In this document: in pieces, positions 1-64,000 of the stretch
Layout of the letters: the number at the start of each line of letters is the position of its first letter
How positions within the stretch are numbered: position 1 is the first letter of the stretch
Source of the DNA: Devriesea agamarum
GTDB taxonomy: Bacteria; Actinomycetota; Actinomycetes; Actinomycetales; Dermabacteraceae
NCBI RefSeq assembly: GCF_900070355.1
Contig: NZ_LN849456.1
Coordinates: 1,922,001-1,986,000, forward strand
Direction of reading: 5' to 3'
Length of the DNA: 64,000 bases
Made by a program: the position numbers and the translations under genes
Notes under the pieces: generated by a model
Database searches by the model: none
Told to the model about the DNA's origin: nothing
What the model saw: only the letters and a program-made list of their open reading frames with translations

Positions 1-560
1 ACGGCGGTGGCGAGGATTCCGGTCATGATTTCAGAGAGGATGCCGCGCTGAATTCCGTCCGTGAACAGTTGACCGAGGCTGTTGACACCGAGCACAGCCC
101 CTACCGTTACCAGCGACACGGTGCTGACGGTTACCACGCGCAGCCCGGCCAGCAACACCGGTCCGGCCAACGGCAGCTCTACACGCATGAAACGTGCCAG
201 CGGCGCATACCCTTGGGCGGTGGCGGATGCCAGCACATCCGCATCGACGCTGCGGAACGCTTCAGAGGCCGCCGGCACCATCAGAGCAAGCCCATACATG
301 GTGAGAGCGACGACGATGTTCAGTGGATCTCGGATACCGGTGCCGAGAATTAACGGCAGCACAATAAACAAGGGAAGGGACGGTATCGCGTATAAAAGTC
401 CGGTTCCCACGGTCACGGTGCCCCGCAACCATCCGGTGCGACTTGCCAGTTTCGCAAGCGGCACCGAAATCAGAAACGACAGCGCAATTGCGGGTAGCGC
501 CTGGGCGAGATGCGCCAGCGTCGCCGACGTGATGACGTCAAAGTTACGAGTCAGCCACAT
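1..560 (-). CDS. Osmoprotectant/glycine-betaine-type ABC transporter permease (partial)
   Basis: This is the membrane subunit of an OpuB/OpuC/ProW-type importer, cut by the left edge of the window after about 186 codons. The start ATG (558-560) overlaps the TGA of the upstream ATPase gene in a TGATG junction, so the two are translationally coupled. The translation begins MWLTRNFDVI and is strongly hydrophobic, with several predicted membrane segments. The EAA-type loop typical of binding-protein-dependent permeases is seen around GYAPLARFMRVELP, followed by LAGLRVVTVSTVSLVTVGA, which closely resembles betaine/choline permeases. The substrate (betaine, carnitine or choline) cannot be decided from the permease. 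Further permease and binding-protein genes would be expected beyond position 1. Confidence 0.85.
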   Translation of the reverse strand, partial: MWLTRNFDVITSATLAHLAQALPAIALSFLISVPLAKLASRTGWLRGTVTVGTGLLYAIPSLPLFIVLPLILGTGIRDPLNIVVALTMYGLALMVPAASEAFRSVDADVLASATAQGYAPLARFMRVELPLAGPVLLAGLRVVTVSTVSLVTVGAVLGVNSLGQLFTDGIQRGILSEIMTGILATA

Positions 561-1438
561 CAGGCCGAGCCGTCCTGTTCATGCGCGGTAGGGGTGGCGT
601 TGGCACCACCGGGTCCAGCGCTCACTCCGCCGTCGAGAATCCCGGCAGCGCGCCCATGCGAATCCACCACCACTTTCACCCCGTGGCGTTCTTGAATCCG
701 CAAAGTGCGGTTGCCGCGACCGAGGCCGACGAAATCCGAGACAAAGTCATCGGCAGGGGCAGACAAGATCTCTTCCGGGGTACCCACCTGGGCAATCTCA
801 CCGCCGACTCGGAAAATTACCACGTTATCGCCGAGCAGGAACGCTTCGTCGATGTCGTGGGTCACGAACACAATGGTCTTATCGAGCTCGTCTTGCAGCC
901 TGAGGAGTTCCTGCTGCAGATCGGCCCGCACGATCGGGTCCACCGCCCCGAACGGTTCATCCATCAACAAAATATTCGGTTCAGCGGCGAGCGCACGGGC
1001 AACCGCGACCCGCTGCTGCTGCCCACCGGACAGCTCGCTCGGATATCGGTCACCGAGCGAGGGGTCTAAGCCCACAACATCCAGCAGGTCTCTCGCTCGG
1101 GCACAGGCATCTCGACGGGAGGAACCTGTCAGCCTCGGCACTGTGGCAATGTTGACCAGCACACTGCGGTGAGGAAGCAGGCCCGCGGCTTGGGGCACAT
1201 AGCCGATGCTGCGCCGCAGGTGGACTGGATTTTGATCCCGGATGTCCTGGCCGTCGATCAGGATCCGCCCCGAGGTGGGTTCAACCATCCGATTCACCAT
1301 GCGCAGCAGGGTGGTTTTTCCGCAGCCGCTGGAACCCACGAACACGGTGGTGCCGCGGGCTGGAACGCTGAGGGAGAAGTTGTTGACGGCAATGGAGCCG
1401 CCCGGATAGTGCTTGCTTACGGCGTCAAACTCGATCAT
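560..1438 (-). CDS. Osmoprotectant/betaine-type ABC transporter ATP-binding protein
   Basis: This is the ATPase subunit that powers the adjacent permease. It shows a Walker A motif (GSSGCGKTT), the Q-loop region (SIGYVPQAAGL), the signature LSGGQQQR, Walker B (ILLMDEPFGAVD) and the switch His in FVTHDIDEA. The length is 292 aa. OpuCA/ProV proteins usually carry two C-terminal CBS domains; here only about 50 residues follow the nucleotide-binding domain, so it is nearer to the short OpuBA form. The start at 1438 is chosen because GGAGG lies six bases upstream; a longer frame to 1657 has no comparable ribosome site and no conserved sequence. It is the first gene of a minus-strand operon. Confidence 0.88.
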   Translation of the reverse strand: MIEFDAVSKHYPGGSIAVNNFSLSVPARGTTVFVGSSGCGKTTLLRMVNRMVEPTSGRILIDGQDIRDQNPVHLRRSIGYVPQAAGLLPHRSVLVNIATVPRLTGSSRRDACARARDLLDVVGLDPSLGDRYPSELSGGQQQRVAVARALAAEPNILLMDEPFGAVDPIVRADLQQELLRLQDELDKTIVFVTHDIDEAFLLGDNVVIFRVGGEIAQVGTPEEILSAPADDFVSDFVGLGRGNRTLRIQERHGVKVVVDSHGRAAGILDGGVSAGPGGANATPTAHEQDGSA

Positions 1439-1629
1439 GGTGCCTCCCATGGTGTGCCGTCTAGGCGTTCCGACACCGTACCCTCTCTGAAGGCACACCC
1501 CAAGTTTTGCGGCATCTATGCTGGTAGAGACACTTTCGTAACTCAGGGCAACTCCTATGCAGCCGGGATCCCTCCTGTGCAGCCCAGATTGTCTCCACGT
1601 GGCTTCACGCAGGGTACCTCGCACGGACC

Positions 1630-2433
1630 TCAGGACGCCTGGTATGCACCCTGCCACACGCAGTCAAAGGGGGCACGGCCCTGCATGCGGTTCTCAATGG
1701 AGCTGGTCACCAGAGCTTTTGCGATCTGGGCCGCCTCCAACGGCTCGGTTCCCTTCGCTAGTTCCGCCGTGATCGCCGCCGCCAGCGAGCATCCGGCACC
1801 GGAGACTCGCTCGTGGCCGATCTTCGGAGCTGACAGGCGGGTAAGCTCGCGGCCGTCGAAAAACACGTCCACAGCATCCGAGCCATCCAAAACCACACCA
1901 CCCTTGGCTAACACATAGGGAACTCCCAGATCGTGGATGCGCCGCGCCGCTTCTTCGAGATCTTCCACAGTGTCGATGCGCTCCATGCCAGATAGAGCCA
2001 TGGCCTCGAAGTGATTCGGGGTCACTACCGTCGCCAAGGGCAAGATTTTCTCTTTCAACGCACGGTCGGTGTCAAGAGCAGCGCCGGGTTCCTGCCCCTT
2101 ACAGATCAGCACCGGATCCAAAACAACGTGCCGCCACGGCTGCCGCCCTAGGGCTTCTCGCACTGCTTCGATAGTCGCCGGAGTTCCGAGCATGCCGATT
2201 TTCACCGTGTCGATGGTGTGAACGGCGGTTGCTGCCTCGACCTGGTCCGCGATCACCGTCGGTTCCACCGGAACGAAACGGTGCGCCCAGTCGTGCTCGG
2301 GGTCGAAGGACACGATGCAGGTAAGCGCCACACAGCCGAATACCCCCAGCTGATGGAAAGTCTTCAGATCCGTCTGCGCACCCGCCCCTCCCGACGCTTC
2401 TGAACCTGCAATAGACAGCGCAACCTGAACCAT
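1630..2433 (-). CDS. Pyridoxal / hydroxymethylpyrimidine kinase (PdxK/ThiD family)
   Basis: This is a ribokinase-fold kinase of the ThiD/PdxK group, which phosphorylates pyridoxal (vitamin B6 salvage) or HMP/HMP-P (thiamine). The 267-aa protein starts MVQVALSIAGSEASGGAG, the N-terminal substrate site, and has the C-terminal anion-hole segment GHERVSGAGCSLAAA. A Cys directly after GAG is reported in Gram-positive pyridoxal kinases rather than typical ThiD (GTGC), which slightly favours B6 salvage; both activities remain possible. The start at 2433 is supported by GGGAGG seven bases upstream. It lies upstream of the ABC operon on the same strand with a 190-bp gap, so it is probably separately transcribed. 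Confidence 0.82.
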   Translation of the reverse strand: MVQVALSIAGSEASGGAGAQTDLKTFHQLGVFGCVALTCIVSFDPEHDWAHRFVPVEPTVIADQVEAATAVHTIDTVKIGMLGTPATIEAVREALGRQPWRHVVLDPVLICKGQEPGAALDTDRALKEKILPLATVVTPNHFEAMALSGMERIDTVEDLEEAARRIHDLGVPYVLAKGGVVLDGSDAVDVFFDGRELTRLSAPKIGHERVSGAGCSLAAAITAELAKGTEPLEAAQIAKALVTSSIENRMQGRAPFDCVWQGAYQAS

Positions 2434-2666
2434 AACGACCTCCCGTTCAGCACCCCAACCGAGGCGCGACGACGTAACTGCCCGGTGGCACACCCGTGAG
2501 CTGCATGGCGGACCACCTTTTCCATTGCGCCCGATCGTACCGGCACCCTGTGACATTCCACCCCACCACCATCAAAAGATCCGCAATGCCGAGATACCTC
2601 AGCCATTGCCCAGGTACACCACACCGAGAACACAAGCACGTCGTTTACAGTCATCATGTGCTGCAC

Positions 2667-3368
2667 ATGAGCCACGGAAACATTCGTACCCGCCAGAAGT
2701 CCTCTGGCTGGTACGAACGTTTTCGCAAACTCATCGCCACACATCTGGCACCCACCCTGAAATTTCTCACCGTCGGCGGACTGGTTTTTTTCGTCGACGC
2801 GGCAATTTACAACGCACTCGTATTCTGGGATCCCTCGGTTGAAGATGGGATACTCGGAAATATCGGGTTAGGTGGTTGGGGTCGAGGAGTTCTATTTAGT
2901 CAGCCTTTAACCGCAAAAATCATTGCGATTAGCTTCGCTTCAATCCTCACCTATATCGGAAACCGGTTATGGACTTTTCGTGATCGCGGTGCGCGCACCA
3001 CGCCCCGATCACTCGCCGCCTTCGTCCTGGTCAATATCATCGCCACCCTCCTCCAGTTAGCCTGCCTCGGCTTCTCACGCTACGTCCTGGGCTTTGACAG
3101 CCAGCTGGCCGACAATATTTCCGGCACCATCATCGGCCAGTTGATTAGCACCTCGTTCCGCTACATCACCTACGGACGCTACGTCTTCACCCCCGGCGCC
3201 ATCTTACCCGGAGAGCGCCACGCACACGCGCATCAGCATGAGTCAGAGCCTCCGGTTTCCGTCGGCACAAGTCACCATCTTCCCTTCGCAAACCCCGACC
3301 AGATGGGACACCATGAGTACGTACACCAGACCCGTGCTGGAATCGAACCAGATCGTCCTGCACGGTAA
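2667..3368 (+). CDS. GtrA-family membrane protein
   Basis: This is a 233-aa protein with four predicted membrane segments, the usual GtrA plan. Segment 1 is LKFLTVGGLVFFVDAAIYNALV, segment 2 is AKIIAISFASILTYIGNRLWTF with the conserved YxxNRxWTFR, segment 3 is AAFVLVNIIATLLQLACLG, and segment 4 ends in SFRYITYGRYVF. GtrA proteins are proposed to flip lipid-linked sugars for cell-surface glycosylation. The start at 2667 (MSHGNIRTR) is preferred over a much longer frame from 2496 whose N-terminus is not conserved-looking. The C-terminal tail is His-rich and overlaps the next gene by 56 bases, an unusually large overlap; the tail may not be conserved. Confidence 0.8.
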   Translation: MSHGNIRTRQKSSGWYERFRKLIATHLAPTLKFLTVGGLVFFVDAAIYNALVFWDPSVEDGILGNIGLGGWGRGVLFSQPLTAKIIAISFASILTYIGNRLWTFRDRGARTTPRSLAAFVLVNIIATLLQLACLGFSRYVLGFDSQLADNISGTIIGQLISTSFRYITYGRYVFTPGAILPGERHAHAHQHESEPPVSVGTSHHLPFANPDQMGHHEYVHQTRAGIEPDRPAR

Positions 3369-3756
3369 GGCCCAGGACCTCACCTCTGCCATTACCGAGG
3401 CGGGCAACCTCCTGGTCGCTGCCGGGGCAGTTGAACCGCCCTATGTGCGCTCCATGATCGAACGGGAAAAAACCATCTCCACATTTATCGGCGGCGGCCT
3501 CGCCATCCCCCACGGCACCCTCGAATCCCAGGAACACATTAAGCGCACCGCCATGTCGTTCGTACGGTATGTCAATCCCATCGACTGGAACGGCGACGCG
3601 GTATCGTTTGTCATCGGAATCGCTGGCCAGGGCGATGAGCACGTATCGCTCCTGCAACGAATCGCCGTTGCCGTTGATGACCCGGCCCAGGTCGCACGAC
3701 TTCAGCGAGCATCCACAACACAGGAGATCCTGAACGTTCTGGAAAGGAATGCATAA
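3313..3756 (+). CDS. PTS mannitol/fructose-type EIIA component
   Basis: This is a 147-aa phosphocarrier of the PTS EIIA-mannitol class (MtlF/CmtB). The phospho-accepting His is H67 in GGGLAIPHGT; the downstream VIGIAGQGDEH and LLQRIAVAVDD segments also match the family, and the length is exactly typical. In the PTS it passes phosphate from HPr to an EIIB domain. No EIIBC gene is nearby. It overlaps the end of the GtrA gene and is followed 172 bp later by HPr, so the two soluble PTS parts may be co-regulated. The start MSTYTRP at 3313 is preferred to an in-frame ATG at 3238 because it matches the family N-terminus. Confidence 0.88.
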   Translation: MSTYTRPVLESNQIVLHGKAQDLTSAITEAGNLLVAAGAVEPPYVRSMIEREKTISTFIGGGLAIPHGTLESQEHIKRTAMSFVRYVNPIDWNGDAVSFVIGIAGQGDEHVSLLQRIAVAVDDPAQVARLQRASTTQEILNVLERNA

Positions 3757-3775
3757 CTGATACATGCATAACTGA
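3749..3775 (+). repeat. Two direct copies of ATGCATAACTGA
   Basis: The 12-base unit occurs at 3749-3760 and 3764-3775, a 15-base period. The first copy includes the stop codon of the EIIA gene. It lies between the EIIA and HPr genes. It could be a local duplication or a binding site for a regulator of ptsH. Confidence 0.6.
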
Positions 3776-3928
3776 GACCTGGTGTCCATGCCGAGCCCGG
3801 AACCACCGGTCACCGCGTCATGGCTCAGTTATTTCAAACGCGAACCCGAATCTCTCAACGTTCATGACCCCTACCGTCGTCGTCACCCCATCGGCGATAC
3901 AAAAACCATATATCTAGGGAGTTTCACC

Positions 3929-4201
3929 ATGGCAGAACGCACCGTCACTATCGCCAGTGCCTCCGGACTGCATGCCCGCCCCGCCGCCATTTTCTCCAAA
4001 GCCGCTGCCGGGCAGCCGGTTGCGGTCACCATCGAAAAGGCCGGGGGCAAACCCGTGCGCGCATCCAGCATCCTTATGCTGATGACACTGGGCGCCGGAC
4101 ACGGCGAAGAGGTCACGCTGCGCGCCGAAGGCGAAGGAGCAGAAGAAGCGGTCTCCGCTTTAGCAGCCCTGCTGGAGAAAGATCTCGACGCCGAAAGCTG
4201 A
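3929..4201 (+). CDS. ptsH: HPr, phosphocarrier protein of the PTS
   Basis: This is a 90-aa protein that carries phosphate from enzyme I to EIIA components. The active-site His is H15 in SGLHARPAA. The conserved regulatory Ser is at about residue 46 in VRASSILMLMTLGAGHG, so HPr-kinase-type regulation is structurally possible, although many actinobacteria lack that kinase. The start at 3929 (MAERTVTIAS) is preceded by GGGAG; an in-frame extension back to 3782 has no HPr homology. No enzyme I gene is in the window. A perfect hairpin 26 bases downstream probably ends the transcript. Confidence 0.95.
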   Translation: MAERTVTIASASGLHARPAAIFSKAAAGQPVAVTIEKAGGKPVRASSILMLMTLGAGHGEEVTLRAEGEGAEEAVSALAALLEKDLDAES

Positions 4202-4227
4202 GCATCGACCAATAAGCTGCCCTCATA

Positions 4228-4266
4228 ACTAATGCACCCTGACCGTTTCGGTGAGGGTGCATTAGT
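4228..4266 (+). terminator. Strong hairpin downstream of ptsH
   Basis: A perfect 13-bp stem (ACTAATGCACCCT with AGGGTGCATTAGT) encloses a 13-base loop that can itself fold. No T-run follows, as is common for actinobacterial terminators. It separates the PTS genes from the arginine cluster. Confidence 0.8.
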
Positions 4267-4280
4267 CGTGATATGCCTAG

Positions 4281-4396
4281 CGGGACCTCGGTCCCGTCAG
4301 GTTATAGCCCTTCAAGGCTTAACCTTTGTCCACCAAGGAGGGGACACTCAAGGCCGTGGGACGGGTCACTCCGATCACGGTCGGACTGTCGACCGT
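4281..4396 (+). promoter_or_regulatory. Structured leader of the arginine cluster with competing stems
   Basis: The 190-base stretch before the carbamoyltransferase start contains several hairpins: 4281-4296 (CGGGAC/GTCCCG), 4299-4325 (AGGTT..AGCC/GGCT.AACCT), and two mutually exclusive stems. One pairs 4352-4358 with 4376-4382 (GGCCGTG/CACGGTC, one G-U). The other pairs 4377-4383 with 4390-4396 (ACGGTCG/CGACCGT). Shared bases 4377-4382 mean only one can form at a time. This is the arrangement expected of an attenuator or riboswitch, but no known class was recognised. Confidence 0.4.
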
Positions 4397-4455
4397 CGGG
4401 GGCATTCAACTCTGAGTGCGCTTCTGCTCATTACAGACAGATTGAGGTATTCCCC

Positions 4456-5481
4456 ATGGCTATTACGTCTACGTCGCATTTTCAAGGGCGCAGCCTGCTT
4501 TCCACTCGCGATTTCACACGCGATGAGCTCAGCTGGCTCATCGGGTTCTCGATGCATCTGAAGGAACTCAAACAACATCGCATTCCGCACCCCTATCTGA
4601 CCGGGCGCAATATCGCCCTCCTGTTTGAAAAGACCTCCACCAGGACCCGAGCAGCATTTACCGTTGCCGCCCAGGATCTCGGCGCCCACGCCGAATTCCT
4701 CGGCAAGGCTGACATTCAACTCGGCAAAAAAGAGTCGGTGCGAGATACCGCCCTGGTACTCGGTTCCATGTTCGACGGATTGGAGTTCCGAGGCTTCCAG
4801 CACGCTCACGTTGAAGAGCTCGCCAAATACGCGGGGGTCCCCGTCTGGAACGGGCTCACCGACCAAGAACATCCCACCCAGATGATCGCCGACTTCATGA
4901 CCATCGTGGAAGAGTTCGGTGAGCTGTCGGGCCGCACCCTCGCCTATTTCGGGCAGGGCCGCAACAACGTTCAAAATTCCCTGATGCTCACGAGCGCCAT
5001 CCTCGGCATGGATTACGTGAATGCAACCCCTCCGGAGCTAGCCCCCGATCCAGAGATCCTGTCACTGGCTCAGGAGTTCGCTAAAGACTCCGGGGCGAGC
5101 ATTACCGTCACCCACGATCCGCTGGAAGCCGCGCGCAAAGCTGATGTGGTGTACACCAACGTGTGGGCGGCGATGGGCGAGGAGGACCAGTTCGCTGAAC
5201 GAGTTCGCCTGATGCGCCCCTACCAAGTCAACGCGGAACTCGTGAGCCACATCGAAAACCCCGATTACATCGTGATGCACTGCCTCCCGGCATTCCACAA
5301 CGCTGATACCGAGTATGCCCGGGATATTGAGCAGAGATTCGGAATCTCCGCAATGGAGATCACCGACGACGTCTTTTACGGGGACCATGCACGGCACTTC
5401 AAACAGGCCGAAAATCGCATGCATTCCATTAAGGCCATCATGGCCGCCACCCTTGGCAATCTGTACGTTCCCCACGTCTGA
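4456..5481 (+). CDS. Ornithine carbamoyltransferase, catabolic (ArcB) type
   Basis: This enzyme interconverts ornithine plus carbamoyl phosphate and citrulline plus phosphate. The 341-aa protein has the carbamoyl-phosphate motif STRTR (61-65), HPTQMIADF in the middle, and the ornithine-loop Cys in MHCLPAFH (C276). Segments [28 protein letters not shown] and PYQVN resemble catabolic ArcB enzymes more than biosynthetic ArgF. Putrescine carbamoyltransferase is an alternative. The start at 4456 has GAGG eight bases upstream. It heads a plus-strand cluster with an antiporter and a deiminase-like enzyme; no carbamate kinase gene is in the window, so the phosphorolytic direction needs a partner elsewhere. 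Confidence 0.88.
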
Positions 5482-5485
5482 TGTC

Positions 5486-5525
5486 GCGGGGAGGTGCGTG
5501 AGCTGAGCTTCAGCACCTCCCCCGC
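5486..5525 (+). terminator. Hairpin between the carbamoyltransferase and antiporter genes
   Basis: A near-perfect 12-bp GC-rich stem (GCGGGGAGGTGC with GCACCTCCCC.GC) encloses 15 bases. No T-run follows. It could end or partly attenuate transcription, or protect the upstream transcript. Confidence 0.55.
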
Positions 5526-5599
5526 ACGCTCACCCCTTCCCGCCCCTGCCGGCTTAATCATTCCCTGAGAGCCGGTCGGGCTTGCCCAAGGACCACGTT

Positions 5600-7168
5600 A
5601 TGTCTAATGCTTCTGCTGCCGCGTCCGGCGCAGCCTCCGTCCCCCAGCCGCCTGTGCCCCCGGCAAAATCAGCCAAGAAAAAAGAACGCAAGGCTCCCAA
5701 TACCTACGTCATTCTGTTCCTGATCATCGCGTTCATTGCCGTCCTCACCTGGTTCATTCCCGGGGGTGCTTACAAAACCGACGACGCTGGGCGTGCCATT
5801 GCGGGAACCTTCCAGCACGTTAAGGCTGCGCCCCAGGGCCTGTGGGACGTGTTCATGGCGCCAATTACCGGCATGCTCGGGTCGAAGACGATATCGGCCG
5901 CTATTCCCATCTCCCTGTTCGTGATGCTGTTCGGCTCCTTCTTGGAGATGATGGATCGCACCGGCGCTCTGCGGATCGGACTGCGCCGAGTAGCTTTGGC
6001 GAGCCAAGGCCGCTTGCTGCTGTTGATCGCGGTCCTGGTCACGATCATGTCGATCATGGGCACGATTGAAGGGGCGTACGAAGAGGGCGTCGTCTACCTG
6101 CTGATGTTCATGCCGATTCTGCTGGTGATGGGGCTAGACACAGTAACCGCAGCCATGATCGTGGTGGTCGGAACGCAGGTCGGCTGCTTGGCATCGACAA
6201 TCAACCCGTTCGGCGTCGGCATCGCCTCGGGCATCGCCGGGGTCTCTGTCGGCGACGGGATGGGCATGCGCGCCATCATGTTCGTAGTCTTCACCGCTGT
6301 GGCCATCGCCATGATCTACCTATATGCGCGGCGAGTTCAGGCCAACCCCAGCCGTTCGATGCAGCATTTCCGTCGCGACGACGACATCAAAGAGTTCGCG
6401 GCGTCCGGCTCCGACGGTGTCGAACGCATGGTCGGCCGCCAAAAGGCCGCGCTATGTCTATTCATCGCGACGTTCGCCATCATGGTGGTCTCACTCATTC
6501 CGTGGACGTCCCTGAACTCATCGTGGACGTTCTTTGGGGACATCGCCGCATGGATCGCCCAGACCCCTGTTCTTAGGGAAGTTCTCGGTTCGGACATCAC
6601 CCCCATGGGCACCTGGTACTTCGCTGAGCTCTCGATGATGCTCTTGGTGATGACCTTCATCATCGGCAAGGTCATGGGCTATGACGCAAACAAGAACGTG
6701 GACATCATCATTGCGGGTGCCGCAAACCTAGTGCCCACCGCTTTGATCGTGGCGATGGCCCGCGGCATCCAAGTGGTGATGGATGACGGCAAGATCACCC
6801 CCACCATCTTGCACATGGGTGAGGATTCCCTGTCGTCACTGCCGCCGGTGGTCTTCGCGATTGTGGCACTGGTGTTCTACTTCTTGATCGCCTGCCTGAT
6901 CCCCAGCTCCTCCGGACTGGCCGCAGCCACCATGGGAATCATGGCTTCTCTGGCCCGGTTCGCAAACATTCCCGAACCACTCATGGTCACGATTTTCGGT
7001 ATGGCGCTGGGCCTGGCCAAGATGGTGACACCCACCTCGATTGTGCTCATGACCTGTCTGCAAGCCGCCCATATTTCCTATGCTCGATGGCTGCGATTCA
7101 TTTGGCTGTACGTGGTGGCGTTGTTCGCGCTGTGCTGCGTCTTCCTGATCGTGGCGGTCCTGATCTGA
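5600..7168 (+). CDS. YfcC-family arginine/ornithine-antiporter-like membrane transporter
   Basis: This is a 522-aa polytopic protein of the YfcC/C4-dicarboxylate-anaerobic-carrier family. A charged N-terminus (about residues 20-40) is followed by membrane segments starting TYVILFLIIAFIAVLTWFIPGGAY, a family hallmark. Later segments include the conserved MGTIEGAYEE region and CLIPSSSGLAAATMGIMA. Members encoded in arginine deiminase operons act as arginine-ornithine exchangers; others are of unknown specificity. The position between a carbamoyltransferase and a deiminase-like gene supports exchange of a guanidino substrate for its product. The start at 5600 is chosen for AAGGA eight bases upstream. 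The next gene begins 45 bp downstream. Confidence 0.8.
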   Translation: MSNASAAASGAASVPQPPVPPAKSAKKKERKAPNTYVILFLIIAFIAVLTWFIPGGAYKTDDAGRAIAGTFQHVKAAPQGLWDVFMAPITGMLGSKTISAAIPISLFVMLFGSFLEMMDRTGALRIGLRRVALASQGRLLLLIAVLVTIMSIMGTIEGAYEEGVVYLLMFMPILLVMGLDTVTAAMIVVVGTQVGCLASTINPFGVGIASGIAGVSVGDGMGMRAIMFVVFTAVAIAMIYLYARRVQANPSRSMQHFRRDDDIKEFAASGSDGVERMVGRQKAALCLFIATFAIMVVSLIPWTSLNSSWTFFGDIAAWIAQTPVLREVLGSDITPMGTWYFAELSMMLLVMTFIIGKVMGYDANKNVDIIIAGAANLVPTALIVAMARGIQVVMDDGKITPTILHMGEDSLSSLPPVVFAIVALVFYFLIACLIPSSSGLAAATMGIMASLARFANIPEPLMVTIFGMALGLAKMVTPTSIVLMTCLQAAHISYARWLRFIWLYVVALFALCCVFLIVAVLI

Positions 7169-7213
7169 TCCCAATTCATTCACAAGGAACTCAACGAAGA
7201 GGAAGGTTCATCA

Positions 7214-8071
7214 ATGTCAGAGGATAAGGTTTACGTTTCCAACGCCACCAATGTTCTGCGCAAAGTCATGATGTGCTCGCCCGAGCACTATCGCTTCAAT
7301 GCGATCAACGTGATCACCGCAGAATGGATGCGTAAGGGAGACACCGAGAAAAATGATGTGATGGTGCGCGAGTGGGAAACCCTCGTGCAGGCATACCAGG
7401 ACAATGGCGTCGAGGTTGTTCGGGTACCCGCCGACCCGATGTGTCAGGTGATGACCTTCTCCCGGGACTACGGGTGCATGGTCAAGGAAGGCGCGATTAT
7501 CGGCCATTTCCGTCATCCGGCCCGTCAGGTCGAGACAGAGCGCTATGAATCGGTGCTGAAGCAGATGGGCGTTCCGATCATTGCCCGCGTCAACGCCGGG
7601 TGCATGGAGGGCGGAGATTTCTGGATGCTTGATGAGCACACCCTGGTCTTCGGCCTCGTAGACCGCACCGATAAAGCCGGTGTCGCAAACCTCCGCGAAC
7701 AGCTGTGGAAATACGGGTACACGGTACTGGGCATCGAAGTACCGCCGGATAACCTGCACCTGGACATGTGCTTCAACATTGTCGCGGAGAAGGTGTGCCT
7801 GGCAGTGGTGGATCAGCTTCCCTACCAATTCCTGGCCGCAATTAAACGGCGCGGATTCGAGATTATTCCGGTCGCCGCTGAGGATGTGTTTAAGCACGGA
7901 TGCAATGTGCAGGCCATCGGCGATGGCAAGGTCATTGCCATCGAAAAGAATAAGCACATCAATGACCGGATGCGGGCGCTGGGACTCGACATTATCGAGG
8001 TTCCCTTCGACCAGATTCTTCACGCCGGTGGTGGCCCCCACTGCCTCACCCAACCCATTGAACGACCCTGA
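7214..8071 (+). CDS. Short deiminase/DDAH-like enzyme of the amidinotransferase superfamily
   Basis: This 285-aa enzyme belongs to the guanidino-group modifying superfamily (arginine deiminase, DDAH, arginine dihydrolase). The expected catalytic set is visible: Asp85 in FSRDYGC, Glu132 and Asp135 in CMEGGDFW, His182 in LHLDMCF, and nucleophile Cys277 in GGGPHC. It is much shorter than classical arginine deiminase (about 400 aa) and lacks its helical insert. The N-terminal MMCSPEHY...EWM pattern resembles the DDAH/ArgZ group. The neighbourhood suggests arginine or a methylated/oxidised arginine is converted to citrulline or a related ureido compound. Exact substrate cannot be read from sequence. 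The ribosome site GAGGAAGG is well placed. Confidence 0.78.
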   Translation: MSEDKVYVSNATNVLRKVMMCSPEHYRFNAINVITAEWMRKGDTEKNDVMVREWETLVQAYQDNGVEVVRVPADPMCQVMTFSRDYGCMVKEGAIIGHFRHPARQVETERYESVLKQMGVPIIARVNAGCMEGGDFWMLDEHTLVFGLVDRTDKAGVANLREQLWKYGYTVLGIEVPPDNLHLDMCFNIVAEKVCLAVVDQLPYQFLAAIKRRGFEIIPVAAEDVFKHGCNVQAIGDGKVIAIEKNKHINDRMRALGLDIIEVPFDQILHAGGGPHCLTQPIERP

Positions 8072-8082
8072 GCGAGGCAGTG

Positions 8083-9069
8083 ATGCGGATTCTTATTAGC
8101 GACCAGCCCGATTCGATGATGCCGGATCACGAATTAGAGATCCGGACTTTGACCGACGGTCTCGGCCCGGACACCGACATCGAGGTGTACCCCTATGATC
8201 CGGAGCATCCGGAAGGCTTCCTGGAACGACTCAGCACAGCCGATGCCCTGCTGACCGCCTTTATCCCGCTGGACGCCAACACCTTGCGTGCCGCGAAACA
8301 GTTGAAGTTCATCTCGCTAAACTCCACGGGTTTTGACTTGGTCGATCTGGATGCTGCCCAGGAGCTCGGGATTGGGGTGTGCGCGGTCGGCGAGTACTGC
8401 ACCGCCGATGTGTCTGAAGGGGCGATTGCGTTCATTTTCGCCCTCAACAAGCACGTCAAGTCCTATGGGCGAGCCATCGATATCGACCATGCTTGGGACT
8501 ATGCTGCGGCCCCGGCCTGGCCGCGGACCCAGGAGCAGGTACTGGGCATTGTCGGGTTCGGCAAAATTGGTCAGTGCACCGCCCGCAAGATGTCGAATCT
8601 GGTGAAGGGGGTCGTGGCCTGCGACCCGTACCTTCCCCCTGACATCGCCAAGGATCTTGGGGTCGAACTCGTCCGCAAAGAAGAGCTGCTGGAACGCTCT
8701 GACATCATTGTCAATCACATGGCGCAGACGGACAGCAACCGGAACTACTTCGACGCCGACGCGTTTAGCCGTATGCGCCGCCACCCGATCCTGATCAACA
8801 TGGCGCGCGGCACGGCTATTGACGAGTCCGCCCTGGTGGATGCACTCGATACCGGAGTGGTGCGGGGCTATGCCGCCGATGTCCTCGCCGATGAGCACCC
8901 AGATCTGGCACACCATCCGCTGGTCGGCCGCAATGATGTGCTCTTGACCCCGCATTCCTCGTTCTACTCGGCGTCGTCCCTGGAGGACTTGGAACGCATC
9001 AGCGCGCAGAATATCGTCGACTATCTATGCGGCCACAAGGACAAAGTCTTCCGCATGGTCACTCCGTAG
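8083..9069 (+). CDS. D-isomer-specific 2-hydroxyacid dehydrogenase
   Basis: This 328-aa NAD(P)-dependent oxidoreductase reduces 2-oxoacids to D-2-hydroxyacids or does the reverse. The nucleotide-binding motif is IVGFGKIGQ; the catalytic triad regions are NMARGTAIDESAL (Arg), VLADEHPD (acidic residue) and LTPHSSFYS (His). The start ATG at 8083 follows GAGG by five bases and lies 11 bases after the previous stop, so it is co-transcribed with the deiminase-like gene. A dehydrogenase of this type is not part of the standard arginine deiminase pathway. It might act on 2-oxo-5-guanidinovalerate or simply reoxidise NADH; that is inference. Confidence 0.85.
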   Translation: MRILISDQPDSMMPDHELEIRTLTDGLGPDTDIEVYPYDPEHPEGFLERLSTADALLTAFIPLDANTLRAAKQLKFISLNSTGFDLVDLDAAQELGIGVCAVGEYCTADVSEGAIAFIFALNKHVKSYGRAIDIDHAWDYAAAPAWPRTQEQVLGIVGFGKIGQCTARKMSNLVKGVVACDPYLPPDIAKDLGVELVRKEELLERSDIIVNHMAQTDSNRNYFDADAFSRMRRHPILINMARGTAIDESALVDALDTGVVRGYAADVLADEHPDLAHHPLVGRNDVLLTPHSSFYSASSLEDLERISAQNIVDYLCGHKDKVFRMVTP

Positions 9070-9090
9070 GTAGCCGGGAGAGACTGGAGG

Positions 9091-9120
9091 CAGCCGGGTG
9101 GCTCCGTAGCTACCCGGCTG
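9091..9120. terminator. Hairpin downstream of the dehydrogenase gene
   Basis: A 9-bp perfect stem (CAGCCGGGT with ACCCGGCTG) continues inward with further pairs and a tetraloop. It lies between convergent genes. Confidence 0.7.
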
Positions 9121-9140
9121 GCTCCGGACGTACCGCGACG

Positions 9141-9179
9141 TCGCCGGGCCACCGCGTGAGCATTCTGGTGACCCGGCGA
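9141..9179. terminator. Second hairpin between convergent genes
   Basis: TCGCCGGG and CACC pair with GGTG and CCCGGCGA across one mismatch (12 bp). With the hairpin at 9091-9120 it probably insulates the convergent dehydrogenase and dehydratase genes in both directions. Confidence 0.7.
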
Positions 9180-9188
9180 GCTGCCGAG

Positions 9189-10202
9189 CTATTGCATGAG
9201 CAGCCGGCCATAGGCAGTGAGGTCGGTGTTGCCGCCACTGAGCACAGCACCGACCTTCTGCCCGGCGCACCATTCAGGATGTTCTAGGAGAGCCGCGATA
9301 CCCAGCGCCCCGGTCGGTTCGACGATCAGTTTCGTCGTATCAGCAATGAGCCGCATCGCCCGGATGATGTTCTCTTCAGACACGGTTAACACCGCATCCA
9401 GGGCACGCACCCCGGCCGCCGCGCCGCGCAAAATGTCAAAAGTCAGTGGCGCGAGCGCCTGGGTCATCACCCCGTCAGCCAAGGTGCGCGGCACCTCGAT
9501 TTTTACGATCCTGCCTTCGGCCAGAGACCGCCGGGCATCATCAGCCACCTCCGGTTCCACGCCGACGACTGCGCATCCCGGATCTGCCTCCCGGGCCACG
9601 ATCAAACTTCCCGATAACAGCCCTCCTCCGCCGAGTGGGGTCAGCAGCGTATTCAGACGTTCCCCGAGGTCATGGACTTGCTCGAAGAATTCTAGGGCGG
9701 CAGTTCCCTGCCCTGCGACGATATCTGGGTGGTCAAATGGCGGCACCACCGTCGCACCGGTACGTTCGGCCAGGGCAGCACCGATCTCCTCCCGGCTTTG
9801 CCTGCCGCGCTCATACAACACCACCTCAGCGCCGTACCCAGCTGTAGCCTCCCGCTTCACGCGAGGCGCATCCGACGGCATCACCACGGTGACCCGAATG
9901 CCGAGCTCCCGACCGGCGAGCGCAATCGCCTGGGCATGGTTTCCCGACGAATAGGCAACCACACCGCGGGCCCGCTGCGCCTGATCCATACGCATCAGTG
10001 CGTTCATAGCCCCGCGCGCTTTAAAAGCCCCAACCCGTTGCAGGTTCTCGCATTTGAGAAACACGGTGGCACCCAGGATCTGGCTCAGCCGCCGCGATGT
10101 GACAACGGGGGTGCGGTGCACATGCGGAGCGATCCGCTCAGCAGCCGCGTACACATCGTGAACCGTGGGCAGGGTTGATTCCTGGTATGAAGCATCGGTC
10201 AT
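9189..10202 (-). CDS. PLP-dependent threonine/serine dehydratase
   Basis: This 337-aa fold-type II PLP enzyme deaminates L-threonine or L-serine to 2-oxoacids. The Schiff-base Lys is K61 in FKARGA; the substrate-binding loop SSGNHAQA and the phosphate-binding loop GGGGLLSG are both present. It ends without an ACT domain, so it resembles catabolic TdcB or threo-3-hydroxyaspartate dehydratase rather than feedback-regulated biosynthetic IlvA (about 420-510 aa). No clear Shine-Dalgarno sequence precedes the ATG at 10202. It is convergent with the arginine cluster. Confidence 0.87.
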   Translation of the reverse strand: MTDASYQESTLPTVHDVYAAAERIAPHVHRTPVVTSRRLSQILGATVFLKCENLQRVGAFKARGAMNALMRMDQAQRARGVVAYSSGNHAQAIALAGRELGIRVTVVMPSDAPRVKREATAGYGAEVVLYERGRQSREEIGAALAERTGATVVPPFDHPDIVAGQGTAALEFFEQVHDLGERLNTLLTPLGGGGLLSGSLIVAREADPGCAVVGVEPEVADDARRSLAEGRIVKIEVPRTLADGVMTQALAPLTFDILRGAAAGVRALDAVLTVSEENIIRAMRLIADTTKLIVEPTGALGIAALLEHPEWCAGQKVGAVLSGGNTDLTAYGRLLMQ

Positions 10203-10429
10203 AGTTCGACTCTAACGACGATTCCGCCTGTCATGCTGCGGGGGCTACAACCTGCTGCGATGGTTCGCCCGTGTATGACTCGCGGGATGCAGTGCCACCG
10301 AGCTCTTGCCACGTTCTTGTGGCGCGTGGCACGATAACCCACAGGAGTAACATTTTTCCCTTAACGGAACTTCTTTTCAGAATGGGTGACGATCGGGCAG
10401 ATCTTTGGAGCTAGATGGGAAGGATCATC

Positions 10430-10768
10430 ATGAGTCTGAAGCAACAAATAGTTCTTTTCGGTGCAATATGCGGCTTCCCTTTAGCTTCGAGCATTGCAAC
10501 GAGAGAGTACTTCGACAAAACTAATCCGGAGATTTTCTACGTATTTAACGGCGTCTTTGTACTGGGGTTATGTTTTGCTCTTGTCGCGATGCTGGTTCGT
10601 CACAAGGTTCAGCTCCTGACTGTTGCGCGAACCCTGGTTACCCTTACATTCCTCTACGCAATTGCGGCGACGCGCAGTGACCTCGGGCCGATCATGATTG
10701 TGGTCGTCGCACTGGTATCAATGATCATATGGGCCAAGCGTGCGGAGTCTTTCGCACAACATAACTAA
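10430..10768 (+). CDS. Small hypothetical membrane protein
   Basis: This is a 112-aa protein with about four hydrophobic segments (IVLFGAICGFPLASS, IFYVFNGVFVLGLCFALVAML, LVTLTFLYAIAAT, IMIVVVALVSMIIWA) and a basic C-terminus. The start at 10430 has GGGAAGG six bases upstream. The coding region is less GC-rich than its neighbours, with many A/T third positions, which may indicate recent acquisition. No family was recognised. Confidence 0.6.
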   Translation: MSLKQQIVLFGAICGFPLASSIATREYFDKTNPEIFYVFNGVFVLGLCFALVAMLVRHKVQLLTVARTLVTLTFLYAIAATRSDLGPIMIVVVALVSMIIWAKRAESFAQHN

Positions 10769-10837
10769 AGCGGTGTCGCAGCTAAAGCGTTCTCGCCCCC
10801 GGCCCTGCCTCCCAGTTAGCTGTGGCACAGTGGCTAC

Positions 10838-11218
10838 ATGAGTAATTACTACAGCGAATGCGCCCGTGAACCCTGGCGCGCCGACGCCACCTGGGTATGG
10901 AATGACAAGAACAAGCGGATGCGCAAAGCTGCGCCATTGCGCGCGCATCTTTGCTGCTCTGAATCCGATATTCAGACCATCACCCAGACCTGGCTCAACC
11001 AGTTTGAGCGCAGCGAAGGCGGCACCTGGTTCGACGGTGGCGTCGAATACGACCTGCTGAAAGCGCAGCCGGATCAGGTGATCTTGGAAATCTGTTCTGG
11101 CGGGGAGGATGCGTTCGAGTCCGTGAAAGCGAGCGCTAGCCGCCTGTTTGATGAGGTCGTCACGCCGCATTCCGATATCCGGGTTAGCTGGGAAGAAATG
11201 CCACTGCGCGCACGGTGA
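10838..11218 (+). CDS. Hypothetical cytosolic protein
   Basis: This is a 126-aa acidic protein without membrane segments. It is rich in Trp near the N-terminus (EPWRADATWVWND) and has a C-terminal half with predicted alternating strand and helix. No Shine-Dalgarno sequence is visible. A CACAGT hexamer ends six bases before the ATG, matching the leaderless pattern seen at other genes here. Function unknown. Confidence 0.55.
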   Translation: MSNYYSECAREPWRADATWVWNDKNKRMRKAAPLRAHLCCSESDIQTITQTWLNQFERSEGGTWFDGGVEYDLLKAQPDQVILEICSGGEDAFESVKASASRLFDEVVTPHSDIRVSWEEMPLRAR

Positions 11219-11336
11219 GGCGCGCGGCGGCTGCGCCTGGCAGGTCGCCCCGGATCTCACACGGATACGGCCTACGCCGACCCCCTGCCCCCAACCCTCG
11301 ACCCTCGACCCCAAGCCTGGCCCGGCCCCGAGCAAT

Positions 11337-11369
11337 GAAAAGCCCCCGACGCGAAGTCGGGGGCTTTTC
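11337..11369 (-). terminator. Terminator of tRNA-Ser
   Basis: A perfect 14-bp stem (GAAAAGCCCCCGAC with GTCGGGGGCTTTTC) has the pentaloop gcgaa. On the minus strand it ends in a short T-run, 17 bases after the tRNA 3' end. Confidence 0.88.
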
Positions 11370-11385
11370 TACCTTGCGGCAAGAG

Positions 11386-11473
11386 CGGTAGCGGCGGGAT
11401 TTGAACCCGCGGTACGGGGTTACCGTACACATCATTTCGAGTGATGCACCTTCGGCCGCTCGGACACGCTACC
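11386..11473 (-). tRNA. tRNA-Ser (anticodon CGA)
   Basis: The 88-nt gene is on the minus strand. The acceptor stem pairs GGTAGCG with CGCTACC and the discriminator is G. The anticodon arm is CATCA-CTCGAAA-TGATG, giving anticodon CGA (codon UCG). A long variable arm (GTACGG/CCGTAC) and the T-loop GGTTCAAAT type sequence are typical of tRNA-Ser. CCA is not encoded. Confidence 0.96.
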
Positions 11474-11783
11474 GTCATCTATCTTAACTATCGTGACGGA
11501 GTCGGCCAATAAACGCAGGTCAGGTGGGATCGACGTCACTTCCCGAAACCTAGTCATGAGCCGCGGGTTGTCGCAATGAGGTGGGACGTCCCAGCGAGGA
11601 CCCTAGGCCGGATTGTATAACCGAGCCGAACGGCCCGACCGAGTCGGATCGTGGAACCCGGCGGATACTCTCACCACGTCGGATGGTTCAACCCCGGCGG
11701 ATAGCCTGAGCCTGTCGGTGCCGCCTGGAGACCACCCGGATGTCGCCGTCTAGTCCACAGACCAATCCACGTAGCCTAGTGCT
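11474..11783. other. Gene-free interval before oligopeptidase B
   Basis: No supported reading frame was found. It holds the upstream region of tRNA-Ser on one strand and of the peptidase on the other. The short motif CCCGGCGGATA/CCCCGGCGGATAG is repeated at about 11657 and 11692. At the right end TAGCCT (11772-11777) stands six bases before the peptidase ATG and is its probable -10 box; no convincing -35 is seen. Confidence 0.5.
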
Positions 11784-13994
11784 ATGACTCAACGCAGCGC
11801 CGCACAGGCCCATCCTGACACCGCAGGTACTACGCCCACGCCGACCACCGCCAAGACTGAACGGCCAGGTCCTCCCCTACCTGAGCAGCGCTTTATCGAG
11901 CGCACTCACCACGGTGACACCGTGCGGGACCCCTACGACTGGCTGCGGGATAAGGACAACCAGACTGTTCTTGACCACCTTCACGCCGAGAATGCGTACA
12001 CGGATTCCGTCACCGAACCGCTCAGACCGCTGCGCGATGCGATCGTCGCCGAGATTAAATCCCATACCCAGGAAACCGATCTCAGCGTGCCGGACCGGGA
12101 CGGCGAATTCTGGTACGTCATGCGTACCACCGAAGGCGAGCAGTACCCCACGTATTCTCGTATCCCTGACACGGGTTCGCGTCCCACGATCACGCCGGGG
12201 GTGTTCACCGACGACGAGCAGATGCTGCTGGATTGTCCCCGGCTGGCTGAGGGAAGCGAGTTCTTCCGGCTCGGTGGTGTGCGCCCTTCCCCCGACCACA
12301 CCCGCCTGGCCTATAGTGTCGATGTCACCGGCGATGAGCACTTTGACCTGCGCGTTCTGGATATTCACAGCGGCGACGTGATTGATGATGCCGTACGCAA
12401 TATCGGTTACGGTTTCGCGTTTTCCTGCGACGGTCAGTGGCTGTTTTACACCCGGGTCAACGATGCGTGGCGGCAGCATCAGGTCTGGCGTCACCGGATC
12501 GGGTCGGACGCTGCGACGGATACGCTCATCTTCGAGGAGAAGGACGAAAAGTTCAGTGTGTATCCGTTCGCATCGCGCGATGGGCAATTCTTCGTCATCG
12601 TCTCCGCGTCCTCGACCAGTTCGGAATGCTATCTACAGGATCTGTCCGAGCCAGAGAGCGAACCGCGAAGCATCGCCCCTCGTCGCCCGGGCGTCGAATA
12701 CATGGTTGAGGTCGCCGGAGACCACCTGCTGATCGTGCACAACGACGGCCACATCAACTTCCAAGTAGCCCGGGCCGAGCTCAACTCCGAGGACCACTCC
12801 ACTTGGCAGCCCGTGCTAACCGCAGGCCCCGGGGAGCGCATTACAGGTGTGGATGCCTTCGAGTCTGCGGCGGCAGTGAGTCTGCGTTCCGGGGGTCTGG
12901 CACGGGTTCGCATTCTTCCGCGCAAGACCGAGGCGCCCACTGGCTGGGATGTTGAGGCCGCCTGGGACCTGGGAACCAACGGGCCTTTGGACACCGTCGA
13001 ACTGGATACGAATCTGTGCTGGCAGACCTCCACTCTGCGGTACCAGCTGACCAGTATGCTTACCCCGCGGACCATCTGCGAGGCGGACCTTTCCACCCGC
13101 CATACGGAGGTTCTGCGGGAAACCCCGGTGCCAGGATTTGACCGGTCCCGCTACGTTGAGCACCGCGAATGGGCAATCGCTGAGGACGGGACCCGTATCC
13201 CCCTGTCAGTTGTGCACCGCGCGGATCTATCACCCGACGGCACCAACCCGGGTTACCTCTACGGTTACGGTTCGTACGAGATCTCCATAGACCCGTATTT
13301 CTCGGTAGCGAACCTGTCGATGCTCGACCGCGGTGTGGTGATCGCTATCGCCCATATCCGCGGTGGCGGAGAGATGGGACGAGAGTGGTATGAACAGGGG
13401 AAACTGCTTCACAAGAAGAACACGTTCTCAGATTTCGTGGCGGCTGGGCGACACCTCGTGAGCTCCGGTTGGGTTCAGTCCGGGCGACTTGCGGCAGAGG
13501 GTCGCAGCGCCGGCGGCCTGTTAATGGGCGCGGTTGCCAACCTCGCTCCAGACCTGTTCCGGGTGATCCTGGCGGGTGTGCCTTTTGTCGACGCACTCAC
13601 TACCATTTTGGATCCGTCGCTCCCGCTGACGGTAGGCGAATGGGAAGAGTGGGGCAATCCGCTGGAGGATCCGGAGGTGTACGCCTATATGAAGGAGTAC
13701 AGCCCGTACGAGAACATCAAACCTTGCCAGTACCCGGCGATTTTTGCCGCGACCTCACTCAATGACATCCGAGTTTTTTACGTGGAACCGGCTAAGTGGG
13801 TGGCTCGGCTGCGGGAAACCGTCACCAATGATCTGGCGGAGCGTCCTATCGTGTTGCGCTGCGAAATGGTGGCTGGTCACGGGGGCCGGTCGGGCCGATA
13901 CAACCAGTGGGAGCAGCGGGCCGAAGAGGTCGCATTCCTGCTCGACCAGTTAGATGCGACGCAGGTGCCCTCGCCCATCACCGAGGCCGCATAG
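11784..13994 (+). CDS. ptrB: Oligopeptidase B-type S9 serine peptidase
   Basis: This 736-aa prolyl-oligopeptidase-family enzyme cleaves short peptides, in oligopeptidase B after basic residues. The N-terminal part forms the beta-propeller (about residues 95-430) and the C-terminal part the alpha/beta hydrolase. The catalytic triad is visible: Ser575 in EGRSAGG, Asp661 in SLNDIRV, His699 in AGHGGRSG. GYGSYE and HIRGGGEMGREWYEQGK are hallmark segments of oligopeptidase B. No signal peptide is present, so it is cytosolic. The ATG has no Shine-Dalgarno but lies six bases after a TAGCCT -10 box, which suggests a leaderless mRNA. A strong hairpin follows the stop. Confidence 0.9.
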   Translation: MTQRSAAQAHPDTAGTTPTPTTAKTERPGPPLPEQRFIERTHHGDTVRDPYDWLRDKDNQTVLDHLHAENAYTDSVTEPLRPLRDAIVAEIKSHTQETDLSVPDRDGEFWYVMRTTEGEQYPTYSRIPDTGSRPTITPGVFTDDEQMLLDCPRLAEGSEFFRLGGVRPSPDHTRLAYSVDVTGDEHFDLRVLDIHSGDVIDDAVRNIGYGFAFSCDGQWLFYTRVNDAWRQHQVWRHRIGSDAATDTLIFEEKDEKFSVYPFASRDGQFFVIVSASSTSSECYLQDLSEPESEPRSIAPRRPGVEYMVEVAGDHLLIVHNDGHINFQVARAELNSEDHSTWQPVLTAGPGERITGVDAFESAAAVSLRSGGLARVRILPRKTEAPTGWDVEAAWDLGTNGPLDTVELDTNLCWQTSTLRYQLTSMLTPRTICEADLSTRHTEVLRETPVPGFDRSRYVEHREWAIAEDGTRIPLSVVHRADLSPDGTNPGYLYGYGSYEISIDPYFSVANLSMLDRGVVIAIAHIRGGGEMGREWYEQGKLLHKKNTFSDFVAAGRHLVSSGWVQSGRLAAEGRSAGGLLMGAVANLAPDLFRVILAGVPFVDALTTILDPSLPLTVGEWEEWGNPLEDPEVYAYMKEYSPYENIKPCQYPAIFAATSLNDIRVFYVEPAKWVARLRETVTNDLAERPIVLRCEMVAGHGGRSGRYNQWEQRAEEVAFLLDQLDATQVPSPITEAA

Positions 13995-14002
13995 CGAGTG
14001 GT

Positions 14003-14052
14003 GCACAGGGCCCCATAGCCTGAGGACATTTCTCAGCTATGGGGCCCTGTGC
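14003..14052 (+). terminator. Strong hairpin downstream of oligopeptidase B
   Basis: A perfect 17-bp stem pairs 14003-14019 (GCACAGGGCCCCATAGC) with 14036-14052; the loop can extend it with TGAG/CTCA. It ends the peptidase transcript just after its stop codon. Confidence 0.88.
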
Positions 14053-14195
14053 TCAATGGTTCAATCGCGCTCGTAGCTTTACAGGATCGCTCGGCATTGG
14101 CCGTCACAAGGCATGTCGTGCGACATACTCAGACCGTGCACTGCGTTGCAGCCTCGCGAGTCCTCTACAAAGAGGGGTTCGGACACCTGCTCTCG

Positions 14196-15074
14196 TTAGA
14201 AAGCGGGGATGACCGCGCCGTCACTCCAGGTTTCCTGGATGTACTTCTTGACCTCGGCTGAATGCAGCAGCTTATTGAGCGTCACCAAGGCCGGATTATC
14301 CTGATCCACCTCCCGCACCACCAGCATGTTCGCATACGGGTTGTTCTTTCCGTCTTCCAGAACCAAGGCATCTGAGCTGGGCTTCAGCCCTGATGCGAGG
14401 GCGAAGTTACCGTTGATCACGGCGGCATCGAAGTCGCCCAGTGAACGGGCCAGCTGCGCAGCGTCCACCTCTTTAAACTTAATTCCCTTCGGGTTCTCCG
14501 CGATATCAAAAAGCGTGGTGGCGGTGGGCTCGACCCCCTCTTTCAGAGCGAAGAGCTTCTGCTTCGCCAGCAAGGTGAGCGCCCGCCCCTGGTTGGTCGG
14601 GTCATTGGTGATGCCGAAGGTGGCACCCTCGGGAATCTGGTCCAGCGTAAGCGCCTTCAACTTCTTGGAGTACACCCCGAGCGGTTCAATGTGAATACCC
14701 TCAAAGGGGAATAGCTTGTAACCCTTTTCTTTGATCTGTGTTTCCAAGAAGGGCTTGTGCTGGAAATAGTTCGCATTGATTTCGCCGTCGTTCAGGGCAG
14801 CGTTAGGGATGTTGTAGTCATCCATCACTTTGATCTTCAGATCCAGCTTGGCCGGGCCCGCTAGCTTCTTCTGCACGAACTCAAGGATCTGCGCCTGCGG
14901 CACTGGGGTGGCCCCAATGGTCAGAGTGGTCACGCCGTTGCCATCTGCTTTCGGTCCCTCACTAGTTTTCGAGGAACCGCAGGCAGCCAGCGCAAGGGCA
15001 GCTAGTCCGGTGGCGGCGCCGAAGGCATACCGGCGGGTCACACGCGGACCGTTGTGGTTCGAGGGGTGATTCAT
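14196..15074 (-). CDS. metQ: D/L-methionine-binding lipoprotein MetQ
   Basis: This is the substrate-binding lipoprotein of the MetNIQ methionine importer (292 aa). The N-terminus has Arg residues, a hydrophobic stretch and a lipobox LAAC with lipidated Cys32. The mature NlpA-fold sequence includes NDGEINANYFQHKPFLE, GVYSKKLKALDQIPEGA-like segments and ITNDPTNQGRAL, which match MetQ. The start at 15074 has GGAGC upstream; an in-frame extension to 15146 lacks signal-peptide character. It is the last gene of a metN-metI-metQ minus-strand operon. Confidence 0.92.
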   Translation of the reverse strand: MNHPSNHNGPRVTRRYAFGAATGLAALALAACGSSKTSEGPKADGNGVTTLTIGATPVPQAQILEFVQKKLAGPAKLDLKIKVMDDYNIPNAALNDGEINANYFQHKPFLETQIKEKGYKLFPFEGIHIEPLGVYSKKLKALTLDQIPEGATFGITNDPTNQGRALTLLAKQKLFALKEGVEPTATTLFDIAENPKGIKFKEVDAAQLARSLGDFDAAVINGNFALASGLKPSSDALVLEDGKNNPYANMLVVREVDQDNPALVTLNKLLHSAEVKKYIQETWSDGAVIPAF

Positions 15075-15159
15075 TGCTGCTCCGTTCACATATGGGGCGA
15101 GGAGGTTAAAACTTTTCGGTTCGAGGGGCGACTCGAGGGGCGACATCAGCTGGTTGCGA

Positions 15160-15837
15160 TTACCGATGATCGACAGCGCGGGCCAAAATATCCCCGACGA
15201 CCTGCACGATCTGCACCATGACCACCAGCAGAACCACGGTCACGATCATCACGTCGGCCATAAATCTGTTGTAGCCGTATTGAATAGCCATCGCTCCGAG
15301 GCCGCCGCCGCCCACGGCGCCGGCCATCGCCGTGTACGAGATGACGGTGATGGCTGTGGTGGTCACCGATCCAATAATTCCGGGCAGTGCCTCAGGAAGC
15401 AGAACCCGTCCCATCAGATGGCTACGGCTAGCTCCCATCATGGCTGCGGCTTCTACCTTGCCGGAATCAACCTCGCGCAGATTGATCTCCACCAGGCGAG
15501 CAAAAAACGGGATAGCCCCAATGGTGAGCGGAACGATCGCGGCGGTTGACCCCACGGATTGGCTGACCAACAACCGGGTGAAGGGAATCAACGCAATCAT
15601 GAGGATGATGAACGGCAGCGAACGACCAATGTTGACCACCGCGCCAAGAACAGTGCTCAACCAGCGGATCGGCACCAGCCCACCCTTTGAGGTGGCGTGC
15701 AGCAGCATCCCCAAGGGCAAGCCGACCAGCACCGTGAACACCATGGTGACGCTGGCCATATAGATGGTTTCCCAGAGTGCTTGCGGAAGGCCGCTAGCGC
15801 TGGTCAGGACGGGGTTATGTAACCAGGTGCGGTCCAT
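15160..15837 (-). CDS. metI: Methionine ABC transporter permease MetI
   Basis: This 225-aa membrane subunit has about five transmembrane segments. The EAA loop is seen around ASRSHLMGRVLLPEALPGI, which contacts MetN. Characteristic MetI segments are IGRSLPFIILMIALIPFTR and VISYTAMAGAVGGGGLGAMAI. Its ATG immediately follows the metN stop codon (TGAATG), so translation is coupled. The gap to metQ is 85 bp. Confidence 0.92.
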   Translation of the reverse strand: MDRTWLHNPVLTSASGLPQALWETIYMASVTMVFTVLVGLPLGMLLHATSKGGLVPIRWLSTVLGAVVNIGRSLPFIILMIALIPFTRLLVSQSVGSTAAIVPLTIGAIPFFARLVEINLREVDSGKVEAAAMMGASRSHLMGRVLLPEALPGIIGSVTTTAITVISYTAMAGAVGGGGLGAMAIQYGYNRFMADVMIVTVVLLVVMVQIVQVVGDILARAVDHR

Positions 15838-16854
15838 TCAGCGTTCCACCTTCTCCGCAGCGATACCTTCGGCTTCCAAATCGCGCAGACATTCAGCGAG
15901 CCCATGTTCACTAATCGGCGTGCCGGACGCGTTGGTGAGTGCCAGTTGCACTCTGCCGATCTGGGTTCCGCCGATGGTTTCTATCGTTCCCGCCGCAATC
16001 TGCACTTCCGCGCCGCGAGCCCGCACAAAAGCGATCACATCGTCGGTACTTTTCAAACGCTCAGACGCACCGTAAAACACGTTGATCAGCAGCCCGTCGA
16101 CCCCGGTCGGGGCGGGCGGCATCGGAATAAGTTCCGGCGCCAATCGCCCGTGGGGATTGCGCACGACATCTTGCAGTGAACCGGTCTCAACAATCCGCCC
16201 TGATTCCAACAGGGTAGCGCCGTCGCAGACTTCCCGGACCACCGACATCTCATGGGTAATGATCAGCACCGTGATCCCGAGCCGGTCGCGTAGGTCCCTG
16301 ATCAGCCGCAATATTTGCCTGGTGGTGGTTGAATCGAGCGCGCTGGTCGGTTCATCGCACAGCAAAAGCCGTGGCGAGGTGGCCAGTGCCCGGGCAATTC
16401 CGACCCGTTGACGCTGCCCCCCGGACAGCTGCGACGGATAGTTGTTTTCGCGTCCGGTAAGACCCACCAGATCCACCAGCTCGGCAACTCGATGCTCGCG
16501 TTCCCCGCGCGGTGTGCCAGCAATTTCCAGTGGATGCGCGATATTGCGGGCGGCAGTGCGGGAGTCAAGAAGGTTGGCATGCTGAAACACCATGCCGATA
16601 TCGCGGCGGGCTCGTCTGAGCGCGGCACCGACTAGCGCGGTCAGGTTCACGTCATCCACGTAGACACTGCCCTCGGTGGGGCGTTCCAGCGCAGTCAGGC
16701 ACCGAATCAACGTGGACTTTCCCGCTCCGGAGCGTCCGACAATGCCATGGATGCTCCCGGCGGGCACGCTCAGGTCGATGCCGTCAAGCGCGACGACATC
16801 CTCACCTCCGTCAGGAGCTGGGAAGACCTTGGTCAGGCCGTCAAGTGTGATCAC
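15838..16854 (-). CDS. metN: Methionine ABC transporter ATPase MetN
   Basis: This 338-aa ATPase has Walker A GRSGAGKST, signature LSGGQRQR, Walker B LLLCDEPTSALD and the switch His in IITHEM. The last 90 residues form the NIL domain, which in MetN binds methionine and inhibits transport when the internal pool is high. Translation appears to start at GTG (16854, MITLDGLTKVF). No SAM riboswitch or S-box-like structure was recognised in the 115 bases upstream, so regulation is probably by a protein. Confidence 0.93.
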   Translation of the reverse strand: MITLDGLTKVFPAPDGGEDVVALDGIDLSVPAGSIHGIVGRSGAGKSTLIRCLTALERPTEGSVYVDDVNLTALVGAALRRARRDIGMVFQHANLLDSRTAARNIAHPLEIAGTPRGEREHRVAELVDLVGLTGRENNYPSQLSGGQRQRVGIARALATSPRLLLCDEPTSALDSTTTRQILRLIRDLRDRLGITVLIITHEMSVVREVCDGATLLESGRIVETGSLQDVVRNPHGRLAPELIPMPPAPTGVDGLLINVFYGASERLKSTDDVIAFVRARGAEVQIAAGTIETIGGTQIGRVQLALTNASGTPISEHGLAECLRDLEAEGIAAEKVER

Positions 16855-16970
16855 ATCCGATAGTGAAACATCCGGTGATCTGGGGCGCGATCTGGCATGT
16901 CACATTCTGTCGCAGGGCCTATCTGATCGTGACCGATCTCATTATGCGAGGGGTGGGTGCACACGAAAAT

Positions 16971-17006
16971 AGCGCCCCGTCGCCCATAGTCGAGAGACGG
17001 GGCGCT
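16971..17006 (-). terminator. Terminator at the end of the prophage lysis cassette
   Basis: An 11-bp perfect stem (AGCGCCCCGTC with GACGGGGCGCT) is followed on the minus strand by ATTTT. It lies five bases after the holin-like gene stop and separates the prophage from metN. Confidence 0.85.
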
Positions 17007-17011
17007 GGTGA

Positions 17012-17323
17012 TCAGTTTCCGGTATCCAGTTCCGCATCGAAGGCATGCGATCCGGTGGGGCGGATCACGGTCCCCGTGGGTGCGGCTTCATTGGCGGGTC
17101 CGGCGATCACCTCGCCACCGCGAGCATGTTCGACCACATTGACGTTCGGGGTGACATACCGTCGTGTGATCGCCACGATCAACGGTGCGATCACTGCGAT
17201 GACACCGATCAGGGCCACTTTCTGGTCCTCCGTGATCGGGATACCAAACGCAATCAAGAGAGCAATAATGGCGGCTGCGGCCGAGGTGATTGTTGCGGTT
17301 GAGAGCACAGGTTCAGTGCGCAT
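17012..17323 (-). CDS. Holin-like phage membrane protein
   Basis: This 103-aa protein has two adjacent hydrophobic segments (ATITSAAAAIIALLIAFGIPI and VALIGVIAVIAPLIVAITRRYVTP) separated by a short charged turn, then a soluble tail. That layout is typical of actinophage holins, which permeabilise the membrane to release endolysin. AAGGAG stands six bases before the ATG. It is the last gene of the lysis cassette and is followed by a terminator. Holin identity rests on topology and context. Confidence 0.7.
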   Translation of the reverse strand: MRTEPVLSTATITSAAAAIIALLIAFGIPITEDQKVALIGVIAVIAPLIVAITRRYVTPNVNVVEHARGGEVIAGPANEAAPTGTVIRPTGSHAFDAELDTGN

Positions 17324-17397
17324 GAGTAATCTCCTTAAGGTTTAGGGGTGAGGGGTAAAGGATTAAGGGGGAACGGTTAAGAACTAGGGGTCATGGG

Positions 17398-18186
17398 CTA
17401 GGAGTGCGGGGAAGGAGGGGTTGTGACGAGACAGGGGCCGCCGTCGCTTTCGGTCGCATCGGTCCATGTCAGAATCCAGTGGCCACTCTCTGGGTGGCAG
17501 GTGGCACTCACGAGCCCGCGTCCAGCAGGCCCCGTCTTCCCGGCTGGGCCGGGTGGGCCGGCAGGTCCTTGGGGGCCCGGCGGACCAGTTGGACCAGCCG
17601 GTCCGTCCTTGCCGTCTGTGCCAGGCTCGCCGTCCGGGCCAGCCTGACCGGGGATTCCGGGGACACCAGAGGGTCCCAGCGGACCGGGTATGCCGGGCTG
17701 ACCGTCGGGTCCAGGCGGACCGGGTATGCCTGGTGCACCTGGTGCGCCGTCAGTCCCGGGTATTCCCGGAACACCTTGCGGCCCTTGCGGTCCTGCGGGT
17801 CCGCGATCCCCGGTCGCATCCATCACTGTGCCACCCGGAGTTTCAGCAGCGGTTTTCTGTGCATCCGCGCAGACAGCCTTGCCCTGGGTATCTTGCTTCA
17901 CCGCACCAGAGGCGCATAGATCAGCCACTGACCGGGCGATATCGTGTTTAGCTTGCGTTTCGTCCTGGACTTGAACATGAGCGCGCGATAGTTGCTCACC
18001 ACGTTCTCTAAGTGTTTTCCCGTTGGACCAAGCCATCACGGTCAGGACGGCAATTCCCACTAAACAGATACACAGGCCAGCGGTGAGAATCCAGATCATG
18101 ATGCCCTGGACACGTTCGGCCCGGCTAGCGGCCTGTGCGCTTTGTTCGGCGCGTTGTTCGACATCCCGGATGTCATGCTCAGACAT
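17398..18186 (-). CDS. Membrane-anchored collagen-like protein in the phage lysis cassette
   Basis: This 262-aa protein has an Ala/Glu-rich N-terminal helix (1-28), one transmembrane segment (about 29-53), a charged helical stalk (54-125), 33 uninterrupted Gly-X-Y triplets (126-224) rich in Pro, and a 38-residue C-terminal cap containing two Cys and several Trp. It would sit in the membrane with a rod-like trimeric collagen stalk outside. The start at 18186 has GGGAGG seven bases upstream and overlaps the preceding gene by eight bases. Collagen repeats are common in phage fibres, but a membrane anchor and a place between endolysin and holin are unusual. Confidence 0.8.
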
Positions 18187-18484
18187 TGGGTACCTCCCGG
18201 TAAGCGGGATCCGGTTCAATGTGGTGGGCGATCAGCTGGCGGTGATACGACAGTCGATCGCTGTTGACTTGTGTGAGCGCGGCTCGATAACCGTCGAGGC
18301 TGATCTGTAGTTTCTCGATCTCAGCGAGATAGAGTTCCGCGCGGAGTTTTTGCGCCGATAGGGCGTCTTCATAGCGTTCATGTCTCATGATTCTTACTTG
18401 GGTGACAATCCAGGCGATCCCGCCGCCTACGACGGTGAGCACACCGCCCAGAGCGACAAGGATGTTCGCATCCATGCCATACAT
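18179..18484 (-). CDS. Small phage membrane protein
   Basis: This is a 101-aa protein with one N-terminal transmembrane segment ([23 protein letters not shown]) followed by a basic and charged helical tail with heptad character. The start at 18484 has GAGAGG six bases upstream. Its 3' end overlaps the collagen-like gene start by eight bases. The topology (one anchor and a coiled-coil) resembles spanin or Rz-like accessory lysis proteins; no direct homology was recognised. Confidence 0.6.
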
Positions 18485-18520
18485 TCCTTGCCTCTCTTGA
18501 GCAGTGAGTCGATAAAGGAT

Positions 18521-19405
18521 TTACATCTGGGAATTGAGCCATTTTTGAAGTCCTCGGACTCCATTGCTGGGCCGATCCAAACGTTTATCGATAGGGCCGC
18601 CATAATAACCCATTGTTTTCAACTTCTGTTGAATCTTTCCATAGGTATTTGGTCCGAGCGCACCGTCCGCTTTCGCACCACACCAAGATTGAAGCTTCTG
18701 AATGGTCGGTGAGCCGGAGGCATATCCGGAGACAATCTCAATAGCGTTCGAGTTAATCGCCCTTGTGATCTGATTGTCGGGCTGACGCGAGAGAATTCCA
18801 TCCTGATAAGGAGCGCCGAGCACTGTCTGTATAGCGCGATTCGTGGCACGTCCCCATAGACCGTCAACGGTGATATGCGAACTCGTTCCACCACCGCCCG
18901 TGGGGGCTATACCACGTCCTGGACCAAATCCTCCTCCCATCATGATGGGGCCGTAATCCGGGCGGACAGTGCCGTACAGGCTTTTCGCGAGCCGGTAACG
19001 GTCGTGATACACCCCATCACCATTTGAACTGCCGTTATCATTGGTATTCCCACCGACCCGTTCAATGCGTCCATCAGTTCCGACGCCGGACAGTGCTAGC
19101 TCAATATGATTCATACCTTTGCCGACGATCAATAGGTCCCCACGTTGTACGTCGCTCGATTTAGGGTAAAAACGCCCTCGTTCCTTACCCCATGCCACAG
19201 CGTAAGGTACATATCGAAAATATGGGAAATTGGCCTTAGGGATAAGTGCTTTACGTGCTCCCCAACAAAGGAAATCATAGCACCAGTAAGCGCTGTCACC
19301 GTGAAGCTCACGAGAGTACTTATTCTTTTCTCCTTCACCTTCTCGATATCCAGTTTCACGAAGTAGGTAACTGATGAGCATTTCTCTTCCCAAAAGAACA
19401 GCCAT
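18521..19405 (-). CDS. Phage endolysin (CHAP-like amidase/peptidase with C-terminal wall-binding region)
   Basis: This 294-aa peptidoglycan hydrolase has an N-terminal CHAP/NlpC-like domain with candidate nucleophile Cys42 in AYWCYDFLCWGA and His100 in KGMNHIELAL, plus the DVQRGDLLIV strand. After a Gly-rich linker (about 155-175) the C-terminal half contains two repeat-like segments (VDGLWGRATNRAIQ and ADGALGPNTYGKIQ) that resemble peptidoglycan-binding_1 repeats. No signal peptide is present, so export depends on a holin, consistent with the neighbouring membrane proteins. Confidence 0.8.
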   Translation of the reverse strand: MAVLLGREMLISYLLRETGYREGEGEKNKYSRELHGDSAYWCYDFLCWGARKALIPKANFPYFRYVPYAVAWGKERGRFYPKSSDVQRGDLLIVGKGMNHIELALSGVGTDGRIERVGGNTNDNGSSNGDGVYHDRYRLAKSLYGTVRPDYGPIMMGGGFGPGRGIAPTGGGGTSSHITVDGLWGRATNRAIQTVLGAPYQDGILSRQPDNQITRAINSNAIEIVSGYASGSPTIQKLQSWCGAKADGALGPNTYGKIQQKLKTMGYYGGPIDKRLDRPSNGVRGLQKWLNSQM

Positions 19406-19462
19406 GATTCAATCTCCTTATTTTTGTTATCTTAACTTGATTTATATGGGTCACATCTCAGG

Positions 19463-19468
19463 TACAAT
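19463..19468 (+). promoter_or_regulatory. -10 box (TACAAT) of the prophage lipoprotein gene
   Basis: TACAAT lies six bases before the ATG at 19475, so the transcript would be leaderless. A TTGATT hexamer occurs at 19437-19442, but the 20-base spacing is long for a -35. Confidence 0.5.
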
Positions 19469-19474
19469 TTGAGA

Positions 19475-20287
19475 ATGCGATGTGTGAAAATTTTTCGTGT
19501 GGCCAGTGTGGTGGTCGCGGTGGGTGTGTTGGTGGCGGGGTGTAGCTCTGCGGATAAGCAGCCGTCGGCAGCAACCACGTCGCCCGCGTCGGCTTCGGTC
19601 TCGCCGTCAACAGCGGGTTCTCATGGGGTAACCGCATCGTCTGGTCCTCGGGTGGTGATGCCGCAGAGGCTGGCGACTGATCCGGCAGTGTTTGGGGATC
19701 AGGTTGCGGTGTCGCAAACCGTCACGGGTCATGGTCTTGATCCGTTGGATTTTGGGCCGTGTCGTGATCAGGCTGCCCAGGGGGCTGATTCCAAGACGAT
19801 CACGGGGCATGTGCTGGGTGATCGGGCTCGGCAGGCTTATATTGATGCGGGTTTACCGCGTGAAGCGGCCGAGAAGATGCATTGGGCTGCGAGTGGCGCT
19901 GGTGCTGACACTGCTAAGCAGCAGTGTGAGGGCCAGATTGGTCGTGATTTTCAGGTCGTGGTTGGGTTGCGGCAGGTGGGTGAGAACATGCACGTGATGA
20001 TGACCGTGAGTTTGAAGGGGTCTCGTGATCAGCCGCCGCTTCGCGTGGATAACGCGCGTCCGATGCTGACCGCGTATGTGGGTGAGAATCATCGGCCGGT
20101 TCCTATTTCGGTGGGGGAGTTTCGGGAGGATGCGAATCCTGATGGGTCGCCTCTGTATCAGTGGACGAGTGTGGTCCCGGTCAAGGATTTAGGGCCGGTG
20201 AAGGATGTGGTGTTGCGGACGGATACGGGTTTCTTGCCCGAGTGGTTTAACGTGTTCACGTTTTATCGCATCCACGTCACCACCTGA
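19475..20287 (+). CDS. Prophage-encoded lipoprotein of unknown function
   Basis: This 270-aa protein starts with a lipoprotein signal (KIFRVASVVVAVGVLVAGC; lipobox VAGC), then a Ser/Ala/Thr-rich linker of about 35 residues, then a domain of about 200 residues with two or more Cys (FGPCRDQ, QQCEGQ). It is on the strand opposite to the surrounding late genes and has its own promoter and a shared terminator, the layout of a moron gene. Codon use (frequent GGG, GTG, CGT, GGT) differs from its neighbours. It could alter the host surface, for example for superinfection exclusion; that is inference. Confidence 0.72.
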   Translation: MRCVKIFRVASVVVAVGVLVAGCSSADKQPSAATTSPASASVSPSTAGSHGVTASSGPRVVMPQRLATDPAVFGDQVAVSQTVTGHGLDPLDFGPCRDQAAQGADSKTITGHVLGDRARQAYIDAGLPREAAEKMHWAASGAGADTAKQQCEGQIGRDFQVVVGLRQVGENMHVMMTVSLKGSRDQPPLRVDNARPMLTAYVGENHRPVPISVGEFREDANPDGSPLYQWTSVVPVKDLGPVKDVVLRTDTGFLPEWFNVFTFYRIHVTT

Positions 20288-20324
20288 GCGTGACGCGACA
20301 AATTAGCGGTCTCGCAGACCGGCA

Positions 20325-20364
20325 AGATGCCCCCAACCTCTAACAAGCGAGGTCAGGGGCATCT
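20325..20364. terminator. Bidirectional hairpin between the lipoprotein and fibre genes
   Basis: AGATGCCCC pairs with GGGGCATCT (9 bp), and ACCTC pairs with GAGGT across a small internal loop. It lies between convergent reading frames. Confidence 0.7.
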
Positions 20365-20368
20365 CAGG

Positions 20369-21619
20369 TCACGGCTTACGAACCCACGGCCGGTACTCGT
20401 CCGGACGGATGTTCATATCAGGTGACGGGCGACCCCAGTCAATCGGTGCCCACTCCGTAAGGTCCCAGGGGAAATCGCTGATATTAAGGCCTTGACCTCG
20501 GCCCTCGCCGGGACGCCGATACTTCTTATCGATTAGACCATCGAAAGCCCACGGATCGGCTCCATAGATATGCGCGTACGTGCGGCCCTGCTCTGCGTTG
20601 AAAGCATGACACCAGAGGTTAGTGTCTGTCGCAACAAGACCGTACGTTTGTGCTGCGCGGATAAGGATCTGTGTCAGCGGACGATACGGTTGACCTGTTC
20701 GGGGATCGTTCAACGGATCCACAGATATTGGGAGACGACCCCACTGACCGTGCGTCGGCGTGACCCCGTCCCCGGTATACCGGTTCGGATCCGATTCATT
20801 CCACTTGCGGCCGCCACTCATATAATGCTCTAACTTTCCGTCAGCACCGCGTGCGGGCCACGAAATTCGAGTGGTACCATCCTTATTGAGCATGCGTAAT
20901 GCGGCGGCGGTAAACGTAAGCGCGTGATCAATCTTGCCATTTAACACTTCCGATATACCGATGAATCCCAGCGAATTATGCATTCCAGCGACATTAGAGA
21001 GACCTCGTCGCTGCTGCAAACCATAGTTGGTCGTTGCCAGGTTCTTAAAGTCAGGTTCCGCAACCGAATATCCACCAGATGCGACCCATACTCCGTCTTT
21101 ATCCTTCATGGCGAAGAATAATTCCCGCATAATTCCGGTACCTCGATCATAGATCGCAAGTCCGTGATCACCATTCTGTGCGGCTACCCCCCACGAGGGT
21201 AGGGGAATAGATCCACGCATATAAGTATCGATTTCAATCTGGTCGGTTTGAATTGAGACCCCGTTCAACTGCTGGAATGTGCACGCGGGGTCACGGGAGT
21301 CCACGACGTAGGCGTGGATTGGCTGAGTACCGTACGCTGAGGTATTCAGCGATGTCCGACTTCCCCACGCACCATTCGGCCTAAACGGAGACCAGTCCCA
21401 CATGTACTGCGCGTACTTTGCGGAGTCAGGGTCGAGGGGCATGTCCGCCACAGATCGCTGAAGAACGGTACCCTTCCCAATGTACGGGTCGAACATGGAG
21501 CGGAACTGCACAGCCGAGTCCTCGCCATCAGACATGGCCTTCTCCCATGATTTACCGTCATGCATGTAGGGCTGTGTGGCTTGCCACCGCCCCGATACCG
21601 AATCAAAGATACGAGTCAT
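20369..21619 (-). CDS. Phage tail/fibre-like structural protein
   Basis: This 416-aa protein starts MTRIFDSVSGRWQATQPYMHDG and is rich in aromatic residues, Gly and Asn, with many predicted beta strands. It has no signal peptide or membrane segment. It directly follows (two bases) the other fibre-like gene and precedes the lysis cassette. The N-terminal W-rich entry and mixed beta content suggest a minor tail or receptor-binding protein; no enzymatic motif was recognised. Confidence 0.6.
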   Translation of the reverse strand: MTRIFDSVSGRWQATQPYMHDGKSWEKAMSDGEDSAVQFRSMFDPYIGKGTVLQRSVADMPLDPDSAKYAQYMWDWSPFRPNGAWGSRTSLNTSAYGTQPIHAYVVDSRDPACTFQQLNGVSIQTDQIEIDTYMRGSIPLPSWGVAAQNGDHGLAIYDRGTGIMRELFFAMKDKDGVWVASGGYSVAEPDFKNLATTNYGLQQRRGLSNVAGMHNSLGFIGISEVLNGKIDHALTFTAAALRMLNKDGTTRISWPARGADGKLEHYMSGGRKWNESDPNRYTGDGVTPTHGQWGRLPISVDPLNDPRTGQPYRPLTQILIRAAQTYGLVATDTNLWCHAFNAEQGRTYAHIYGADPWAFDGLIDKKYRRPGEGRGQGLNISDFPWDLTEWAPIDWGRPSPDMNIRPDEYRPWVRKP

Positions 21620-21621
21620 GG

Positions 21622-22824
21622 TCAGACCCCCAGCTTCGTAATCACGAGATTATCAATCTTAAAGCCAGATGCAGTCGCATAGTGCCGGACCTGAAGACCA
21701 TCGGACTCGCCCTGGGCCTTTAAATCGATATCCGACTTCCCCTGGGAAACCTCACCCGACGGCGCCGTCACAGATACGACACCATCGTAATAAGACAGTT
21801 TCCAGCGCCCAATTTGTGCATCAGGACCAGTCCAAGGGATTCGTACTGAGGACTTGTGTACTACCACCGTGTCTTTTTGGAAGGTGAGGTTAATGCCTCC
21901 GTCACCGACCGTTGATCTCGCGCGGATCGCAATACTTGCGAGCGGAGTGTTCTTAGCTGTCGACGTTGTCGTACCGACAGACACCACATCAAAGGCAACC
22001 TCGAGATTCTGCGCAGCCACACGCCCGAAAATCCATACGTTACCCGTACCAGGCTTGAGAGGGGTGAGCACCCCGCCCTGGGGCCGGTATCCTTCGTGCG
22101 CGTTTCGGTCACCATGTTCACCTGAAAAGATGAACTTGCCGGTTCCACCGAGGGCATTGTTCAAGGTAAAGGGAATAGTTGCCGAGTCCGTCGCGAAATC
22201 CCCTGATGCGATAATCTCGCGTGCGTTCGGATCGGGGAAGGGATGGGTCCACGAGTAGGTGGACACCATCTTGTAGCCGGGTAGAGCGATGGCGTCAATC
22301 GTTACCTTCGACGGAACCTTTGACACGATCTTCGTGACTTCACCTCCCGGGATGTCGATGCCGTCTCGCACTCGGTATTTCACACCGACGAGGGAGGGCA
22401 CGAGAACAGTTCCCTTAATGTCGTCCCACACCGGTTCACTAGGAATCACCGGAACTAGTTTTTCAAGAGGCTTCTGCCAGACAATCGGAACAGTGGTGCC
22501 ATCTGCCGTTTTATACAGCCCTTCTTTCGGTTCGGTTGCGGAGACAACCGTCCAGAACCCTTGAGCCTTTGCCTGGGCATCCGCTGACCAGGAACCACTT
22601 TGCGGAGCCGGTTTCCAGCTCGCCGCACCAGAGGCGTCACGGGTGAGAACCGTACCTGCGTCACCACCCTTCGGAAGAGTTTCTAGTGCCGCGATCTCCT
22701 TTTTCGTTGCGTAGGTAGCGAGATCTGGGATGCGAGCATCAATAAGCCCTTTGACCTGCGCAAGTGCTTCATTCGAGAGAGGTCCCTCAGAAGCGGTAGC
22801 GTTAGCGTTGGGAGTAGTATTCAT
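21622..22824 (-). CDS. Phage fibre-like protein
   Basis: This 400-aa protein starts MNTTPNANA. A helical N-terminal region (about 15-60) is followed by a segment ETLPKGGDAGTVLTRDASGAASW, which resembles the shaft linker of fibre proteins (a GTVLT/GxxLtk motif). The C-terminal 200 residues are beta-rich and look like a carbohydrate-binding jelly roll (GKFIFSGEHGDRN, WKLSYYDGVVSVTAPSG). The start at 22824 is used because the frame upstream to 22902 is AT-rich and hydrophobic by chance. It probably forms a receptor-binding fibre. Confidence 0.62.
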   Translation of the reverse strand: MNTTPNANATASEGPLSNEALAQVKGLIDARIPDLATYATKKEIAALETLPKGGDAGTVLTRDASGAASWKPAPQSGSWSADAQAKAQGFWTVVSATEPKEGLYKTADGTTVPIVWQKPLEKLVPVIPSEPVWDDIKGTVLVPSLVGVKYRVRDGIDIPGGEVTKIVSKVPSKVTIDAIALPGYKMVSTYSWTHPFPDPNAREIIASGDFATDSATIPFTLNNALGGTGKFIFSGEHGDRNAHEGYRPQGGVLTPLKPGTGNVWIFGRVAAQNLEVAFDVVSVGTTTSTAKNTPLASIAIRARSTVGDGGINLTFQKDTVVVHKSSVRIPWTGPDAQIGRWKLSYYDGVVSVTAPSGEVSQGKSDIDLKAQGESDGLQVRHYATASGFKIDNLVITKLGV

Positions 22825-23319
22825 AATAGTTTTCCGTTCTAAATATGTGTTAATAATTAGATTAATAAATATAGTTAGGTGCAATATAATTAAGACGTGC
22901 ATGCCGACTGGGGATTATTCTCATTGAATATAGATAATCGACAGCACATCGACGAGATACGGATTCCCATGTGGCATCCATTTTTATCTCGTGCCCCTGC
23001 CGTGCAGCGCTGGTTATATCCGGGGTTTAAAGCTCACCCTTTTATGCGGACAGGATCAGTCATCACGCAGGGGATCTGTTGTTAACCGGCAGTGCCGGTG
23101 CGCACCATGAGCATGGGTGCGCTCGCTCCACATCTTTCGTTGGGCGTGGTCACGGACTTGTATTCATCCCCCCTAGAGCCTGGGTCTGCCCGCATTTCAG
23201 CGGGCGTCAGCGGTCTTTCACTCATCGGTGCCGCTGGGGTTTCTCTATTTTGTTGTCAAACTTTTTGATCGCGGGGACGCACTTAAAAGTGGCCCAATAT
23301 TCGACGCATAATGCGCCCG
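22825..23319. other. Gene-free interval inside the prophage
   Basis: This 495-bp stretch lies between the first fibre gene and the small HTH gene. The part next to the fibre gene is AT-rich. Three hairpins are visible: 23085-23099 (ACCGGC/GCCGGT), 23100-23122 (GCGCACC/GGTGCGC) and 23188-23205 (GCCCGC/GCGGGC). No convincing reading frame was found. Because it sits where early and structural phage genes would be, it is the likely scar of a large deletion. Confidence 0.45.
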
Positions 23320-23562
23320 TTAGGCGGCGTTACATTCCTTTCGGGGTACACAAAACGCCTGCCATGGCCATGCAGTTACTCGCATTGCTTCGCCAACGAA
23401 GCGGTCGGCTGATGAGCCCGTCACCTCTGCCGCTCGCGCTCGTTGAATCTCGGCACAATTGAGGCCTAGGCGAGCAGCAAGCGCGGCATCGCTGGGTTCA
23501 CAGAGGTACTCACGCAGCTTCGAGACGATGCCGGGCCGAAGCCCGTAGCTTTCGGTTGACAT
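23320..23562 (-). CDS. Small phage HTH regulator (Cro-like)
   Basis: This is an 80-aa basic protein. Residues about 22-50 (EPSDAALAARLGLNCAEIQRARA) match a helix-turn-helix, and the C-terminal MRVTAWPWQAFCV resembles the end of small actinophage DNA-binding proteins. A strong ribosome site (GAGGAGG, seven bases before the ATG) is present. It is divergent from the ImmR-like repressor with a 147-bp shared control region, as Cro-type proteins usually are. Confidence 0.65.
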   Translation of the reverse strand: MSTESYGLRPGIVSKLREYLCEPSDAALAARLGLNCAEIQRARAAEVTGSSADRFVGEAMRVTAWPWQAFCVPRKECNAA

Positions 23563-23576
23563 ATCACCTCCTCAGT

Positions 23577-23700
23577 GTGAGTCACTTTTGCGTCGTCTGT
23601 TGATATAAGTAGACGCCTGCTCGGCGCGTGACGCAAGTCGTAGCCGATATGACGCGTATCACACACCTATAAGCTGGATGTTGTCTACAAAATGACTCAC
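23577..23700. promoter_or_regulatory. Divergent phage control region with inverted operator-like repeats
   Basis: The motif GTGAGTCA-C-TTTTG at 23577-23590 is repeated in inverted form as CAAAATGACTCAC at 23688-23700, one copy near each divergent gene start. Inside are a second inverted pair TGCGTC/GACGCA and a CGTCT/AGACG pair. This is the layout of a repressor-Cro switch. The right copy covers the upstream in-frame ATG at 23692, which favours 23710 as the repressor start. Confidence 0.5.
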
Positions 23701-23709
23701 GATGGTGGT

Positions 23710-24168
23710 ATGACTGAGACCTTGAAGCAGTGGATGACCCGCGTCACCCAGGGCGCTTCGCTGCGCGCAATCGCCTCCGCCGCAGGTATCAAGCAGGCGA
23801 CCCTCGCCCGTCAAGCGGCAGAGAACCGGATTTCGCCCGAATCGGTCGTCGCCATCGCTCACACCTACAACGCCAACGTCCTGGAAGGTCTGATCGCACA
23901 GCGCCTGCTCAGACCCGATGACATCACTCAGGTGCGGGAAGTCATCGGACTGCGCGAAGCGTCGGACCGCGAGCTTGCCGACGAGATCCTCCGGCGTCTG
24001 AACGAACGCGGCACCGACACACTCAACTCTGATGAGAAGACCCGCGCGCCCCGTATGTCAGTCCCTCGACTTACGCTTCTTTCAGACGATGCGCCTAAAG
24101 AATGGGAGGACATGCCGTATGCCGCCGATACCGAGCATCCCGGAGACGATCCCGGCGAAGACGACTGA
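23710..24168 (+). CDS. ImmR-like phage repressor
   Basis: This 152-aa protein has an N-terminal helix-turn-helix of the XRE type (TLKQWMTRVTQGASLRAIASAAGIKQATLARQ spans the recognition region, about residues 5-36) and an acidic C-terminal half ending HPGDDPGEDD. It overlaps the following metallopeptidase gene. The pair matches ImmR-ImmA modules, in which the protease cleaves the repressor to induce the element. An ATG at 23692 is also in frame, but lies inside an operator-like repeat. Confidence 0.75.
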   Translation: MTETLKQWMTRVTQGASLRAIASAAGIKQATLARQAAENRISPESVVAIAHTYNANVLEGLIAQRLLRPDDITQVREVIGLREASDRELADEILRRLNERGTDTLNSDEKTRAPRMSVPRLTLLSDDAPKEWEDMPYAADTEHPGDDPGEDD

Positions 24169-24673
24169 TCTCATCACCTATGCCGAAGCTGCCGGGATCC
24201 GAGTCTTTTGGTCACCGGATCTTCCTGAACGAGGCCGCTATATCCCCGGTATAAACGTCATCGTGCTGCGCCACGGCATGACAGAGGCACGCACCGTCTC
24301 GACGCTCGCCCACGAGTTAGCTCACGCCCACTTCGGTGACTGGTGCGTCGATGAGGCCACCGAACGACGCGCCTGGCGTTGGGCTGCACGTTTACTTATC
24401 AGCCCCGTCGAATACGCATTAGCCGAGGCTATTCACCATGCCCCTGGAGCCATCGCGAGAGAACTTGGTGTCACCCGGGAGATAGTCGAAGCCTTTATTA
24501 CAGAGCAAACGAAAGCTGCAGGAGGTCACGGCAGGGCAGGCGAGCAGGCGGATCGTCGTCAGAAAGTTTCAGGATCTAACGCCCGAGATGCAGAGCTGGA
24601 CAAAAATTATATATGCACCAATTCTAGAAAAACATCTTTAATTGGCACAGCCGACACCGCAGTTGGCACGTAA
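24119..24673 (+). CDS. ImmA/IrrE-family metallopeptidase
   Basis: This is a 184-aa zinc peptidase with HELAH at residues 65-69 and a downstream acidic residue in CVDEATERRAWRWAARLL. Such enzymes inactivate the cognate ImmR repressor, so this is the expected antirepressor. It overlaps the repressor gene by 50 bases; GGGAGG lies eight bases before the chosen ATG. The last 40 codons change abruptly in composition (AT-rich, no family match), so the reading frame may run through a deletion or recombination junction. Confidence 0.78.
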   Translation: MPPIPSIPETIPAKTTDLITYAEAAGIRVFWSPDLPERGRYIPGINVIVLRHGMTEARTVSTLAHELAHAHFGDWCVDEATERRAWRWAARLLISPVEYALAEAIHHAPGAIARELGVTREIVEAFITEQTKAAGGHGRAGEQADRRQKVSGSNARDAELDKNYICTNSRKTSLIGTADTAVGT

Positions 24674-24801
24674 AAGGTGAAGGGCACAGCATTTCCTGCC
24701 GGTCTAGTCCCACCCGCATATAAGGCGTGCGACCGCTACGAGATGACGTATTTTCCCATCGTGCGACCCTCTAAAACCGACCTGGACACACTGCTCTCCT
24801 T

Positions 24802-25485
24802 TTAGTGCGATCCTTTGCGGTCAGCGAGCGCAACCAGATAGGTGGCGCCAGCGCTCAGCCCCGCAATGGCGATCCGTGGGTGACTCACTCCGTGGCGCAC
24901 GAACCAGCGTTCGAGTTTGCCGTCTATCGTCAGCGACGTCCATTGGCCGAGCGCGATCAGGCCTCCTGCTGCCACTCCAATCGGAAGCGCATACGCGGGA
25001 TGAAGCTGAATGCGCGGGCGCGAGGTCTCAGTATCAGGCGACGAGGCCCCACCCTCAGGAGAAATCTCAGCTTGCGTAGCAGAGTCGGCACTTCTCTCCA
25101 TAGGGATTGAGGCCGCTTCCGTCAGGCTGGCCTCGGCCACGCTCGGGGTGGCATGTGCCGGCAAAAATTGCGTAGAGTCCGCATCTGATGACGCTTCAGC
25201 ACCGCCAACATTTCGTTCATTCTCTGAGGTTTGACGGGACTCTTTCCGGGCGGCTGCATACTTCAGCATGGGCTGCGCGCTGACCACCACTGCCGCTGTA
25301 ATACCAACAAAGGCTGCCGGAACAATGATGTAACCCATCCGCATCCAGCGTGGAAACCGGTTCGCCGGAATCATGCCGAGCAGCCCGCCCATTGCGGCTT
25401 GCACAGCGGGGGATCGAAGGACGACGTCCACCGAGGAGGTCGGTTCAGGAGAGACTTCAGACGACAATCGGAATGGGACTCGCAT
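24802..25485 (-). CDS. Hypothetical membrane protein
   Basis: This 227-aa protein has one membrane segment in the first third (MGYIIVPAAFVGITAAVVV), a long polar Ser/Glu/Ala-rich loop (about 95-165), and two hydrophobic segments near the C-terminus (YALPIGVAAGGLIALGQW and IAIAGLSAGATYLVAL). The start at 25485 (MRVPFRLSSEV) is a choice; an in-frame extension to 25635 exists but looks non-coding. No family was recognised. It borders the prophage and may be part of its right flank. Confidence 0.5.
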   Translation of the reverse strand: MRVPFRLSSEVSPEPTSSVDVVLRSPAVQAAMGGLLGMIPANRFPRWMRMGYIIVPAAFVGITAAVVVSAQPMLKYAAARKESRQTSENERNVGGAEASSDADSTQFLPAHATPSVAEASLTEAASIPMERSADSATQAEISPEGGASSPDTETSRPRIQLHPAYALPIGVAAGGLIALGQWTSLTIDGKLERWFVRHGVSHPRIAIAGLSAGATYLVALADRKGSH

Positions 25486-25825
25486 CACCCCATTGTGCCA
25501 GGCAGCACGATGCCGCACCGCCCGAAGAGCCATAACCCCGACGCGGCATTGCCAACCTGGCCGTTCCACTACCTCTCCGCTCCGCGACACCGTCAACACA
25601 GCTCGCACCTTCGCCCCGCTCACCCGCCCGTTCACCTAGCGCCTTCACCCGCTCGGTTCATAGGATCCCCAAGTTCTCGCCGCCAGAGCACCGCGGCCAT
25701 GAACACAAATCGGACTTCCGTTGGTACCATGTGCGTACGTCGATGTTCGCAATCCCTGATATATTTCGGTCCCGTTCATCAATGAGGTACGAGATAGGCG
25801 ATGCACCCTCCCAAAGGAGAGAATC
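25486..25825. other. Gene-free interval
   Basis: No supported gene was found in these 340 bases. The right end holds a TATATT sequence (near 25760) and the ribosome site AAAGGAGAG of the next gene. The small frames in the interval look like chance. Confidence 0.4.
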
Positions 25826-26065
25826 ATGGGTTCATACCGAAAAAATAAAAGATACGACAAGATTCAAAAAATCTTGAGCTACGTCTCTCTCGGCATCTTA
25901 TTAATGCTACTCGGAACCAGCCTGATGCTCAATGATCTCGTGATTGAGCAAAGCTATGTCTTCGGTGGTCTCATAGCTGTTATTGGGGTCTTATCCCTCG
26001 TGATTGGCTTGCGAGAAGCAATGGCGAGGCGTCGCACGGCTTCAGAACCCAAAGCCAGTATCTGA
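25826..26065 (+). CDS. Small two-segment membrane protein
   Basis: This is a 79-aa protein: a very basic N-terminus (MGSYRKNKRYDKIQK), two transmembrane segments (ILSYVSLGILLMLLGTSLML and YVFGGLIAVIGVLSLVIGL) and a basic tail. The ribosome site AAAGGAGAG is strong, which supports expression. No family was recognised. The coding region is AT-rich compared with the core genes. Confidence 0.6.
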   Translation: MGSYRKNKRYDKIQKILSYVSLGILLMLLGTSLMLNDLVIEQSYVFGGLIAVIGVLSLVIGLREAMARRRTASEPKASI

Positions 26066-26260
26066 CCCCCGGTGAGGTGCGCAGCACGCATAGGGCCAAC
26101 CTGTGGCCATTATCAATTCCCAGCAAAATCAAAATATCTTACCCGGCAGTATGCAAAGATATCGCCGGTATTCCCTCCCGGGATTTTGCACGATAGCCTC
26201 GTAGCCGACGCACAGAACCCCATACCGGGATAACAGTCACCACATCGCAGGGAGAAGGCC

Positions 26261-27454
26261 ATGACAGGCACCACGGATCACATCCCCGATCCGTCACGCG
26301 AGCCCCGTCCGCCACAGACGGGCGATGCGTTGCGCGCCCCACAAGATCCCGCCGAGCGTCCTGTCACCCGAAGGACCGGTCTGCGAGCAGCTGCCGCACT
26401 TGCGGTCGCCGCCCCGTTCGCCGCCACTGCCTACCGGCCCTCTCGGGCCCAGGCCGCCCCCACTGTCCCGACCTCGGGCCGTCTCATTCCCGGTGAGCAT
26501 CTTCGACCTGGACGCTCAGCATTTATCGACGTCACAGCCGCCACGTTGTGGCGCGAGCCTCGCATCGCCCGTCCACGAATCGATGATCCATCGCTGACGA
26601 ATCCCGTGGATTTGCGGGCGTGGAACCAGGCGATGGAACAGACGTCTGTGCGGCGATGGCTCGCTCAAGGTCTCACCGAAACCCAGGCTTTGCTGGGCAC
26701 TCGCGTGATCGTCGATGACATTGACGGCGACTGGGCGAAGATCCTGGTTCCCGACCAGCCCACCCCCCGCGACTCTCGCGGCTACCCGGGCTGGGTGCCC
26801 GCGGTGCAGCTCGTGGTCAGTGACGAATTTGCTCGGGCGCAGACGCGGTCAGAGATCGCAGTGGTGACCGCACCCACGGCGTGGCTGTCGCGCGATGTGA
26901 GTGGTCGCTCTCGCATGATCGAGACGTCCATAAACACTGAACTACCGGTGCTGCGGAAGCAGGGAAAAGCTGTTCAGGTCACCCTTCCGGACGGTGCTCG
27001 CGCCTTCTTGCGCTTGCGTGACGTTGCTGTTCGCACGCCTGATCATCAGCCTGCCGCACCGACCGGGGCCGATCTGCTGGCGACCGCACAACGGTTCCTC
27101 GGGTTGCGGTATCTCTGGGCAGGGGTGTCGGCGTTTGGTTTTGATTGCTCCGGGTTTACCTACTCGGTGTGCCGGGCTCACGGCATCATCATTCCGCGTG
27201 ACGCTGGGCCTCAGCGCTCTGCGGGGGATCGCGTGGGTCGGCAGGACCTCCAGGTCGGCGACCTAGTGTTCTTTGCCAAAGGCGGGGGCGAGGATGCTCC
27301 GGCGAGCGCCATCCACCATGTGGCGTTCTGGGCTGGTGATGGTTTGATCATGCACTCCCCCAACTCAGCGAGCAGTGTGGAGATCACGCCGCTTGGCGAG
27401 TTCGATTCCAACAGGGAGTATGCCGGCGCAGTACGGCTGGTCGATAACGGCTGA
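26261..27454 (+). CDS. Exported NlpC/P60 cell-wall endopeptidase with SH3-like domains
   Basis: This 397-aa protein has a twin-arginine-like export signal (TRRTGLRAAAALAVAAPFAA, residues 37-55 with Ala-x-Ala sites to about 66), two SH3-like regions (about 85-185 and 195-258), and a C-terminal NlpC/P60 catalytic domain. The catalytic residues are Cys296 in FDCSGFT, His353 in IHHVAFWAGDG and His365 in MHSPNSA. It would cleave peptide stems of peptidoglycan outside the membrane. GGGAGAAGG precedes the ATG. It stands alone between the prophage side and the AbiE pair. Confidence 0.86.
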   Translation: MTGTTDHIPDPSREPRPPQTGDALRAPQDPAERPVTRRTGLRAAAALAVAAPFAATAYRPSRAQAAPTVPTSGRLIPGEHLRPGRSAFIDVTAATLWREPRIARPRIDDPSLTNPVDLRAWNQAMEQTSVRRWLAQGLTETQALLGTRVIVDDIDGDWAKILVPDQPTPRDSRGYPGWVPAVQLVVSDEFARAQTRSEIAVVTAPTAWLSRDVSGRSRMIETSINTELPVLRKQGKAVQVTLPDGARAFLRLRDVAVRTPDHQPAAPTGADLLATAQRFLGLRYLWAGVSAFGFDCSGFTYSVCRAHGIIIPRDAGPQRSAGDRVGRQDLQVGDLVFFAKGGGEDAPASAIHHVAFWAGDGLIMHSPNSASSVEITPLGEFDSNREYAGAVRLVDNG

Positions 27455-27608
27455 CGGCGACGCGGCGGCATCGCCTGGGTGCGGTGGCAGCGTCCCTGCA
27501 TGCCATGGAGTACTACATGATCGCTGATGTGCTATTACGCATTGCAACGTAACTGGGGTTCCGCGAGCCATGATCGGTCCCGGCGCAACAACTTAGCTAT
27601 ATAGGCAC

Positions 27609-28439
27609 CTACGACGCTATGGCCTTTAACGCCGGCCCGGTAATTGTGGCGATTTCCAGCATCGAGGTATCCCATGACAGTCCATGCCCTTCTCGCTCGA
27701 ACGCACGACGAAATCGCTCTGGGGCGATAAAACGGGGAGGGAGCTCAACGGTGACCGACGGCACTGTCGGCCGCTTGAGCGCACGACTCAACGCGGGCCC
27801 AAGAGCATATGGTTGCGGGGGTGCGTACCGGGCTAGCAGAGCAAGATCGACGATGTCACGCTCTCGGCTTGAGAGACGCCCATTGTGGACGCTGTAGAGG
27901 GCGACCAGCTTCTCAGCCATGTGATCTGCTACCGGTATAACTCGGATGCAATCTGGCCAGCCTCTCTGCTTTGGGGGATCTACACGACGTCCCAGCGGCA
28001 CGAGTTCCCCAAGCTCACTCCAGTTATGAACAATCTGGACATCCACTTTTAGGGCGCCATGATCCTTGCCGCCGAAAAGTACCTGAAACGAGAGCGATAC
28101 GAGGTCTTCGACATGACCGGGAGTCCACTTCACTAGTTCAAAGTTAAGAAAGTCAGGATCCACAGGTGAAGATGCTGCGGCCTGCCTTATTTCAGTGATC
28201 GCGGTCTCCCGCGACGTGGATGCCAGAGCACCATCGATGTCCCGGGTAGTTCGAGCAACGTCAGGAATACGTGCGAGCATCGCGTGGCCTCCTTTGAGCA
28301 CCCACGTATGTGGCAATGAAGTCGAGAGCCGAGCTATTAGGCGTTGCGCGAAAAACTCATGGAGCGCACTCGATACACCCCGGGTACGTGCTTGTTGCTG
28401 AATAGCCCCAGCGAGACCTCGAGAGGTTGGGTACGCCAT
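27609..28439 (-). CDS. AbiEii/AbiGii-type nucleotidyltransferase toxin
   Basis: This 276-aa protein is a DNA polymerase beta-like nucleotidyltransferase of the AbiEii family, the toxin of type IV toxin-antitoxin and phage-defence systems. The motif LKGGHAML (48-55) followed by TTRDIDGAL (D67, D69) gives the metal-binding aspartates, and ADHMAEKLVALYS and RERDIVDLALL are the other conserved blocks. It starts one base after the stop codon of the antitoxin gene, so translation is coupled. Related toxins act on GTP or tRNA; which applies here is unknown. Confidence 0.85.
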   Translation of the reverse strand: MAYPTSRGLAGAIQQQARTRGVSSALHEFFAQRLIARLSTSLPHTWVLKGGHAMLARIPDVARTTRDIDGALASTSRETAITEIRQAAASSPVDPDFLNFELVKWTPGHVEDLVSLSFQVLFGGKDHGALKVDVQIVHNWSELGELVPLGRRVDPPKQRGWPDCIRVIPVADHMAEKLVALYSVHNGRLSSRERDIVDLALLARYAPPQPYALGPALSRALKRPTVPSVTVELPPRFIAPERFRRAFEREGHGLSWDTSMLEIATITGPALKAIAS

Positions 28440-28440
28440 C

Positions 28441-29055
28441 TCAGGCCGCCGTAGCAGATAGGTACATCAGGGTGTCATCAGCAGAAGGTCCCAAAAGATG
28501 ACGAGCTGAATCGACTGACAGTAGACCCGCGTTCACACAGTGATTAACCCATCGCGATCGGTGTTCGCCATCCATCGGCCACCGGCCCAAGTCATAGGTG
28601 GTGCGCTCCACTGACGTGGCCGGCATGCCGTCAATGATGACAACGTCTTTTGAGTCAAGCCGAAGGGTGTGGGTCGTGAGCCCAGTGAGGCGACGGCGAC
28701 GCGGAACCGTCACGTGAATCTCGTCAGGAAGATCAACTGCACCGTGTAGTTCGGCAGCAGCATGATGACTCAGCACACCTGAGTTCAGCCCGAGAGGGTC
28801 GGCTGCGATGTTCTCGAGATACCGCTCAGGGTCAACCCGCTGGAGTGCGGCCCTCATATGACCAAATCGCAAGTCCTCAAGGGCGGGGACAACATAGAGT
28901 CCAGCCCCTAGCGGGGTTAGGGCACGGTGCGTATCAGCTAGACGTGCAATTGAGGTCGAGGAGATTCCCTCTGCCATGAGCTGTGGGCGAGTCACCAACC
29001 CGTGATTGCCCGCAGCTAGGTCGAGCACCACCACAAAATCATCCAGGAGAGCCAT
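28441..29055 (-). CDS. AbiEi-type antitoxin and transcriptional regulator
   Basis: This 204-aa protein has an N-terminal winged-helix region (residues about 10-55, GNHGLVTRPQLMAEGISSTSIARLA) and a C-terminal AbiEi domain with SHHAAAELHGAVDLP and ERTTYDL. Family members repress their own operon by binding inverted repeats and neutralise the toxin. The promoter region upstream contains a perfect TATAAT and two palindromes, which fits autoregulation. Confidence 0.82.
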   Translation of the reverse strand: MALLDDFVVVLDLAAGNHGLVTRPQLMAEGISSTSIARLADTHRALTPLGAGLYVVPALEDLRFGHMRAALQRVDPERYLENIAADPLGLNSGVLSHHAAAELHGAVDLPDEIHVTVPRRRRLTGLTTHTLRLDSKDVVIIDGMPATSVERTTYDLGRWPMDGEHRSRWVNHCVNAGLLSVDSARHLLGPSADDTLMYLSATAA

Positions 29056-29076
29056 GGCTCAACGATGCCACATCCT

Positions 29077-29101
29077 TGTCACATATTCGATATCTGTGGC
29101 A
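29077..29101 (-). promoter_or_regulatory. Candidate AbiEi operator in the 5' leader
   Basis: A 25-bp imperfect palindrome has half-sites TGTCACATAT and ATCTGTGGCA; eight of ten positions match on each side. It lies about 22 bases upstream of the antitoxin start, downstream of the promoter. Confidence 0.5.
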
Positions 29102-29113
29102 GCAAACATGGGT

Positions 29114-29142
29114 ATTATATTCCGATAGAACCTATCTAAGAA
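29114..29142 (-). promoter_or_regulatory. Promoter of the abiE operon with internal palindrome
   Basis: On the minus strand, TTCTTA (29142-29137), a 17-base spacer and a perfect TATAAT (29119-29114) form a sigma-70-type promoter. The spacer contains GATAG-aac-CTATC (29124-29136), a second possible operator. Confidence 0.6.
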
Positions 29143-29155
29143 CTTTTGTCGTCAT

Positions 29156-29929
29156 TTATGAACGGGACCACACATAGGGCTCGGTCCAGGTCACAGCGCT
29201 AAATCCCAGCGCGATGAAGATCGGTGCCGACGAGGGGAGAGCATCAACCCAAAGTGTCTGCGCACCGGCAGCAATCGCAGCTGACATGCGACTTAGAACC
29301 GTCGCCGTAAAGAACCCCTGACGTCGACATCTCGGTATCGTTCTACCGCCCGCCAGCTCTGCTGTGCCGTTGGCGGCAAGATAGAGCCTTCCTCCCGACA
29401 CTGGCACCCCATCCCGGTAGGCCACATGCACCTGAATGCTCTCGGGCTCGGCAACCAGGGATACAGCGAGTCTCTCCCGCTCGTCCGCGGCATCCTTGCG
29501 CCCGCTCTCAAGTGAGATCCGCTCATAATCGACAAGATCTGCGACATTCACCGTTCTCACCTCGTGAGCATCCTCAACCCTTTTCCTAATCGTTGTGGGC
29601 GCATCACAGAGATTCAGCGCCAGAACCATCTCTCGCGGTCCCGGTTTTAAACCAGCCGCACACAACGTTGCAGGCAGTCCCGAGGGCTTATCGTGACCGT
29701 AGACCTTCCACTCGAAGTCCGCGCCAACTTCTCGGGCCAGTCTGAGTTCGCGCTGGATCACAGCAGCGAGATCGGAGTGCGAACACGCGCTATAGACAAT
29801 GCGTACCTCCGAACCATCAGCGGACCACTCCCTGACCACATTGCCAGGTACTACCTCCCTGGATAACACGCGAGTTTCATCGAGCAGTGCGAGCAAGGCA
29901 CTGTCCACCGGCACCTCCGCGATATTCAT
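29156..29929 (-). CDS. GNAT-family acetyltransferase
   Basis: This 257-aa protein has a C-terminal GNAT domain. The acetyl-CoA site is near AGGRTIPRCRRQGFFTATVLSRM (the R/Q-x-x-G-x-G/A-type loop), followed by LWVDALPSSAPIFIALGFS, the usual final alpha-beta segment. The N-terminal half is a less conserved region that may be a degenerate second GNAT domain. The start at 29929 has AGAGGTG six bases upstream. Substrate unknown. Confidence 0.75.
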   Translation of the reverse strand: MNIAEVPVDSALLALLDETRVLSREVVPGNVVREWSADGSEVRIVYSACSHSDLAAVIQRELRLAREVGADFEWKVYGHDKPSGLPATLCAAGLKPGPREMVLALNLCDAPTTIRKRVEDAHEVRTVNVADLVDYERISLESGRKDAADERERLAVSLVAEPESIQVHVAYRDGVPVSGGRLYLAANGTAELAGGRTIPRCRRQGFFTATVLSRMSAAIAAGAQTLWVDALPSSAPIFIALGFSAVTWTEPYVWSRS

Positions 29930-30180
29930 CAAACACCTCTTGGTTATCGCCGCACGCCCTCTCAAACGTCACCGAGTCGGTCGCGCGCCTGTCTGCGGCC
30001 CCACTACTGACCTAGCTAAACATCTATCGACCACCCAGGTCACACACGATGTAACCACCCATCACACGCCCAACTATCCACCTAAAACACCCACTCTCAT
30101 AGCTTTGTCATGCCGTGAAAGTTGTCATCGCACGACATGTCGGTTAGGCAGCGCGGACATCCTGTGACACACTTCCGGCC

Positions 30181-31422
30181 ATGCTGATTGATGGTCCTTG
30201 GTCGGCGGCGGCACGCGGCGCAGGTTTGCTCCGTGGCTCCGCTGTGCCCGCATGTCCCGACGATCTCCAACCGACGATTTTCGCTCGTATGAGCGCTCTC
30301 GCACAGAAACACGGTGCGATTAACCTCGGCCAGGGATTCCCCGATGGGGGTACACCCCAAGCTGTTCTCGACGCCGCGTGCGCAGCGATCCGAGACGGTC
30401 ACAATCAGTATCCGCCGGGGCCCGGAACCCCTGTCCTCCGGGAGGCTATTGCCGAACACCACCAGCGCTTCTATGGGATTGACCTCAATCCCGCAACGGA
30501 AATCCTTGTAACCACCGGGGCGACCGAGGCGCTGGCGGCCACCCTGTTGGCGTTTATCCGACCGGGCGATGAAGTACTGGCCCTCGAACCGTTCTACGAC
30601 GCATACGCGGCAGTTGTGGCGCTCGCAGGAGGCACGCTGCGCACCGTTCCCCTGTCTGTATCGACAACTCCCGACGGCGACCTGGATCTGCGGGTCGATA
30701 GCGAGCAGTTCGTGGACGCCATGACGGATAGAACCCGGATTGTGCTGCTCAACACCCCGCACAATCCCACCGGGTTGGTGCTTGATCGCGAATGCCTGGA
30801 CCGCATATCCGGGGCCGCTATCGATCGCGGTGCGTTGATCGTGACGGACGAGGTCTATGAACACCTCACCTTCGAGACCGCCCATATTCCGGTCGCAGCT
30901 TTGCCCGGGCGCGCCGAACATACGGTGTCCATCGGGTCGGCAGGTAAGACATTCGCCGTCACCGGCTGGAAGATCGGCTGGGTGTGCGCACCCGCACCGC
31001 TAATTCAAGCTATTACCGCAGTAAAACAGTTCCTGACGTTCACCAGCGGTGCTCCGTTCCAACCTGCTGTTGCGGCGGGTCTCGGGCTTCCCGACGCCGA
31101 GTATCAGCGCATCGCCGATGATCTGCACCGCGGTCGGGATTTGCTGATCTCGGCGCTACGTGAGGTCGGGTTTCGGGTAGCGCCACCCGAAGCCGGGTAT
31201 TTCGTGGTGGCAGATGGAAGCCCGCTGGGCATTGAGGATGCCGATAGCTGGTGCCTCGACGCGGCATGCGACGTTGGCGTGAGTGCGATCCCCGTATCGG
31301 CTCTGTGTCATCCCGGCGCATCGTCGAACTGGGCACGGCCCCTGATCCGTTTTGCCTTTTGCAAAGAAGACGCCACTTTGCACGAGGCGGCGGCGCGACT
31401 ACGCCGGTGGGCCGGTCGCTAA
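30181..31422 (+). CDS. PLP-dependent aminotransferase (DapC-like, class I/II)
   Basis: This 413-aa fold-type I aminotransferase has the PLP Lys at K256 in SAGKTFAVTGWKIGW, NTPHNPTG as the substrate/PLP-binding Asn motif, TDEVYEHL for the Asp, and a terminal RFAFCKEDATL segment with the carboxylate-binding Arg. MSALAQKHGAINLGQGFPDGG and DGHNQYPPGPG closely resemble the mycobacterial N-succinyldiaminopimelate aminotransferase DapC. Kynurenine or methionine aminotransferase is an alternative. It stands alone between the GNAT gene and a DedA gene. Confidence 0.87.
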   Translation: MLIDGPWSAAARGAGLLRGSAVPACPDDLQPTIFARMSALAQKHGAINLGQGFPDGGTPQAVLDAACAAIRDGHNQYPPGPGTPVLREAIAEHHQRFYGIDLNPATEILVTTGATEALAATLLAFIRPGDEVLALEPFYDAYAAVVALAGGTLRTVPLSVSTTPDGDLDLRVDSEQFVDAMTDRTRIVLLNTPHNPTGLVLDRECLDRISGAAIDRGALIVTDEVYEHLTFETAHIPVAALPGRAEHTVSIGSAGKTFAVTGWKIGWVCAPAPLIQAITAVKQFLTFTSGAPFQPAVAAGLGLPDAEYQRIADDLHRGRDLLISALREVGFRVAPPEAGYFVVADGSPLGIEDADSWCLDAACDVGVSAIPVSALCHPGASSNWARPLIRFAFCKEDATLHEAAARLRRWAGR

Positions 31423-31546
31423 CGGAACTTCCGGGGATGAGCACGAACGACTGCAAACGAATACGAACGACTGGGAACGGCGAGTGTGAGCATCACACGG
31501 CGGCTTAAACCTATCGGTAACCTCTCCGGTACGACAGAATCGACGC

Positions 31547-32245
31547 ATGACGATGCGCCTGCTCATCCCTCAGCTCACGCCCGCCCTCAATGCCTCCCCT
31601 CAGACAAGCCAAGAAATTGGGGGCATTGCGGGGTGGACAGTCAGCCTGATGGAAACTATCGGCGGGCCGGGAGTTGCCCTCGCGGTGGCGGCGGAAAATC
31701 TTTTCCCGCCGATCCCCAGCGAGATCATTTTGCCGCTGGCGGGCTTAACCGCCAGCCGGGGCGGCTTCACCATCGCCGAAGCTTTGTTCTGGTCAACCCT
31801 CGGTTCGATCGTCGGGGCGCTGGCGCTGTACGGTTTGGGCCGCGCTTTTGGCCGGGAGCGCCTGGTGTGGGTTGCCGCCAAGTTGCCGCTAGTTCAGGTA
31901 TCCGACATTGAGAAAACCGAGGCCTGGTTTGCGCGTCACGGCGGAAAAACGGTGCTTTTTGGTCGCCTCGTTCCGATTTTCCGCAGTCTGATCTCCATTC
32001 CTGCGGGCGTGGAGAAAATGCCGGTCTGGCGTTTCACACTTTTGACCGCGATCGGTTCACTGGCATGGAACGCCGTGTTGGTTCTGGCGGGTTATGCCCT
32101 TGGCGAGAACTGGGAGCTGGTTGCTGGGTACGTCGACACCTGGCAGAAGATCGTGATCGTGGTGGTCATCGTCGCCGTGGCCTGGTTCGTGATTGCGCGG
32201 GTGCGCGCAAATCGGCGCAATCGCAAGGCGCCGTCGGACTCGTAG
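31547..32245 (+). CDS. DedA-family membrane protein
   Basis: This 232-aa protein of the DedA/SNARE-associated family has about five membrane segments. Conserved parts are ENLFPPIPSEIILPLAG, the GRAFGR segment and FGRLVPIFRSLISIPAG with the essential basic residues, and the C-terminal GSLAWNAVLVLAGYALG. DedA proteins recycle lipid carriers such as undecaprenyl phosphate. The C-terminus is very basic. CAGAAT ends six bases before the ATG, another possible leaderless start. Confidence 0.85.
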   Translation: MTMRLLIPQLTPALNASPQTSQEIGGIAGWTVSLMETIGGPGVALAVAAENLFPPIPSEIILPLAGLTASRGGFTIAEALFWSTLGSIVGALALYGLGRAFGRERLVWVAAKLPLVQVSDIEKTEAWFARHGGKTVLFGRLVPIFRSLISIPAGVEKMPVWRFTLLTAIGSLAWNAVLVLAGYALGENWELVAGYVDTWQKIVIVVVIVAVAWFVIARVRANRRNRKAPSDS

Positions 32246-32324
32246 ATCGGCGGAACCGGAGGCAGTCGGAGTGCGGGGGCGAGTCCCCGCCCATGCTGTG
32301 AGCGGGGACTGTGCACGCCAGCCG

Positions 32325-34919
32325 TCAGCTGATAAATCTCTCCCCGTGAAACGGGGCCTTTCCGATCCGACGGGAGGCACCCACCTGGTCGAGATAGGGG
32401 GTGAGACCGCCGCGGTGCCGGGGAAAACCTGCCCCAAGGAGCATTGCCAGGTCGATATCCGTCACGTTCTCCACCACGTTGGTGTCGAGCATGATGTGAA
32501 CTTCCTCGGCCAGAGCGTCCTGAACCGTGCGCAGCAGCCTGGGGGAATACTCCGGGTCCGGCTGCGAGTCCGGCATACCCGACTGCGAGGCCGCCGCGGC
32601 CGACTGCGAGGGCGCTGTCCCCTGTCGTGACGGACCTGTCCCCGGCCTGAGGGTCGATGCCTCAGCCGCTCTCGGCGTCGTCGGCATCTGCGTTGATATA
32701 CCTGAAGCTGCCGTGTTAGTTATCGACGTTTTGGACTTGAAAACTTCTGACACCACGGGAGCAGGTACAGCGGGCATCCCAGCAGCTGCGGATCCCCCGG
32801 ACTGTGCGGTGTTCGGCGGCACGGTGAAGCGCTCACCAAGCTCAACCATTCGGGATAGTCCCGGTGAGCTCGCAAAGCGCTCGCCGAGGGCGTCATGAAG
32901 AACCGATCCGACGTGCAGGGCAACGCCCGGACCCACCAGGTCTAGCAGAGTCAACGGGCGCATAGGCATCCCCATGTCATCGAGCGCGGCATCGACCAGG
33001 GCAGGATCGCGGCCGGCATCCAGTTCCGTCAGCACCGCGCCGAGGACTCTGAACAGCAGGCGATTGACAATGAAACCCGGGGCATCCGCGGAACGCACCG
33101 CAGTTTTACGACAACAGCGCACGACCTCTAAGCCGGTCGCCAGCGCGCTCTCCTCGGTGACATCGGTGTGAATCACCTCGACCAGAGGCATTTTGGCCAC
33201 CGGGTTGAAAAAATGCAGACCGATCAGACGTTCGGGGTGGTTCAGTACCTCACCCATGGTCTTCACCGATAGGGAGGAGGTGTTCGTGGCTAGCACGGCG
33301 TTCCGGTTCACGACGCCTTCAAGCTCGGCCAGCGCCGACTGCTTGATTCTCATCACCTCTGGCACAGCTTCAATCACCAGGTCGCAGTCGGCAAGATCAT
33401 CGACCCGATCCGTTCCGCTGAGCAATGCACCCACCTGGTCGGCCTGCTGCTTGGTGATCAGACCGAGTTTGGCTCTGGTGCCCACCACATCGCGGGCTGC
33501 GGACACTCCGCGTGCGGCGAGCGCCGGGTCGAGGTCCCTCATAATGACCGGGACCCGCAGCCCGAGAGCTAGCTGAGCCGCGATCTGTGAGGCCATCAAA
33601 CCCGCGCCGGCCAGACCTACTGAACGCACCGGCTGCGACAGAGGCACGCTGGTGTGCCCGGGGCGTCTGCGTCGCAGCAGCTCGGCTGCATAGATGGAAA
33701 CCGCCGCCCCCGGCGAACGAACCAACTCATACAGTGTGGTGGCCTCGCGCTGAAGTGCATCGCTGAGCCTTGATCCGGGAAGCGCCTCAATGAGGTCAAG
33801 TATCCGCCCGGGGGCCTCGGCACCGCTGCGGCGGGCTCGCTCCGCCCGAGGTCGAGCTGCGGCGATAACCTCATGAAGTTCGTCTTCCGGCGACGAGGCT
33901 AGCTGGGGCCGACCATACATTGATGCCGGCGCCACCTCAGATGATGGCGTGAGCGACGAACCAGGCAGCTCCGGATCAGGCGATGGTGGCGCAGCCGAAT
34001 CAGTCGTTGCCAGCAGGGGCGGTCTGCGGAGGGCGGACACATCATCGACGGACTCTAGGCGGTCGGCGAGGAGATCAAGGGCCTGGGGTAGATCGGAGGC
34101 CATCGCATCGATTAGTCCTATATCCAGCGCAGCCTGCGCGGACAGGGTTTTGCCTCGCTGGGAGTCCTCGATGAGCAGCCGCAGTGATCGCTGCGGCCCA
34201 ATCAGCCCTGGAAGCACAGTGGTTCCTCCCCACCCGGGGATGATGCCGAGCCCCACTTCGGGAAATCCGAGGGCTTTGACTTGCGGCTGTGCTGTGCGCA
34301 GGTCGGCCATGAGAGCAACTTCCATGCCTCCGCCGAGGGCGGTGCCGTTCAGATGGGCGAGCACCGGAACAGCGCTTTGACGCACCTCCTGGTGCAGACG
34401 ATGCATGGTGGAGGTCATCTCGTGAATCATCTCGCCGGTGTGGCTATCCTGCGGCGAGGCGAACATGGCGAGGTCGGCGCCTGCCAGGAACACGTCCGCT
34501 GTGCCGGTTAACGCGATGGCGTCGATGCTTTTGGCTTCGGCACGGGTAAGCGCGGTATCTAAAGCGTCAGCGTAGGCGGCGACTGAGGCTGGTCCGAGTG
34601 TGGCTGGACGGCTTTTGCCTGAGCCATCGGATGGGGATGCCGGAGCGAAGCGGAGCACCGCCACTGTTCCGAGCCGTGGATGGTCAAGATCGGTGACCTC
34701 GATCCGGGTGATGTGTTCGGTGTACCCCGCCGGGGTGACCGGGGAGGTTGAGGTGTCCGAGGGAGCTGGCGCCTGATTAGTCCCAGTAACGGTCTGAGGT
34801 TCGGCGGCGGGTGACTGGTCGAGCGCGGATTCGAGCGCGGATTTCTGATCGGCCACGGACTGCTGGTCGGTCTCCGATGCAGATGCGGCGGCGGATTGCG
34901 GGGTGGGGACACTGTTCAC
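32325..34919 (-). CDS. Bifunctional enoyl-CoA hydratase / 3-hydroxyacyl-CoA dehydrogenase (FadJ/FadB-like)
   Basis: This 864-aa beta-oxidation protein combines a crotonase domain (about residues 75-290; VFLAGADLAMF, LNGTALGGGMEVAL, GIIPGWGGT) with a 3-hydroxyacyl-CoA dehydrogenase (from about 440; VGLAGAGLMASQIA, IEAVPE, NTSSLSV, LIGLHFFNPVAKMPLVEVI, PGFIVNRLL). Three long low-complexity linkers rich in Ser, Ala, Pro and Gln separate or precede the domains, and the last splits the C-terminal dehydrogenase repeats. The GTG start at 34919 is chosen for CGGAGG five bases upstream; an ATG frame to 35060 lacks support. In family members linkers of this size are unusual. Confidence 0.86.
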   Translation of the reverse strand: MNSVPTPQSAAASASETDQQSVADQKSALESALDQSPAAEPQTVTGTNQAPAPSDTSTSPVTPAGYTEHITRIEVTDLDHPRLGTVAVLRFAPASPSDGSGKSRPATLGPASVAAYADALDTALTRAEAKSIDAIALTGTADVFLAGADLAMFASPQDSHTGEMIHEMTSTMHRLHQEVRQSAVPVLAHLNGTALGGGMEVALMADLRTAQPQVKALGFPEVGLGIIPGWGGTTVLPGLIGPQRSLRLLIEDSQRGKTLSAQAALDIGLIDAMASDLPQALDLLADRLESVDDVSALRRPPLLATTDSAAPPSPDPELPGSSLTPSSEVAPASMYGRPQLASSPEDELHEVIAAARPRAERARRSGAEAPGRILDLIEALPGSRLSDALQREATTLYELVRSPGAAVSIYAAELLRRRRPGHTSVPLSQPVRSVGLAGAGLMASQIAAQLALGLRVPVIMRDLDPALAARGVSAARDVVGTRAKLGLITKQQADQVGALLSGTDRVDDLADCDLVIEAVPEVMRIKQSALAELEGVVNRNAVLATNTSSLSVKTMGEVLNHPERLIGLHFFNPVAKMPLVEVIHTDVTEESALATGLEVVRCCRKTAVRSADAPGFIVNRLLFRVLGAVLTELDAGRDPALVDAALDDMGMPMRPLTLLDLVGPGVALHVGSVLHDALGERFASSPGLSRMVELGERFTVPPNTAQSGGSAAAGMPAVPAPVVSEVFKSKTSITNTAASGISTQMPTTPRAAEASTLRPGTGPSRQGTAPSQSAAAASQSGMPDSQPDPEYSPRLLRTVQDALAEEVHIMLDTNVVENVTDIDLAMLLGAGFPRHRGGLTPYLDQVGASRRIGKAPFHGERFIS

Positions 34920-35112
34920 GGGATCCTCCGGTGGATCGGTCGCGACACCCGGACGCTGGTGCGGTGTCGGGTGGTTGGCGATGGACACTCGTCCATCGCC
35001 AACCACCTTTACCGATACTGAGCGTCCTAGGTACTTGGGTTCCCCATCATGTCGGATCATCTCGAATCCGGCAAGATGTCCCGCGTCTATCCGCGTGTTG
35101 CCCCAGGAATCC

Positions 35113-36033
35113 TCAGCGAGATGCGGAGCGAATCGCGTCGATAATTGAGGCGATCACATCTAGGCGTCCCTCGACGTCCGAGTCGGCGGGCACCTGAATC
35201 TTTGCGCCACTGAATCGTTCAGTTCCCCCCGCAGCGGCGAGACACTGGGCCACAACCTCAGCATCCATGAGCGAGGTGGGCTCATCCGCTGCGAGCGGGA
35301 GGTGCAGGTCAGCCCATCCCACCCCGTAGGCGTTATTGTCCGGTCCGGCACCAGAGAACATGACTCCTTCGAGAAGACCCTCCGCCACCAGCTGGGCAAT
35401 CTGCTGACGGGGGCGGTCTGCGTCATGGGCTTCCAGGGCGCTACGTCCCCAGTTGATGGTGATCCCGATGCCGGTGCCGCGAACGACTTCGATTTCGTCG
35501 TCGAGGGTGAGGAAGCGTTTTTCTCCGGTCACTTTGGGGTCGTAGGCGTCGCAGTGCTCGACGATCAGGCGAATACCGTCGGGGATGATCGGCAGCAGGT
35601 CCTCTAAGGATCGAGCGAATGCCTCGCGGTCGGCGGTCACGCTCGGGGCGCTGTGCACGTGCAGCGCTGCCACACTGTTTTCGCCGGTCCGGTCACGCAG
35701 TCCGTCGGCGGCGCTGAGCGCGCGACGCACCAAGTCGAGGGCCTGGGCGCGTCCCTCGGGATCCACAGAGGCCAGCCCAAATGTCGGATTGGTGCCGACG
35801 CGCATCATGGTGCCGGGAATCAGGGTGATCACGCTGTCGACAAATCGACCTCGCACCTGGCCCGCGAGGTGATCGAGGCCGTCCGTCAAGGGGTCGCCGT
35901 CGTATCCCTTAAAGGGAATTTCTAGTGCGGTGGCAAGCTGCCGTTCCGCGAGACGGGTGTAGAAAAGGTCCTGATCGTGAGGGGTGGCGGGTAGCGCGGC
36001 ATAAGCGCCAACGACGAGGGGACGGGTGGACAT
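35113..36033 (-). CDS. DUF4862-family protein
   Basis: This 306-aa soluble protein has the layout of a TIM-barrel enzyme of the DUF4862 family. Characteristic pieces are VVGAYAALPA at the N-terminus, LVRRALSAADGLR in the middle, IVEHCDAY (acidic/His pair near a barrel strand end), ITINWGRSAL, and FSGAGPDNNAYGVGWADLHLPLA. The His, Asp and Glu at strand ends suggest a metal-dependent isomerase or hydrolase, but function is not known. It lies 193 bp upstream of the FadJ-like gene on the same strand. Confidence 0.75.
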   Translation of the reverse strand: MSTRPLVVGAYAALPATPHDQDLFYTRLAERQLATALEIPFKGYDGDPLTDGLDHLAGQVRGRFVDSVITLIPGTMMRVGTNPTFGLASVDPEGRAQALDLVRRALSAADGLRDRTGENSVAALHVHSAPSVTADREAFARSLEDLLPIIPDGIRLIVEHCDAYDPKVTGEKRFLTLDDEIEVVRGTGIGITINWGRSALEAHDADRPRQQIAQLVAEGLLEGVMFSGAGPDNNAYGVGWADLHLPLAADEPTSLMDAEVVAQCLAAAGGTERFSGAKIQVPADSDVEGRLDVIASIIDAIRSASR

Positions 36034-36374
36034 CGGCGGGTTCTCCGGTATCTCTGCGCGGTTATGGACGTTCTTAGTGTGCCCCGCGCCGCACGGGATA
36101 GCACTTTGGTGTCGGCATCGTGAAAAACGTGAGGGTCCCTGGTCGGCCCGGGTCAGGGTGCGGGCTTAATCCACTCAAAGCAGGCTAAGCGCGCCCATGC
36201 GCGACCTGACGTCGGTTGAGCCGCCGTCCCGAGGTCATCCTCGCCGACATTCAGACAGAAATAGTCTCAAGCCAGAAGGATGGGTCATCCGTCACGGTGA
36301 CTTAGGCATGACTTAGGCCACTACATAGCTATACCTATGGACCTCCTAGATACCCAGGCGTAACATACATTGGC
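36034..36374. other. Gene-free divergent interval
   Basis: These 341 bases lie between the DUF4862 gene (minus) and the symporter gene (plus). The right half contains a direct repeat (TGACTTAGGC, at about 36298 and 36309) and a probable promoter for the symporter. No reading frame with support was seen. Confidence 0.5.
36338..36366 (+). promoter_or_regulatory. Promoter of the dicarboxylate symporter gene
   Basis: TGGACC (36338-36343), a 17-base spacer and TAACAT (36361-36366) form a sigma-70-type promoter. The GTG start at 36375 is only eight bases downstream of the -10 box, so the mRNA is probably leaderless. Confidence 0.55.
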
Positions 36375-37802
36375 GTGAACACGCCGCACCTTCCCACCGA
36401 TACCGCTGAGCCAGCATCCACTCAGACCACCCCTGAGCACCACAAAACTGCAGCTGAAGCTAAGAACACCCATAGAAATCACCCCTTACGTTGGCTTACC
36501 GCGGTTTTCCGGATACCTTTCGGGGCGCAGGTGATTATCGGCCTTATTCTTGGCATCGTCTTGGGACTAATCGCCGCCTACCTCGGCCCCGCATCCATCA
36601 GCGGAGGCAAACCAGACCCGAACTGGCTCACCGTCACCCTTCAAACCGTCGGCTCAATCTTTATTACCCTGCTCAAAGCCCTGGTACCACCGCTGGTATT
36701 CCTGGCAATCGTGTCCTCTATTGCAAATCTGCGACAGGTCTCCAACGCTGCTCGCCTCGCCTGGAAAACCCTCCTGTGGTTTGCCATCACAGCGCTCATA
36801 TCCGTAGGAATTGGCATTTTGCTCGGCGTGATCACCAACCCGGGCCATGGAACCACCGTCGCCGCAGATGCGGCAAAGATGCCCGCCACCCAAGGCAGCT
36901 GGCTCGACTTCCTTGAAGGCCTAGTCCCCACCAACTTCCTGGGCATTACCGGAAGCCTCCACGACAACTCCGTCAGCCTCGGATTCAACACCCTGCAAAT
37001 CCTGGTCATCTCCATTGCAGTCGGAATCGCCGCACTCAAAGTGGGCGACAAAGCCGAACCGTTCTTAAAGATCGTGTCCTCGCTGCTTGAGATCGTGCAA
37101 AAGCTGCTGTGGTGGGTGATCCGCCTCGCTCCCATCGGAACCATCGGTCTGCTGGGCAACGCCGTCGTCAGCTACGGATGGGACGCCATCGGATCCCTCG
37201 GCGTTTTCGTAATCGACATTTACGTTGGCCTGCTCATCGTTGGACTGGTGGTCTATCCGGTGATCGTCAAGGCCAATGGACTGAGCGTGCGAGCCTTTTT
37301 CCGCAACGTCTGGCCCGCAACCTCACTCGGTTTCGTCTCCCGCTCCTCGCTCGGCACAATGCCCGTCACCCAGGCCGTCACCATCGAAAACATGGGAGTT
37401 CCCAGGCAGTACGCGTCCTTCTCCGTGCCGCTTGGCGCCACCACCAAAATGGATGGCTGCGCCGCCATCTACCCGGCGCTGGCCGCAATCTTCGTTGCGA
37501 ACTTCTTCGGCATCCAGCTCAGCCTGATGCAATATGTGCTGATCGCTTTAGTCGCGGTGCTCGGTTCAGCCGCCACCGCGGGTATGACCGGCGCCACCGT
37601 CATGTTGACCCTCACCCTGTCGACGCTCGGCCTTCCGCTGGAAGGTGTCGGTCTGCTGCTGGCCATCGATCCAATTCTCGACATGGGACGCACCGCGTTG
37701 AACGTAACCGGCCAAGCCCTTGTGCCCACCGTAGTGGCAAAACGCGAGAAAATCCTCGACCGCGCCATCTACGACTCACGCACCAACGCCCAGTTCGCCT
37801 AG
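36375..37802 (+). CDS. Sodium/proton:dicarboxylate (glutamate) symporter, DAACS family
   Basis: This 475-aa protein of the GltP/DctA/SstT family has a 40-residue polar N-terminus and about eight membrane segments plus two re-entrant loops. LLKALVPPLVFLAIVSSIANL, the Ser-rich loop SLGFVSRSSLGTMPVT, the NMxT-equivalent region PLGATTKMDGCAAIYPALAAIF and DPILDMGRTALNVTG are hallmarks of the substrate and cation sites. The Ser-rich loop in the form SRSS-T is seen in serine/threonine and dicarboxylate carriers, so exact substrate is open. It begins at GTG. Confidence 0.9.
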   Translation: MNTPHLPTDTAEPASTQTTPEHHKTAAEAKNTHRNHPLRWLTAVFRIPFGAQVIIGLILGIVLGLIAAYLGPASISGGKPDPNWLTVTLQTVGSIFITLLKALVPPLVFLAIVSSIANLRQVSNAARLAWKTLLWFAITALISVGIGILLGVITNPGHGTTVAADAAKMPATQGSWLDFLEGLVPTNFLGITGSLHDNSVSLGFNTLQILVISIAVGIAALKVGDKAEPFLKIVSSLLEIVQKLLWWVIRLAPIGTIGLLGNAVVSYGWDAIGSLGVFVIDIYVGLLIVGLVVYPVIVKANGLSVRAFFRNVWPATSLGFVSRSSLGTMPVTQAVTIENMGVPRQYASFSVPLGATTKMDGCAAIYPALAAIFVANFFGIQLSLMQYVLIALVAVLGSAATAGMTGATVMLTLTLSTLGLPLEGVGLLLAIDPILDMGRTALNVTGQALVPTVVAKREKILDRAIYDSRTNAQFA

Positions 37803-37982
37803 GAATTAGCCGGGTGGGGCCGGGCCGTCACATCGCGCGCATCTCAAGACCCAAGATCGCGCCGATATTTTCGACCGCACCGAGCCCCTCCGGCACAATG
37901 AGACCAGCGCGCTACCCCCACGTCGACTGCATATCGCCGCGGCGCGCCGGTCTCATCTCCTCGGCCCGAAAGGCCACATTTC

Positions 37983-39311
37983 ATGCGCGCCTTCCATCAT
38001 GTTCTGGTCAACACTCTCATCGCGAATGTGACCACATCGTATTTGTGGTTTGCCCTGACCTTTTGGGTCTATCTAGAGACTGAAAATGTCATGTCGACCG
38101 CTTTTATCGGCGGTACCTACATGCTGCTCATCGCGATATGTTCCCTGTGGTTCGGGGTTTTTGTCGATCACCATCGCAAAAAGAACATCATGATGTTCTC
38201 CAGCGTCATCACCCTCGCCATGTACCTGCTCGCGGTGATCGCCTGGTTCATATTGCCAACCACAAGCCTGCTGGATTGGACTAGCCCCTTTTTCTGGCTG
38301 TTTGCCGGGCTGATCTTAATCGGCAGCGTGGTCGAAAACATGCGCAACATTGCGCTATCCACCACGGTCACCTTACTGGTGCCCGATGATCGCCGCGATA
38401 AAGCAAACGGCCTGGTCGGCGCGGTGCAAGGGGTCGCTTTCCTGGTCACCTCCGTATTTTCGGGCCTATCGGTGGGGCTGCTCGGCATGGGTCCCACCCT
38501 TGTCATCGCCACCGCCATGACCGGCCTCGCGCTGCTGCATCTGCTCACCATCTCGATTCCGGAAGCCTCCCCGGCCGCTGCACGCCCACCTGGTTTTGCC
38601 CACCAACTTGACCTACACGGCTCCTTCACCGCGATCCAGGCCATCCCCGGACTCTTCGCCCTGATCCTGTTCACTTGCTTTAACAACCTGGTAGGTGGAG
38701 CTTTCATGGCTTTGCTCGACCCCTACGGGCTCACGATGTTCGGCGTGGAAATCTGGGGCATCGTGCTTGGCATCACCAGCACCGGATTCATCGTCGGGGG
38801 GCTGATCATCGCGCGGGTCGGACTCGGCCGCAATCCAGTGCGAACACTTCTGCTAATCAACGCCGCGATTGCGATCATCGGACTGACATTCGCGATCCGG
38901 GAAACCTGGCTGCTCTTTGTGGCGGGCAACTTCGTATACATGTGCATCGTTCCCGCAGCCGAAGCGTGCGAACAAACCATTATTCAAAAAGTGGTTCCCT
39001 ATTCGCGACAAGGCCGCGTCTTTGGGATCGCCCAGAGCATCGAAAGCGCCGCCACCCCAATCTCGTCATTCTTGGTCGGTCCAATTGCACAATTTTGGGC
39101 GATTCCCTGGATGAAGAGCGAACATGGCCGCACCACATTCGGGTGGTTATTAGGTGAGGGCCAGGCCCGAGGGATCGCCCTCGTCTTCGTGATCGCCAGC
39201 CTGCTCATGCTCGCCGCCGTCATCATCGCCTTTATGTCTCGGCCCTACCGCCTGCTATCACAGTCCTACGGTATGAAAAAGCCCGTCCAACCGATCCCCG
39301 ACCTCGCTTAA
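37983..39311 (+). CDS. MFS transporter
   Basis: This 442-aa protein has about twelve transmembrane segments. The MFS signature loop between TM2 and TM3 is GVFVDHHRKKNIMM. The N-terminal NTLIANVTTSYLWFALTFWVYLET and LVPDDRRDKANGL (loop 4-5) resemble the MFS group of macrolide-type or generic drug exporters. An AAAGG ribosome site precedes the ATG. It is 180 bp downstream of the symporter gene on the same strand; direct operon membership is uncertain. Substrate unknown. Confidence 0.82.
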   Translation: MRAFHHVLVNTLIANVTTSYLWFALTFWVYLETENVMSTAFIGGTYMLLIAICSLWFGVFVDHHRKKNIMMFSSVITLAMYLLAVIAWFILPTTSLLDWTSPFFWLFAGLILIGSVVENMRNIALSTTVTLLVPDDRRDKANGLVGAVQGVAFLVTSVFSGLSVGLLGMGPTLVIATAMTGLALLHLLTISIPEASPAAARPPGFAHQLDLHGSFTAIQAIPGLFALILFTCFNNLVGGAFMALLDPYGLTMFGVEIWGIVLGITSTGFIVGGLIIARVGLGRNPVRTLLLINAAIAIIGLTFAIRETWLLFVAGNFVYMCIVPAAEACEQTIIQKVVPYSRQGRVFGIAQSIESAATPISSFLVGPIAQFWAIPWMKSEHGRTTFGWLLGEGQARGIALVFVIASLLMLAAVIIAFMSRPYRLLSQSYGMKKPVQPIPDLA

Positions 39312-39346
39312 GACAACCGTTCAAGAAAACTAAAGCCACAGGTCAA

Positions 39347-39368
39347 CACAGTAAAAACTGATACTGTG
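39347..39368. repeat. Inverted repeat upstream of the DsbA-like gene
   Basis: CACAGT (39347-39352) and ACTGTG (39363-39368) flank ten A-rich bases. It lies 85 bases upstream of the DsbA-like lipoprotein gene and could be an operator or part of a weak hairpin. Confidence 0.35.
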
Positions 39369-39453
39369 CGGGGCTTACTCCCGCCCAGCCCAAGCTTTGG
39401 AGCCGTAGGATCGTAACAGTTCTATCCCTTCACTCACGACGAGGTGTTCTCTT

Positions 39454-40209
39454 ATGGCATCCCCGCATATCCACCGCCGCACCCTGATCACCACCGGTCT
39501 TGTGGCACCGCTGGCATTAACCGCGTGTGGGCAATCAACCGCCCCGGCCCCTGACCTGACCGGGGACAAAATCCCCTTCGACAAAAGATTCCCCTACCTC
39601 GCTCTCGGTATTCCCGGTACGACAGCCCAGCTTGCTATCGGAAGCACCCAATCTGATATACAAGCCACCCCTGCGCCGTCACCGAGCAGTAGCGACCCGC
39701 TGGCATCTCATCGTGCAACCGTGGTGGACATCTATCTCGATTTCCAGTGCCCACACTGCGTGAAGTTCGACGAAGTTTTCAGTCCCGATCTTCGCCGCAT
39801 TGCCAACGAACGCCTCGCATCGGTACGTCTCCACCCCCGCCCCATGCTCGACCGAGATTCCATCGGCTACTCCACCAAAACCGCAGGGGCCGCCGCAGCG
39901 GTTTATGCCGACGATTCCCGACGACTACTCATGTTCACCAGAAAAATGATGGCGGCCTTACCGAAAGAAGGCCCCACCCCCGACGACGCGGAGATCCTAA
40001 AAATCGCCAAGGAATCAGGAGCTGGGGAACAAGCATTAAAGGCTATTCGGGAGAACACCTATATCTCGTGGGTGACTAAGGTGGTCGAGCCGGAGGCCAA
40101 AGCCCGCGTCAAGGGAACCCCGGTGGCCCTGATAAACGGCGAGAATTTTGACACCCATAGCAGTGCCGGGGCGCTCTATGACGCCGTTAAAAAGCTAAAG
40201 CGGTCCTGA
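39454..40209 (+). CDS. DsbA-like thioredoxin-fold lipoprotein
   Basis: This 251-aa extracytoplasmic protein has a lipoprotein signal with lipobox LTAC (Cys25) preceded by an Arg pair (HRRTLITTG). The redox motif is Cys98-Pro-His-Cys101 in YLDFQCPHCVKF, as in DsbA and the actinobacterial DsbA-like family. The cis-Pro loop is VKGTPVALING. It may form or shuffle disulfides in exported proteins. No partner VKOR or DsbB gene is in the window. Confidence 0.87.
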   Translation: MASPHIHRRTLITTGLVAPLALTACGQSTAPAPDLTGDKIPFDKRFPYLALGIPGTTAQLAIGSTQSDIQATPAPSPSSSDPLASHRATVVDIYLDFQCPHCVKFDEVFSPDLRRIANERLASVRLHPRPMLDRDSIGYSTKTAGAAAAVYADDSRRLLMFTRKMMAALPKEGPTPDDAEILKIAKESGAGEQALKAIRENTYISWVTKVVEPEAKARVKGTPVALINGENFDTHSSAGALYDAVKKLKRS

Positions 40210-40234
40210 CCTCTCCTCCCGAGCCCCTCGGTCC

Positions 40235-40278
40235 GCAGATAAAACTCCGATCGCCCCTTATCTGCTGCTGGCAGCAGA
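40235..40278 (+). promoter_or_regulatory. Attenuator-like leader before the UvrA-like resistance gene
   Basis: Two mutually exclusive stems share bases 40261-40265. Stem A pairs GCAGATAA (40235-40242) with TTATCTGC (40258-40265). Stem B pairs TCTGCTG (40261-40267) with CAGCAGA (40272-40278). They end about ten bases before the ribosome site AAGGAG of the gene at 40301. Resistance genes are often controlled by such switching leaders. Confidence 0.45.
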
Positions 40279-40300
40279 CCCCTGCTTCCAAGGAGACCGC

Positions 40301-42700
40301 ATGAGCAGTCCGTCTGGTTCACCCACTGCTGAGAGCACCCACGCCGCTGACCAGCACGACCGCATTCGAGTGCGAGGGGCTCGGGAAAATAATCTGCGGG
40401 ATGTCAGTGTGGATCTCCCGAAACGACGGCTTACGGTGTTTACCGGTCCGTCGGGGTCGGGAAAAAGTTCGTTAGTTTTTGACACCATTGCGGCAGAATC
40501 GCAGCGAATGATTAACGAAACCTATAGTGCCTTCATTCAAGGTTTCATGCCCACGCTCGCCCGGCCAGAGGTCGATATGCTCGACGGGTTGACGACCGCA
40601 ATTATTGTCGATCAGGAACGCATGGGAGCGAACCCGCGTTCCACCGTCGGAACCGTGACGGACGCGAATGCCCTACTGCGCATCCTCTTCAGCCGCCTCG
40701 CTCACCCCTACATCGGGGGTCCTCCGGCATTTGCGTTCAATGTGCCGTCTGTTAAAGGGGCTGGCGCCATCACCGTTGAACGCGGCGATAAGAGTATCGC
40801 GACGAAGGCCACCTATGAACGCACCGGAGGAATGTGCCCGAGGTGCGAAGGGATAGGGTCGGTCACCGATTTTGATCTCAGCGCGCTCTACGACGATTCC
40901 AAGTCGCTTAACGACGGCGCGTTAACCATTCCCGGATACAGTATGGACGGCTGGTACGGACGCATTTTCCGAGGCTGCGGATATTTTCCCGCGGACAAAC
41001 CAATCTCGACCTTCACAAAGCGCCAACGTCACGACCTGCTGTACGGCGAACCCACAAAACTTAAGGTCGATGGCGTCAACGTCACCTACGAAGGGTTGAT
41101 TCCGCGGATTCAAAAATCCATGCTGGCGAAGGATAAAGAATCCATGCAGCCCCATATTCGCGCTTTTGTGGAGCGGGCAATTACTTTCACTATCTGCCCC
41201 GACTGCGAGGGGACTCGGCTCAGCGACGCCGCCCGCTCCGCCACCATTGACGGAACCAGCATTGCGGATGCCTGCGCAATGCAAATTGATGACCTCGCCG
41301 TATGGGCTGGCAGCATTCATCAGGAATCGGTGGCACCGCTGCTGGCCGGGCTCGTTCATCTGCTCGACTCTTTTGTCGATATCGGCCTGGGGTACCTCAC
41401 CCTAGCCCGACCATCTGGCACCCTTTCCGGTGGTGAAGCTCAGCGGGTCAAAATGATTCGCCACCTAGGTTCATCACTAACCGATGTCACATATGTCTTT
41501 GATGAACCCTCCATCGGTCTGCATCCGCACGACATTCAGCGCATGAACCGTCTTCTGCAACGTTTGCGGGACAAAGGAAACACGGTCCTGGTGGTTGAAC
41601 ATAAACCGGAAATGATTGCGATCGCGGACCATATTGTCGATCTCGGACCCGGTGCCGGAACCTCAGGTGGCACCATCTGTTTTGAGGGCACGGTCGATGA
41701 GTTGCGGGTCAGCGACACGCTGACCGGGCGACATCTCGACGATCGAGCCCGACTGAAAGACAGCGTTCGACCTCCGACAGGACAGTTGGAGATTCGAGGG
41801 GCGAGTGCTCACAATCTCCGAAACATCGACGTCAATATTCCGCTCGGTGTTTTGGTGGCAGTCACTGGCGTGGCAGGATCCGGAAAGAGTTCACTGATCC
41901 ATCAATCCATTCCAGCGTCCGACAATGTCATCGTCGTCGACCAGACGGCAATTCGCGGTTCACGACGCAGTAACCCCGCCACCTACACAGGGTTACTCGA
42001 CCCCATTCGCAAAGCCTTCGCGAAAGTCAACGGGGTCAAACCGTCACTGTTTAGCGCAAACTCCGAAGGCGCCTGCCCGCTATGCAATGGTGCAGGTGTG
42101 ATCGAAACCGATCTCGGGCCGATGGCGAACGTCACCGCAGTCTGCGAGGAATGCGAAGGACGCAGGTTCCACGCCTCTGTGCTGAATTACCGACTCGGTG
42201 GCAATGAACAGGGCAAAAACATCAGCGAAGTTTTAGCGATGTCAGTAAGCCAAGCAGAAGCATTCTTTAAAGACGGGGCCGCACGTATTCCGGCGGCGCA
42301 TAAGATCTTGCAGCGCCTGGTCGATGTCGGGCTCGGCTATATCTCCCTTGGGCAACCGCTGACCACGCTATCCGGCGGCGAACGACAACGGCTCAAGCTG
42401 GCCACGCATCTTGTGGAACGAGGCGGCATCTATGTTCTGGATGAACCCACCACCGGTCTGCATTTATCCGATGTGGACCAGCTCTTAGCTCTGCTGGATC
42501 GGATCGTGGACGCCGGTAAATCCGTGATTGTGATCGAACACCACCAGGCCGTGATGGCACATGCCGACTGGATTATTGATCTCGGCCCCGGCGCTGGCCA
42601 TGATGGCGGCCGCATCGTCTTTGAAGGGACATCTGCTGAGCTGGTCTCCTCCCGCTCCACGCTTACCGGGCAGCACCTCGCGCAGTATGTCGGGTATTAA
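40301..42700 (+). CDS. UvrA-like ABC protein (drug-resistance / UvrA2 paralogue)
   Basis: This 799-aa protein has the duplicated UvrA architecture: first Walker [10 protein letters not shown], zinc motif CPRCEGIG, signature LSGGEAQR, Walker [12 protein letters not shown]; then second Walker [10 protein letters not shown], zinc motif CPLCNGAG, signature LSGGERQR and [10 protein letters not shown]. It is about 150 aa shorter than housekeeping UvrA because the UvrB-binding and insertion domains are reduced. Such UvrA2/DrrC-type proteins protect DNA against intercalating drugs or act in resistance. AAGGAG precedes the ATG. The gene stands alone. Confidence 0.87.
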
Positions 42701-42839
42701 AGAAAGGGGCAGCGGGCTTAGCGCACGCTATCGGCCAGGATTCGGTTATGAGTGCTCCACTTTGCCTTGGTGTCAGGACGGATGCGTTGGTACCACCGGC
42801 TCAAGCCTGTGATGAGCGGGGAAATCCCGGGTCTGATAG

Positions 42840-44054
42840 TTAGCGCCGTTGTCGGTGACCACCCGGTGGATCCTGGTGGATGCCTTTGGCTGCATCGTCA
42901 TCTTCCAACCCATCAATATCTGCCGACTCAGCGATGTTGTCGGAAGCGTCGCTGTCGTTGGGAGAGTCGGCAGGCGAGTCGGCGGCCTTAGGGGTATCGG
43001 CCACGAAAGTATTTAGCCATCGCACCGCAGGATCGACATCGATGAAAAACTCCTTCACGAGCAGGGTCATCGGCACAGAGAGCAGCGCTCCAATTGGTCC
43101 GAGTACCCAGGACCAAAACAGCACCGATAAGAAGGAAATCGTCGCCGAGACCCCCACCGCATGACCAGTCACCCGCGGCTGAACAACACCTTGCACCAGC
43201 ATCGCGACAGCACAATAGACCACCACCACCGTAATAGCCGTGGCAGTGCCCTGGTCGAGCAACGCCATCAATGCCGGCGGCACCAGCGCGAAGACGAAAC
43301 CAATATTGGGGATGAAGTTGCATAGAAATAACAAAATTGCCCAGACAATCGGCAGCGGCACCCCTAAACCCCACAGCACGAGGCCGTCAATCACCGCCAC
43401 GATCACGCCGAACGCGGCGGTCACCACCCAGTAGGACCGAATGCTACGGGTGAACTCTTCAAGCGCCGTCACGGCATGAGGACGGTGACGCCCCAGCACC
43501 TCGAGCCGTTGGTCCAAGCCGATTGCATCCATGCCAAAGAACACCACGGTGGCGATGGTGGCCGCCAAGAGACCACCGATCGAACCGATGGACGACAGAA
43601 GATTCGAGGCGATGCCGACGAAACTTCCGAGGTTGATCTTTGAGAACCAATCGTCGACCGTTTCCTGCGCGATACCGAGTTTGCGCAGATGATCAAGAAC
43701 TTGCCCAGCTAACCCGTTGAATTCAGACGAGTATCTAGGCAATTCAGAGATCAGTTGGGACAGCGCCCAGGCTAGGGTCAGAACAAACCCGACCAGCAAC
43801 CCGAGCACAATCAGCGCACATAAAATCGCTCCCACCGGGCGCGGAGCCCCGTGCCGGACGAGAAACCGCCCTACCGGATAGACGGCGATCATCAGATTCA
43901 GGGCAAGGAAAACCGGGATGATGAGCGAGGCCAGCTCCTGCATCCCCTGCAACACCAGCCAAGCTGACGCCAGCGCAACCAGGATCAGAACCCCCCGAGG
44001 CACAATCGACCGATCAAGATGAGGCTTGCCAGGACCGTTGGTGGGTTGGGACAT
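42840..44054 (-). CDS. AI-2E-family (YdiK/PerM-type) transporter
   Basis: This 404-aa polytopic protein has about seven membrane segments. LNLMIAVYPVGRFLVRHG near the N-terminus, a large extracytoplasmic loop (about residues 105-165) and the C-terminal core GVVQPRVTGHAVGVSATISFLSVLFWSWVLGPIGALLSVP are family hallmarks. The last 60 residues form an acidic disordered tail rich in Asp and Ser. Members export autoinducer-2, sodium or other small molecules; the substrate here is unknown. Confidence 0.84.
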   Translation of the reverse strand: MSQPTNGPGKPHLDRSIVPRGVLILVALASAWLVLQGMQELASLIIPVFLALNLMIAVYPVGRFLVRHGAPRPVGAILCALIVLGLLVGFVLTLAWALSQLISELPRYSSEFNGLAGQVLDHLRKLGIAQETVDDWFSKINLGSFVGIASNLLSSIGSIGGLLAATIATVVFFGMDAIGLDQRLEVLGRHRPHAVTALEEFTRSIRSYWVVTAAFGVIVAVIDGLVLWGLGVPLPIVWAILLFLCNFIPNIGFVFALVPPALMALLDQGTATAITVVVVYCAVAMLVQGVVQPRVTGHAVGVSATISFLSVLFWSWVLGPIGALLSVPMTLLVKEFFIDVDPAVRWLNTFVADTPKAADSPADSPNDSDASDNIAESADIDGLEDDDAAKGIHQDPPGGHRQRR

Positions 44055-44265
44055 CGCGGCTCCTAGTTATCACTCGCACCCCACTAAGGGTGTGCCGGGC
44101 GTTCGGCTTTGATCGTACGGGGTCATGCCCACTCAAGGGGAAGATAAAGCCGGATGGGGTATCGAGAACAAACGAAATCTCATCGGGTGGTTATGGTCCG
44201 TCCGTGGCACCTCATGTCGTTCAACCGCGGAGCTCAACAGAGGAGAAGGTGACGAACCGGCGAAC

Positions 44266-45423
44266 TCACGCGCGCTTTGGTGGCTCGTCCGGCAGTTCCG
44301 GTAACGACGCTAACAACGCCACCGCACCATACAGGGCGATGCTTGGTAGCGTCGCAAGGAAGGGGTCTCCTAAATCAGCGAATCTACCAACTATCACCGC
44401 CACCACACCGGTGACAAATGAACTCAGGAGTGACACAACCGAGGTGGCTCCGGCACGCTGCGATGAATCAATGACTGATTGGAATTCAGCCTGACAATAA
44501 ACACTGACAGCGATATGAAATAGCACATGTAAGCCGAAACAGATTATAATGAGAGCGACGTTTTCAAACGTTGCAAAACCTGAAATGGCGAGAATATTAA
44601 GGAAAATAATAACGTAAAAACCTCGCCGTTTAACGTGTCTATGCCGGATAAGGTGACTACCCAAGATACCCGCAATCTTCATCACCGTGAAGCCCGCGAA
44701 CACCGCCGTCAAACTTGTGTCACCGAGTCGAAGCTGCCACAGCAAAAAAGGAGCCACCAAGGCGGCATCCGCAAATATAACTACCCGCGCCCGAGGGTGG
44801 AACGCAATGGTATACAGGCCAGCTAAATAGGATTTCAGCGGTTCTACCGGCCGATCGCTTGCGTCTCGCACCGACGGCCTACCGAAGAAAAACGCGATTC
44901 CTGCGAGCGCCATAAACAGCGCTCCAAGCCCCCACACATACCGCGGGTTATGTGTGAAAGCTATGAAACCAAGGCCCGCACCAGCAAGGGACGTGGCCGC
45001 ACCAAGCAGCGTAATTGCACCAATAGCCCGCCGAAGCTGATAGTCGGTTGATCGTCCGAGGCGGTTAATGATGTACGCGACGGACGTGCCACTCATCGCT
45101 GCGGCGCCGATGCCAGCTAGAACCTCTGCGGAGAAGTCACCAAGTGGGCCGAGTGCCAGGAAGAAAATGGCCAGCCCGAGGAACCTTAAGCCGTTTCCCA
45201 CCTGGATCGCCACCCAATGGGATTTACGGTCAAAAATTATTGCTGAGGGAATCTCCGCCAAAGCGACTGAGATAGTGAATGTCGCAGCAAGCGCGCCGAT
45301 AACCGTGACGGAATAGCCCATTTCACGAAAGTAGAAGTTATCGAATGCGCTGAACGAACCTATCCCTAGTCCGCTGAGAACTAGGAAAAGCCAAATCCCA
45401 TAACCGGTGCGCTTAATCATCAT
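44266..45423 (-). CDS. MFS transporter
   Basis: This protein of about 385 aa has about twelve membrane segments and the MFS layout. LLSGLG-type TM1, a loop IFDRKSHWVAIQ after TM2, and the mid-loop RPSVRDASDRPVEPLKSYL are visible. The region has lower GC than its neighbours and several AT-rich stretches, which suggests acquisition. The start MMIKRTGYG at 45423 is a choice; a GTG start at 45456 is also possible because no clear ribosome site was found for either. Confidence 0.75.
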   Translation of the reverse strand: MMIKRTGYGIWLFLVLSGLGIGSFSAFDNFYFREMGYSVTVIGALAATFTISVALAEIPSAIIFDRKSHWVAIQVGNGLRFLGLAIFFLALGPLGDFSAEVLAGIGAAAMSGTSVAYIINRLGRSTDYQLRRAIGAITLLGAATSLAGAGLGFIAFTHNPRYVWGLGALFMALAGIAFFFGRPSVRDASDRPVEPLKSYLAGLYTIAFHPRARVVIFADAALVAPFLLWQLRLGDTSLTAVFAGFTVMKIAGILGSHLIRHRHVKRRGFYVIIFLNILAISGFATFENVALIIICFGLHVLFHIAVSVYCQAEFQSVIDSSQRAGATSVVSLLSSFVTGVVAVIVGRFADLGDPFLATLPSIALYGAVALLASLPELPDEPPKRA

Positions 45424-45673
45424 GGATGCAGCGAACAGACCGGGGTGGCTGCGCACCGCGCCTGCCCCATCTCGATCATCGCTTTATTCACCGCTTTCGG
45501 AAGTTCAGAGGCCGCTGGCATCCCCTACACACCGCCATCTAATCTGATCCGAACCACCGATGGCACAGCGGAGCAGATGGCAGAAGAGTGGAAGACGGAG
45601 ATGTACACCCAACACACAACAACTTGGACAGTGTAACGCTCGTAGCCGCGGCGAGCACACTCGTCGCCCGGCA
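45424..45673. other. Gene-free interval between the MFS gene and tRNA-Leu
   Basis: No gene was supported here. A 63-codon frame (45445-45636, plus strand) has no ribosome site or recognisable product. Confidence 0.4.
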
Positions 45674-45721
45674 TAAAAATACCTCTGACTCGGAGACTTA
45701 ACTCCTTGCCAGAGGCTATTT
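45674..45721 (-). terminator. Terminator of tRNA-Leu
   Basis: On the minus strand, GCCTCTG pairs with CAGAGG across a loop that contains a second small stem (GGAG/CTCC), followed by a run of T residues (ATTTTT). Confidence 0.7.
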
Positions 45722-45730
45722 CCTGCTCTG

Positions 45731-45814
45731 TGCGCGAGGGGGGAGTTGAACCCCCACACTCTTTCGAGTACACGGACCTGAACCGTGCGCGTCTACCTAT
45801 TCCGCCACTCGCGC
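45731..45814 (-). tRNA. tRNA-Leu (anticodon CAG)
   Basis: The 84-nt minus-strand gene pairs GCGCGAG with CTCGCGC in the acceptor stem, discriminator A. The anticodon arm is CACGG-TTCAGGT-CCGTG, giving anticodon CAG (codon CUG). A long variable arm (CTCGAAAGAG) and T arm GGGGGTTCAACTCCCCC complete a class II tRNA. CCA is not encoded. Confidence 0.96.
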
Positions 45815-46060
45815 TCATCCTCTGCGCCAGGTGTCGAGCACACCAACGCCGAGGTTTTCTTTAGCTTACCCCGCGATCTGCGTCAGCCCCAGCGCATTAG
45901 GCCCGTACGAGACGAACGCCACGCAAACGCGGTGTCTAATGCAGATCAATCAGAAAAGTTAACCCCAACTCGCACCTTATCGGCACCACGTTATCCCGAC
46001 TATTCAGGCATGGCTTGCCAGAGTTCTGCGCCTGCTCTGGGTACGTTCACCAAGGCGCGG

Positions 46061-46066
46061 TAGCCT
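46061..46066 (+). promoter_or_regulatory. -10 box (TAGCCT) of the lipoprotein esterase gene
   Basis: TAGCCT ends seven bases before the GTG start at 46074, the same hexamer and nearly the same spacing as at the oligopeptidase B gene. This suggests a leaderless transcript. Confidence 0.5.
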
Positions 46067-46073
46067 GCACAAC

Positions 46074-46982
46074 GTGGTCTTCCGTGCACGTCAGCGCCTG
46101 GTCGCTATGACAGTCGCCCTCGCACTCGCAGCTTCAGGTCTGGCGGGTTGCGAGGCGATGAGCCATGCCGCCTCGCCGGAGAAGCGCACACCAGCCACGG
46201 CTCTTCCGTCCTGCGCCACCGCGTCAACAGCTGGTGACCTCGACGAAGGTTCATTTACAGCCAGCAACGGCGAAACGTCTAAATACTGGGTGCGTGCGAA
46301 TCAAGCTCGGAAAGAAGCCGGCAACCATGGCCCCACCGGACTTCTGGTGTGGTTTCACGGCGACGGTGACGGCTCTTTCCATGAACCGGATGATGACCCT
46401 TCGCTGACGGGTCCGAGCAGCATCACTGAGACGGCTGCCCATCACGGATATATCGTGGTTGGCATTACCACTCCTGATCCTGCCACCGGCACCTGGTGGA
46501 TGGACGGCCCAACGAATGCCACGTTGGTCAGTGAACTCATCCCGAAGCTCAGGGCCGAATACGGCCTGCGTAAATGCGGGGTCGTGCTCGCTGGTTTCTC
46601 AGGTGGCGCAGAGTTCGTCACGATTGACCTGGTGGCCGAGCATTCGGCGATTTTGACTCCCCCCGGAGCCGCCATCCCTGCCCCAGGTAGCGGAGCCATC
46701 CTTTTTTCGGGTGGCGACCAGCCAATCGTGCCGCAAGTGATTCCCTCGCGCGGTTTCGCTGCGTCGTTCCCGATGCACTGGTCTGTCGGCAGTGAGGATA
46801 ACGTTCCTGATGACACTGGATGGAATGCGACGGATGCGGCCACGGAAGGCGAGTCCTGGTACGGCAAGCATGGTTTCCCGGTGTCGATGCTGGTGATCCC
46901 CGACCATGCCCATGTTCTGTCGGACGTGTACGCACCGATTTTGGATAGCCAGCTCACCCAGTTTTCTAGCCGCCACCGCTGA
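46074..46982 (+). CDS. Lipoprotein alpha/beta hydrolase (esterase-like)
   Basis: This 302-aa secreted lipoprotein has a signal peptide with lipobox LAGC (Cys26). The mature part is an alpha/beta hydrolase: oxyanion region VWFHGDGDGSFHEP, nucleophile elbow GFSGGAEF (Ser), a candidate acid in SVGSEDNVPDD, and C-terminal His in IPDHAHVLSD. The layout resembles polyhydroxybutyrate-depolymerase or LpqC-type esterases. Substrate unknown. GTG start with no Shine-Dalgarno; -10 box seven bases upstream. Confidence 0.78.
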   Translation: MVFRARQRLVAMTVALALAASGLAGCEAMSHAASPEKRTPATALPSCATASTAGDLDEGSFTASNGETSKYWVRANQARKEAGNHGPTGLLVWFHGDGDGSFHEPDDDPSLTGPSSITETAAHHGYIVVGITTPDPATGTWWMDGPTNATLVSELIPKLRAEYGLRKCGVVLAGFSGGAEFVTIDLVAEHSAILTPPGAAIPAPGSGAILFSGGDQPIVPQVIPSRGFAASFPMHWSVGSEDNVPDDTGWNATDAATEGESWYGKHGFPVSMLVIPDHAHVLSDVYAPILDSQLTQFSSRHR

Positions 46983-47026
46983 GCCAGCCTTACGCCCTAG
47001 TCACCCGGCAGCGTCTCGTACGCCCG

Positions 47027-47032
47027 TATCCT
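47027..47032 (+). promoter_or_regulatory. -10 box (TATCCT) six bases before an ATG
   Basis: TATCCT at 47027-47032 precedes the ATG at 47039 by six bases. No Shine-Dalgarno sequence is present, so the gene probably has a leaderless mRNA. Confidence 0.5.
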
Positions 47033-47038
47033 GGGTGA

Positions 47039-48319
47039 ATGGCCCCTCCTCATCGCTTGGTCGCAGTTGACCTCGCGCGAACTCTCGCTCTGATTTTCAT
47101 GTTTGTGGCGCATACCGCACCGAATGATGGCCCGGGACGCATTCTTATGCTCAGCGAGTTCCTTACCGCTCCTCTGTTCGCGTTTCTGGTGGGGGTATCG
47201 CTCATGCTTTCGGCGGCGCAGGCTCAAAGCTGCAACACCCACGCTCGCACCTGGGCACTTGGTCAGATGGTGCGCGCCAGCATATTGGTCGTGAGCGGCA
47301 TCATCTTGGCGCTAGCTACGCCGAGCGTGGTGATCATCCTGATTCACTTGGGGGTCTTGATCGTGGTGTGTTTGCCGCTGGTTGCTCTGCGCACGCGCAC
47401 TGTAGCAATGGTCGGTGTTCTCTGCGGGCTCGCCGGGGTGCTGATCACCGCATGGGTCGAGGTTCGCCCGAGTGCCGGTGGGCACTTTGATAGTTCTGGG
47501 AACGTCAGCACCTCTGGCTTGTTTGGTCCAGGCGGTCTATTCTCTCCAGACAGTTACGCGAAACTCCTATCGTTGATCCCGGCACCGGCGCCTGCGATCC
47601 AAGATTTCTTTCAGGTCATCAGCGCCGGAGGAACGTATCGGATCAGCCTGTTTGTGTTGTATGCCTGCGCGGGCATCATTGTGATTCGCCGTCTGACCGG
47701 TTGCGGCCCGGCTCGACTCATGCACCCGTCGTCCCGGCAGGATCTGCCGATGAAATCAGCCTCACCGATGCTGACGGATCGAATGCTGCTGTCGAGTCTG
47801 CCGACGGCGGTGCCCCTACCGTCGCTGCCGAATCTGCCAAGCCGAACCGGCGTGTTTTCGATGGCATTGGCCGCCGTGATCGCCACCGCAATCTCCGCGC
47901 TGTTTATCGTGGTTCCGAATTTGCTTGGGGATCCGGTGCACGCCTATTCGGGCACGCTAAAAGAGACGGTGGGGAATCTCGCCGGGGTCATCGGCATCAT
48001 CTTGTGGTGCACCGCGTTGACAAGGCTTCCTTGGACGCGAGGCCGCACTCTTGGCCAGGCTGTGCCACAACTACTTATCGCACCTGGTCGCATGACGTTT
48101 TCGCTGTATGTCATGCAGGTGGTGGCGCTGTATGTCATCACCCGGGGCTTATCGATGTCTGATGATTCCTGGGCTGTGCTGGCCGCCTTGATCCTCGGTT
48201 CCTATGCCATCGTCGCTATCTGGCGATGGTTTGGGCCTGCGGCGCCGTGGTCGCGGGGACCGCTGGAAGGCGTAACGGCTCTCGCTGAACGGGCTGTACG
48301 GCGCCTATCACTCGTGTAG
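47039..48319 (+). CDS. Acyltransferase-like multi-pass membrane protein (DUF1624/DUF418-type)
   Basis: This 426-aa protein has about ten membrane segments. The N-terminal RLVAVDLARTLALIFMFVAHTAP matches the start of the heparan-alpha-glucosaminide N-acetyltransferase-like/DUF1624 group, in which an early His lies in a membrane segment. The C-terminal half contains GRMTFSLYVMQVVALY, also typical. Such proteins may acylate surface sugars. A polar loop of about 60 residues separates the halves. Its last 12 bases overlap the convergent permease gene. Confidence 0.68.
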   Translation: MAPPHRLVAVDLARTLALIFMFVAHTAPNDGPGRILMLSEFLTAPLFAFLVGVSLMLSAAQAQSCNTHARTWALGQMVRASILVVSGIILALATPSVVIILIHLGVLIVVCLPLVALRTRTVAMVGVLCGLAGVLITAWVEVRPSAGGHFDSSGNVSTSGLFGPGGLFSPDSYAKLLSLIPAPAPAIQDFFQVISAGGTYRISLFVLYACAGIIVIRRLTGCGPARLMHPSSRQDLPMKSASPMLTDRMLLSSLPTAVPLPSLPNLPSRTGVFSMALAAVIATAISALFIVVPNLLGDPVHAYSGTLKETVGNLAGVIGIILWCTALTRLPWTRGRTLGQAVPQLLIAPGRMTFSLYVMQVVALYVITRGLSMSDDSWAVLAALILGSYAIVAIWRWFGPAAPWSRGPLEGVTALAERAVRRLSLV

Positions 48320-49759
48320 GAGGTTTGCCGTCCGGTCGATTTTGCGCCGCACCACCAGGAAATATGCGGCGGTCAGCACCAGGATGAACGGTACGCCCAC
48401 CATGGCCGCGAAGGTCATGTCGGGCACCACGGTGACCGTGGCGAACACCCACACCACGCCGATCAAACCGATGACAGCGGTGATGGGACCACCGGGGGCC
48501 CGGAAAGGGGCCTTACCGTCGCGGTGGCGCCAGTATTTGAGGTAGCTGACCAGGATCAGTGCCCACACGAGGAGCACGGAGAACAGCACGATGGAAATCA
48601 TCACGACGAAGACGTCGCCGATGCCAGTGAGCGCCATGATCGCGGCAATCAAGATGCCAAGCGTTGAGAACAGGGTGGCCTTGATGGGCACCTGTGACGG
48701 GGAGATCGTGCCGAAGGTGCGCGGTGCCATCCGGTCCGTCGAGAGCGAGTGCAGCATGCGTCCGCCGGCGTACAGGTTGGCGTTGGCAGCGCTGAGCGCG
48801 GCCACCAGAACGATGAAGTTGGTCAGCGATGCGGCGCCGGAGATTCCGAGGTCCTGGAAGACCAGAACGAATGGGCTGTTGGAGACGTCGCCGTGGGAAT
48901 CTGCTGCCGACCGCCATGGCACCAGGCACACGATGATGGCGATTGCGATCACGTAGAAGAAGGCCAGTCGCATCATGATGGTGCGGGTTGCGGTGCGCAC
49001 GGAGCGTCCGGGGTCTTTGGCTTCGGCTGCGGAGATCGAGAGCAGTTCGATACCGCCGAAGGAGAACATGACGACTGCCATGCTGACCCAAACCGAGCTG
49101 AATCCTCCGGGCATGAATCCGCCGTCGGAGGTCAGATTGCCGACGCCGGCGGGTGCGTGTCCGGGAAGGCCGACGAAAACGAGCAGGAGACCGACCACGA
49201 TGAAGGCGAAAACCGCGATCACTTTGATGCTGGAGAGGACGAACTCCACGGTTCCGAAGCTTTTCACACTGATCAGGTTGAGGATCAGGATGAAGGCAGC
49301 GAAGACGAGAATGCCCAGCCAGATCGGGATTTGCGGCCACCAAAACGTCAGGTAGGTGGCAACCGCAACCAGCTCTGAGCCGGTCACAGCTACCGTGACC
49401 CACCAGTATGACCAGCGGGTGAGGTAGCCCCAGAACGGGCTGAGGAAGTGTGAGGCGAGGGTGCCGAAGCCGCCGGGGACGGGGTAGCGCGATGCCATCT
49501 CGCCGACGCAGACCGCGATGCACGCGGCGATCAGGGAGCCGATGGCAAACGACAGGATGACGGCGGGTCCGGCGACGCCAATGGCTTTTCCGGAGCCGAG
49601 AAAGAGACCGGTTCCCAGGGCCGAGCCCATCGCAATCATGGCCATCTGGCCGTGGCCGAGGGAGCGGCGCAGACCTACATTCTCCGGACCTGACTCACCG
49701 TTCTTGGGGGCGGGTGGACTCGGTGGTGCGGCAGATTGGGAGGAGAGGGGGCTCGGCAT
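48308..49759 (-). CDS. Amino-acid permease, APC family
   Basis: This 483-aa transporter has about twelve membrane segments. The first segment contains IAMGSALGTGLFLGSGKAI, the glycine-rich unwound helix that binds the amino-acid backbone; VGEMASRYPVPGGFGTLASHFLSPFWG and FSFGGIELLSISAAEAKDPGRSVR are other hallmarks of the GabP/AroP/ProY-type branch. The start at 49759 has GGAGC upstream. Its 3' end overlaps the convergent neighbour by 12 bases, leaving no room for a terminator. Exact substrate not determined. Confidence 0.87.
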   Translation of the reverse strand: MPSPLSSQSAAPPSPPAPKNGESGPENVGLRRSLGHGQMAMIAMGSALGTGLFLGSGKAIGVAGPAVILSFAIGSLIAACIAVCVGEMASRYPVPGGFGTLASHFLSPFWGYLTRWSYWWVTVAVTGSELVAVATYLTFWWPQIPIWLGILVFAAFILILNLISVKSFGTVEFVLSSIKVIAVFAFIVVGLLLVFVGLPGHAPAGVGNLTSDGGFMPGGFSSVWVSMAVVMFSFGGIELLSISAAEAKDPGRSVRTATRTIMMRLAFFYVIAIAIIVCLVPWRSAADSHGDVSNSPFVLVFQDLGISGAASLTNFIVLVAALSAANANLYAGGRMLHSLSTDRMAPRTFGTISPSQVPIKATLFSTLGILIAAIMALTGIGDVFVVMISIVLFSVLLVWALILVSYLKYWRHRDGKAPFRAPGGPITAVIGLIGVVWVFATVTVVPDMTFAAMVGVPFILVLTAAYFLVVRRKIDRTANLLHE

Positions 49760-49940
49760 GATGGCTCCGGGACTAAGGCCGCCCGGCGCACGGAACACGC
49801 CGGCGACGGGGACGGGTACCGAAGCACCGTAAACTGTGCGGCCGGGATCAGCAAAACGTGTTTAATCCGTAGACATCTGATGTTGGCATAGACACGGTGA
49901 TCGTGCTCGGCGGGCATGTTCGGTGGGGTGACCTGCACCC

Positions 49941-49969
49941 TTGATCTAATTAGGCATGCTAACTATATT
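49941..49969 (+). promoter_or_regulatory. Promoter of the marR-MFS operon with operator-like palindrome
   Basis: TTGATC (49941-49946), a 17-base spacer and TATATT (49964-49969) form a good sigma-70-type promoter. The palindrome TTAG-gcatg-CTAA (49950-49962) lies in the spacer. The GTG start is seven bases after the -10 box. Confidence 0.6.
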
Positions 49970-49976
49970 GGGGTGA

Positions 49977-50588
49977 GTGGACATCAGGTCATCCATCACC
50001 CCCTCACCACCCACCAGCACTGACACCGGCACCGGCACCGGCACCGGATCATCCCCTCAAAGCGGCCACCCCAACACCGGCGGTGAGCACGTCCACGAAT
50101 CCGGTCCCGACAGGACGAACAGAACATCGCCCAGCCATCACGATGCATCCATGGGACACAGCGCATCCATGGGAACAGAACTCGCGATTGCATGCAGCCG
50201 CTTCGTGCGCTCATCCGCTCGCCGCGCCGCTGGAGACACCCTCTCGGTGACCTGGCGCATCGTCTCCCTCATCGACGCCGAAGGACCGCTTCGCCCCTCA
50301 GAGATCGCCCGCTATGAGCGCACCTCCCGACCCACCACCACCGCCGTTGTGCAGCGGCTCGAAGCTGACGGCCTGATCACCCGCACCGCAGACCCCAAAG
50401 ACTGCCGATCCGTGCTGGTCCAGCTCACCCCCGAAGGCCACGAACGCCTCGCCAGTTGGCGACAGGCGGTTGCCGAATGCCTCGACCCATTGCTGACCGA
50501 CCTGCAACCAGATGGGCTCGACATTCTGCGCCGAGCCACCCCCCTACTCGAAGTACTCGCAACCCGTTTAGAAGGACTGACCGACTGA
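49977..50588 (+). CDS. MarR-family transcriptional regulator
   Basis: This 203-aa protein has a disordered N-terminal tail of about 60 residues with Thr-Gly repeats, then a MarR winged helix: LSVTWRIVSLIDAEGPLRPSEIARYERTSRPTTTAVVQRLEADGLI as HTH and wing with the conserved D-x-R region TADPKDCRSVLVQLT. MarR regulators repress linked exporters and are released by small ligands. The GTG at 49977 is seven bases downstream of a good -10 box, which supports this long N-terminus as leaderless. It is two bases upstream of an MFS gene, so the pair forms a regulator-exporter operon. Confidence 0.86.
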   Translation: MDIRSSITPSPPTSTDTGTGTGTGSSPQSGHPNTGGEHVHESGPDRTNRTSPSHHDASMGHSASMGTELAIACSRFVRSSARRAAGDTLSVTWRIVSLIDAEGPLRPSEIARYERTSRPTTTAVVQRLEADGLITRTADPKDCRSVLVQLTPEGHERLASWRQAVAECLDPLLTDLQPDGLDILRRATPLLEVLATRLEGLTD

Positions 50589-50590
50589 AT

Positions 50591-51898
50591 ATGACCAGCT
50601 CCCCATCCACCATCCAGGTATCGAAAACTAGCGTCAAAGCACAGCAAAGCAGCCCCTTCGCAGACGCCTTCCGCCAATCCCGCTCCGTTTGGGCTATCGC
50701 TTTCGCCGCAGCCGTGTCGTTTATGGGAATTGGGCTCGTCGATCCGATCCTGCCCGCGCTCAGCAAAGATCTCGGTGCCACCCCGGCCCAAGCCATGCTG
50801 CTGTTCACCAGCTATCTGTTCATCACAGCCATCGCAATGTTCTTCACGTCCTGGGTTGCATCAAAACTCGGAACCCGCACAACGCTGCTGATCGGACTGG
50901 GTTTTGTGGTCGTGTTTGCGGGTCTGGCCGCACTGTCTGGAAGCGTCGGACAGATCATCGGCCTGCGCGCCGGATGGGGACTCGGCAACGCACTGTTTAT
51001 TTCGACAGCCCTCTCGGCCATCGTGGGCGCCAGCGGTGGTTCCGCGGCCAGCGCCATCGTGCTGTATGAGGCAGCCTTGGGTGTCGGCATGGCGTTTGGC
51101 CCGCTGATCGGCGGACTCCTCGGTCAGGTGTCCTGGCGTGGCCCCTTCGCCGGAACCGCCATCTTGATGGGGATCGCCGTGATCGCGCTGATCACCCTGC
51201 TTCGGCCCGGTGCCGAGCGTCCCACCCCCGTCCACTGGGGCGCCGCGCTCAGCGCTCTCAAAGTTCCTGCTCTGCGCACACTTGCGGTGACCGCAGTGTT
51301 TTATAACTTCGGGTTTTTCACGCTGCTCGCATATTCTCCATTCCCCTTGGAAGAAGCCGCTGAGCGCGCAGGCCTGAACTTCGGTGCGCTCGGCTTAGGG
51401 TTCGTGTTCTTCGGCTGGGGTCTTGGGTTAGCGTTGACATCCGTTCTGATCGCGCCGATTTTGACCCGTCAGATCGGCTTACTTCCCACCCTGGTTGGCA
51501 GCCTGATCGCTCTCACGGTTCTGCTGGTTCTGCTCGGGATTTTCCACCACGACCTCGCCACCTTGATCATCTGTATTGTGATCGCCGGATTCGTGCTCGG
51601 CCTGATGAACACGGCACTAACCGAGGCCGTCATGGAAGCGACGGATCTTCCCCGCGGGGTCGCCAGCTCTGCATATTCAGGGGTGCGGTTCTTAGGCGGG
51701 GCCATCGCACCAGCCATCGCAGGGCCAATCGCCGGGGCGCTCGGGGCCTCTATTCCGTATTACGTGGGCGCCGCTGCGCTCGTGGTCTCGATCCTTGCCC
51801 TGCTTGGCGGACGTAAACATCTCACCCGCGTCCATCAGCAGCTGCACCTCAGCGCCCGCGACGAAGCTGAGGCTATCGCCACCGGGGATGAAATCTGA
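50591..51898 (+). CDS. MFS drug exporter
   Basis: This 435-aa protein has about twelve membrane segments. TM1 is followed by MGIGLVDPILPALSKDLGATPAQ (DHA1-type start), the A-loop is SWVASKLGTRTTLL, and TM5 has the GxxxGPxxGG antiporter motif in ALGVGMAFGPLIGGLLG. These are hallmarks of proton-coupled drug exporters (DHA1). The start at 50591 is two bases after the MarR stop codon. It is probably derepressed when the MarR protein binds its ligand. Confidence 0.88.
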   Translation: MTSSPSTIQVSKTSVKAQQSSPFADAFRQSRSVWAIAFAAAVSFMGIGLVDPILPALSKDLGATPAQAMLLFTSYLFITAIAMFFTSWVASKLGTRTTLLIGLGFVVVFAGLAALSGSVGQIIGLRAGWGLGNALFISTALSAIVGASGGSAASAIVLYEAALGVGMAFGPLIGGLLGQVSWRGPFAGTAILMGIAVIALITLLRPGAERPTPVHWGAALSALKVPALRTLAVTAVFYNFGFFTLLAYSPFPLEEAAERAGLNFGALGLGFVFFGWGLGLALTSVLIAPILTRQIGLLPTLVGSLIALTVLLVLLGIFHHDLATLIICIVIAGFVLGLMNTALTEAVMEATDLPRGVASSAYSGVRFLGGAIAPAIAGPIAGALGASIPYYVGAAALVVSILALLGGRKHLTRVHQQLHLSARDEAEAIATGDEI

Positions 51899-52024
51899 GT
51901 TTGTCCGAGCGCGCCTGAGAGCCACGCCTGAGGGACCGCGTATAAAAGGCTAAGCTCAACCCAATGATCAATTACTGATGTTTTGATCGTTGGAGGCGAT
52001 CATTCTCGCACCTATGTTGATCAG

Positions 52025-52831
52025 ATGGCACGAGAATTCAGGACCGGACCGCGAGGCGTTGCAGGCGTCGGAGTCTTCTTCATCAGCAACGGCGCAGTCT
52101 TCGCTGGCCTGCTGCCCTGGTACCCGCTTATGATGCAACGCCTAGAACTGAGCGCCTGGCAATTCGGTCTTATCGTCGCGTCGTTTGTAATCGGGGCCAT
52201 CGTCTCCTCCGTCCTGCCATCGCGCCTCATCGCACGCTTCCGCGCGGTGCCGGTGGCAGTTGGAGGCACCCTAATGCTCGCCGTCATCGCCATCTGCGGA
52301 ACCACCATCGAAGACGTGGCAAACAACTGGTCGGCCATCGCCGCCGTTCAGATCAGCCATCTACCCGCGGCAAGTGCCGGTATCGCATTCAGCGTCGTCA
52401 TCAGCAGCCAATGCCTCGGACGCTTCAGCGGCGATGCCCTCATCCAGAAGCGAGGACGGACCTGGGTTGCGCGCCTCGGCGGAACCCTCATCATTCTCGG
52501 CGGAATCGCCATCCTCACGGCACACGAGCCCATTCAACTTCTCGCTGGACTGGCTGCGGTCGGGTACGGTTCAGCAACCCTGGTACCCAGTGCCCTGGGG
52601 GCCGCCGCGCGGATCCCAGGCGTGAGCCAAGCCGCTGGCGTCACCCTCGTGAACTGGATTATGCGAGTCGGGTTTCTCGTCACAAGCCCCCTGGTCGGTT
52701 TTATCACCACCGAAACAAGCCTACGGTGGGGGCTATCCACCCTTCTGCTGGTCGGCATCACCGCACTCGCGCTCGCCAGCAAACTCAGTCCACAGGAGAA
52801 TACGAAAAGCCCGGTTCGCAGCGGGAACTAA
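52025..52831 (+). CDS. Short MFS-like membrane protein, apparently lacking the middle segments
   Basis: This 268-aa protein starts with a normal MFS N-terminus (GVAGVGVFFISNGAVFAGLLPWYPLMMQ; loop ARFRAVPVAVGG) and ends with a normal C-terminal third (GYGSATLVPSALGAAARIPGV; SLRWGLSTLLLVG). About 120-130 residues expected between them (roughly TM4-TM7) are missing, with an in-frame join near IAAVQISHLPAASAGIA. It may be a decayed transporter or a short product with another role. An in-frame TTG at 51983 preceded by a weak site is also possible. Confidence 0.6.
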   Translation: MAREFRTGPRGVAGVGVFFISNGAVFAGLLPWYPLMMQRLELSAWQFGLIVASFVIGAIVSSVLPSRLIARFRAVPVAVGGTLMLAVIAICGTTIEDVANNWSAIAAVQISHLPAASAGIAFSVVISSQCLGRFSGDALIQKRGRTWVARLGGTLIILGGIAILTAHEPIQLLAGLAAVGYGSATLVPSALGAAARIPGVSQAAGVTLVNWIMRVGFLVTSPLVGFITTETSLRWGLSTLLLVGITALALASKLSPQENTKSPVRSGN

Positions 52832-52852
52832 TGTTCCTGCCGCAAACCGGGC
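52809..52852. terminator. Hairpin overlapping the stop codon of the short MFS gene
   Basis: GCCCGGTT pairs with AACCGGGC, and inner GC and GGAA/TTCC pairs extend the stem; the stop codon lies inside. It ends the plus-strand transcript before the convergent ribosomal operon. Confidence 0.75.
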
Positions 52853-52926
52853 CCTCACCAGTTCAAAGCCGTCACCGGATCACATCAGCGCGAAAGCGCC
52901 CCAGACTGATCCGGAATCGGCTACTG

Positions 52927-52948
52927 CACCCCGTCAGTTGACCGGGTG
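52927..52948 (-). terminator. Hairpin downstream of rplI
   Basis: CACCC pairs with GGGTG and GTC pairs with GAC across one mismatch. It lies 17 bases after the rplI stop and may end the rpsF-ssb-rpsR-rplI transcript. Confidence 0.45.
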
Positions 52949-52964
52949 ATACCGGTAGCTGAGA

Positions 52965-53432
52965 TCAGGCCTTGCGCCCCTTAGCGGTCACAACCTGAAT
53001 CGTCAGATTCGCGTAGACGTCCTGGTGCAAACGCACCGTCGCCACGTGCTCGCCCAGCGCCTTGATCGGGGTCGGGAATTCGATCTTGCGCTTGTCGATG
53101 TCCTTAGCGAAGGCCGTCTTCACCGCCTCAGCCACATCGGCCTGGGTAACAGCGCCGAACAGACGACCATTCTCGCCGGACCGCTCGGCCACGACGACCG
53201 GCTTGGTCTGGAGAAGATCGCGCAGTGCCTGCGCCTCTTCCAAGTTCTCGATCGCGCGCTTGCTGCGAGCGGCGCGGATCTGCTCGAGCTGACGCTCGGC
53301 GCCCTTCGTCCACGGGGTGGCGAGGTTGCGAGGCAGCAGGTAGTTGCGGGCGTAACCGTCCTTGACGTCAATGACGTCACCGGCGGCACCGAGCCCGGAC
53401 ACCTCATGGGTGAGGATGAGCTTCGTAGTCAT
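52965..53432 (-). CDS. rplI: 50S ribosomal protein L9
   Basis: This 155-aa protein of the large ribosomal subunit binds 23S rRNA near the L1 stalk base. The N-terminal domain [38 protein letters not shown] is diagnostic, followed by the long connecting helix ([20 protein letters not shown]) and the C-terminal RNA-binding domain ([16 protein letters not shown]). It is the last gene of the rpsF-ssb-rpsR-rplI operon; 19 bases separate it from rpsR. Confidence 0.97.
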
Positions 53433-53451
53433 GCGTGTCTCTCCTCTAAGA

Positions 53452-53688
53452 TCAGCGGCCGGACGTGGAGTACGGCAGCAGGGCGATTTCGCGGGCGTTC
53501 TTCACGGCCTTCGCAATCTTGCGCTGCTCCTGGACAGTGACGCCAGTCACCCGACGGGCACGGATCTTGCCGCGGTCGGAGATGAACTTCCGCAGCATGG
53601 CGGCGTCTTTGTAATCGACCGTCTCAATGCCCGCGGCCTTGAGCGGGTTCTGCTTCTTCTTCGGCTTGCGAAGAACAGGCTTGGCCAT
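53452..53688 (-). CDS. rpsR: 30S ribosomal protein S18
   Basis: This 78-aa small-subunit protein pairs with S6 on 16S r[33 protein letters not shown] and [19 protein letters not shown] are family signatures. It contains no Cys, so it is the zinc-independent (C-minus) form. The operon position between ssb and rplI is the usual one. A GGAG-like site precedes the ATG. Confidence 0.97.
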
Positions 53689-53857
53689 CGTGGTGCTCCT
53701 TCAAGCATGTAGGGAGCCCGGGCTATGCCCGGGATGGAGTTATCAGTGGAAGGTGAACCGGTTTCCGTGACAGCGCACGGAGCGCGCGGAACCCGGCACC
53801 ATGGGGCTCGATAAAACGAGTCCGCAACGAGAAATCAGTGGCTCTTGATCAGGCTGA

Positions 53858-54442
53858 TCAGAACGGCGGGTCGTCGTAGGAGTTACCTCCGCCGGCCCAC
53901 GGATCATTGGCGTACGGAGCGCTCTGCGGCTGAGCCTGGTACCCACCCTGACGGGGGGCTGCCTGAGGCTGGCCGAAGCCACCCGAACCCGCATCGCCTG
54001 CGAATCCTCCAGCGTTCTGACCGCCGGCAAAACCTGCGCCCTGGTGACCCTGGTTGCCGCCGAAGCCACCGCCTCCGCGCTGCACCTTGACCGGCTTCGC
54101 CGTGGCATAGCGCAGGCAGGGGCCTACTTCGTCAACGTCCAGTTCGACCGAGGTACGGTTGTTGCCCTCGCGGTCGGTGTAGGACCGCTGCTTCAGCCGA
54201 CCTTGGACGATCACGCGGGTGCCCTTCTCCAGCGATTCCGCGACGTTCTCAGCCGCATCGCGCCAGATGGAACAGCGCAGGAACAGAGCCTCGCCGTCTT
54301 TCCACTCGCCGGACTGGCGGTCAAAAGTGCGCGGGGTAGACGCCACTGTGAACGACGCAACCGCCACGCCCGACTGGGTAAACCTCAGTTCGGGGTCAGC
54401 GGTCAGGTTACCGATCACGGTGATGACGGTCTCGCCTGCCAT
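53858..54442 (-). CDS. ssb: Single-stranded DNA-binding protein
   Basis: This 194-aa protein has an N-terminal OB fold (about 1-115; [55 protein letters not shown]), a Gly/Gln-rich disordered linker (about 120-180) and the acidic-aromatic tip DDPPF, which recruits replication and repair partners. It protects single-stranded DNA during replication. It is flanked by rpsF and rpsR in the conserved order. Confidence 0.96.
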
Positions 54443-54486
54443 GGATCCTCCTAGGGACTATGCGTTTGATCGGTGCCCGAGCAAGC

Positions 54487-54777
54487 TCAGGCTGCGTCAA
54501 CCCGCATGAGCTTGGTGCGGACAACGGTCTCGTTCAGGCCGAGCTGACGATCCAGCTCCTGTGCCGTCGCAGAGTCCGCGGTGAAGTTGAGGACGATGTA
54601 GATGCCCTCAGTCTTCTTGTTGATTTCGTAGGCGAACTTGCGCTTGCCCCACACGTCAATGTTGTCGACGGTCCCGCCGTGCTGCGGAATGACCTGCACG
54701 AGCTTCTCGAAGGAGCCCTGCACGGTACGTTCGTCAACATCCGAATCGAGGATGACGACCATTTCGTACTTGCGCAT
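54487..54777 (-). CDS. rpsF: 30S ribosomal protein S6
   Basis: This 96-aa small-subunit protein has the ferredoxin-like fold: MRKYEMVVILDSDVDERTV, LVQVIPQHGGTVDNIDVWGKRKFAYEINKKTEGIY and the final strand region LNETVVRTKLMRVD. It forms a dimer with S18 on 16S rRNA. It is the first gene of the minus-strand operon. A GC-rich hairpin lies in the leader, just before the ribosome site AGGAGG. Confidence 0.97.
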   Translation of the reverse strand: MRKYEMVVILDSDVDERTVQGSFEKLVQVIPQHGGTVDNIDVWGKRKFAYEINKKTEGIYIVLNFTADSATAQELDRQLGLNETVVRTKLMRVDAA

Positions 54778-54808
54778 GTGTATCTACCCACCTCCTGTGG
54801 TCTTAACG

Positions 54809-54827
54809 GCCGCGGTCCTTCCGCGGC
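54809..54827 (-). promoter_or_regulatory. GC-rich hairpin in the rpsF leader (possible S6:S18 site)
   Basis: On the minus strand GCCGCGG pairs with CCGCGGC around the loop AAGGA, 31 bases before the rpsF ATG. Many bacterial rpsF leaders carry an S6:S18-binding hairpin used for autoregulation. The conserved bulge of that motif was not clearly identified. Confidence 0.4.
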
Positions 54828-55004
54828 AGGAGGGTCATGCGGCCCGGCCCGGTCCGTCGGGTGACGGTGGGCACGGACTGATCTAGCGTACCGGGCCGCG
54901 GCATCCCGCGGGAAGATGATCCTGATCCGTGCGCCGGGGATCACATGCGGACATCCAAGCGGTATAACCGCTCACGTCACGCCCGGTTTCACTACCCCAC
55001 GGGA

Positions 55005-57359
55005 TCAATCATCACCATCGTCACCGCGATAAACAGGGCGATGATCGTTATCTAAGGGCTCCGGTCGTTCGGTCGGCTGCACCGCTGGACGCGACGGCGT
55101 CACGCTGGGAATCGTGGGCCGCACAGGCTTTCGAGTCGGGGTGTCCGTCGGATGCACCGGCTCCACCTCGTCCGTTGGCTCCGGGGTGGTCGGACGCACA
55201 CTCTCACTGGGCGTGGAGGTGGGCGATTGAGAGCGCGGAGCTGTGGGCTCACTCGAGCGGTCCTTAGACTGCGACCCGCCGTAGACCCGGTCCGGGAAGT
55301 CTTCCACCGGTTGACCCTTCAGAACCGAATCCATGATTTCGACCCAGATCTGCGGGGGCAGCGTGCCACCGGTGATGGACTTAAATCCACCAAACGGGGT
55401 CAGAGTTGCTTCGCCCTTGCCGTCGGGAGTGGGCTGGTACATGCCAACCGCGGTCACATACTGCGGGGTGAAGCCAACAAACCAGGCTGAGCGGAATGAA
55501 TCAGAGGTACCGGTCTTACCCGCTACCGGGCGCTTGAAATTCTTGGCGATGTAGTTTGCGGTACCGCCCGACGATGTGGGGCCCTGCAACGCGACCATCG
55601 CATTAGTGGCTACACCTTCGTCGATAACCCGCTTGCCATCATCTTTAAACTTGTACCGAACCGAGCCGTCGGGGTTGGTCACCGAGACCACGATGTGGGG
55701 GTCTCGATGGATTCCGCCGGAGGCAATAGTCGCGTACGCCTCAGCCATTTCCTCCACCGTGGGCGAGGCGGTACCGAGCACGTTGGTGGGTTCAGAGTTC
55801 AAACCGGGGGTCTTCTCCGAAAGTCCCAGGTCGATGGCTACACGCCGGGTGGCGTCGGGCCCAACCTTCAAGTTCAGGGCCGCAAACGCCGTATTCGATG
55901 ACTTTTCGAGGGCGCGCAGCAAGCTAATCCGGTAGCCGTACTGGGCTTTGTCGAAGTTACTGACCTTCCAACCATTGAACTCCTGCGGACCGTTACCCGG
56001 CCACATAGAGTCCAGGGAAACTCCCTGTTTCAGGGCTGCAACCAGCGTAAACAGTTTAAAGATCGACCCTGCCTGCATCCGGGACTGAGTGGCATCGTTG
56101 CGTGGCTGGGTCAGATAGTCAGCCCCGCCATACATGGACACAATCGCGCCGGTCTTCGGATCAATGGTGATGGTGCCGACGTGGTTGAGTTTGGGTCGGT
56201 CATAGGGCAGGTCGCCCACCGCTTTGGTCGCGGCATCCTGCGCATTTTGGTCGATCGTTGAGACGATCTTGAACCCTCCGGTGTTGAGCTCATCCTCAGG
56301 AATGCCCTTCGCGGCGAGTTCTTTACGGATACTCGCCAGCAGATAGCCGCGGGTTCCGGCAAAAGTGTTCTCTGATTTCACCGGGATCGTGGCTGGGAAG
56401 GTCAAGGTCTTCGCCTTTTCAGGGCTGAGCACCTTGGTCTCATTCACCTCACGGTTAATCACCCGTTCCCACCGCTGCTTAGCTTTAGACGGGTTTTTCG
56501 CCGGGTCGTAGACGGATGGAGCCGGAATGATACCGATCAGCATGGCAGCTTCGGAGTCGTCCAGATTCTTCGCGTCTTTACCGAAATACACCTGCGCTGC
56601 CTGCTGAATACCGTAGGCACCTCGGCCAAAGTAGATCGTATTCAAGTAGCGCGACAGGATTTCATCCTTGGACAACTGCTGGTCGGCCTTGATCGCCATC
56701 ATGGCTTCTTTGGCTTTACCCCAGTAGGTCGTGGTTTTTTTGTCGCTGTAGTAATTCTCGACGTACTGCTGGGTGATCGTGGACGCACCCTGTCTGGCCC
56801 CACCGGACAGGTTATTCACCAGGGCACGCAAAATACCCTTCGGGGAAATGCCACGGTTTTCATAAAAGGTGGAGTCTTCGGAGGCGACGATAGCGTTCTT
56901 CACGCTCTGCGGGATGTCGGAGTCCGGAATGATCGTCCGGTTGACCTCGCTGAATGTCCCCATCTTGGTGGTGCCATCCGCGTAGTAGACGGTCGAGGTC
57001 TGTGCGAGCGCAATATCCGTTGGCTTCGGCACGGTCACCGAAACATACAGGTAGGTAAACAGCCCGGCCACCGCAAGAACCCCGAGCACACAGGCGGTAA
57101 AGATCAGACGCCACGACGGCAACCAGCGCCACGGGTTCTTCTTGCCCGCCCGCGGATAGTTCAGAAGGTTCTTCTTCGGGCGCTCCCCCCGGCTGCCTCG
57201 CCCCCGAGCGGCAGGCGCTGCTGCGCCACTCTCACGAGGCGCGGTTCGGGAGGAATGGCGCGAGGATTGGGAACCCGAAGCTCGGGACGCACGACGGTTC
57301 GGTTGGCGGGATGCGCTCACGCGGGACCTCTCCTGCTCTCGACGTCTTACTGCGGACAT
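55005..57359 (-). CDS. Class A penicillin-binding protein (PBP1: transglycosylase-transpeptidase)
   Basis: This 784-aa bifunctional cell-wall enzyme has a basic cytoplasmic N-terminus (about 85 residues), one transmembrane anchor (FTACVLGVLAVAGLFTYLYVSV), a GT51 transglycosylase domain with the catalytic Glu in ASEDSTFYENRGI and QGASTITQQYVENYY, and a transpeptidase domain with GSIFK (SxxK), SSNTAF (SxN) and KTGTSDSF (KTG). The C-terminal 100 residues are a Pro/Ser/Thr-rich tail. Its place between rpsF and the CCA-adding enzyme matches actinobacterial ponA. Confidence 0.94.
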   Translation of the reverse strand: MSAVRRREQERSRVSASRQPNRRASRASGSQSSRHSSRTAPRESGAAAPAARGRGSRGERPKKNLLNYPRAGKKNPWRWLPSWRLIFTACVLGVLAVAGLFTYLYVSVTVPKPTDIALAQTSTVYYADGTTKMGTFSEVNRTIIPDSDIPQSVKNAIVASEDSTFYENRGISPKGILRALVNNLSGGARQGASTITQQYVENYYSDKKTTTYWGKAKEAMMAIKADQQLSKDEILSRYLNTIYFGRGAYGIQQAAQVYFGKDAKNLDDSEAAMLIGIIPAPSVYDPAKNPSKAKQRWERVINREVNETKVLSPEKAKTLTFPATIPVKSENTFAGTRGYLLASIRKELAAKGIPEDELNTGGFKIVSTIDQNAQDAATKAVGDLPYDRPKLNHVGTITIDPKTGAIVSMYGGADYLTQPRNDATQSRMQAGSIFKLFTLVAALKQGVSLDSMWPGNGPQEFNGWKVSNFDKAQYGYRISLLRALEKSSNTAFAALNLKVGPDATRRVAIDLGLSEKTPGLNSEPTNVLGTASPTVEEMAEAYATIASGGIHRDPHIVVSVTNPDGSVRYKFKDDGKRVIDEGVATNAMVALQGPTSSGGTANYIAKNFKRPVAGKTGTSDSFRSAWFVGFTPQYVTAVGMYQPTPDGKGEATLTPFGGFKSITGGTLPPQIWVEIMDSVLKGQPVEDFPDRVYGGSQSKDRSSEPTAPRSQSPTSTPSESVRPTTPEPTDEVEPVHPTDTPTRKPVRPTIPSVTPSRPAVQPTERPEPLDNDHRPVYRGDDGDD

Positions 57360-57454
57360 AGTGTGCCCACGCTTCAGTATCGACGCCTGCGGGCCTACAC
57401 GGGAACCATGTCGCGGTATCTCTCACAGGAGACACACACTTTTTATGGTGCCCA

Positions 57455-59068
57455 TCACATCCGATTATTCCACCATTGCAGCAACAAAGCCTTAGCCTCC
57501 TCGCGCGAACTCGGGCCGTGTTCCATCCGGTGATCAAGCAGATAACGGTAGGCCTGGCCCACGTCACGGCCCGGACCGATCCCCAGAATCTCCATAATGT
57601 CGCGCCCGTCAAGATCCGGACGAATTTTAGCTATCTCTTCACGCGCGGCAAGCTCTTCAATGCGCTGTTCCAAATTGTCATAGGCACGAGAGAGCCCCTG
57701 AGCTTTGCGTTTATTCCGCGTGGTGCAGTCCGCCCGAGTCAACCGGTGCAGATGCTGAAGCAAATCGCCAGCGTCGGTGACATACCTGCGAACCGCCGAA
57801 TCGGTCCACGCACCATCCCCATACCCGTGGAACCGAAGATGCAGTTCCACCAGTCGCGAGACTTTCTTCGTGGTGTCCTTATCAAATGCGAGCGCCTTCA
57901 TTCGCTTCGCCGTCATCTTGGCACCCACCACCTCGTGGAAACGGAAGGTGACCACACCGCCCGCCTCAAACCGCCGCGTGGCCGGTTTACCCACATCATG
58001 CATCAGCGCAGCCAGACGCAGAATCAGATCCGGAGACTCACACGGCCCCCCGGACCCCGCCGGCGACTCCAGATCTATGGCCTGATCCAGCACAGTCAAC
58101 GAATGCTGGTAGACGTCCTTGTGGCGATGGTGCTCATCAATGGTTAACCGCATCCCGGGAAGTTCCGGCAACACATACTGCGCCAGACCGAGATCCGTCA
58201 TCAGCTCCAACCCACGCCGCGGCTTACCGCCAAGCATCAGCTTGACCAGCTCATCGCGCACCCGTTCAGCCGACACAATCTCGATCCGGGCAGCCATATC
58301 GTCAATCGCCGCCGCCGTCTCGGGTGCAATCGACATATCCAGCTGCGAGACAAACCGGACGGCGCGCATCATGCGCAACGGATCATCGTCGAAAGACTGC
58401 CGAGGATCTACCGGGGTGCGCAAAAGTCCCCGGGCCAGATCGCCGAGACCGTCGAACGGATCCACGAATTCGAGTGTGGGCAGCCGGACAGCCATCGAGT
58501 TCACCGTGAAATCGCGCCGGGACAGGTCCCCTTCCAGACTGTCTCCGTAGGCGACCACAGGCTTGCGGGACGTGGCGTCATACTGTTCTGTGCGGTACGT
58601 GGTGATCTCCACTTTGAGGTCCCCGCGAGCAGCCCCGATAGTGCCAAAATCGCGACCCATATCCCAGATCGCCGACGACCATCCGCGCAAAATATCCTCG
58701 GTCTGCTCCGGTCTGGCCGATGTCGTAAAGTCCAGATCGGCGCTCGAACGCCCCAGCACCGCATCGCGCACCGGACCACCAACCAATGCGAGTTCATGCC
58801 CGTGATCGGCAAACAGACGCCCCAGTTCGTGGATCTCCGGCGGCAGAGCGTGAAACATCACCTCAGCACGCTTACGCGCGACCTCTTCGCGCACGCGCGC
58901 GGTCTCAGCAGAAGCTGTCTCACAACCCGTTTCACGAGTCTGACGCACACCATTGGAGGCATTATGCATCGAGGTCACAGCGGTTTTTTTTGGCTGAGAT
59001 GCGGTCTGCGGATGGCCGGGTTCCCGGACTGTTGAGCGCGAGTCGGGGGCGGAGGGCGATGTCGTCAC
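57455..59068 (-). CDS. CCA tRNA nucleotidyltransferase
   Basis: This protein of 537 aa or less adds or repairs the 3' CCA of tRNAs; the two tRNAs in this window lack encoded CCA. The polymerase head contains LVGGPVRDAVLG and SADLDFTTSA (metal-binding Asp pair), RRDFTVNSMA and DDPLRMMRAVRF, followed by a C-terminal HD domain (LMHDVGKPAT). The first 70 residues are polar and disordered, so a start within them (such as the Met at residue 34) is possible; no strong ribosome site was found. It is divergent from the DUF6049 gene. Confidence 0.93.
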   Translation of the reverse strand: MTTSPSAPDSRSTVREPGHPQTASQPKKTAVTSMHNASNGVRQTRETGCETASAETARVREEVARKRAEVMFHALPPEIHELGRLFADHGHELALVGGPVRDAVLGRSSADLDFTTSARPEQTEDILRGWSSAIWDMGRDFGTIGAARGDLKVEITTYRTEQYDATSRKPVVAYGDSLEGDLSRRDFTVNSMAVRLPTLEFVDPFDGLGDLARGLLRTPVDPRQSFDDDPLRMMRAVRFVSQLDMSIAPETAAAIDDMAARIEIVSAERVRDELVKLMLGGKPRRGLELMTDLGLAQYVLPELPGMRLTIDEHHRHKDVYQHSLTVLDQAIDLESPAGSGGPCESPDLILRLAALMHDVGKPATRRFEAGGVVTFRFHEVVGAKMTAKRMKALAFDKDTTKKVSRLVELHLRFHGYGDGAWTDSAVRRYVTDAGDLLQHLHRLTRADCTTRNKRKAQGLSRAYDNLEQRIEELAAREEIAKIRPDLDGRDIMEILGIGPGRDVGQAYRYLLDHRMEHGPSSREEAKALLLQWWNNRM

Positions 59069-59128
59069 AAGCGGGCCTGTTCACATTGGGATACGTCGGT
59101 ATGCACCAGCGTCCGGAGGCGTTCGTTC

Positions 59129-59134
59129 TACAGT
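59129..59134 (+). promoter_or_regulatory. -10 box (TACAGT) six bases before the DUF6049 start
   Basis: TACAGT lies six bases before the ATG at 59141. No Shine-Dalgarno sequence follows it, so the transcript of DUF6049-murJ is probably leaderless. Confidence 0.45.
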
Positions 59135-59140
59135 GGGGCC

Positions 59141-61765
59141 ATGCCGAGTCACCCGACGTCCAGCGCTCCGACTCTGCCGGACGCCGTGATCCGGCCGCGT
59201 CGATTCCACGGAGGCACCGTGGCTGCCTTCCGTTCGTCCGTTGCGGGACGGATACTCGTCGGCCTTCTCGCCCTCGTGCTCGCCCTCGTGCTCGCCCTCC
59301 TGATCGCGGCACCGGCCCAGTCTAGCCCGCCTCCCGTCACCGTTCGCCTGAACCAGCTGGGTCCCGATGTGGTCCGGCCCGGTTCCACGGTGCAGGCGAG
59401 CATCACGGTCACAAACAACGGCGCGACGCCGATCACGAACCCCGTCCTAGAAATGCACGTGAGTTCCTCGCGGGTCACAGATCGCGCCATGCTGGCCGAG
59501 TGGTCGCGAAGAACCCCTGACGAGCCACTGGGCCGGCTCGTTGCCAGCACCGGTCTCAATGCAAGCGGGGTCTCTGCGCCCTCAGCAGCCACGATTGCAC
59601 CGGGAGCCAACGCCACGCTGACCGTCAGCGCCCCGGCGGATTCCTTACAACTGTCGTCCGAAATGGCGCTGTGGGGGCCACGTCGAGTCGCACTGGTGGT
59701 ACGAGATGGAGCCAGTAACCCGGTGGCGGTGGTGCGGACTTTCATGATCTGGGTCCCCAGCGCTGACGCCGCACCGCCCGGCGCTGTGGATTATTCGGTG
59801 CTCGTGCCCATTGCCGCCCAGGATCCCGCGGCCTCGGTGGCCACACCTCAGGCGTTCAATGCGTCGGCCACCTCAGGGCGGCTTCAGCACATCGTCCAAA
59901 TAGCTAAACGGGTCGGTGTGGACTGGTGGCTGGACCCATCGCTGCTCTCACCGCCACCCGCCACGCCCGCAACAGAGGAAAAATCCACTCAGCAGCCGAA
60001 ACCTCAGCCCACGCCACCGTCCGGGGGGACCGCCCCGCCATCCACAAACCCGGAGGAGAACTCTGGGGCTAAGCCGTCAGACTCGGCCACTCCCGCTCCC
60101 ACTGCGAGCGCGAACCCGCAGCCCCCCTCAGCGTCGCAACCTGCCCAGTCGGCCCCTTCCGATGGTGCATCGGGTAACCCATCCGCTCCCAGCGCATCCC
60201 CCACACCGAGCCCCACAGCCACCTCCACGCCGCCAACAGATGATGAAACAAAGGCAAAAACCCCTGCCCACATCATTGCTCAGACCCTGCGCGAACACGC
60301 CAGCGATCACACCGTGCTGGCCATGCCATATGCCCGCACGGATATCGCCTCAGTTGCCCGGGCCGGTGCCCACGACGTGCGCACGGCAGCTCTGGATAAA
60401 ACCAAGGAAACTCTCACCGCAGCCGGAATCGACAGCGCCGGAATAGCCGTCGGGCTAGCACCTGAGAGCGCCTCTGTCTCCAGCGCCCGTCAGGAGTCCT
60501 CAGCAGGGGCGCAGATTCTCCTGGCACCATCCGCGACCGTGCTACGCAAGCCCGACGCTGAATATCTGCCCTCGATGGTGGGCCGGTTGAGCTCCGGAGA
60601 CAAAACGGCGAACGAAACGGGTCCCATTGTCATTGCACCGGATTCCACGCTGTCAGAACAGTTCGGGAATCTGGCCAGCACCGTCCCGGATGATGCCGCC
60701 ATCCTTTCGCAGCGCATGCTCGCCGAAACCGCTGTGCTCGCGGGAGCCCGCGACGGTAAACCGGCGGCCCATATTGTGATCGCTTTGCCCACCGATACCG
60801 ATCCCAACCCAGCGACGGTTAACGCCCTGCTCAATAGGCTGACCGGCACTCAATGGGCGAGGTCAAAGCCGCTATCGACACTGCTCGACCAGGCTGGTTC
60901 AACAGAAAAAACGGCTGCACACGACAACGGTGCCACCGTTCCCCAAAACACCAGCGCGCCGGGTCTGGGACCCGTGACCGAGCTGCACGCGGCGGTCTCT
61001 CACGACGGGGAGTGGGATATTGCCCAGCATTCGGATGAACCCGCCTATCTGCCACCCGCGGTTGTGGAATCGGTCAACGACCAGTGGACGCGCCTTGGCA
61101 ACCTCGCCTCCGCCTTGGAGAAACCCGAGGTCCTCGATGGATTGCGGCTTGAGGCCTTCGCTGCCGTGTCTACACCGTTGCGCGGTCACCCCAAGGAAAC
61201 TGCCCAGGCTGGTGGTGCTTTGGCCTCTCAGGTCAATGCAACCCTCAGCAAAGTCCAGGTGGTTGCCGCATCCAGCTATAACCTCGTCTCGAGTTCAGCG
61301 GGCATTCCCGTCACTATTTCTAACGACCTCCCGAGCGCCGTATCGGTTCGCCCGCAACTGTCACCTGATCGTCCTTTGATCCGTATCGGTGAGGACGTGC
61401 CACTCGCTAAGATCCCTGCGCACGGGCGAGGCACAGTCACGGTACCGGTCGAAGCGATTGCCAACGGCAAAGTCACCCTGACGGTGCAGCTGCTCACCGC
61501 GAAGGGCACACCCATTTCCGCCACCGGGGGCACCCCGTTGAGTGTGAACGCCAACTGGGAAAACGCCACCACGCTGATCGTCGTGGTTGCGATGGGCCTG
61601 CTGGTGGTGGTTGGCGTGCTGAGAGCTCGACATACCGGCAGTGATAAGCGTGTTCCTGGGGAGGTGGGCCCTGAACCTCCGTTGCCGGGTCTCGAAGAGG
61701 AACGGGCCGCAGATCAGGAACGTATACAGCATCGGTCCGATGGAAAACACTCGGCGGACTCATGA
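59141..61765 (+). CDS. DUF6049-family exported membrane protein
   Basis: This 874-aa protein has an N-terminal signal or anchor (ILVGLLALVLALVLALLIAAPAQS), an Ig-like beta domain beginning PPPVTVRLNQLGPDVVRPGSTVQASITVTNNG, a second Ig-like domain near the C-terminus (SYNLVSSSAGIPVTISNDLPSAVSV) and a final transmembrane segment. A 110-residue Pro/Ser/Thr-rich insert (coded at about 59940-60270) interrupts the middle domain. In actinobacteria this family is always near murJ; a role in cell-wall precursor export is suspected. Its stop overlaps the murJ ATG (ATGA). Confidence 0.8.
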   Translation: MPSHPTSSAPTLPDAVIRPRRFHGGTVAAFRSSVAGRILVGLLALVLALVLALLIAAPAQSSPPPVTVRLNQLGPDVVRPGSTVQASITVTNNGATPITNPVLEMHVSSSRVTDRAMLAEWSRRTPDEPLGRLVASTGLNASGVSAPSAATIAPGANATLTVSAPADSLQLSSEMALWGPRRVALVVRDGASNPVAVVRTFMIWVPSADAAPPGAVDYSVLVPIAAQDPAASVATPQAFNASATSGRLQHIVQIAKRVGVDWWLDPSLLSPPPATPATEEKSTQQPKPQPTPPSGGTAPPSTNPEENSGAKPSDSATPAPTASANPQPPSASQPAQSAPSDGASGNPSAPSASPTPSPTATSTPPTDDETKAKTPAHIIAQTLREHASDHTVLAMPYARTDIASVARAGAHDVRTAALDKTKETLTAAGIDSAGIAVGLAPESASVSSARQESSAGAQILLAPSATVLRKPDAEYLPSMVGRLSSGDKTANETGPIVIAPDSTLSEQFGNLASTVPDDAAILSQRMLAETAVLAGARDGKPAAHIVIALPTDTDPNPATVNALLNRLTGTQWARSKPLSTLLDQAGSTEKTAAHDNGATVPQNTSAPGLGPVTELHAAVSHDGEWDIAQHSDEPAYLPPAVVESVNDQWTRLGNLASALEKPEVLDGLRLEAFAAVSTPLRGHPKETAQAGGALASQVNATLSKVQVVAASSYNLVSSSAGIPVTISNDLPSAVSVRPQLSPDRPLIRIGEDVPLAKIPAHGRGTVTVPVEAIANGKVTLTVQLLTAKGTPISATGGTPLSVNANWENATTLIVVVAMGLLVVVGVLRARHTGSDKRVPGEVGPEPPLPGLEEERAADQERIQHRSDGKHSADS

Positions 61766-64000
61766 CTCCATCCGATACCGATAGGTCCGGCGCCTCCCCG
61801 TCGCACCCTCACCAGCCCTCGGGCCGACGACGGGCACCGGTTCCACCGCGCATTCCTCGCCCGGATCAGGCGCAGACGCCGCCTCGGTCCGCGACCAGCG
61901 CTCGCCGGGCCGCCACCGCGGGGTCACCTTCTGATCGGGATCGTATGACCGCGTCCTCCAGTGGCTATCCGGCCTCGGCCCGTAGGGCGTCGCGATCGGT
62001 ATCCTCGCAGCCCACGGGTGATGTCAGGGCACAGGAGGGTCGAAAGAGGGCTGGAGTAGCAGCGGCTTCCACGTCGACGGGGAACAACGCGGCAGGAAAC
62101 AAACCAGCGGGGAGTAGGCCTGCTGGACGCAACCTTGCATCGCCCGGACCAGCCAGCGCGCGCTCCGGGAGTGCGAGCTCGGCGAGCGGGAGTTCACAGA
62201 ATGCGAGCTCGGCGAGCGGGAGTTCACAGAATGCGAGCTCGGCGGGCGGAAGTTCAAGGAGCGGAAGTTCGGCAGGCGGGCGCACAGAAGGCAGCCGGAA
62301 TTTCCTGCTGCGCGCCAGCGCCCTCATGGCCGCCGGATCCATCGTCTCCCGCGCACTCGGGTTCGTAAAGAACTTCCTCATGGGCATGGTTTTTGGCGGC
62401 ACCAATACGATCGCCGCCAACGCCTTCAGCGCCGCGAATTTGTTGCCGAACTCCGTGTGGATTCTGGTCGGCGGCGGCGTGCTCAACGCCATTTTGGTTC
62501 CTGCGGTCGTGCGCGCGATGACCCATCGCGATGGTGGAACCGACTATTTGTCTCGGCTGGTCACCCTGATTGTGATCCTCTCGCTCGCCGTCACCGCGAT
62601 CTGCACGCTGGCCGTGCCGTGGCTGCTGACGGTCGGGAGCGGCCAGCTCAGCTCTCAGGGCTACGTGATGGCGATGTCCGTCGGGTACTGGCTGATGCCG
62701 CAGATCATCTTTTCCGCCCTCTACGTGCTGTGCGGCCAGATCCTCAACGCGCACAACAGCTTCGGCCCTTACAGTTGGGCACCGGTGCTCAACAATGTGG
62801 TCGGCATTATCGGCGCTCTGGTGTTCCTCGTCCTGTTCGGGACCTGGACGGGTGGTCACGGTCCGTGGACACTCGGGATGATCCTGACCCTAACCTTTAT
62901 CAACCTGGGTGGTTCGGCTGCTCAGGTGGCGCTGCTGGTGGTATATGTCCGCGGTCTCGGTTTACGGCTGCGCCCGCGTTGGGGTTTCCGCGGAATGGGC
63001 CTCATGAAGCTCGGCAAAATCGGTATCTGGTCTTTGCTGATGATCGTGCTGGGTCAGTTAGCCGTATTTGCATCCCGCTGGTCCACGGAAAATGCGGGCC
63101 AGATGAGCGCCCATTTACAGGCCAAGCATGACCCCGCATCAAACCTGTTCCCGGCAATTAGTGCCCTCGACAGCGCCTATCTCGCCTTCATGCTGCCGCA
63201 GGGCATTATCGCGGTAACCCTGGTCACGGCCATATTCCCGTCCCTGTCTCGGGCAGCCGCAGCCCAAGACCACACCGCTGTTCAGCGTCAGTATGCGTCG
63301 GTGAGCCGGATCCTACTGGTGCCAATGATGCTGTGCACCGTGCTGTTCACAGTGCTTGCGGCACCCGTGATGTGGGTCATCGTGGGCGGATCCACCCCAG
63401 CCGCATCCCGCGCAACCGGTTGGGTGTTGATCGGGTACATCCTGGGGTTGGTTCCCTTTTCTGCGTCGTACCTGATGAAGCGCGCTTTTTACGCGTATGA
63501 GGATGCCCGGTCCCCGTTCCTCATGCAGATCCCGACCACCGCGGTGTCCTTGGTCGCGGTCATCCCCATTTTGGAATATGTGGACCCGGGGTGGGCTGCC
63601 TTCGCCGCCGCGCTGACCACATCCATTGGGAGCCTTCTGGGCTGGATTCTGGGTGCATTCATTTTGTCGCGCCATCTGCGCCGACGTGGGGCCCGCGGTT
63701 CAACACTGCGTGAAACCGTCGAGGTGTATGCGAAGCTGATCGCTGCCGCTATCGTGTCGGGAATTGCAGGCTATGCGGTGCTGAAGCTGCTGGATTCATT
63801 TCTTTGGTCCTCCCGGATTACCGCCATCATCGTCGGGGTCATCGTCGGCGTGGTGGTCACCGTGGTGTTCTGCGGTATCGCCTTGGCGCTGCGGGTGCGC
63901 GAACTGGGCATGGCGGTCGACATGATTCGCCGTCGGGGCCGAGGCGGACCTGGTGCGCCAGACGCCTCGTCGTCATACACGGGCGGAAGCGGAGCTCACG
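61762..64000 (+). CDS. murJ: Lipid II flippase MurJ (partial, runs off the right edge)
   Basis: This MOP-superfamily flippase moves lipid II across the membrane. The first about 180 residues are a disordered Ser/Gly/Arg/Pro-rich tail with tandem repeats, an extension common in actinobacterial MurJ. The membrane core begins at SRNFLLRASALMAAGSIVSRALGFVKNFLMG; NAFSAANLLPNSVWILVGGGVLNAILVPAVVRAM is diagnostic. At least 746 codons are present before the window ends; the stop codon was not seen. It overlaps DUF6049 by four bases. Confidence 0.92.
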   Translation, partial: MTPSDTDRSGASPSHPHQPSGRRRAPVPPRIPRPDQAQTPPRSATSARRAATAGSPSDRDRMTASSSGYPASARRASRSVSSQPTGDVRAQEGRKRAGVAAASTSTGNNAAGNKPAGSRPAGRNLASPGPASARSGSASSASGSSQNASSASGSSQNASSAGGSSRSGSSAGGRTEGSRNFLLRASALMAAGSIVSRALGFVKNFLMGMVFGGTNTIAANAFSAANLLPNSVWILVGGGVLNAILVPAVVRAMTHRDGGTDYLSRLVTLIVILSLAVTAICTLAVPWLLTVGSGQLSSQGYVMAMSVGYWLMPQIIFSALYVLCGQILNAHNSFGPYSWAPVLNNVVGIIGALVFLVLFGTWTGGHGPWTLGMILTLTFINLGGSAAQVALLVVYVRGLGLRLRPRWGFRGMGLMKLGKIGIWSLLMIVLGQLAVFASRWSTENAGQMSAHLQAKHDPASNLFPAISALDSAYLAFMLPQGIIAVTLVTAIFPSLSRAAAAQDHTAVQRQYASVSRILLVPMMLCTVLFTVLAAPVMWVIVGGSTPAASRATGWVLIGYILGLVPFSASYLMKRAFYAYEDARSPFLMQIPTTAVSLVAVIPILEYVDPGWAAFAAALTTSIGSLLGWILGAFILSRHLRRRGARGSTLRETVEVYAKLIAAAIVSGIAGYAVLKLLDSFLWSSRITAIIVGVIVGVVVTVVFCGIALALRVRELGMAVDMIRRRGRGGPGAPDASSSYTGGSGAH
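62173..62262 (+). repeat. 30-bp tandem repeat in the murJ N-terminal tail
   Basis: Two identical 30-bp units (62173-62202 and 62203-62232) and a third diverged copy (62233-62262) encode the decapeptide ASSASGSSQN. A multiple of three keeps the frame. Confidence 0.85.

Follow-up and report, generated by a model that had tools for sequence, protein, structure and literature searches.

Four co-directional genes at positions 4,456 to 9,069 of the Devriesea agamarum window (the whole stretch of 64,000 nucleotides that was analysed) form a real, conserved operon. Our best reading, to which we give a probability of about 0.5, is that they encode an ATP-yielding deiminase fermentation, by substrate-level phosphorylation, of argininate (2-hydroxy-5-guanidinovalerate) and/or 2-oxoarginine, which would be analogous to the arginine deiminase (ADI) and agmatine pathways. 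The four open reading frames lie on one strand, and the families that the initial annotation named were confirmed by Pfam and NCBIfam. The features are as follows.

4228..4266, no strand: strong hairpin separating the HPr gene from the cluster (-29.5 kcal/mol, z -8.33; no T tail)
4456..5481, + strand: OTC-like carbamoyltransferase ('type 1'), 341 aa (OTCase by Pfam/NCBIfam)
5483..5527, no strand: hairpin between the carbamoyltransferase and exchanger genes (-29.4 kcal/mol, z -3.45)
5582..7168, + strand: YfcC/DcuC-family exchanger (likely start the in-frame ATG at 5600; DcuC/YfcC by Pfam/NCBIfam)
7214..8071, + strand: short deiminase of the guanidino-modifying superfamily, 285 aa (ADI/DDAH superfamily by Pfam/NCBIfam)
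8080..9069, + strand: D-2-hydroxyacid dehydrogenase, 329 aa (in-frame ATG at 8083; 2-Hacid_dh by Pfam/NCBIfam)
9084..9127, no strand: strong hairpin 3' of the dehydrogenase gene (-39.8 kcal/mol, z -5.95; no T tail)

The hairpins at 4228..4266 and 9084..9127 are possibly the ends of the upstream unit and of the four-gene unit, respectively, and that at 5483..5527 may weaken read-through. A terminator scan gave 3 matches where 3.6 were expected and flagged no hairpin, the two flanking ones included; a sigma-70 promoter scan gave 0 matches (2.2 expected). The base composition of the cluster resembles that of its surroundings. The exchanger scored 319.6 bits with PF03606 and 215.6 bits with the YfcC model PRK11588, under that model's cut-off of 500, and the dehydrogenase exceeded the cut-offs of PF00389 and PF02826 (68.2 and 144.4 bits). 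Its R243, E272 and H292, which we take to be the catalytic residues, are invariant across 18 aligned rows; no specific solved relative of it was found.

The deiminase exceeded the gathering cut-offs (22.8 and 23 bits) of PF02274 and PF19420 (DDAH_eukar) with 102.6 and 103.3 bits. It missed those of the arcA model TIGR01078 (84.1 bits, cut-off 489.1), the ArgZ model NF052232 (62.8 bits, cut-off 450) and the DDAH models NF045659, NF045660 and NF045658 (86.8, 68 and 40.4 bits; cut-offs 300, 340 and 450), the 86.8 bits for DDAH being its best NCBIfam score. The structural model (pLDDT 86.9) has the guanidino-modifying-enzyme fold, and the fold separates none of ADI, ArgZ, DDAH and amidinotransferase (Z = 29.8, 27.6, 27.5 and 27.4). 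In a tree the protein grouped apart from the sampled ADI, DDAH and ArgZ rows; it did not fall inside a clade with a known substrate, the outcome that would have spoken against the initial annotation. It has 285 aa, compared with 405-472 aa in 22 ADI rows. The insert of ADIs, which are about 400 aa long, is a helical domain.

The catalytic set expected of the short enzyme is present, D85, E132, H182, D184 and C277 aligning with those of the 22 ADIs (taken by a motif filter, which would miss ADIs without the motif), and the carboxylate-binding Arg104 and Arg151 are kept. V79 (codon 7448-7450) replaces the Asn of ADI and the Asp of DDAH and ArgZ: six residues before the guanidinium position, V, L or Y stands in 24/24 deiminase rows and Asn in 22/22 ADIs, while the host DDAH and both ArgZ-type enzymes have Asp there. 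In ADI, this Asn is one of the residues listed as touching the amino and carboxylate groups of arginine (PMC3474736). The residue change alone does not define the system, given that L109, a more distant relative (29% identical), has Tyr at this position although its contig of 8.9 kb shows no cluster of this kind, and L107, another, has Glu. An arginine dihydrolase was rejected on account of D85 at the key guanidinium position, where both ArgZ-type rows have Asn. A DDAH, or the use of methylarginine, was rejected on account of scores far below cut-off and of the separate DDAH-like gene of the host (L024:5985-6764).

The carbamoyltransferase passes the OTC model TIGR00658 (389.3 bits, cut-off 280.85), and its nearest solved chain is the catabolic OTC of L. 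hilgardii (2w37, 53% identical). Its earlier assignment as a catabolic-type OTC is thus upheld in overall similarity and fails at the ornithine motif, where DxxxSMG is NxxxAMG (loop NVWAAMG): N235 (codon 5158-5160) and A239 (5170-5172) occupy the places of Asp231 and Ser235 of E. coli OTC, and the carboxylate lysine K59 (4630-4632) is kept. This combination, Lys kept and Asp231 lost, was found in 25/25 cluster rows and in 0/50 other rows, which include the host aspartate carbamoyltransferase (L029). The aligned column is unsure for six very divergent rows (L159, L164, L166-L169). Non-cluster rows keeping both residues have DxxxSMG in 22 of 24 cases and DVWVG(M/L)G in the other two, and in 15 rows of the putrescine type, with the loop DVWYGLY, it is the Asp that is kept and the Lys that is lost. 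The rows came from 70 matches at E up to 1e-60 only, 30 of which were taken as loci first and the remaining non-cluster ones added later; identical rows and those below 280 aa had been dropped before the first table was made. The Fisher values (6.7e-14 for 22 vs 25 rows, and 4.0e-27) overstate independence, since many loci are close relatives. In a tree of 49 rows, built without the 26 added later, the cluster enzymes without Asp231 fall in two separate clades, and parsimony gives two losses. The protein is no putrescine carbamoyltransferase by TIGR04384 (245.6 bits, cut-off 500), lacking the DVWYGLY loop and having K59, and scored 126.8 bits against 288 with the N-acetylornithine-type model PRK04523.

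Motif roles in these enzymes were taken from PMC4581275 and PMC3282769. Asp231 binds ornithine, the substrate group touched not being specified, and in putrescine carbamoyltransferase the residue credited with hydrogen-bonding the amino group of putrescine is Q164, not the conserved Asp; for two other transcarbamylases, the Asp of HDLP is proposed to serve the alpha-amino group (PMC4581275). The cluster carbamoyltransferases inspected keep HCLP and are thus without that Asp. Residues 236-258 of the model, the supposed substrate loop, have pLDDT <50, so the binding claim rests on the alignment. We read Asp231 and the ADI Asn as probable contacts of the substrate's amino end, so that in both enzymes a conserved residue at the amino-acid end of the binding site would be gone and the carboxylate-binding and catalytic residues would still be there. 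Judged from these residues, the substrate quite probably has a guanidino group and a carboxylate and lacks a free alpha-amino group; that it is specifically a 2-hydroxy or 2-oxo acid we put at roughly even odds. Both estimates were set slightly lower because of the role credited to Q164.

Conservation of the gene order was borne out: carbamoyltransferase, YfcC exchanger, short deiminase and D-2-hydroxyacid dehydrogenase follow each other in 18 of 24 related clusters, mostly in Coriobacteriia, and also in one Actinomycetaceae genome and one Lachnospiraceae MAG (the genomes are samples, one per species, and many loci are closely related). The lack of conservation that would have spoken against the cluster was therefore not seen, and the recurrence exceeds chance. 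Carbamate kinase adjoins 10/24 clusters. The dehydrogenase is present in 20/24 clusters read, a more distant one stands in L105, and none was found in the stretch read of L022, L057 and L104, clusters with more distant deiminases, the L022 and L104 sequences ending soon after the deiminase gene. The deiminase occurs in 20 of 396 Coriobacteriia genomes (the class of G317). A DNA pattern encoding the changed loop, YTNVWAAM, occurs in 17 of the 396, each time no further than 2.4 kb from the deiminase and never elsewhere. L009, from a genome labelled Collinsella aerofaciens, carries the cluster. Besides the four enzymes, the families recurring in at least 3 of 14 compared loci are PucR, a symporter-like gene and reverse-frame artefacts. 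'Gate' proteins and regulators of the PucR type lie near clusters, and the proposed pathway does not account for them.

The distant cluster L105 has a lactate-racemase homologue and more 2-hydroxyacid dehydrogenases besides: its deiminase lies beside a LarA-family racemase homologue, a D-2-hydroxyacid dehydrogenase, Ldh_2, a class III aminotransferase, AFOR and carbamate kinase, neighbours that we count in favour of the preferred reading. The L105 deiminase is only 34% identical, has His at Arg104 and holds a weak position in the group (92/65), and the neighbourhood may describe another substrate. For the distant relatives L106-L111 (E ~1e-38 to 1e-62), no carbamoyltransferase, kinase or YfcC match was found in the stretch read.

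The Devriesea genome holds arcA (PF02274, 402 bits), arcB and arcC side by side at C1:2390381-2393567, arcC scoring 355.3 bits, just below the cut-off of 358.25. The earlier statement that classical arginine deiminase and carbamate kinase are missing therefore holds for the 64,000-nt window and fails for the genome; we read this arcA-arcC set elsewhere as pointing to a second substrate, not as counting against the cluster. Of 18 carrier genomes, 16 have a full-length ADI besides the cluster, indicating that arginine is already served; this set, chosen among known carriers, was made up of 14 of the 18 genomes with loci plus G464, G665, G663 and G503. No ADI was found in G810, a MAG in which such an absence is weak, or in Berryella (G806, one contig), which has the cluster and an OTC-carbamate kinase pair, and where the short deiminase could serve arginine. 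A role of the cluster as arcA replacement was rejected on account of the arcABC locus and these ADI counts, and arginine and methylarginine, two of the substrates suggested earlier, lose ground by the same counts and by DDAH scores far under cut-off.

In the proposed pathway, the YfcC-family carrier would swap the guanidino acid for the end product, and the deiminase, with its complete active-site set, would hydrolyse the guanidino group to a ureido acid and ammonia; as it has the Asp of ADIs where ArgZ has Asn, the reaction is expected to end with the ureido acid. The OTC-like enzyme would then phosphorolyse the ureido acid to carbamoyl phosphate and 5-amino-2-hydroxyvalerate, and carbamate kinase, here presumably from arcC, would yield ATP and ammonia. 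The D-2-hydroxyacid dehydrogenase would convert the 2-oxo form to the D-2-hydroxy form and back, and would in this way feed 2-oxoarginine into the route, balance NADH, or both. The earlier idea that this dehydrogenase points to a 2-oxo or 2-hydroxy analogue of arginine gained support, as the residue changes in the deiminase and carbamoyltransferase agree with it. Tentatively, with somewhat less than even confidence, we propose an 'argininate deiminase pathway': after the fermentations of arginine and agmatine, it would be the third in which a deiminase leads to carbamoyl phosphate, and would supply ATP from argininate/2-oxoarginine to certain gut Coriobacteriia and to other anaerobes. It would have a deiminase of its own, 2-hydroxyacid enzymes and two carbamoyltransferases that were recruited independently and retuned when Asp231 was lost. 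Against this explanation counts a pig gut study in which argininic acid remained high once microbes were restored (PMC12562777).

The same residue evidence would fit a substrate without the whole alpha substituent, 4-guanidinobutyrate or 5-guanidinovalerate, the ureido acid giving GABA or 5-aminovalerate and carbamoyl phosphate. In the neighbourhood of L105, the class III aminotransferase is similar to GABA/acetylornithine aminotransferases and is followed by AFOR, and 4-guanidinobutanoate has a pattern similar to that of 2-oxoarginine in the portion of PMC11340759 available. We consider this unlikely, however: it leaves the dehydrogenase of 20/24 clusters, its distant counterpart in L105 and the LarA homologue unexplained, and 4-guanidinobutyrate has one chain carbon fewer than arginine, yet both carboxylate Args are kept. 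A second, shortened ADI pathway, with the deiminase acting on L-arginine, the OTC-like enzyme on citrulline and the loop changes being neutral or kinetic tuning, would suit the TIGR00658 score, the 53% identity to a catabolic OTC and the Berryella genome, but is improbable in view of Asp231 missing in 25/25 cluster carbamoyltransferases of two clades, the ADI Asn missing in 24/24 deiminase rows, and the full-length ADI of most carriers, arcABC of Devriesea included.

If the substrate were an amino-blocked arginine, either N-alpha-acetylarginine or a C-terminal arginine, Asp231 and the ADI Asn would be needed less in this case too, and deimination followed by phosphorolysis would give an N-acylornithine. 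Such a substrate appears very unlikely, as no deacylase is among the families recurring in at least 3 of the 14 compared loci, the carbamoyltransferase is not of the N-acetylornithine type and the 2-hydroxyacid dehydrogenase would have no explanation.

Fermentation of argininate and/or 2-oxoarginine, our preferred reading, supplies candidate genes and testable chemistry for microbial use of these two compounds, which the excerpt available of PMC8745165 names as uremic retention solutes, with arginine-acting enzymes listed under argininic acid. The literature searched yielded no argininate breakdown pathway and, for 2-oxoarginine, named only the route to 4-guanidinobutyrate (PMC11340759, in the portion available). 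That portion also reports a faecal transplant trial in which engraftment of Collinsella aerofaciens was associated with lower plasma 2-oxoarginine (p = 0.048), an association it terms purely statistical. If our reading is true, the pathway would clear guanidino compounds that appear on lists of uremic retention solutes, some gut bacteria would make ATP from compounds accumulating in kidney failure, and the link with C. aerofaciens engraftment could be explained. Judging from one enzyme pair, the substrate choice of a deiminase pathway may be readable from the substrate end that its binding residues still serve.

Like the arcABC/D pathway, the cluster has a homologous deiminase, carbamoyltransferase and exchanger in one operon, with carbamate kinase in 10/24 relatives; it differs in the 285-aa deiminase with Val for the ADI Asn (ADIs compared, 405-472 aa), in NxxxAMG for DxxxSMG, in the extra D-2-hydroxyacid dehydrogenase and in coexisting with arcABC. 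The arginine transaminase/dehydrogenase route leads from 2-oxoarginine to 4-guanidinobutyrate, not via deimination and carbamoyl phosphate. What it shares with the proposed pathway is the handling of 2-oxoarginine (named in the available portion of PMC11340759). The deiminase is similar to the arginine dihydrolase ArgZ/AgrE in size, N-terminal layout and fold (Z = 27.6), whereas its Asp at the guanidinium position and the Val six residues ahead of it are Asn and Asp in ArgZ; with DDAH it shares fold and size, but misses the score cut-off of 300 and has Val where the host DDAH has Asp. The agmatine deiminase pathway is likewise a variant deiminase pathway with its own carbamoyltransferase, and its deiminase is described as structurally distinct from ADI in the excerpt available of PMC10234575. 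Agmatine and putrescine, however, have no carboxylate, and in the putrescine-type enzymes it is the Lys that is gone and the Asp that remains, opposite to the cluster (PMC3282769).

The cluster and its immediate neighbours in the window, identified from gene calls and family models, are as follows.

Genes of the cluster and its flanks
3238-3756 (+): stand-alone fructose/mannitol-type EIIA
3932-4201 (+): HPr, following the EIIA gene, the two lying directly upstream of the cluster
4456-9069 (one shared strand): OTC-like carbamoyltransferase, YfcC/DcuC-family exchanger, 285-aa protein of the guanidino-modifying superfamily (the deiminase), D-2-hydroxyacid dehydrogenase
9189-10202 (-): PLP enzyme resembling threo-3-hydroxyaspartate ammonia-lyase, encoded convergently (439.9 bits, slightly under the curated cut-off of 452)

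The four-gene set, with intergenic gaps of 100, 45 and 8 bases in the listed ORFs, is likely its own transcription unit. Strong hairpins flank it on both sides and a third lies 3′ of the first gene; none of the three has a T tail or was picked up by the terminator scan of the window. The initial annotation described arcA and arcC as missing, which holds within the window but not for the host genome (2.96 Mb, single contig, 99.99% complete), where arcA, arcB and arcC are adjacent at C1:2390381-2393567 and a DDAH-like gene is also present. Searching this genome with TIGR00658 at E up to 1e-60 gave two matches in all, arcB and the window's enzyme, and no separate argF.

A scan of one genome per species (84,980 species), sensitive to close relatives only, revealed 18 loci encoding the deiminase at 56-78% identity. 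Among the 24 related clusters read (L005-L022, L056, L057, L059, L061, L104 and L105, some sharing a species or genus), all four gene kinds occur together in 20; the order is identical in 18 (L005-L020, L059, L061), interrupted by an inserted carbamate kinase in L021 and different in L056. Carbamate kinase adjoins ten clusters (L006, L012, L015, L017, L018, L021, L022, L061, L104, L105; in L012 and L015 the gene is truncated where the contig stops), and a PucR-type regulator, assigned by similarity and Pfam-checked in L021, L022, L057 and L061 (the N-terminal match of L061 being below cut-off), lies near 21; neither is found beside the window's cluster. A sodium:solute-symporter-like gene recurs near L006, L011-L014, L017-L019 and L057 (8/14 compared loci, Pfam SSF being confirmed only in L057).

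The deiminase was found in one of 47 genomes sampled from the host family (the host itself), in 5/396 of the host phylum, the host counted, with four further weak matches, in 20/396 of the Coriobacteriia (the class of G317, whose coordinates match the Eggerthella sinensis record at locus L010), in 2/43 of Collinsella (the genus of G503, matching the Collinsella record at locus L009) and in 5/348 of the phylum of Enterococcus phoeniculicola (G813, L021), three of the last being weak and one of these reading with internal stops. We infer a patchy system that is probably moving horizontally. A more distant deiminase relative, L106 (G819:C42), has one TGA and one TAA inside its frame and is probably a decayed copy.

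The possibility that the cluster stands in for arginine deiminase (ADI) was rejected, since 16 of 18 hand-picked carrier genomes hold a full-length ADI besides, the exceptions being G806 (Berryella) and G810 (a MAG). Carbamate kinase was detected in 17 of these carriers (E up to 1e-50); in the remaining one, G807, the kinase gene beside the cluster is the one cut in L012, and in G802 the sole kinase found sits directly 3′ of the cluster. In Berryella, where no ADI match was found, OTC and carbamate kinase lie together at L176 (G806:C1:432000-448000) near a gene that is YfcC-like by eye.

In OTC, ornithine is contacted by Asn167, Asp231, Ser235 and Met236, and by Lys53 via water (E. coli numbering; PMC4581275); PMC3282769 has this Lys neutralising the carboxylate and Gln replacing it in putrescine carbamoyltransferase. 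The loop of the latter, DVWYGLY, retains Asp, which helps shape the site, the amino group of putrescine being bonded by Q164 (PMC4581275). Because putrescine is ornithine minus the carboxylate, the kept Asp would go with the amino end. Comparison of 75 distinct rows revealed Lys kept and Asp lost in 25/25 carbamoyltransferases from deiminase clusters versus 0/50 others (from 21 genomes), of which 24 have both residues, 19 Asp without Lys (15 with DVWYGLY) and seven neither. The cluster enzymes comprise 19 of type 1 (N..AM) and six of type 2 (N/M/V..SMG), which form separate, fully supported groups in the tree, two E. phoeniculicola OTCs with DxxxSMG being placed next to type 1; by parsimony Asp would have been lost twice, both times alongside the short deiminase. 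A DNA pattern for YTNVWAAM gave 17 matches in the 396 Coriobacteriia genomes, all less than 2.4 kb from a deiminase gene; the other three deiminase genomes have the variant YANVWAAM (G663) or type 2 enzymes (G464, G665).

The deiminase scores above the thresholds of the wide-ranging ADI and DDAH models of Pfam and falls below every curated NCBIfam cut-off (TIGR01078 84/489, NF052232 63/450, NF045659 87/300 bits). In the tree it forms a group distinct from one DDAH, two ArgZ-type enzymes and 22 ADIs; support for this group is 92/65 when the distant L105 is included and 100/98 when it is left out, and long branches leave the deeper joins unsure. According to PMC3474736, ADI contacts the amino and carboxylate groups through Leu44, Asn155, Arg180, Arg232 and Gly392 (M. 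arginini numbering), the two Args binding the carboxylate and the two carbonyls the amino group; in our reading the Asn serves the amino end. The carboxylate Args are kept as R104 in 23/24 deiminase rows (His in L105) and R151 in 24/24, and the Asn position, which precedes the guanidinium Asp by six residues, holds Val, Leu or Tyr in all 24; of two more distant relatives, L107 has Glu there and L109, in no such cluster, Tyr. Elsewhere, L143 and L144 (G812:C21, G809:C15) have OTCs with a DVWVG(M/L)G loop beside divergent ADIs (343-344 bits); at a distance of a few kb there is another ADI-like gene (210-233 bits), and the set is possibly another variant pathway. At L088 (G665:C1, ~21681-24000) a divergent ADI homologue (CNFIMCRD) adjoins a carbamoyltransferase that has the loop DAWWYHG and no Lys for the carboxylate; this pair may belong to a deiminase pathway with a further guanidino substrate.

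The residues of both enzymes agree, which indicates that the carboxylate and guanidino/ureido ends are still recognised and the alpha-amino end apparently is not, supporting in both a substrate without a free alpha-amino group. The dehydrogenase, with Arg/Glu/His invariant in 18 rows, and the neighbourhood of the distant cluster L105 suggest a 2-hydroxy or 2-oxo acid. L105 encodes a LarA-family racemase homologue (best curated model malate racemase, 277.9 versus a cut-off of 500), an Ldh_2-type dehydrogenase, a class III aminotransferase, AFOR, and a D-2-hydroxyacid dehydrogenase with a fragment of another; 2-hydroxy acids are substrates of LarA-family enzymes (PMC11770544). Our best guess is argininate/2-oxoarginine: deiminase and carbamoyltransferase would convert argininate to 5-amino-2-hydroxyvalerate, which aminotransferase and AFOR might take to 2-hydroxyglutarate.

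Against argininate/2-oxoarginine stand the uncertain assignment of contacts (Asp231, the ADI Asn) to substrate groups, the Tyr change shared by L109 outside such a cluster, the absence of a dehydrogenase from L022, L057 and L104, an altered deiminase in L105, the occurrence of the cluster in Berryella without ADI, and the PucR and Gate genes near clusters, which it leaves unexplained; the carbamoyltransferase binding loop is also poorly modelled, so its predicted contacts are read from sequence. The literature searched yielded neither a pathway for argininate breakdown or joining 2-oxoarginine to a deiminase nor a paper on the expected intermediates; an E. lenta systems study describes arginine and agmatine pathways (PMC10234575). 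In PMC12562777, antibiotic treatment of pig gut loops was accompanied by a rise in argininic acid, which remained high once microbes were restored, contrary to the prediction of simple microbial removal. PMC11340759 reports lower plasma 2-oxoarginine with engraftment of C. aerofaciens (p = 0.048) and of F. saccharivorans (p = 0.001), and a similar pattern for 4-guanidinobutanoate. These leads are correlations, and the cluster occurs in only 2 of the 43 Collinsella genomes sampled.

The cluster is a real, conserved and possibly so far undescribed variant of the deiminase-carbamoyltransferase-carbamate kinase kind. Its deiminase retains the guanidinium Asp, unlike ArgZ, which has Asn there; the product should therefore be a ureido acid, the form that a carbamoyltransferase needs.
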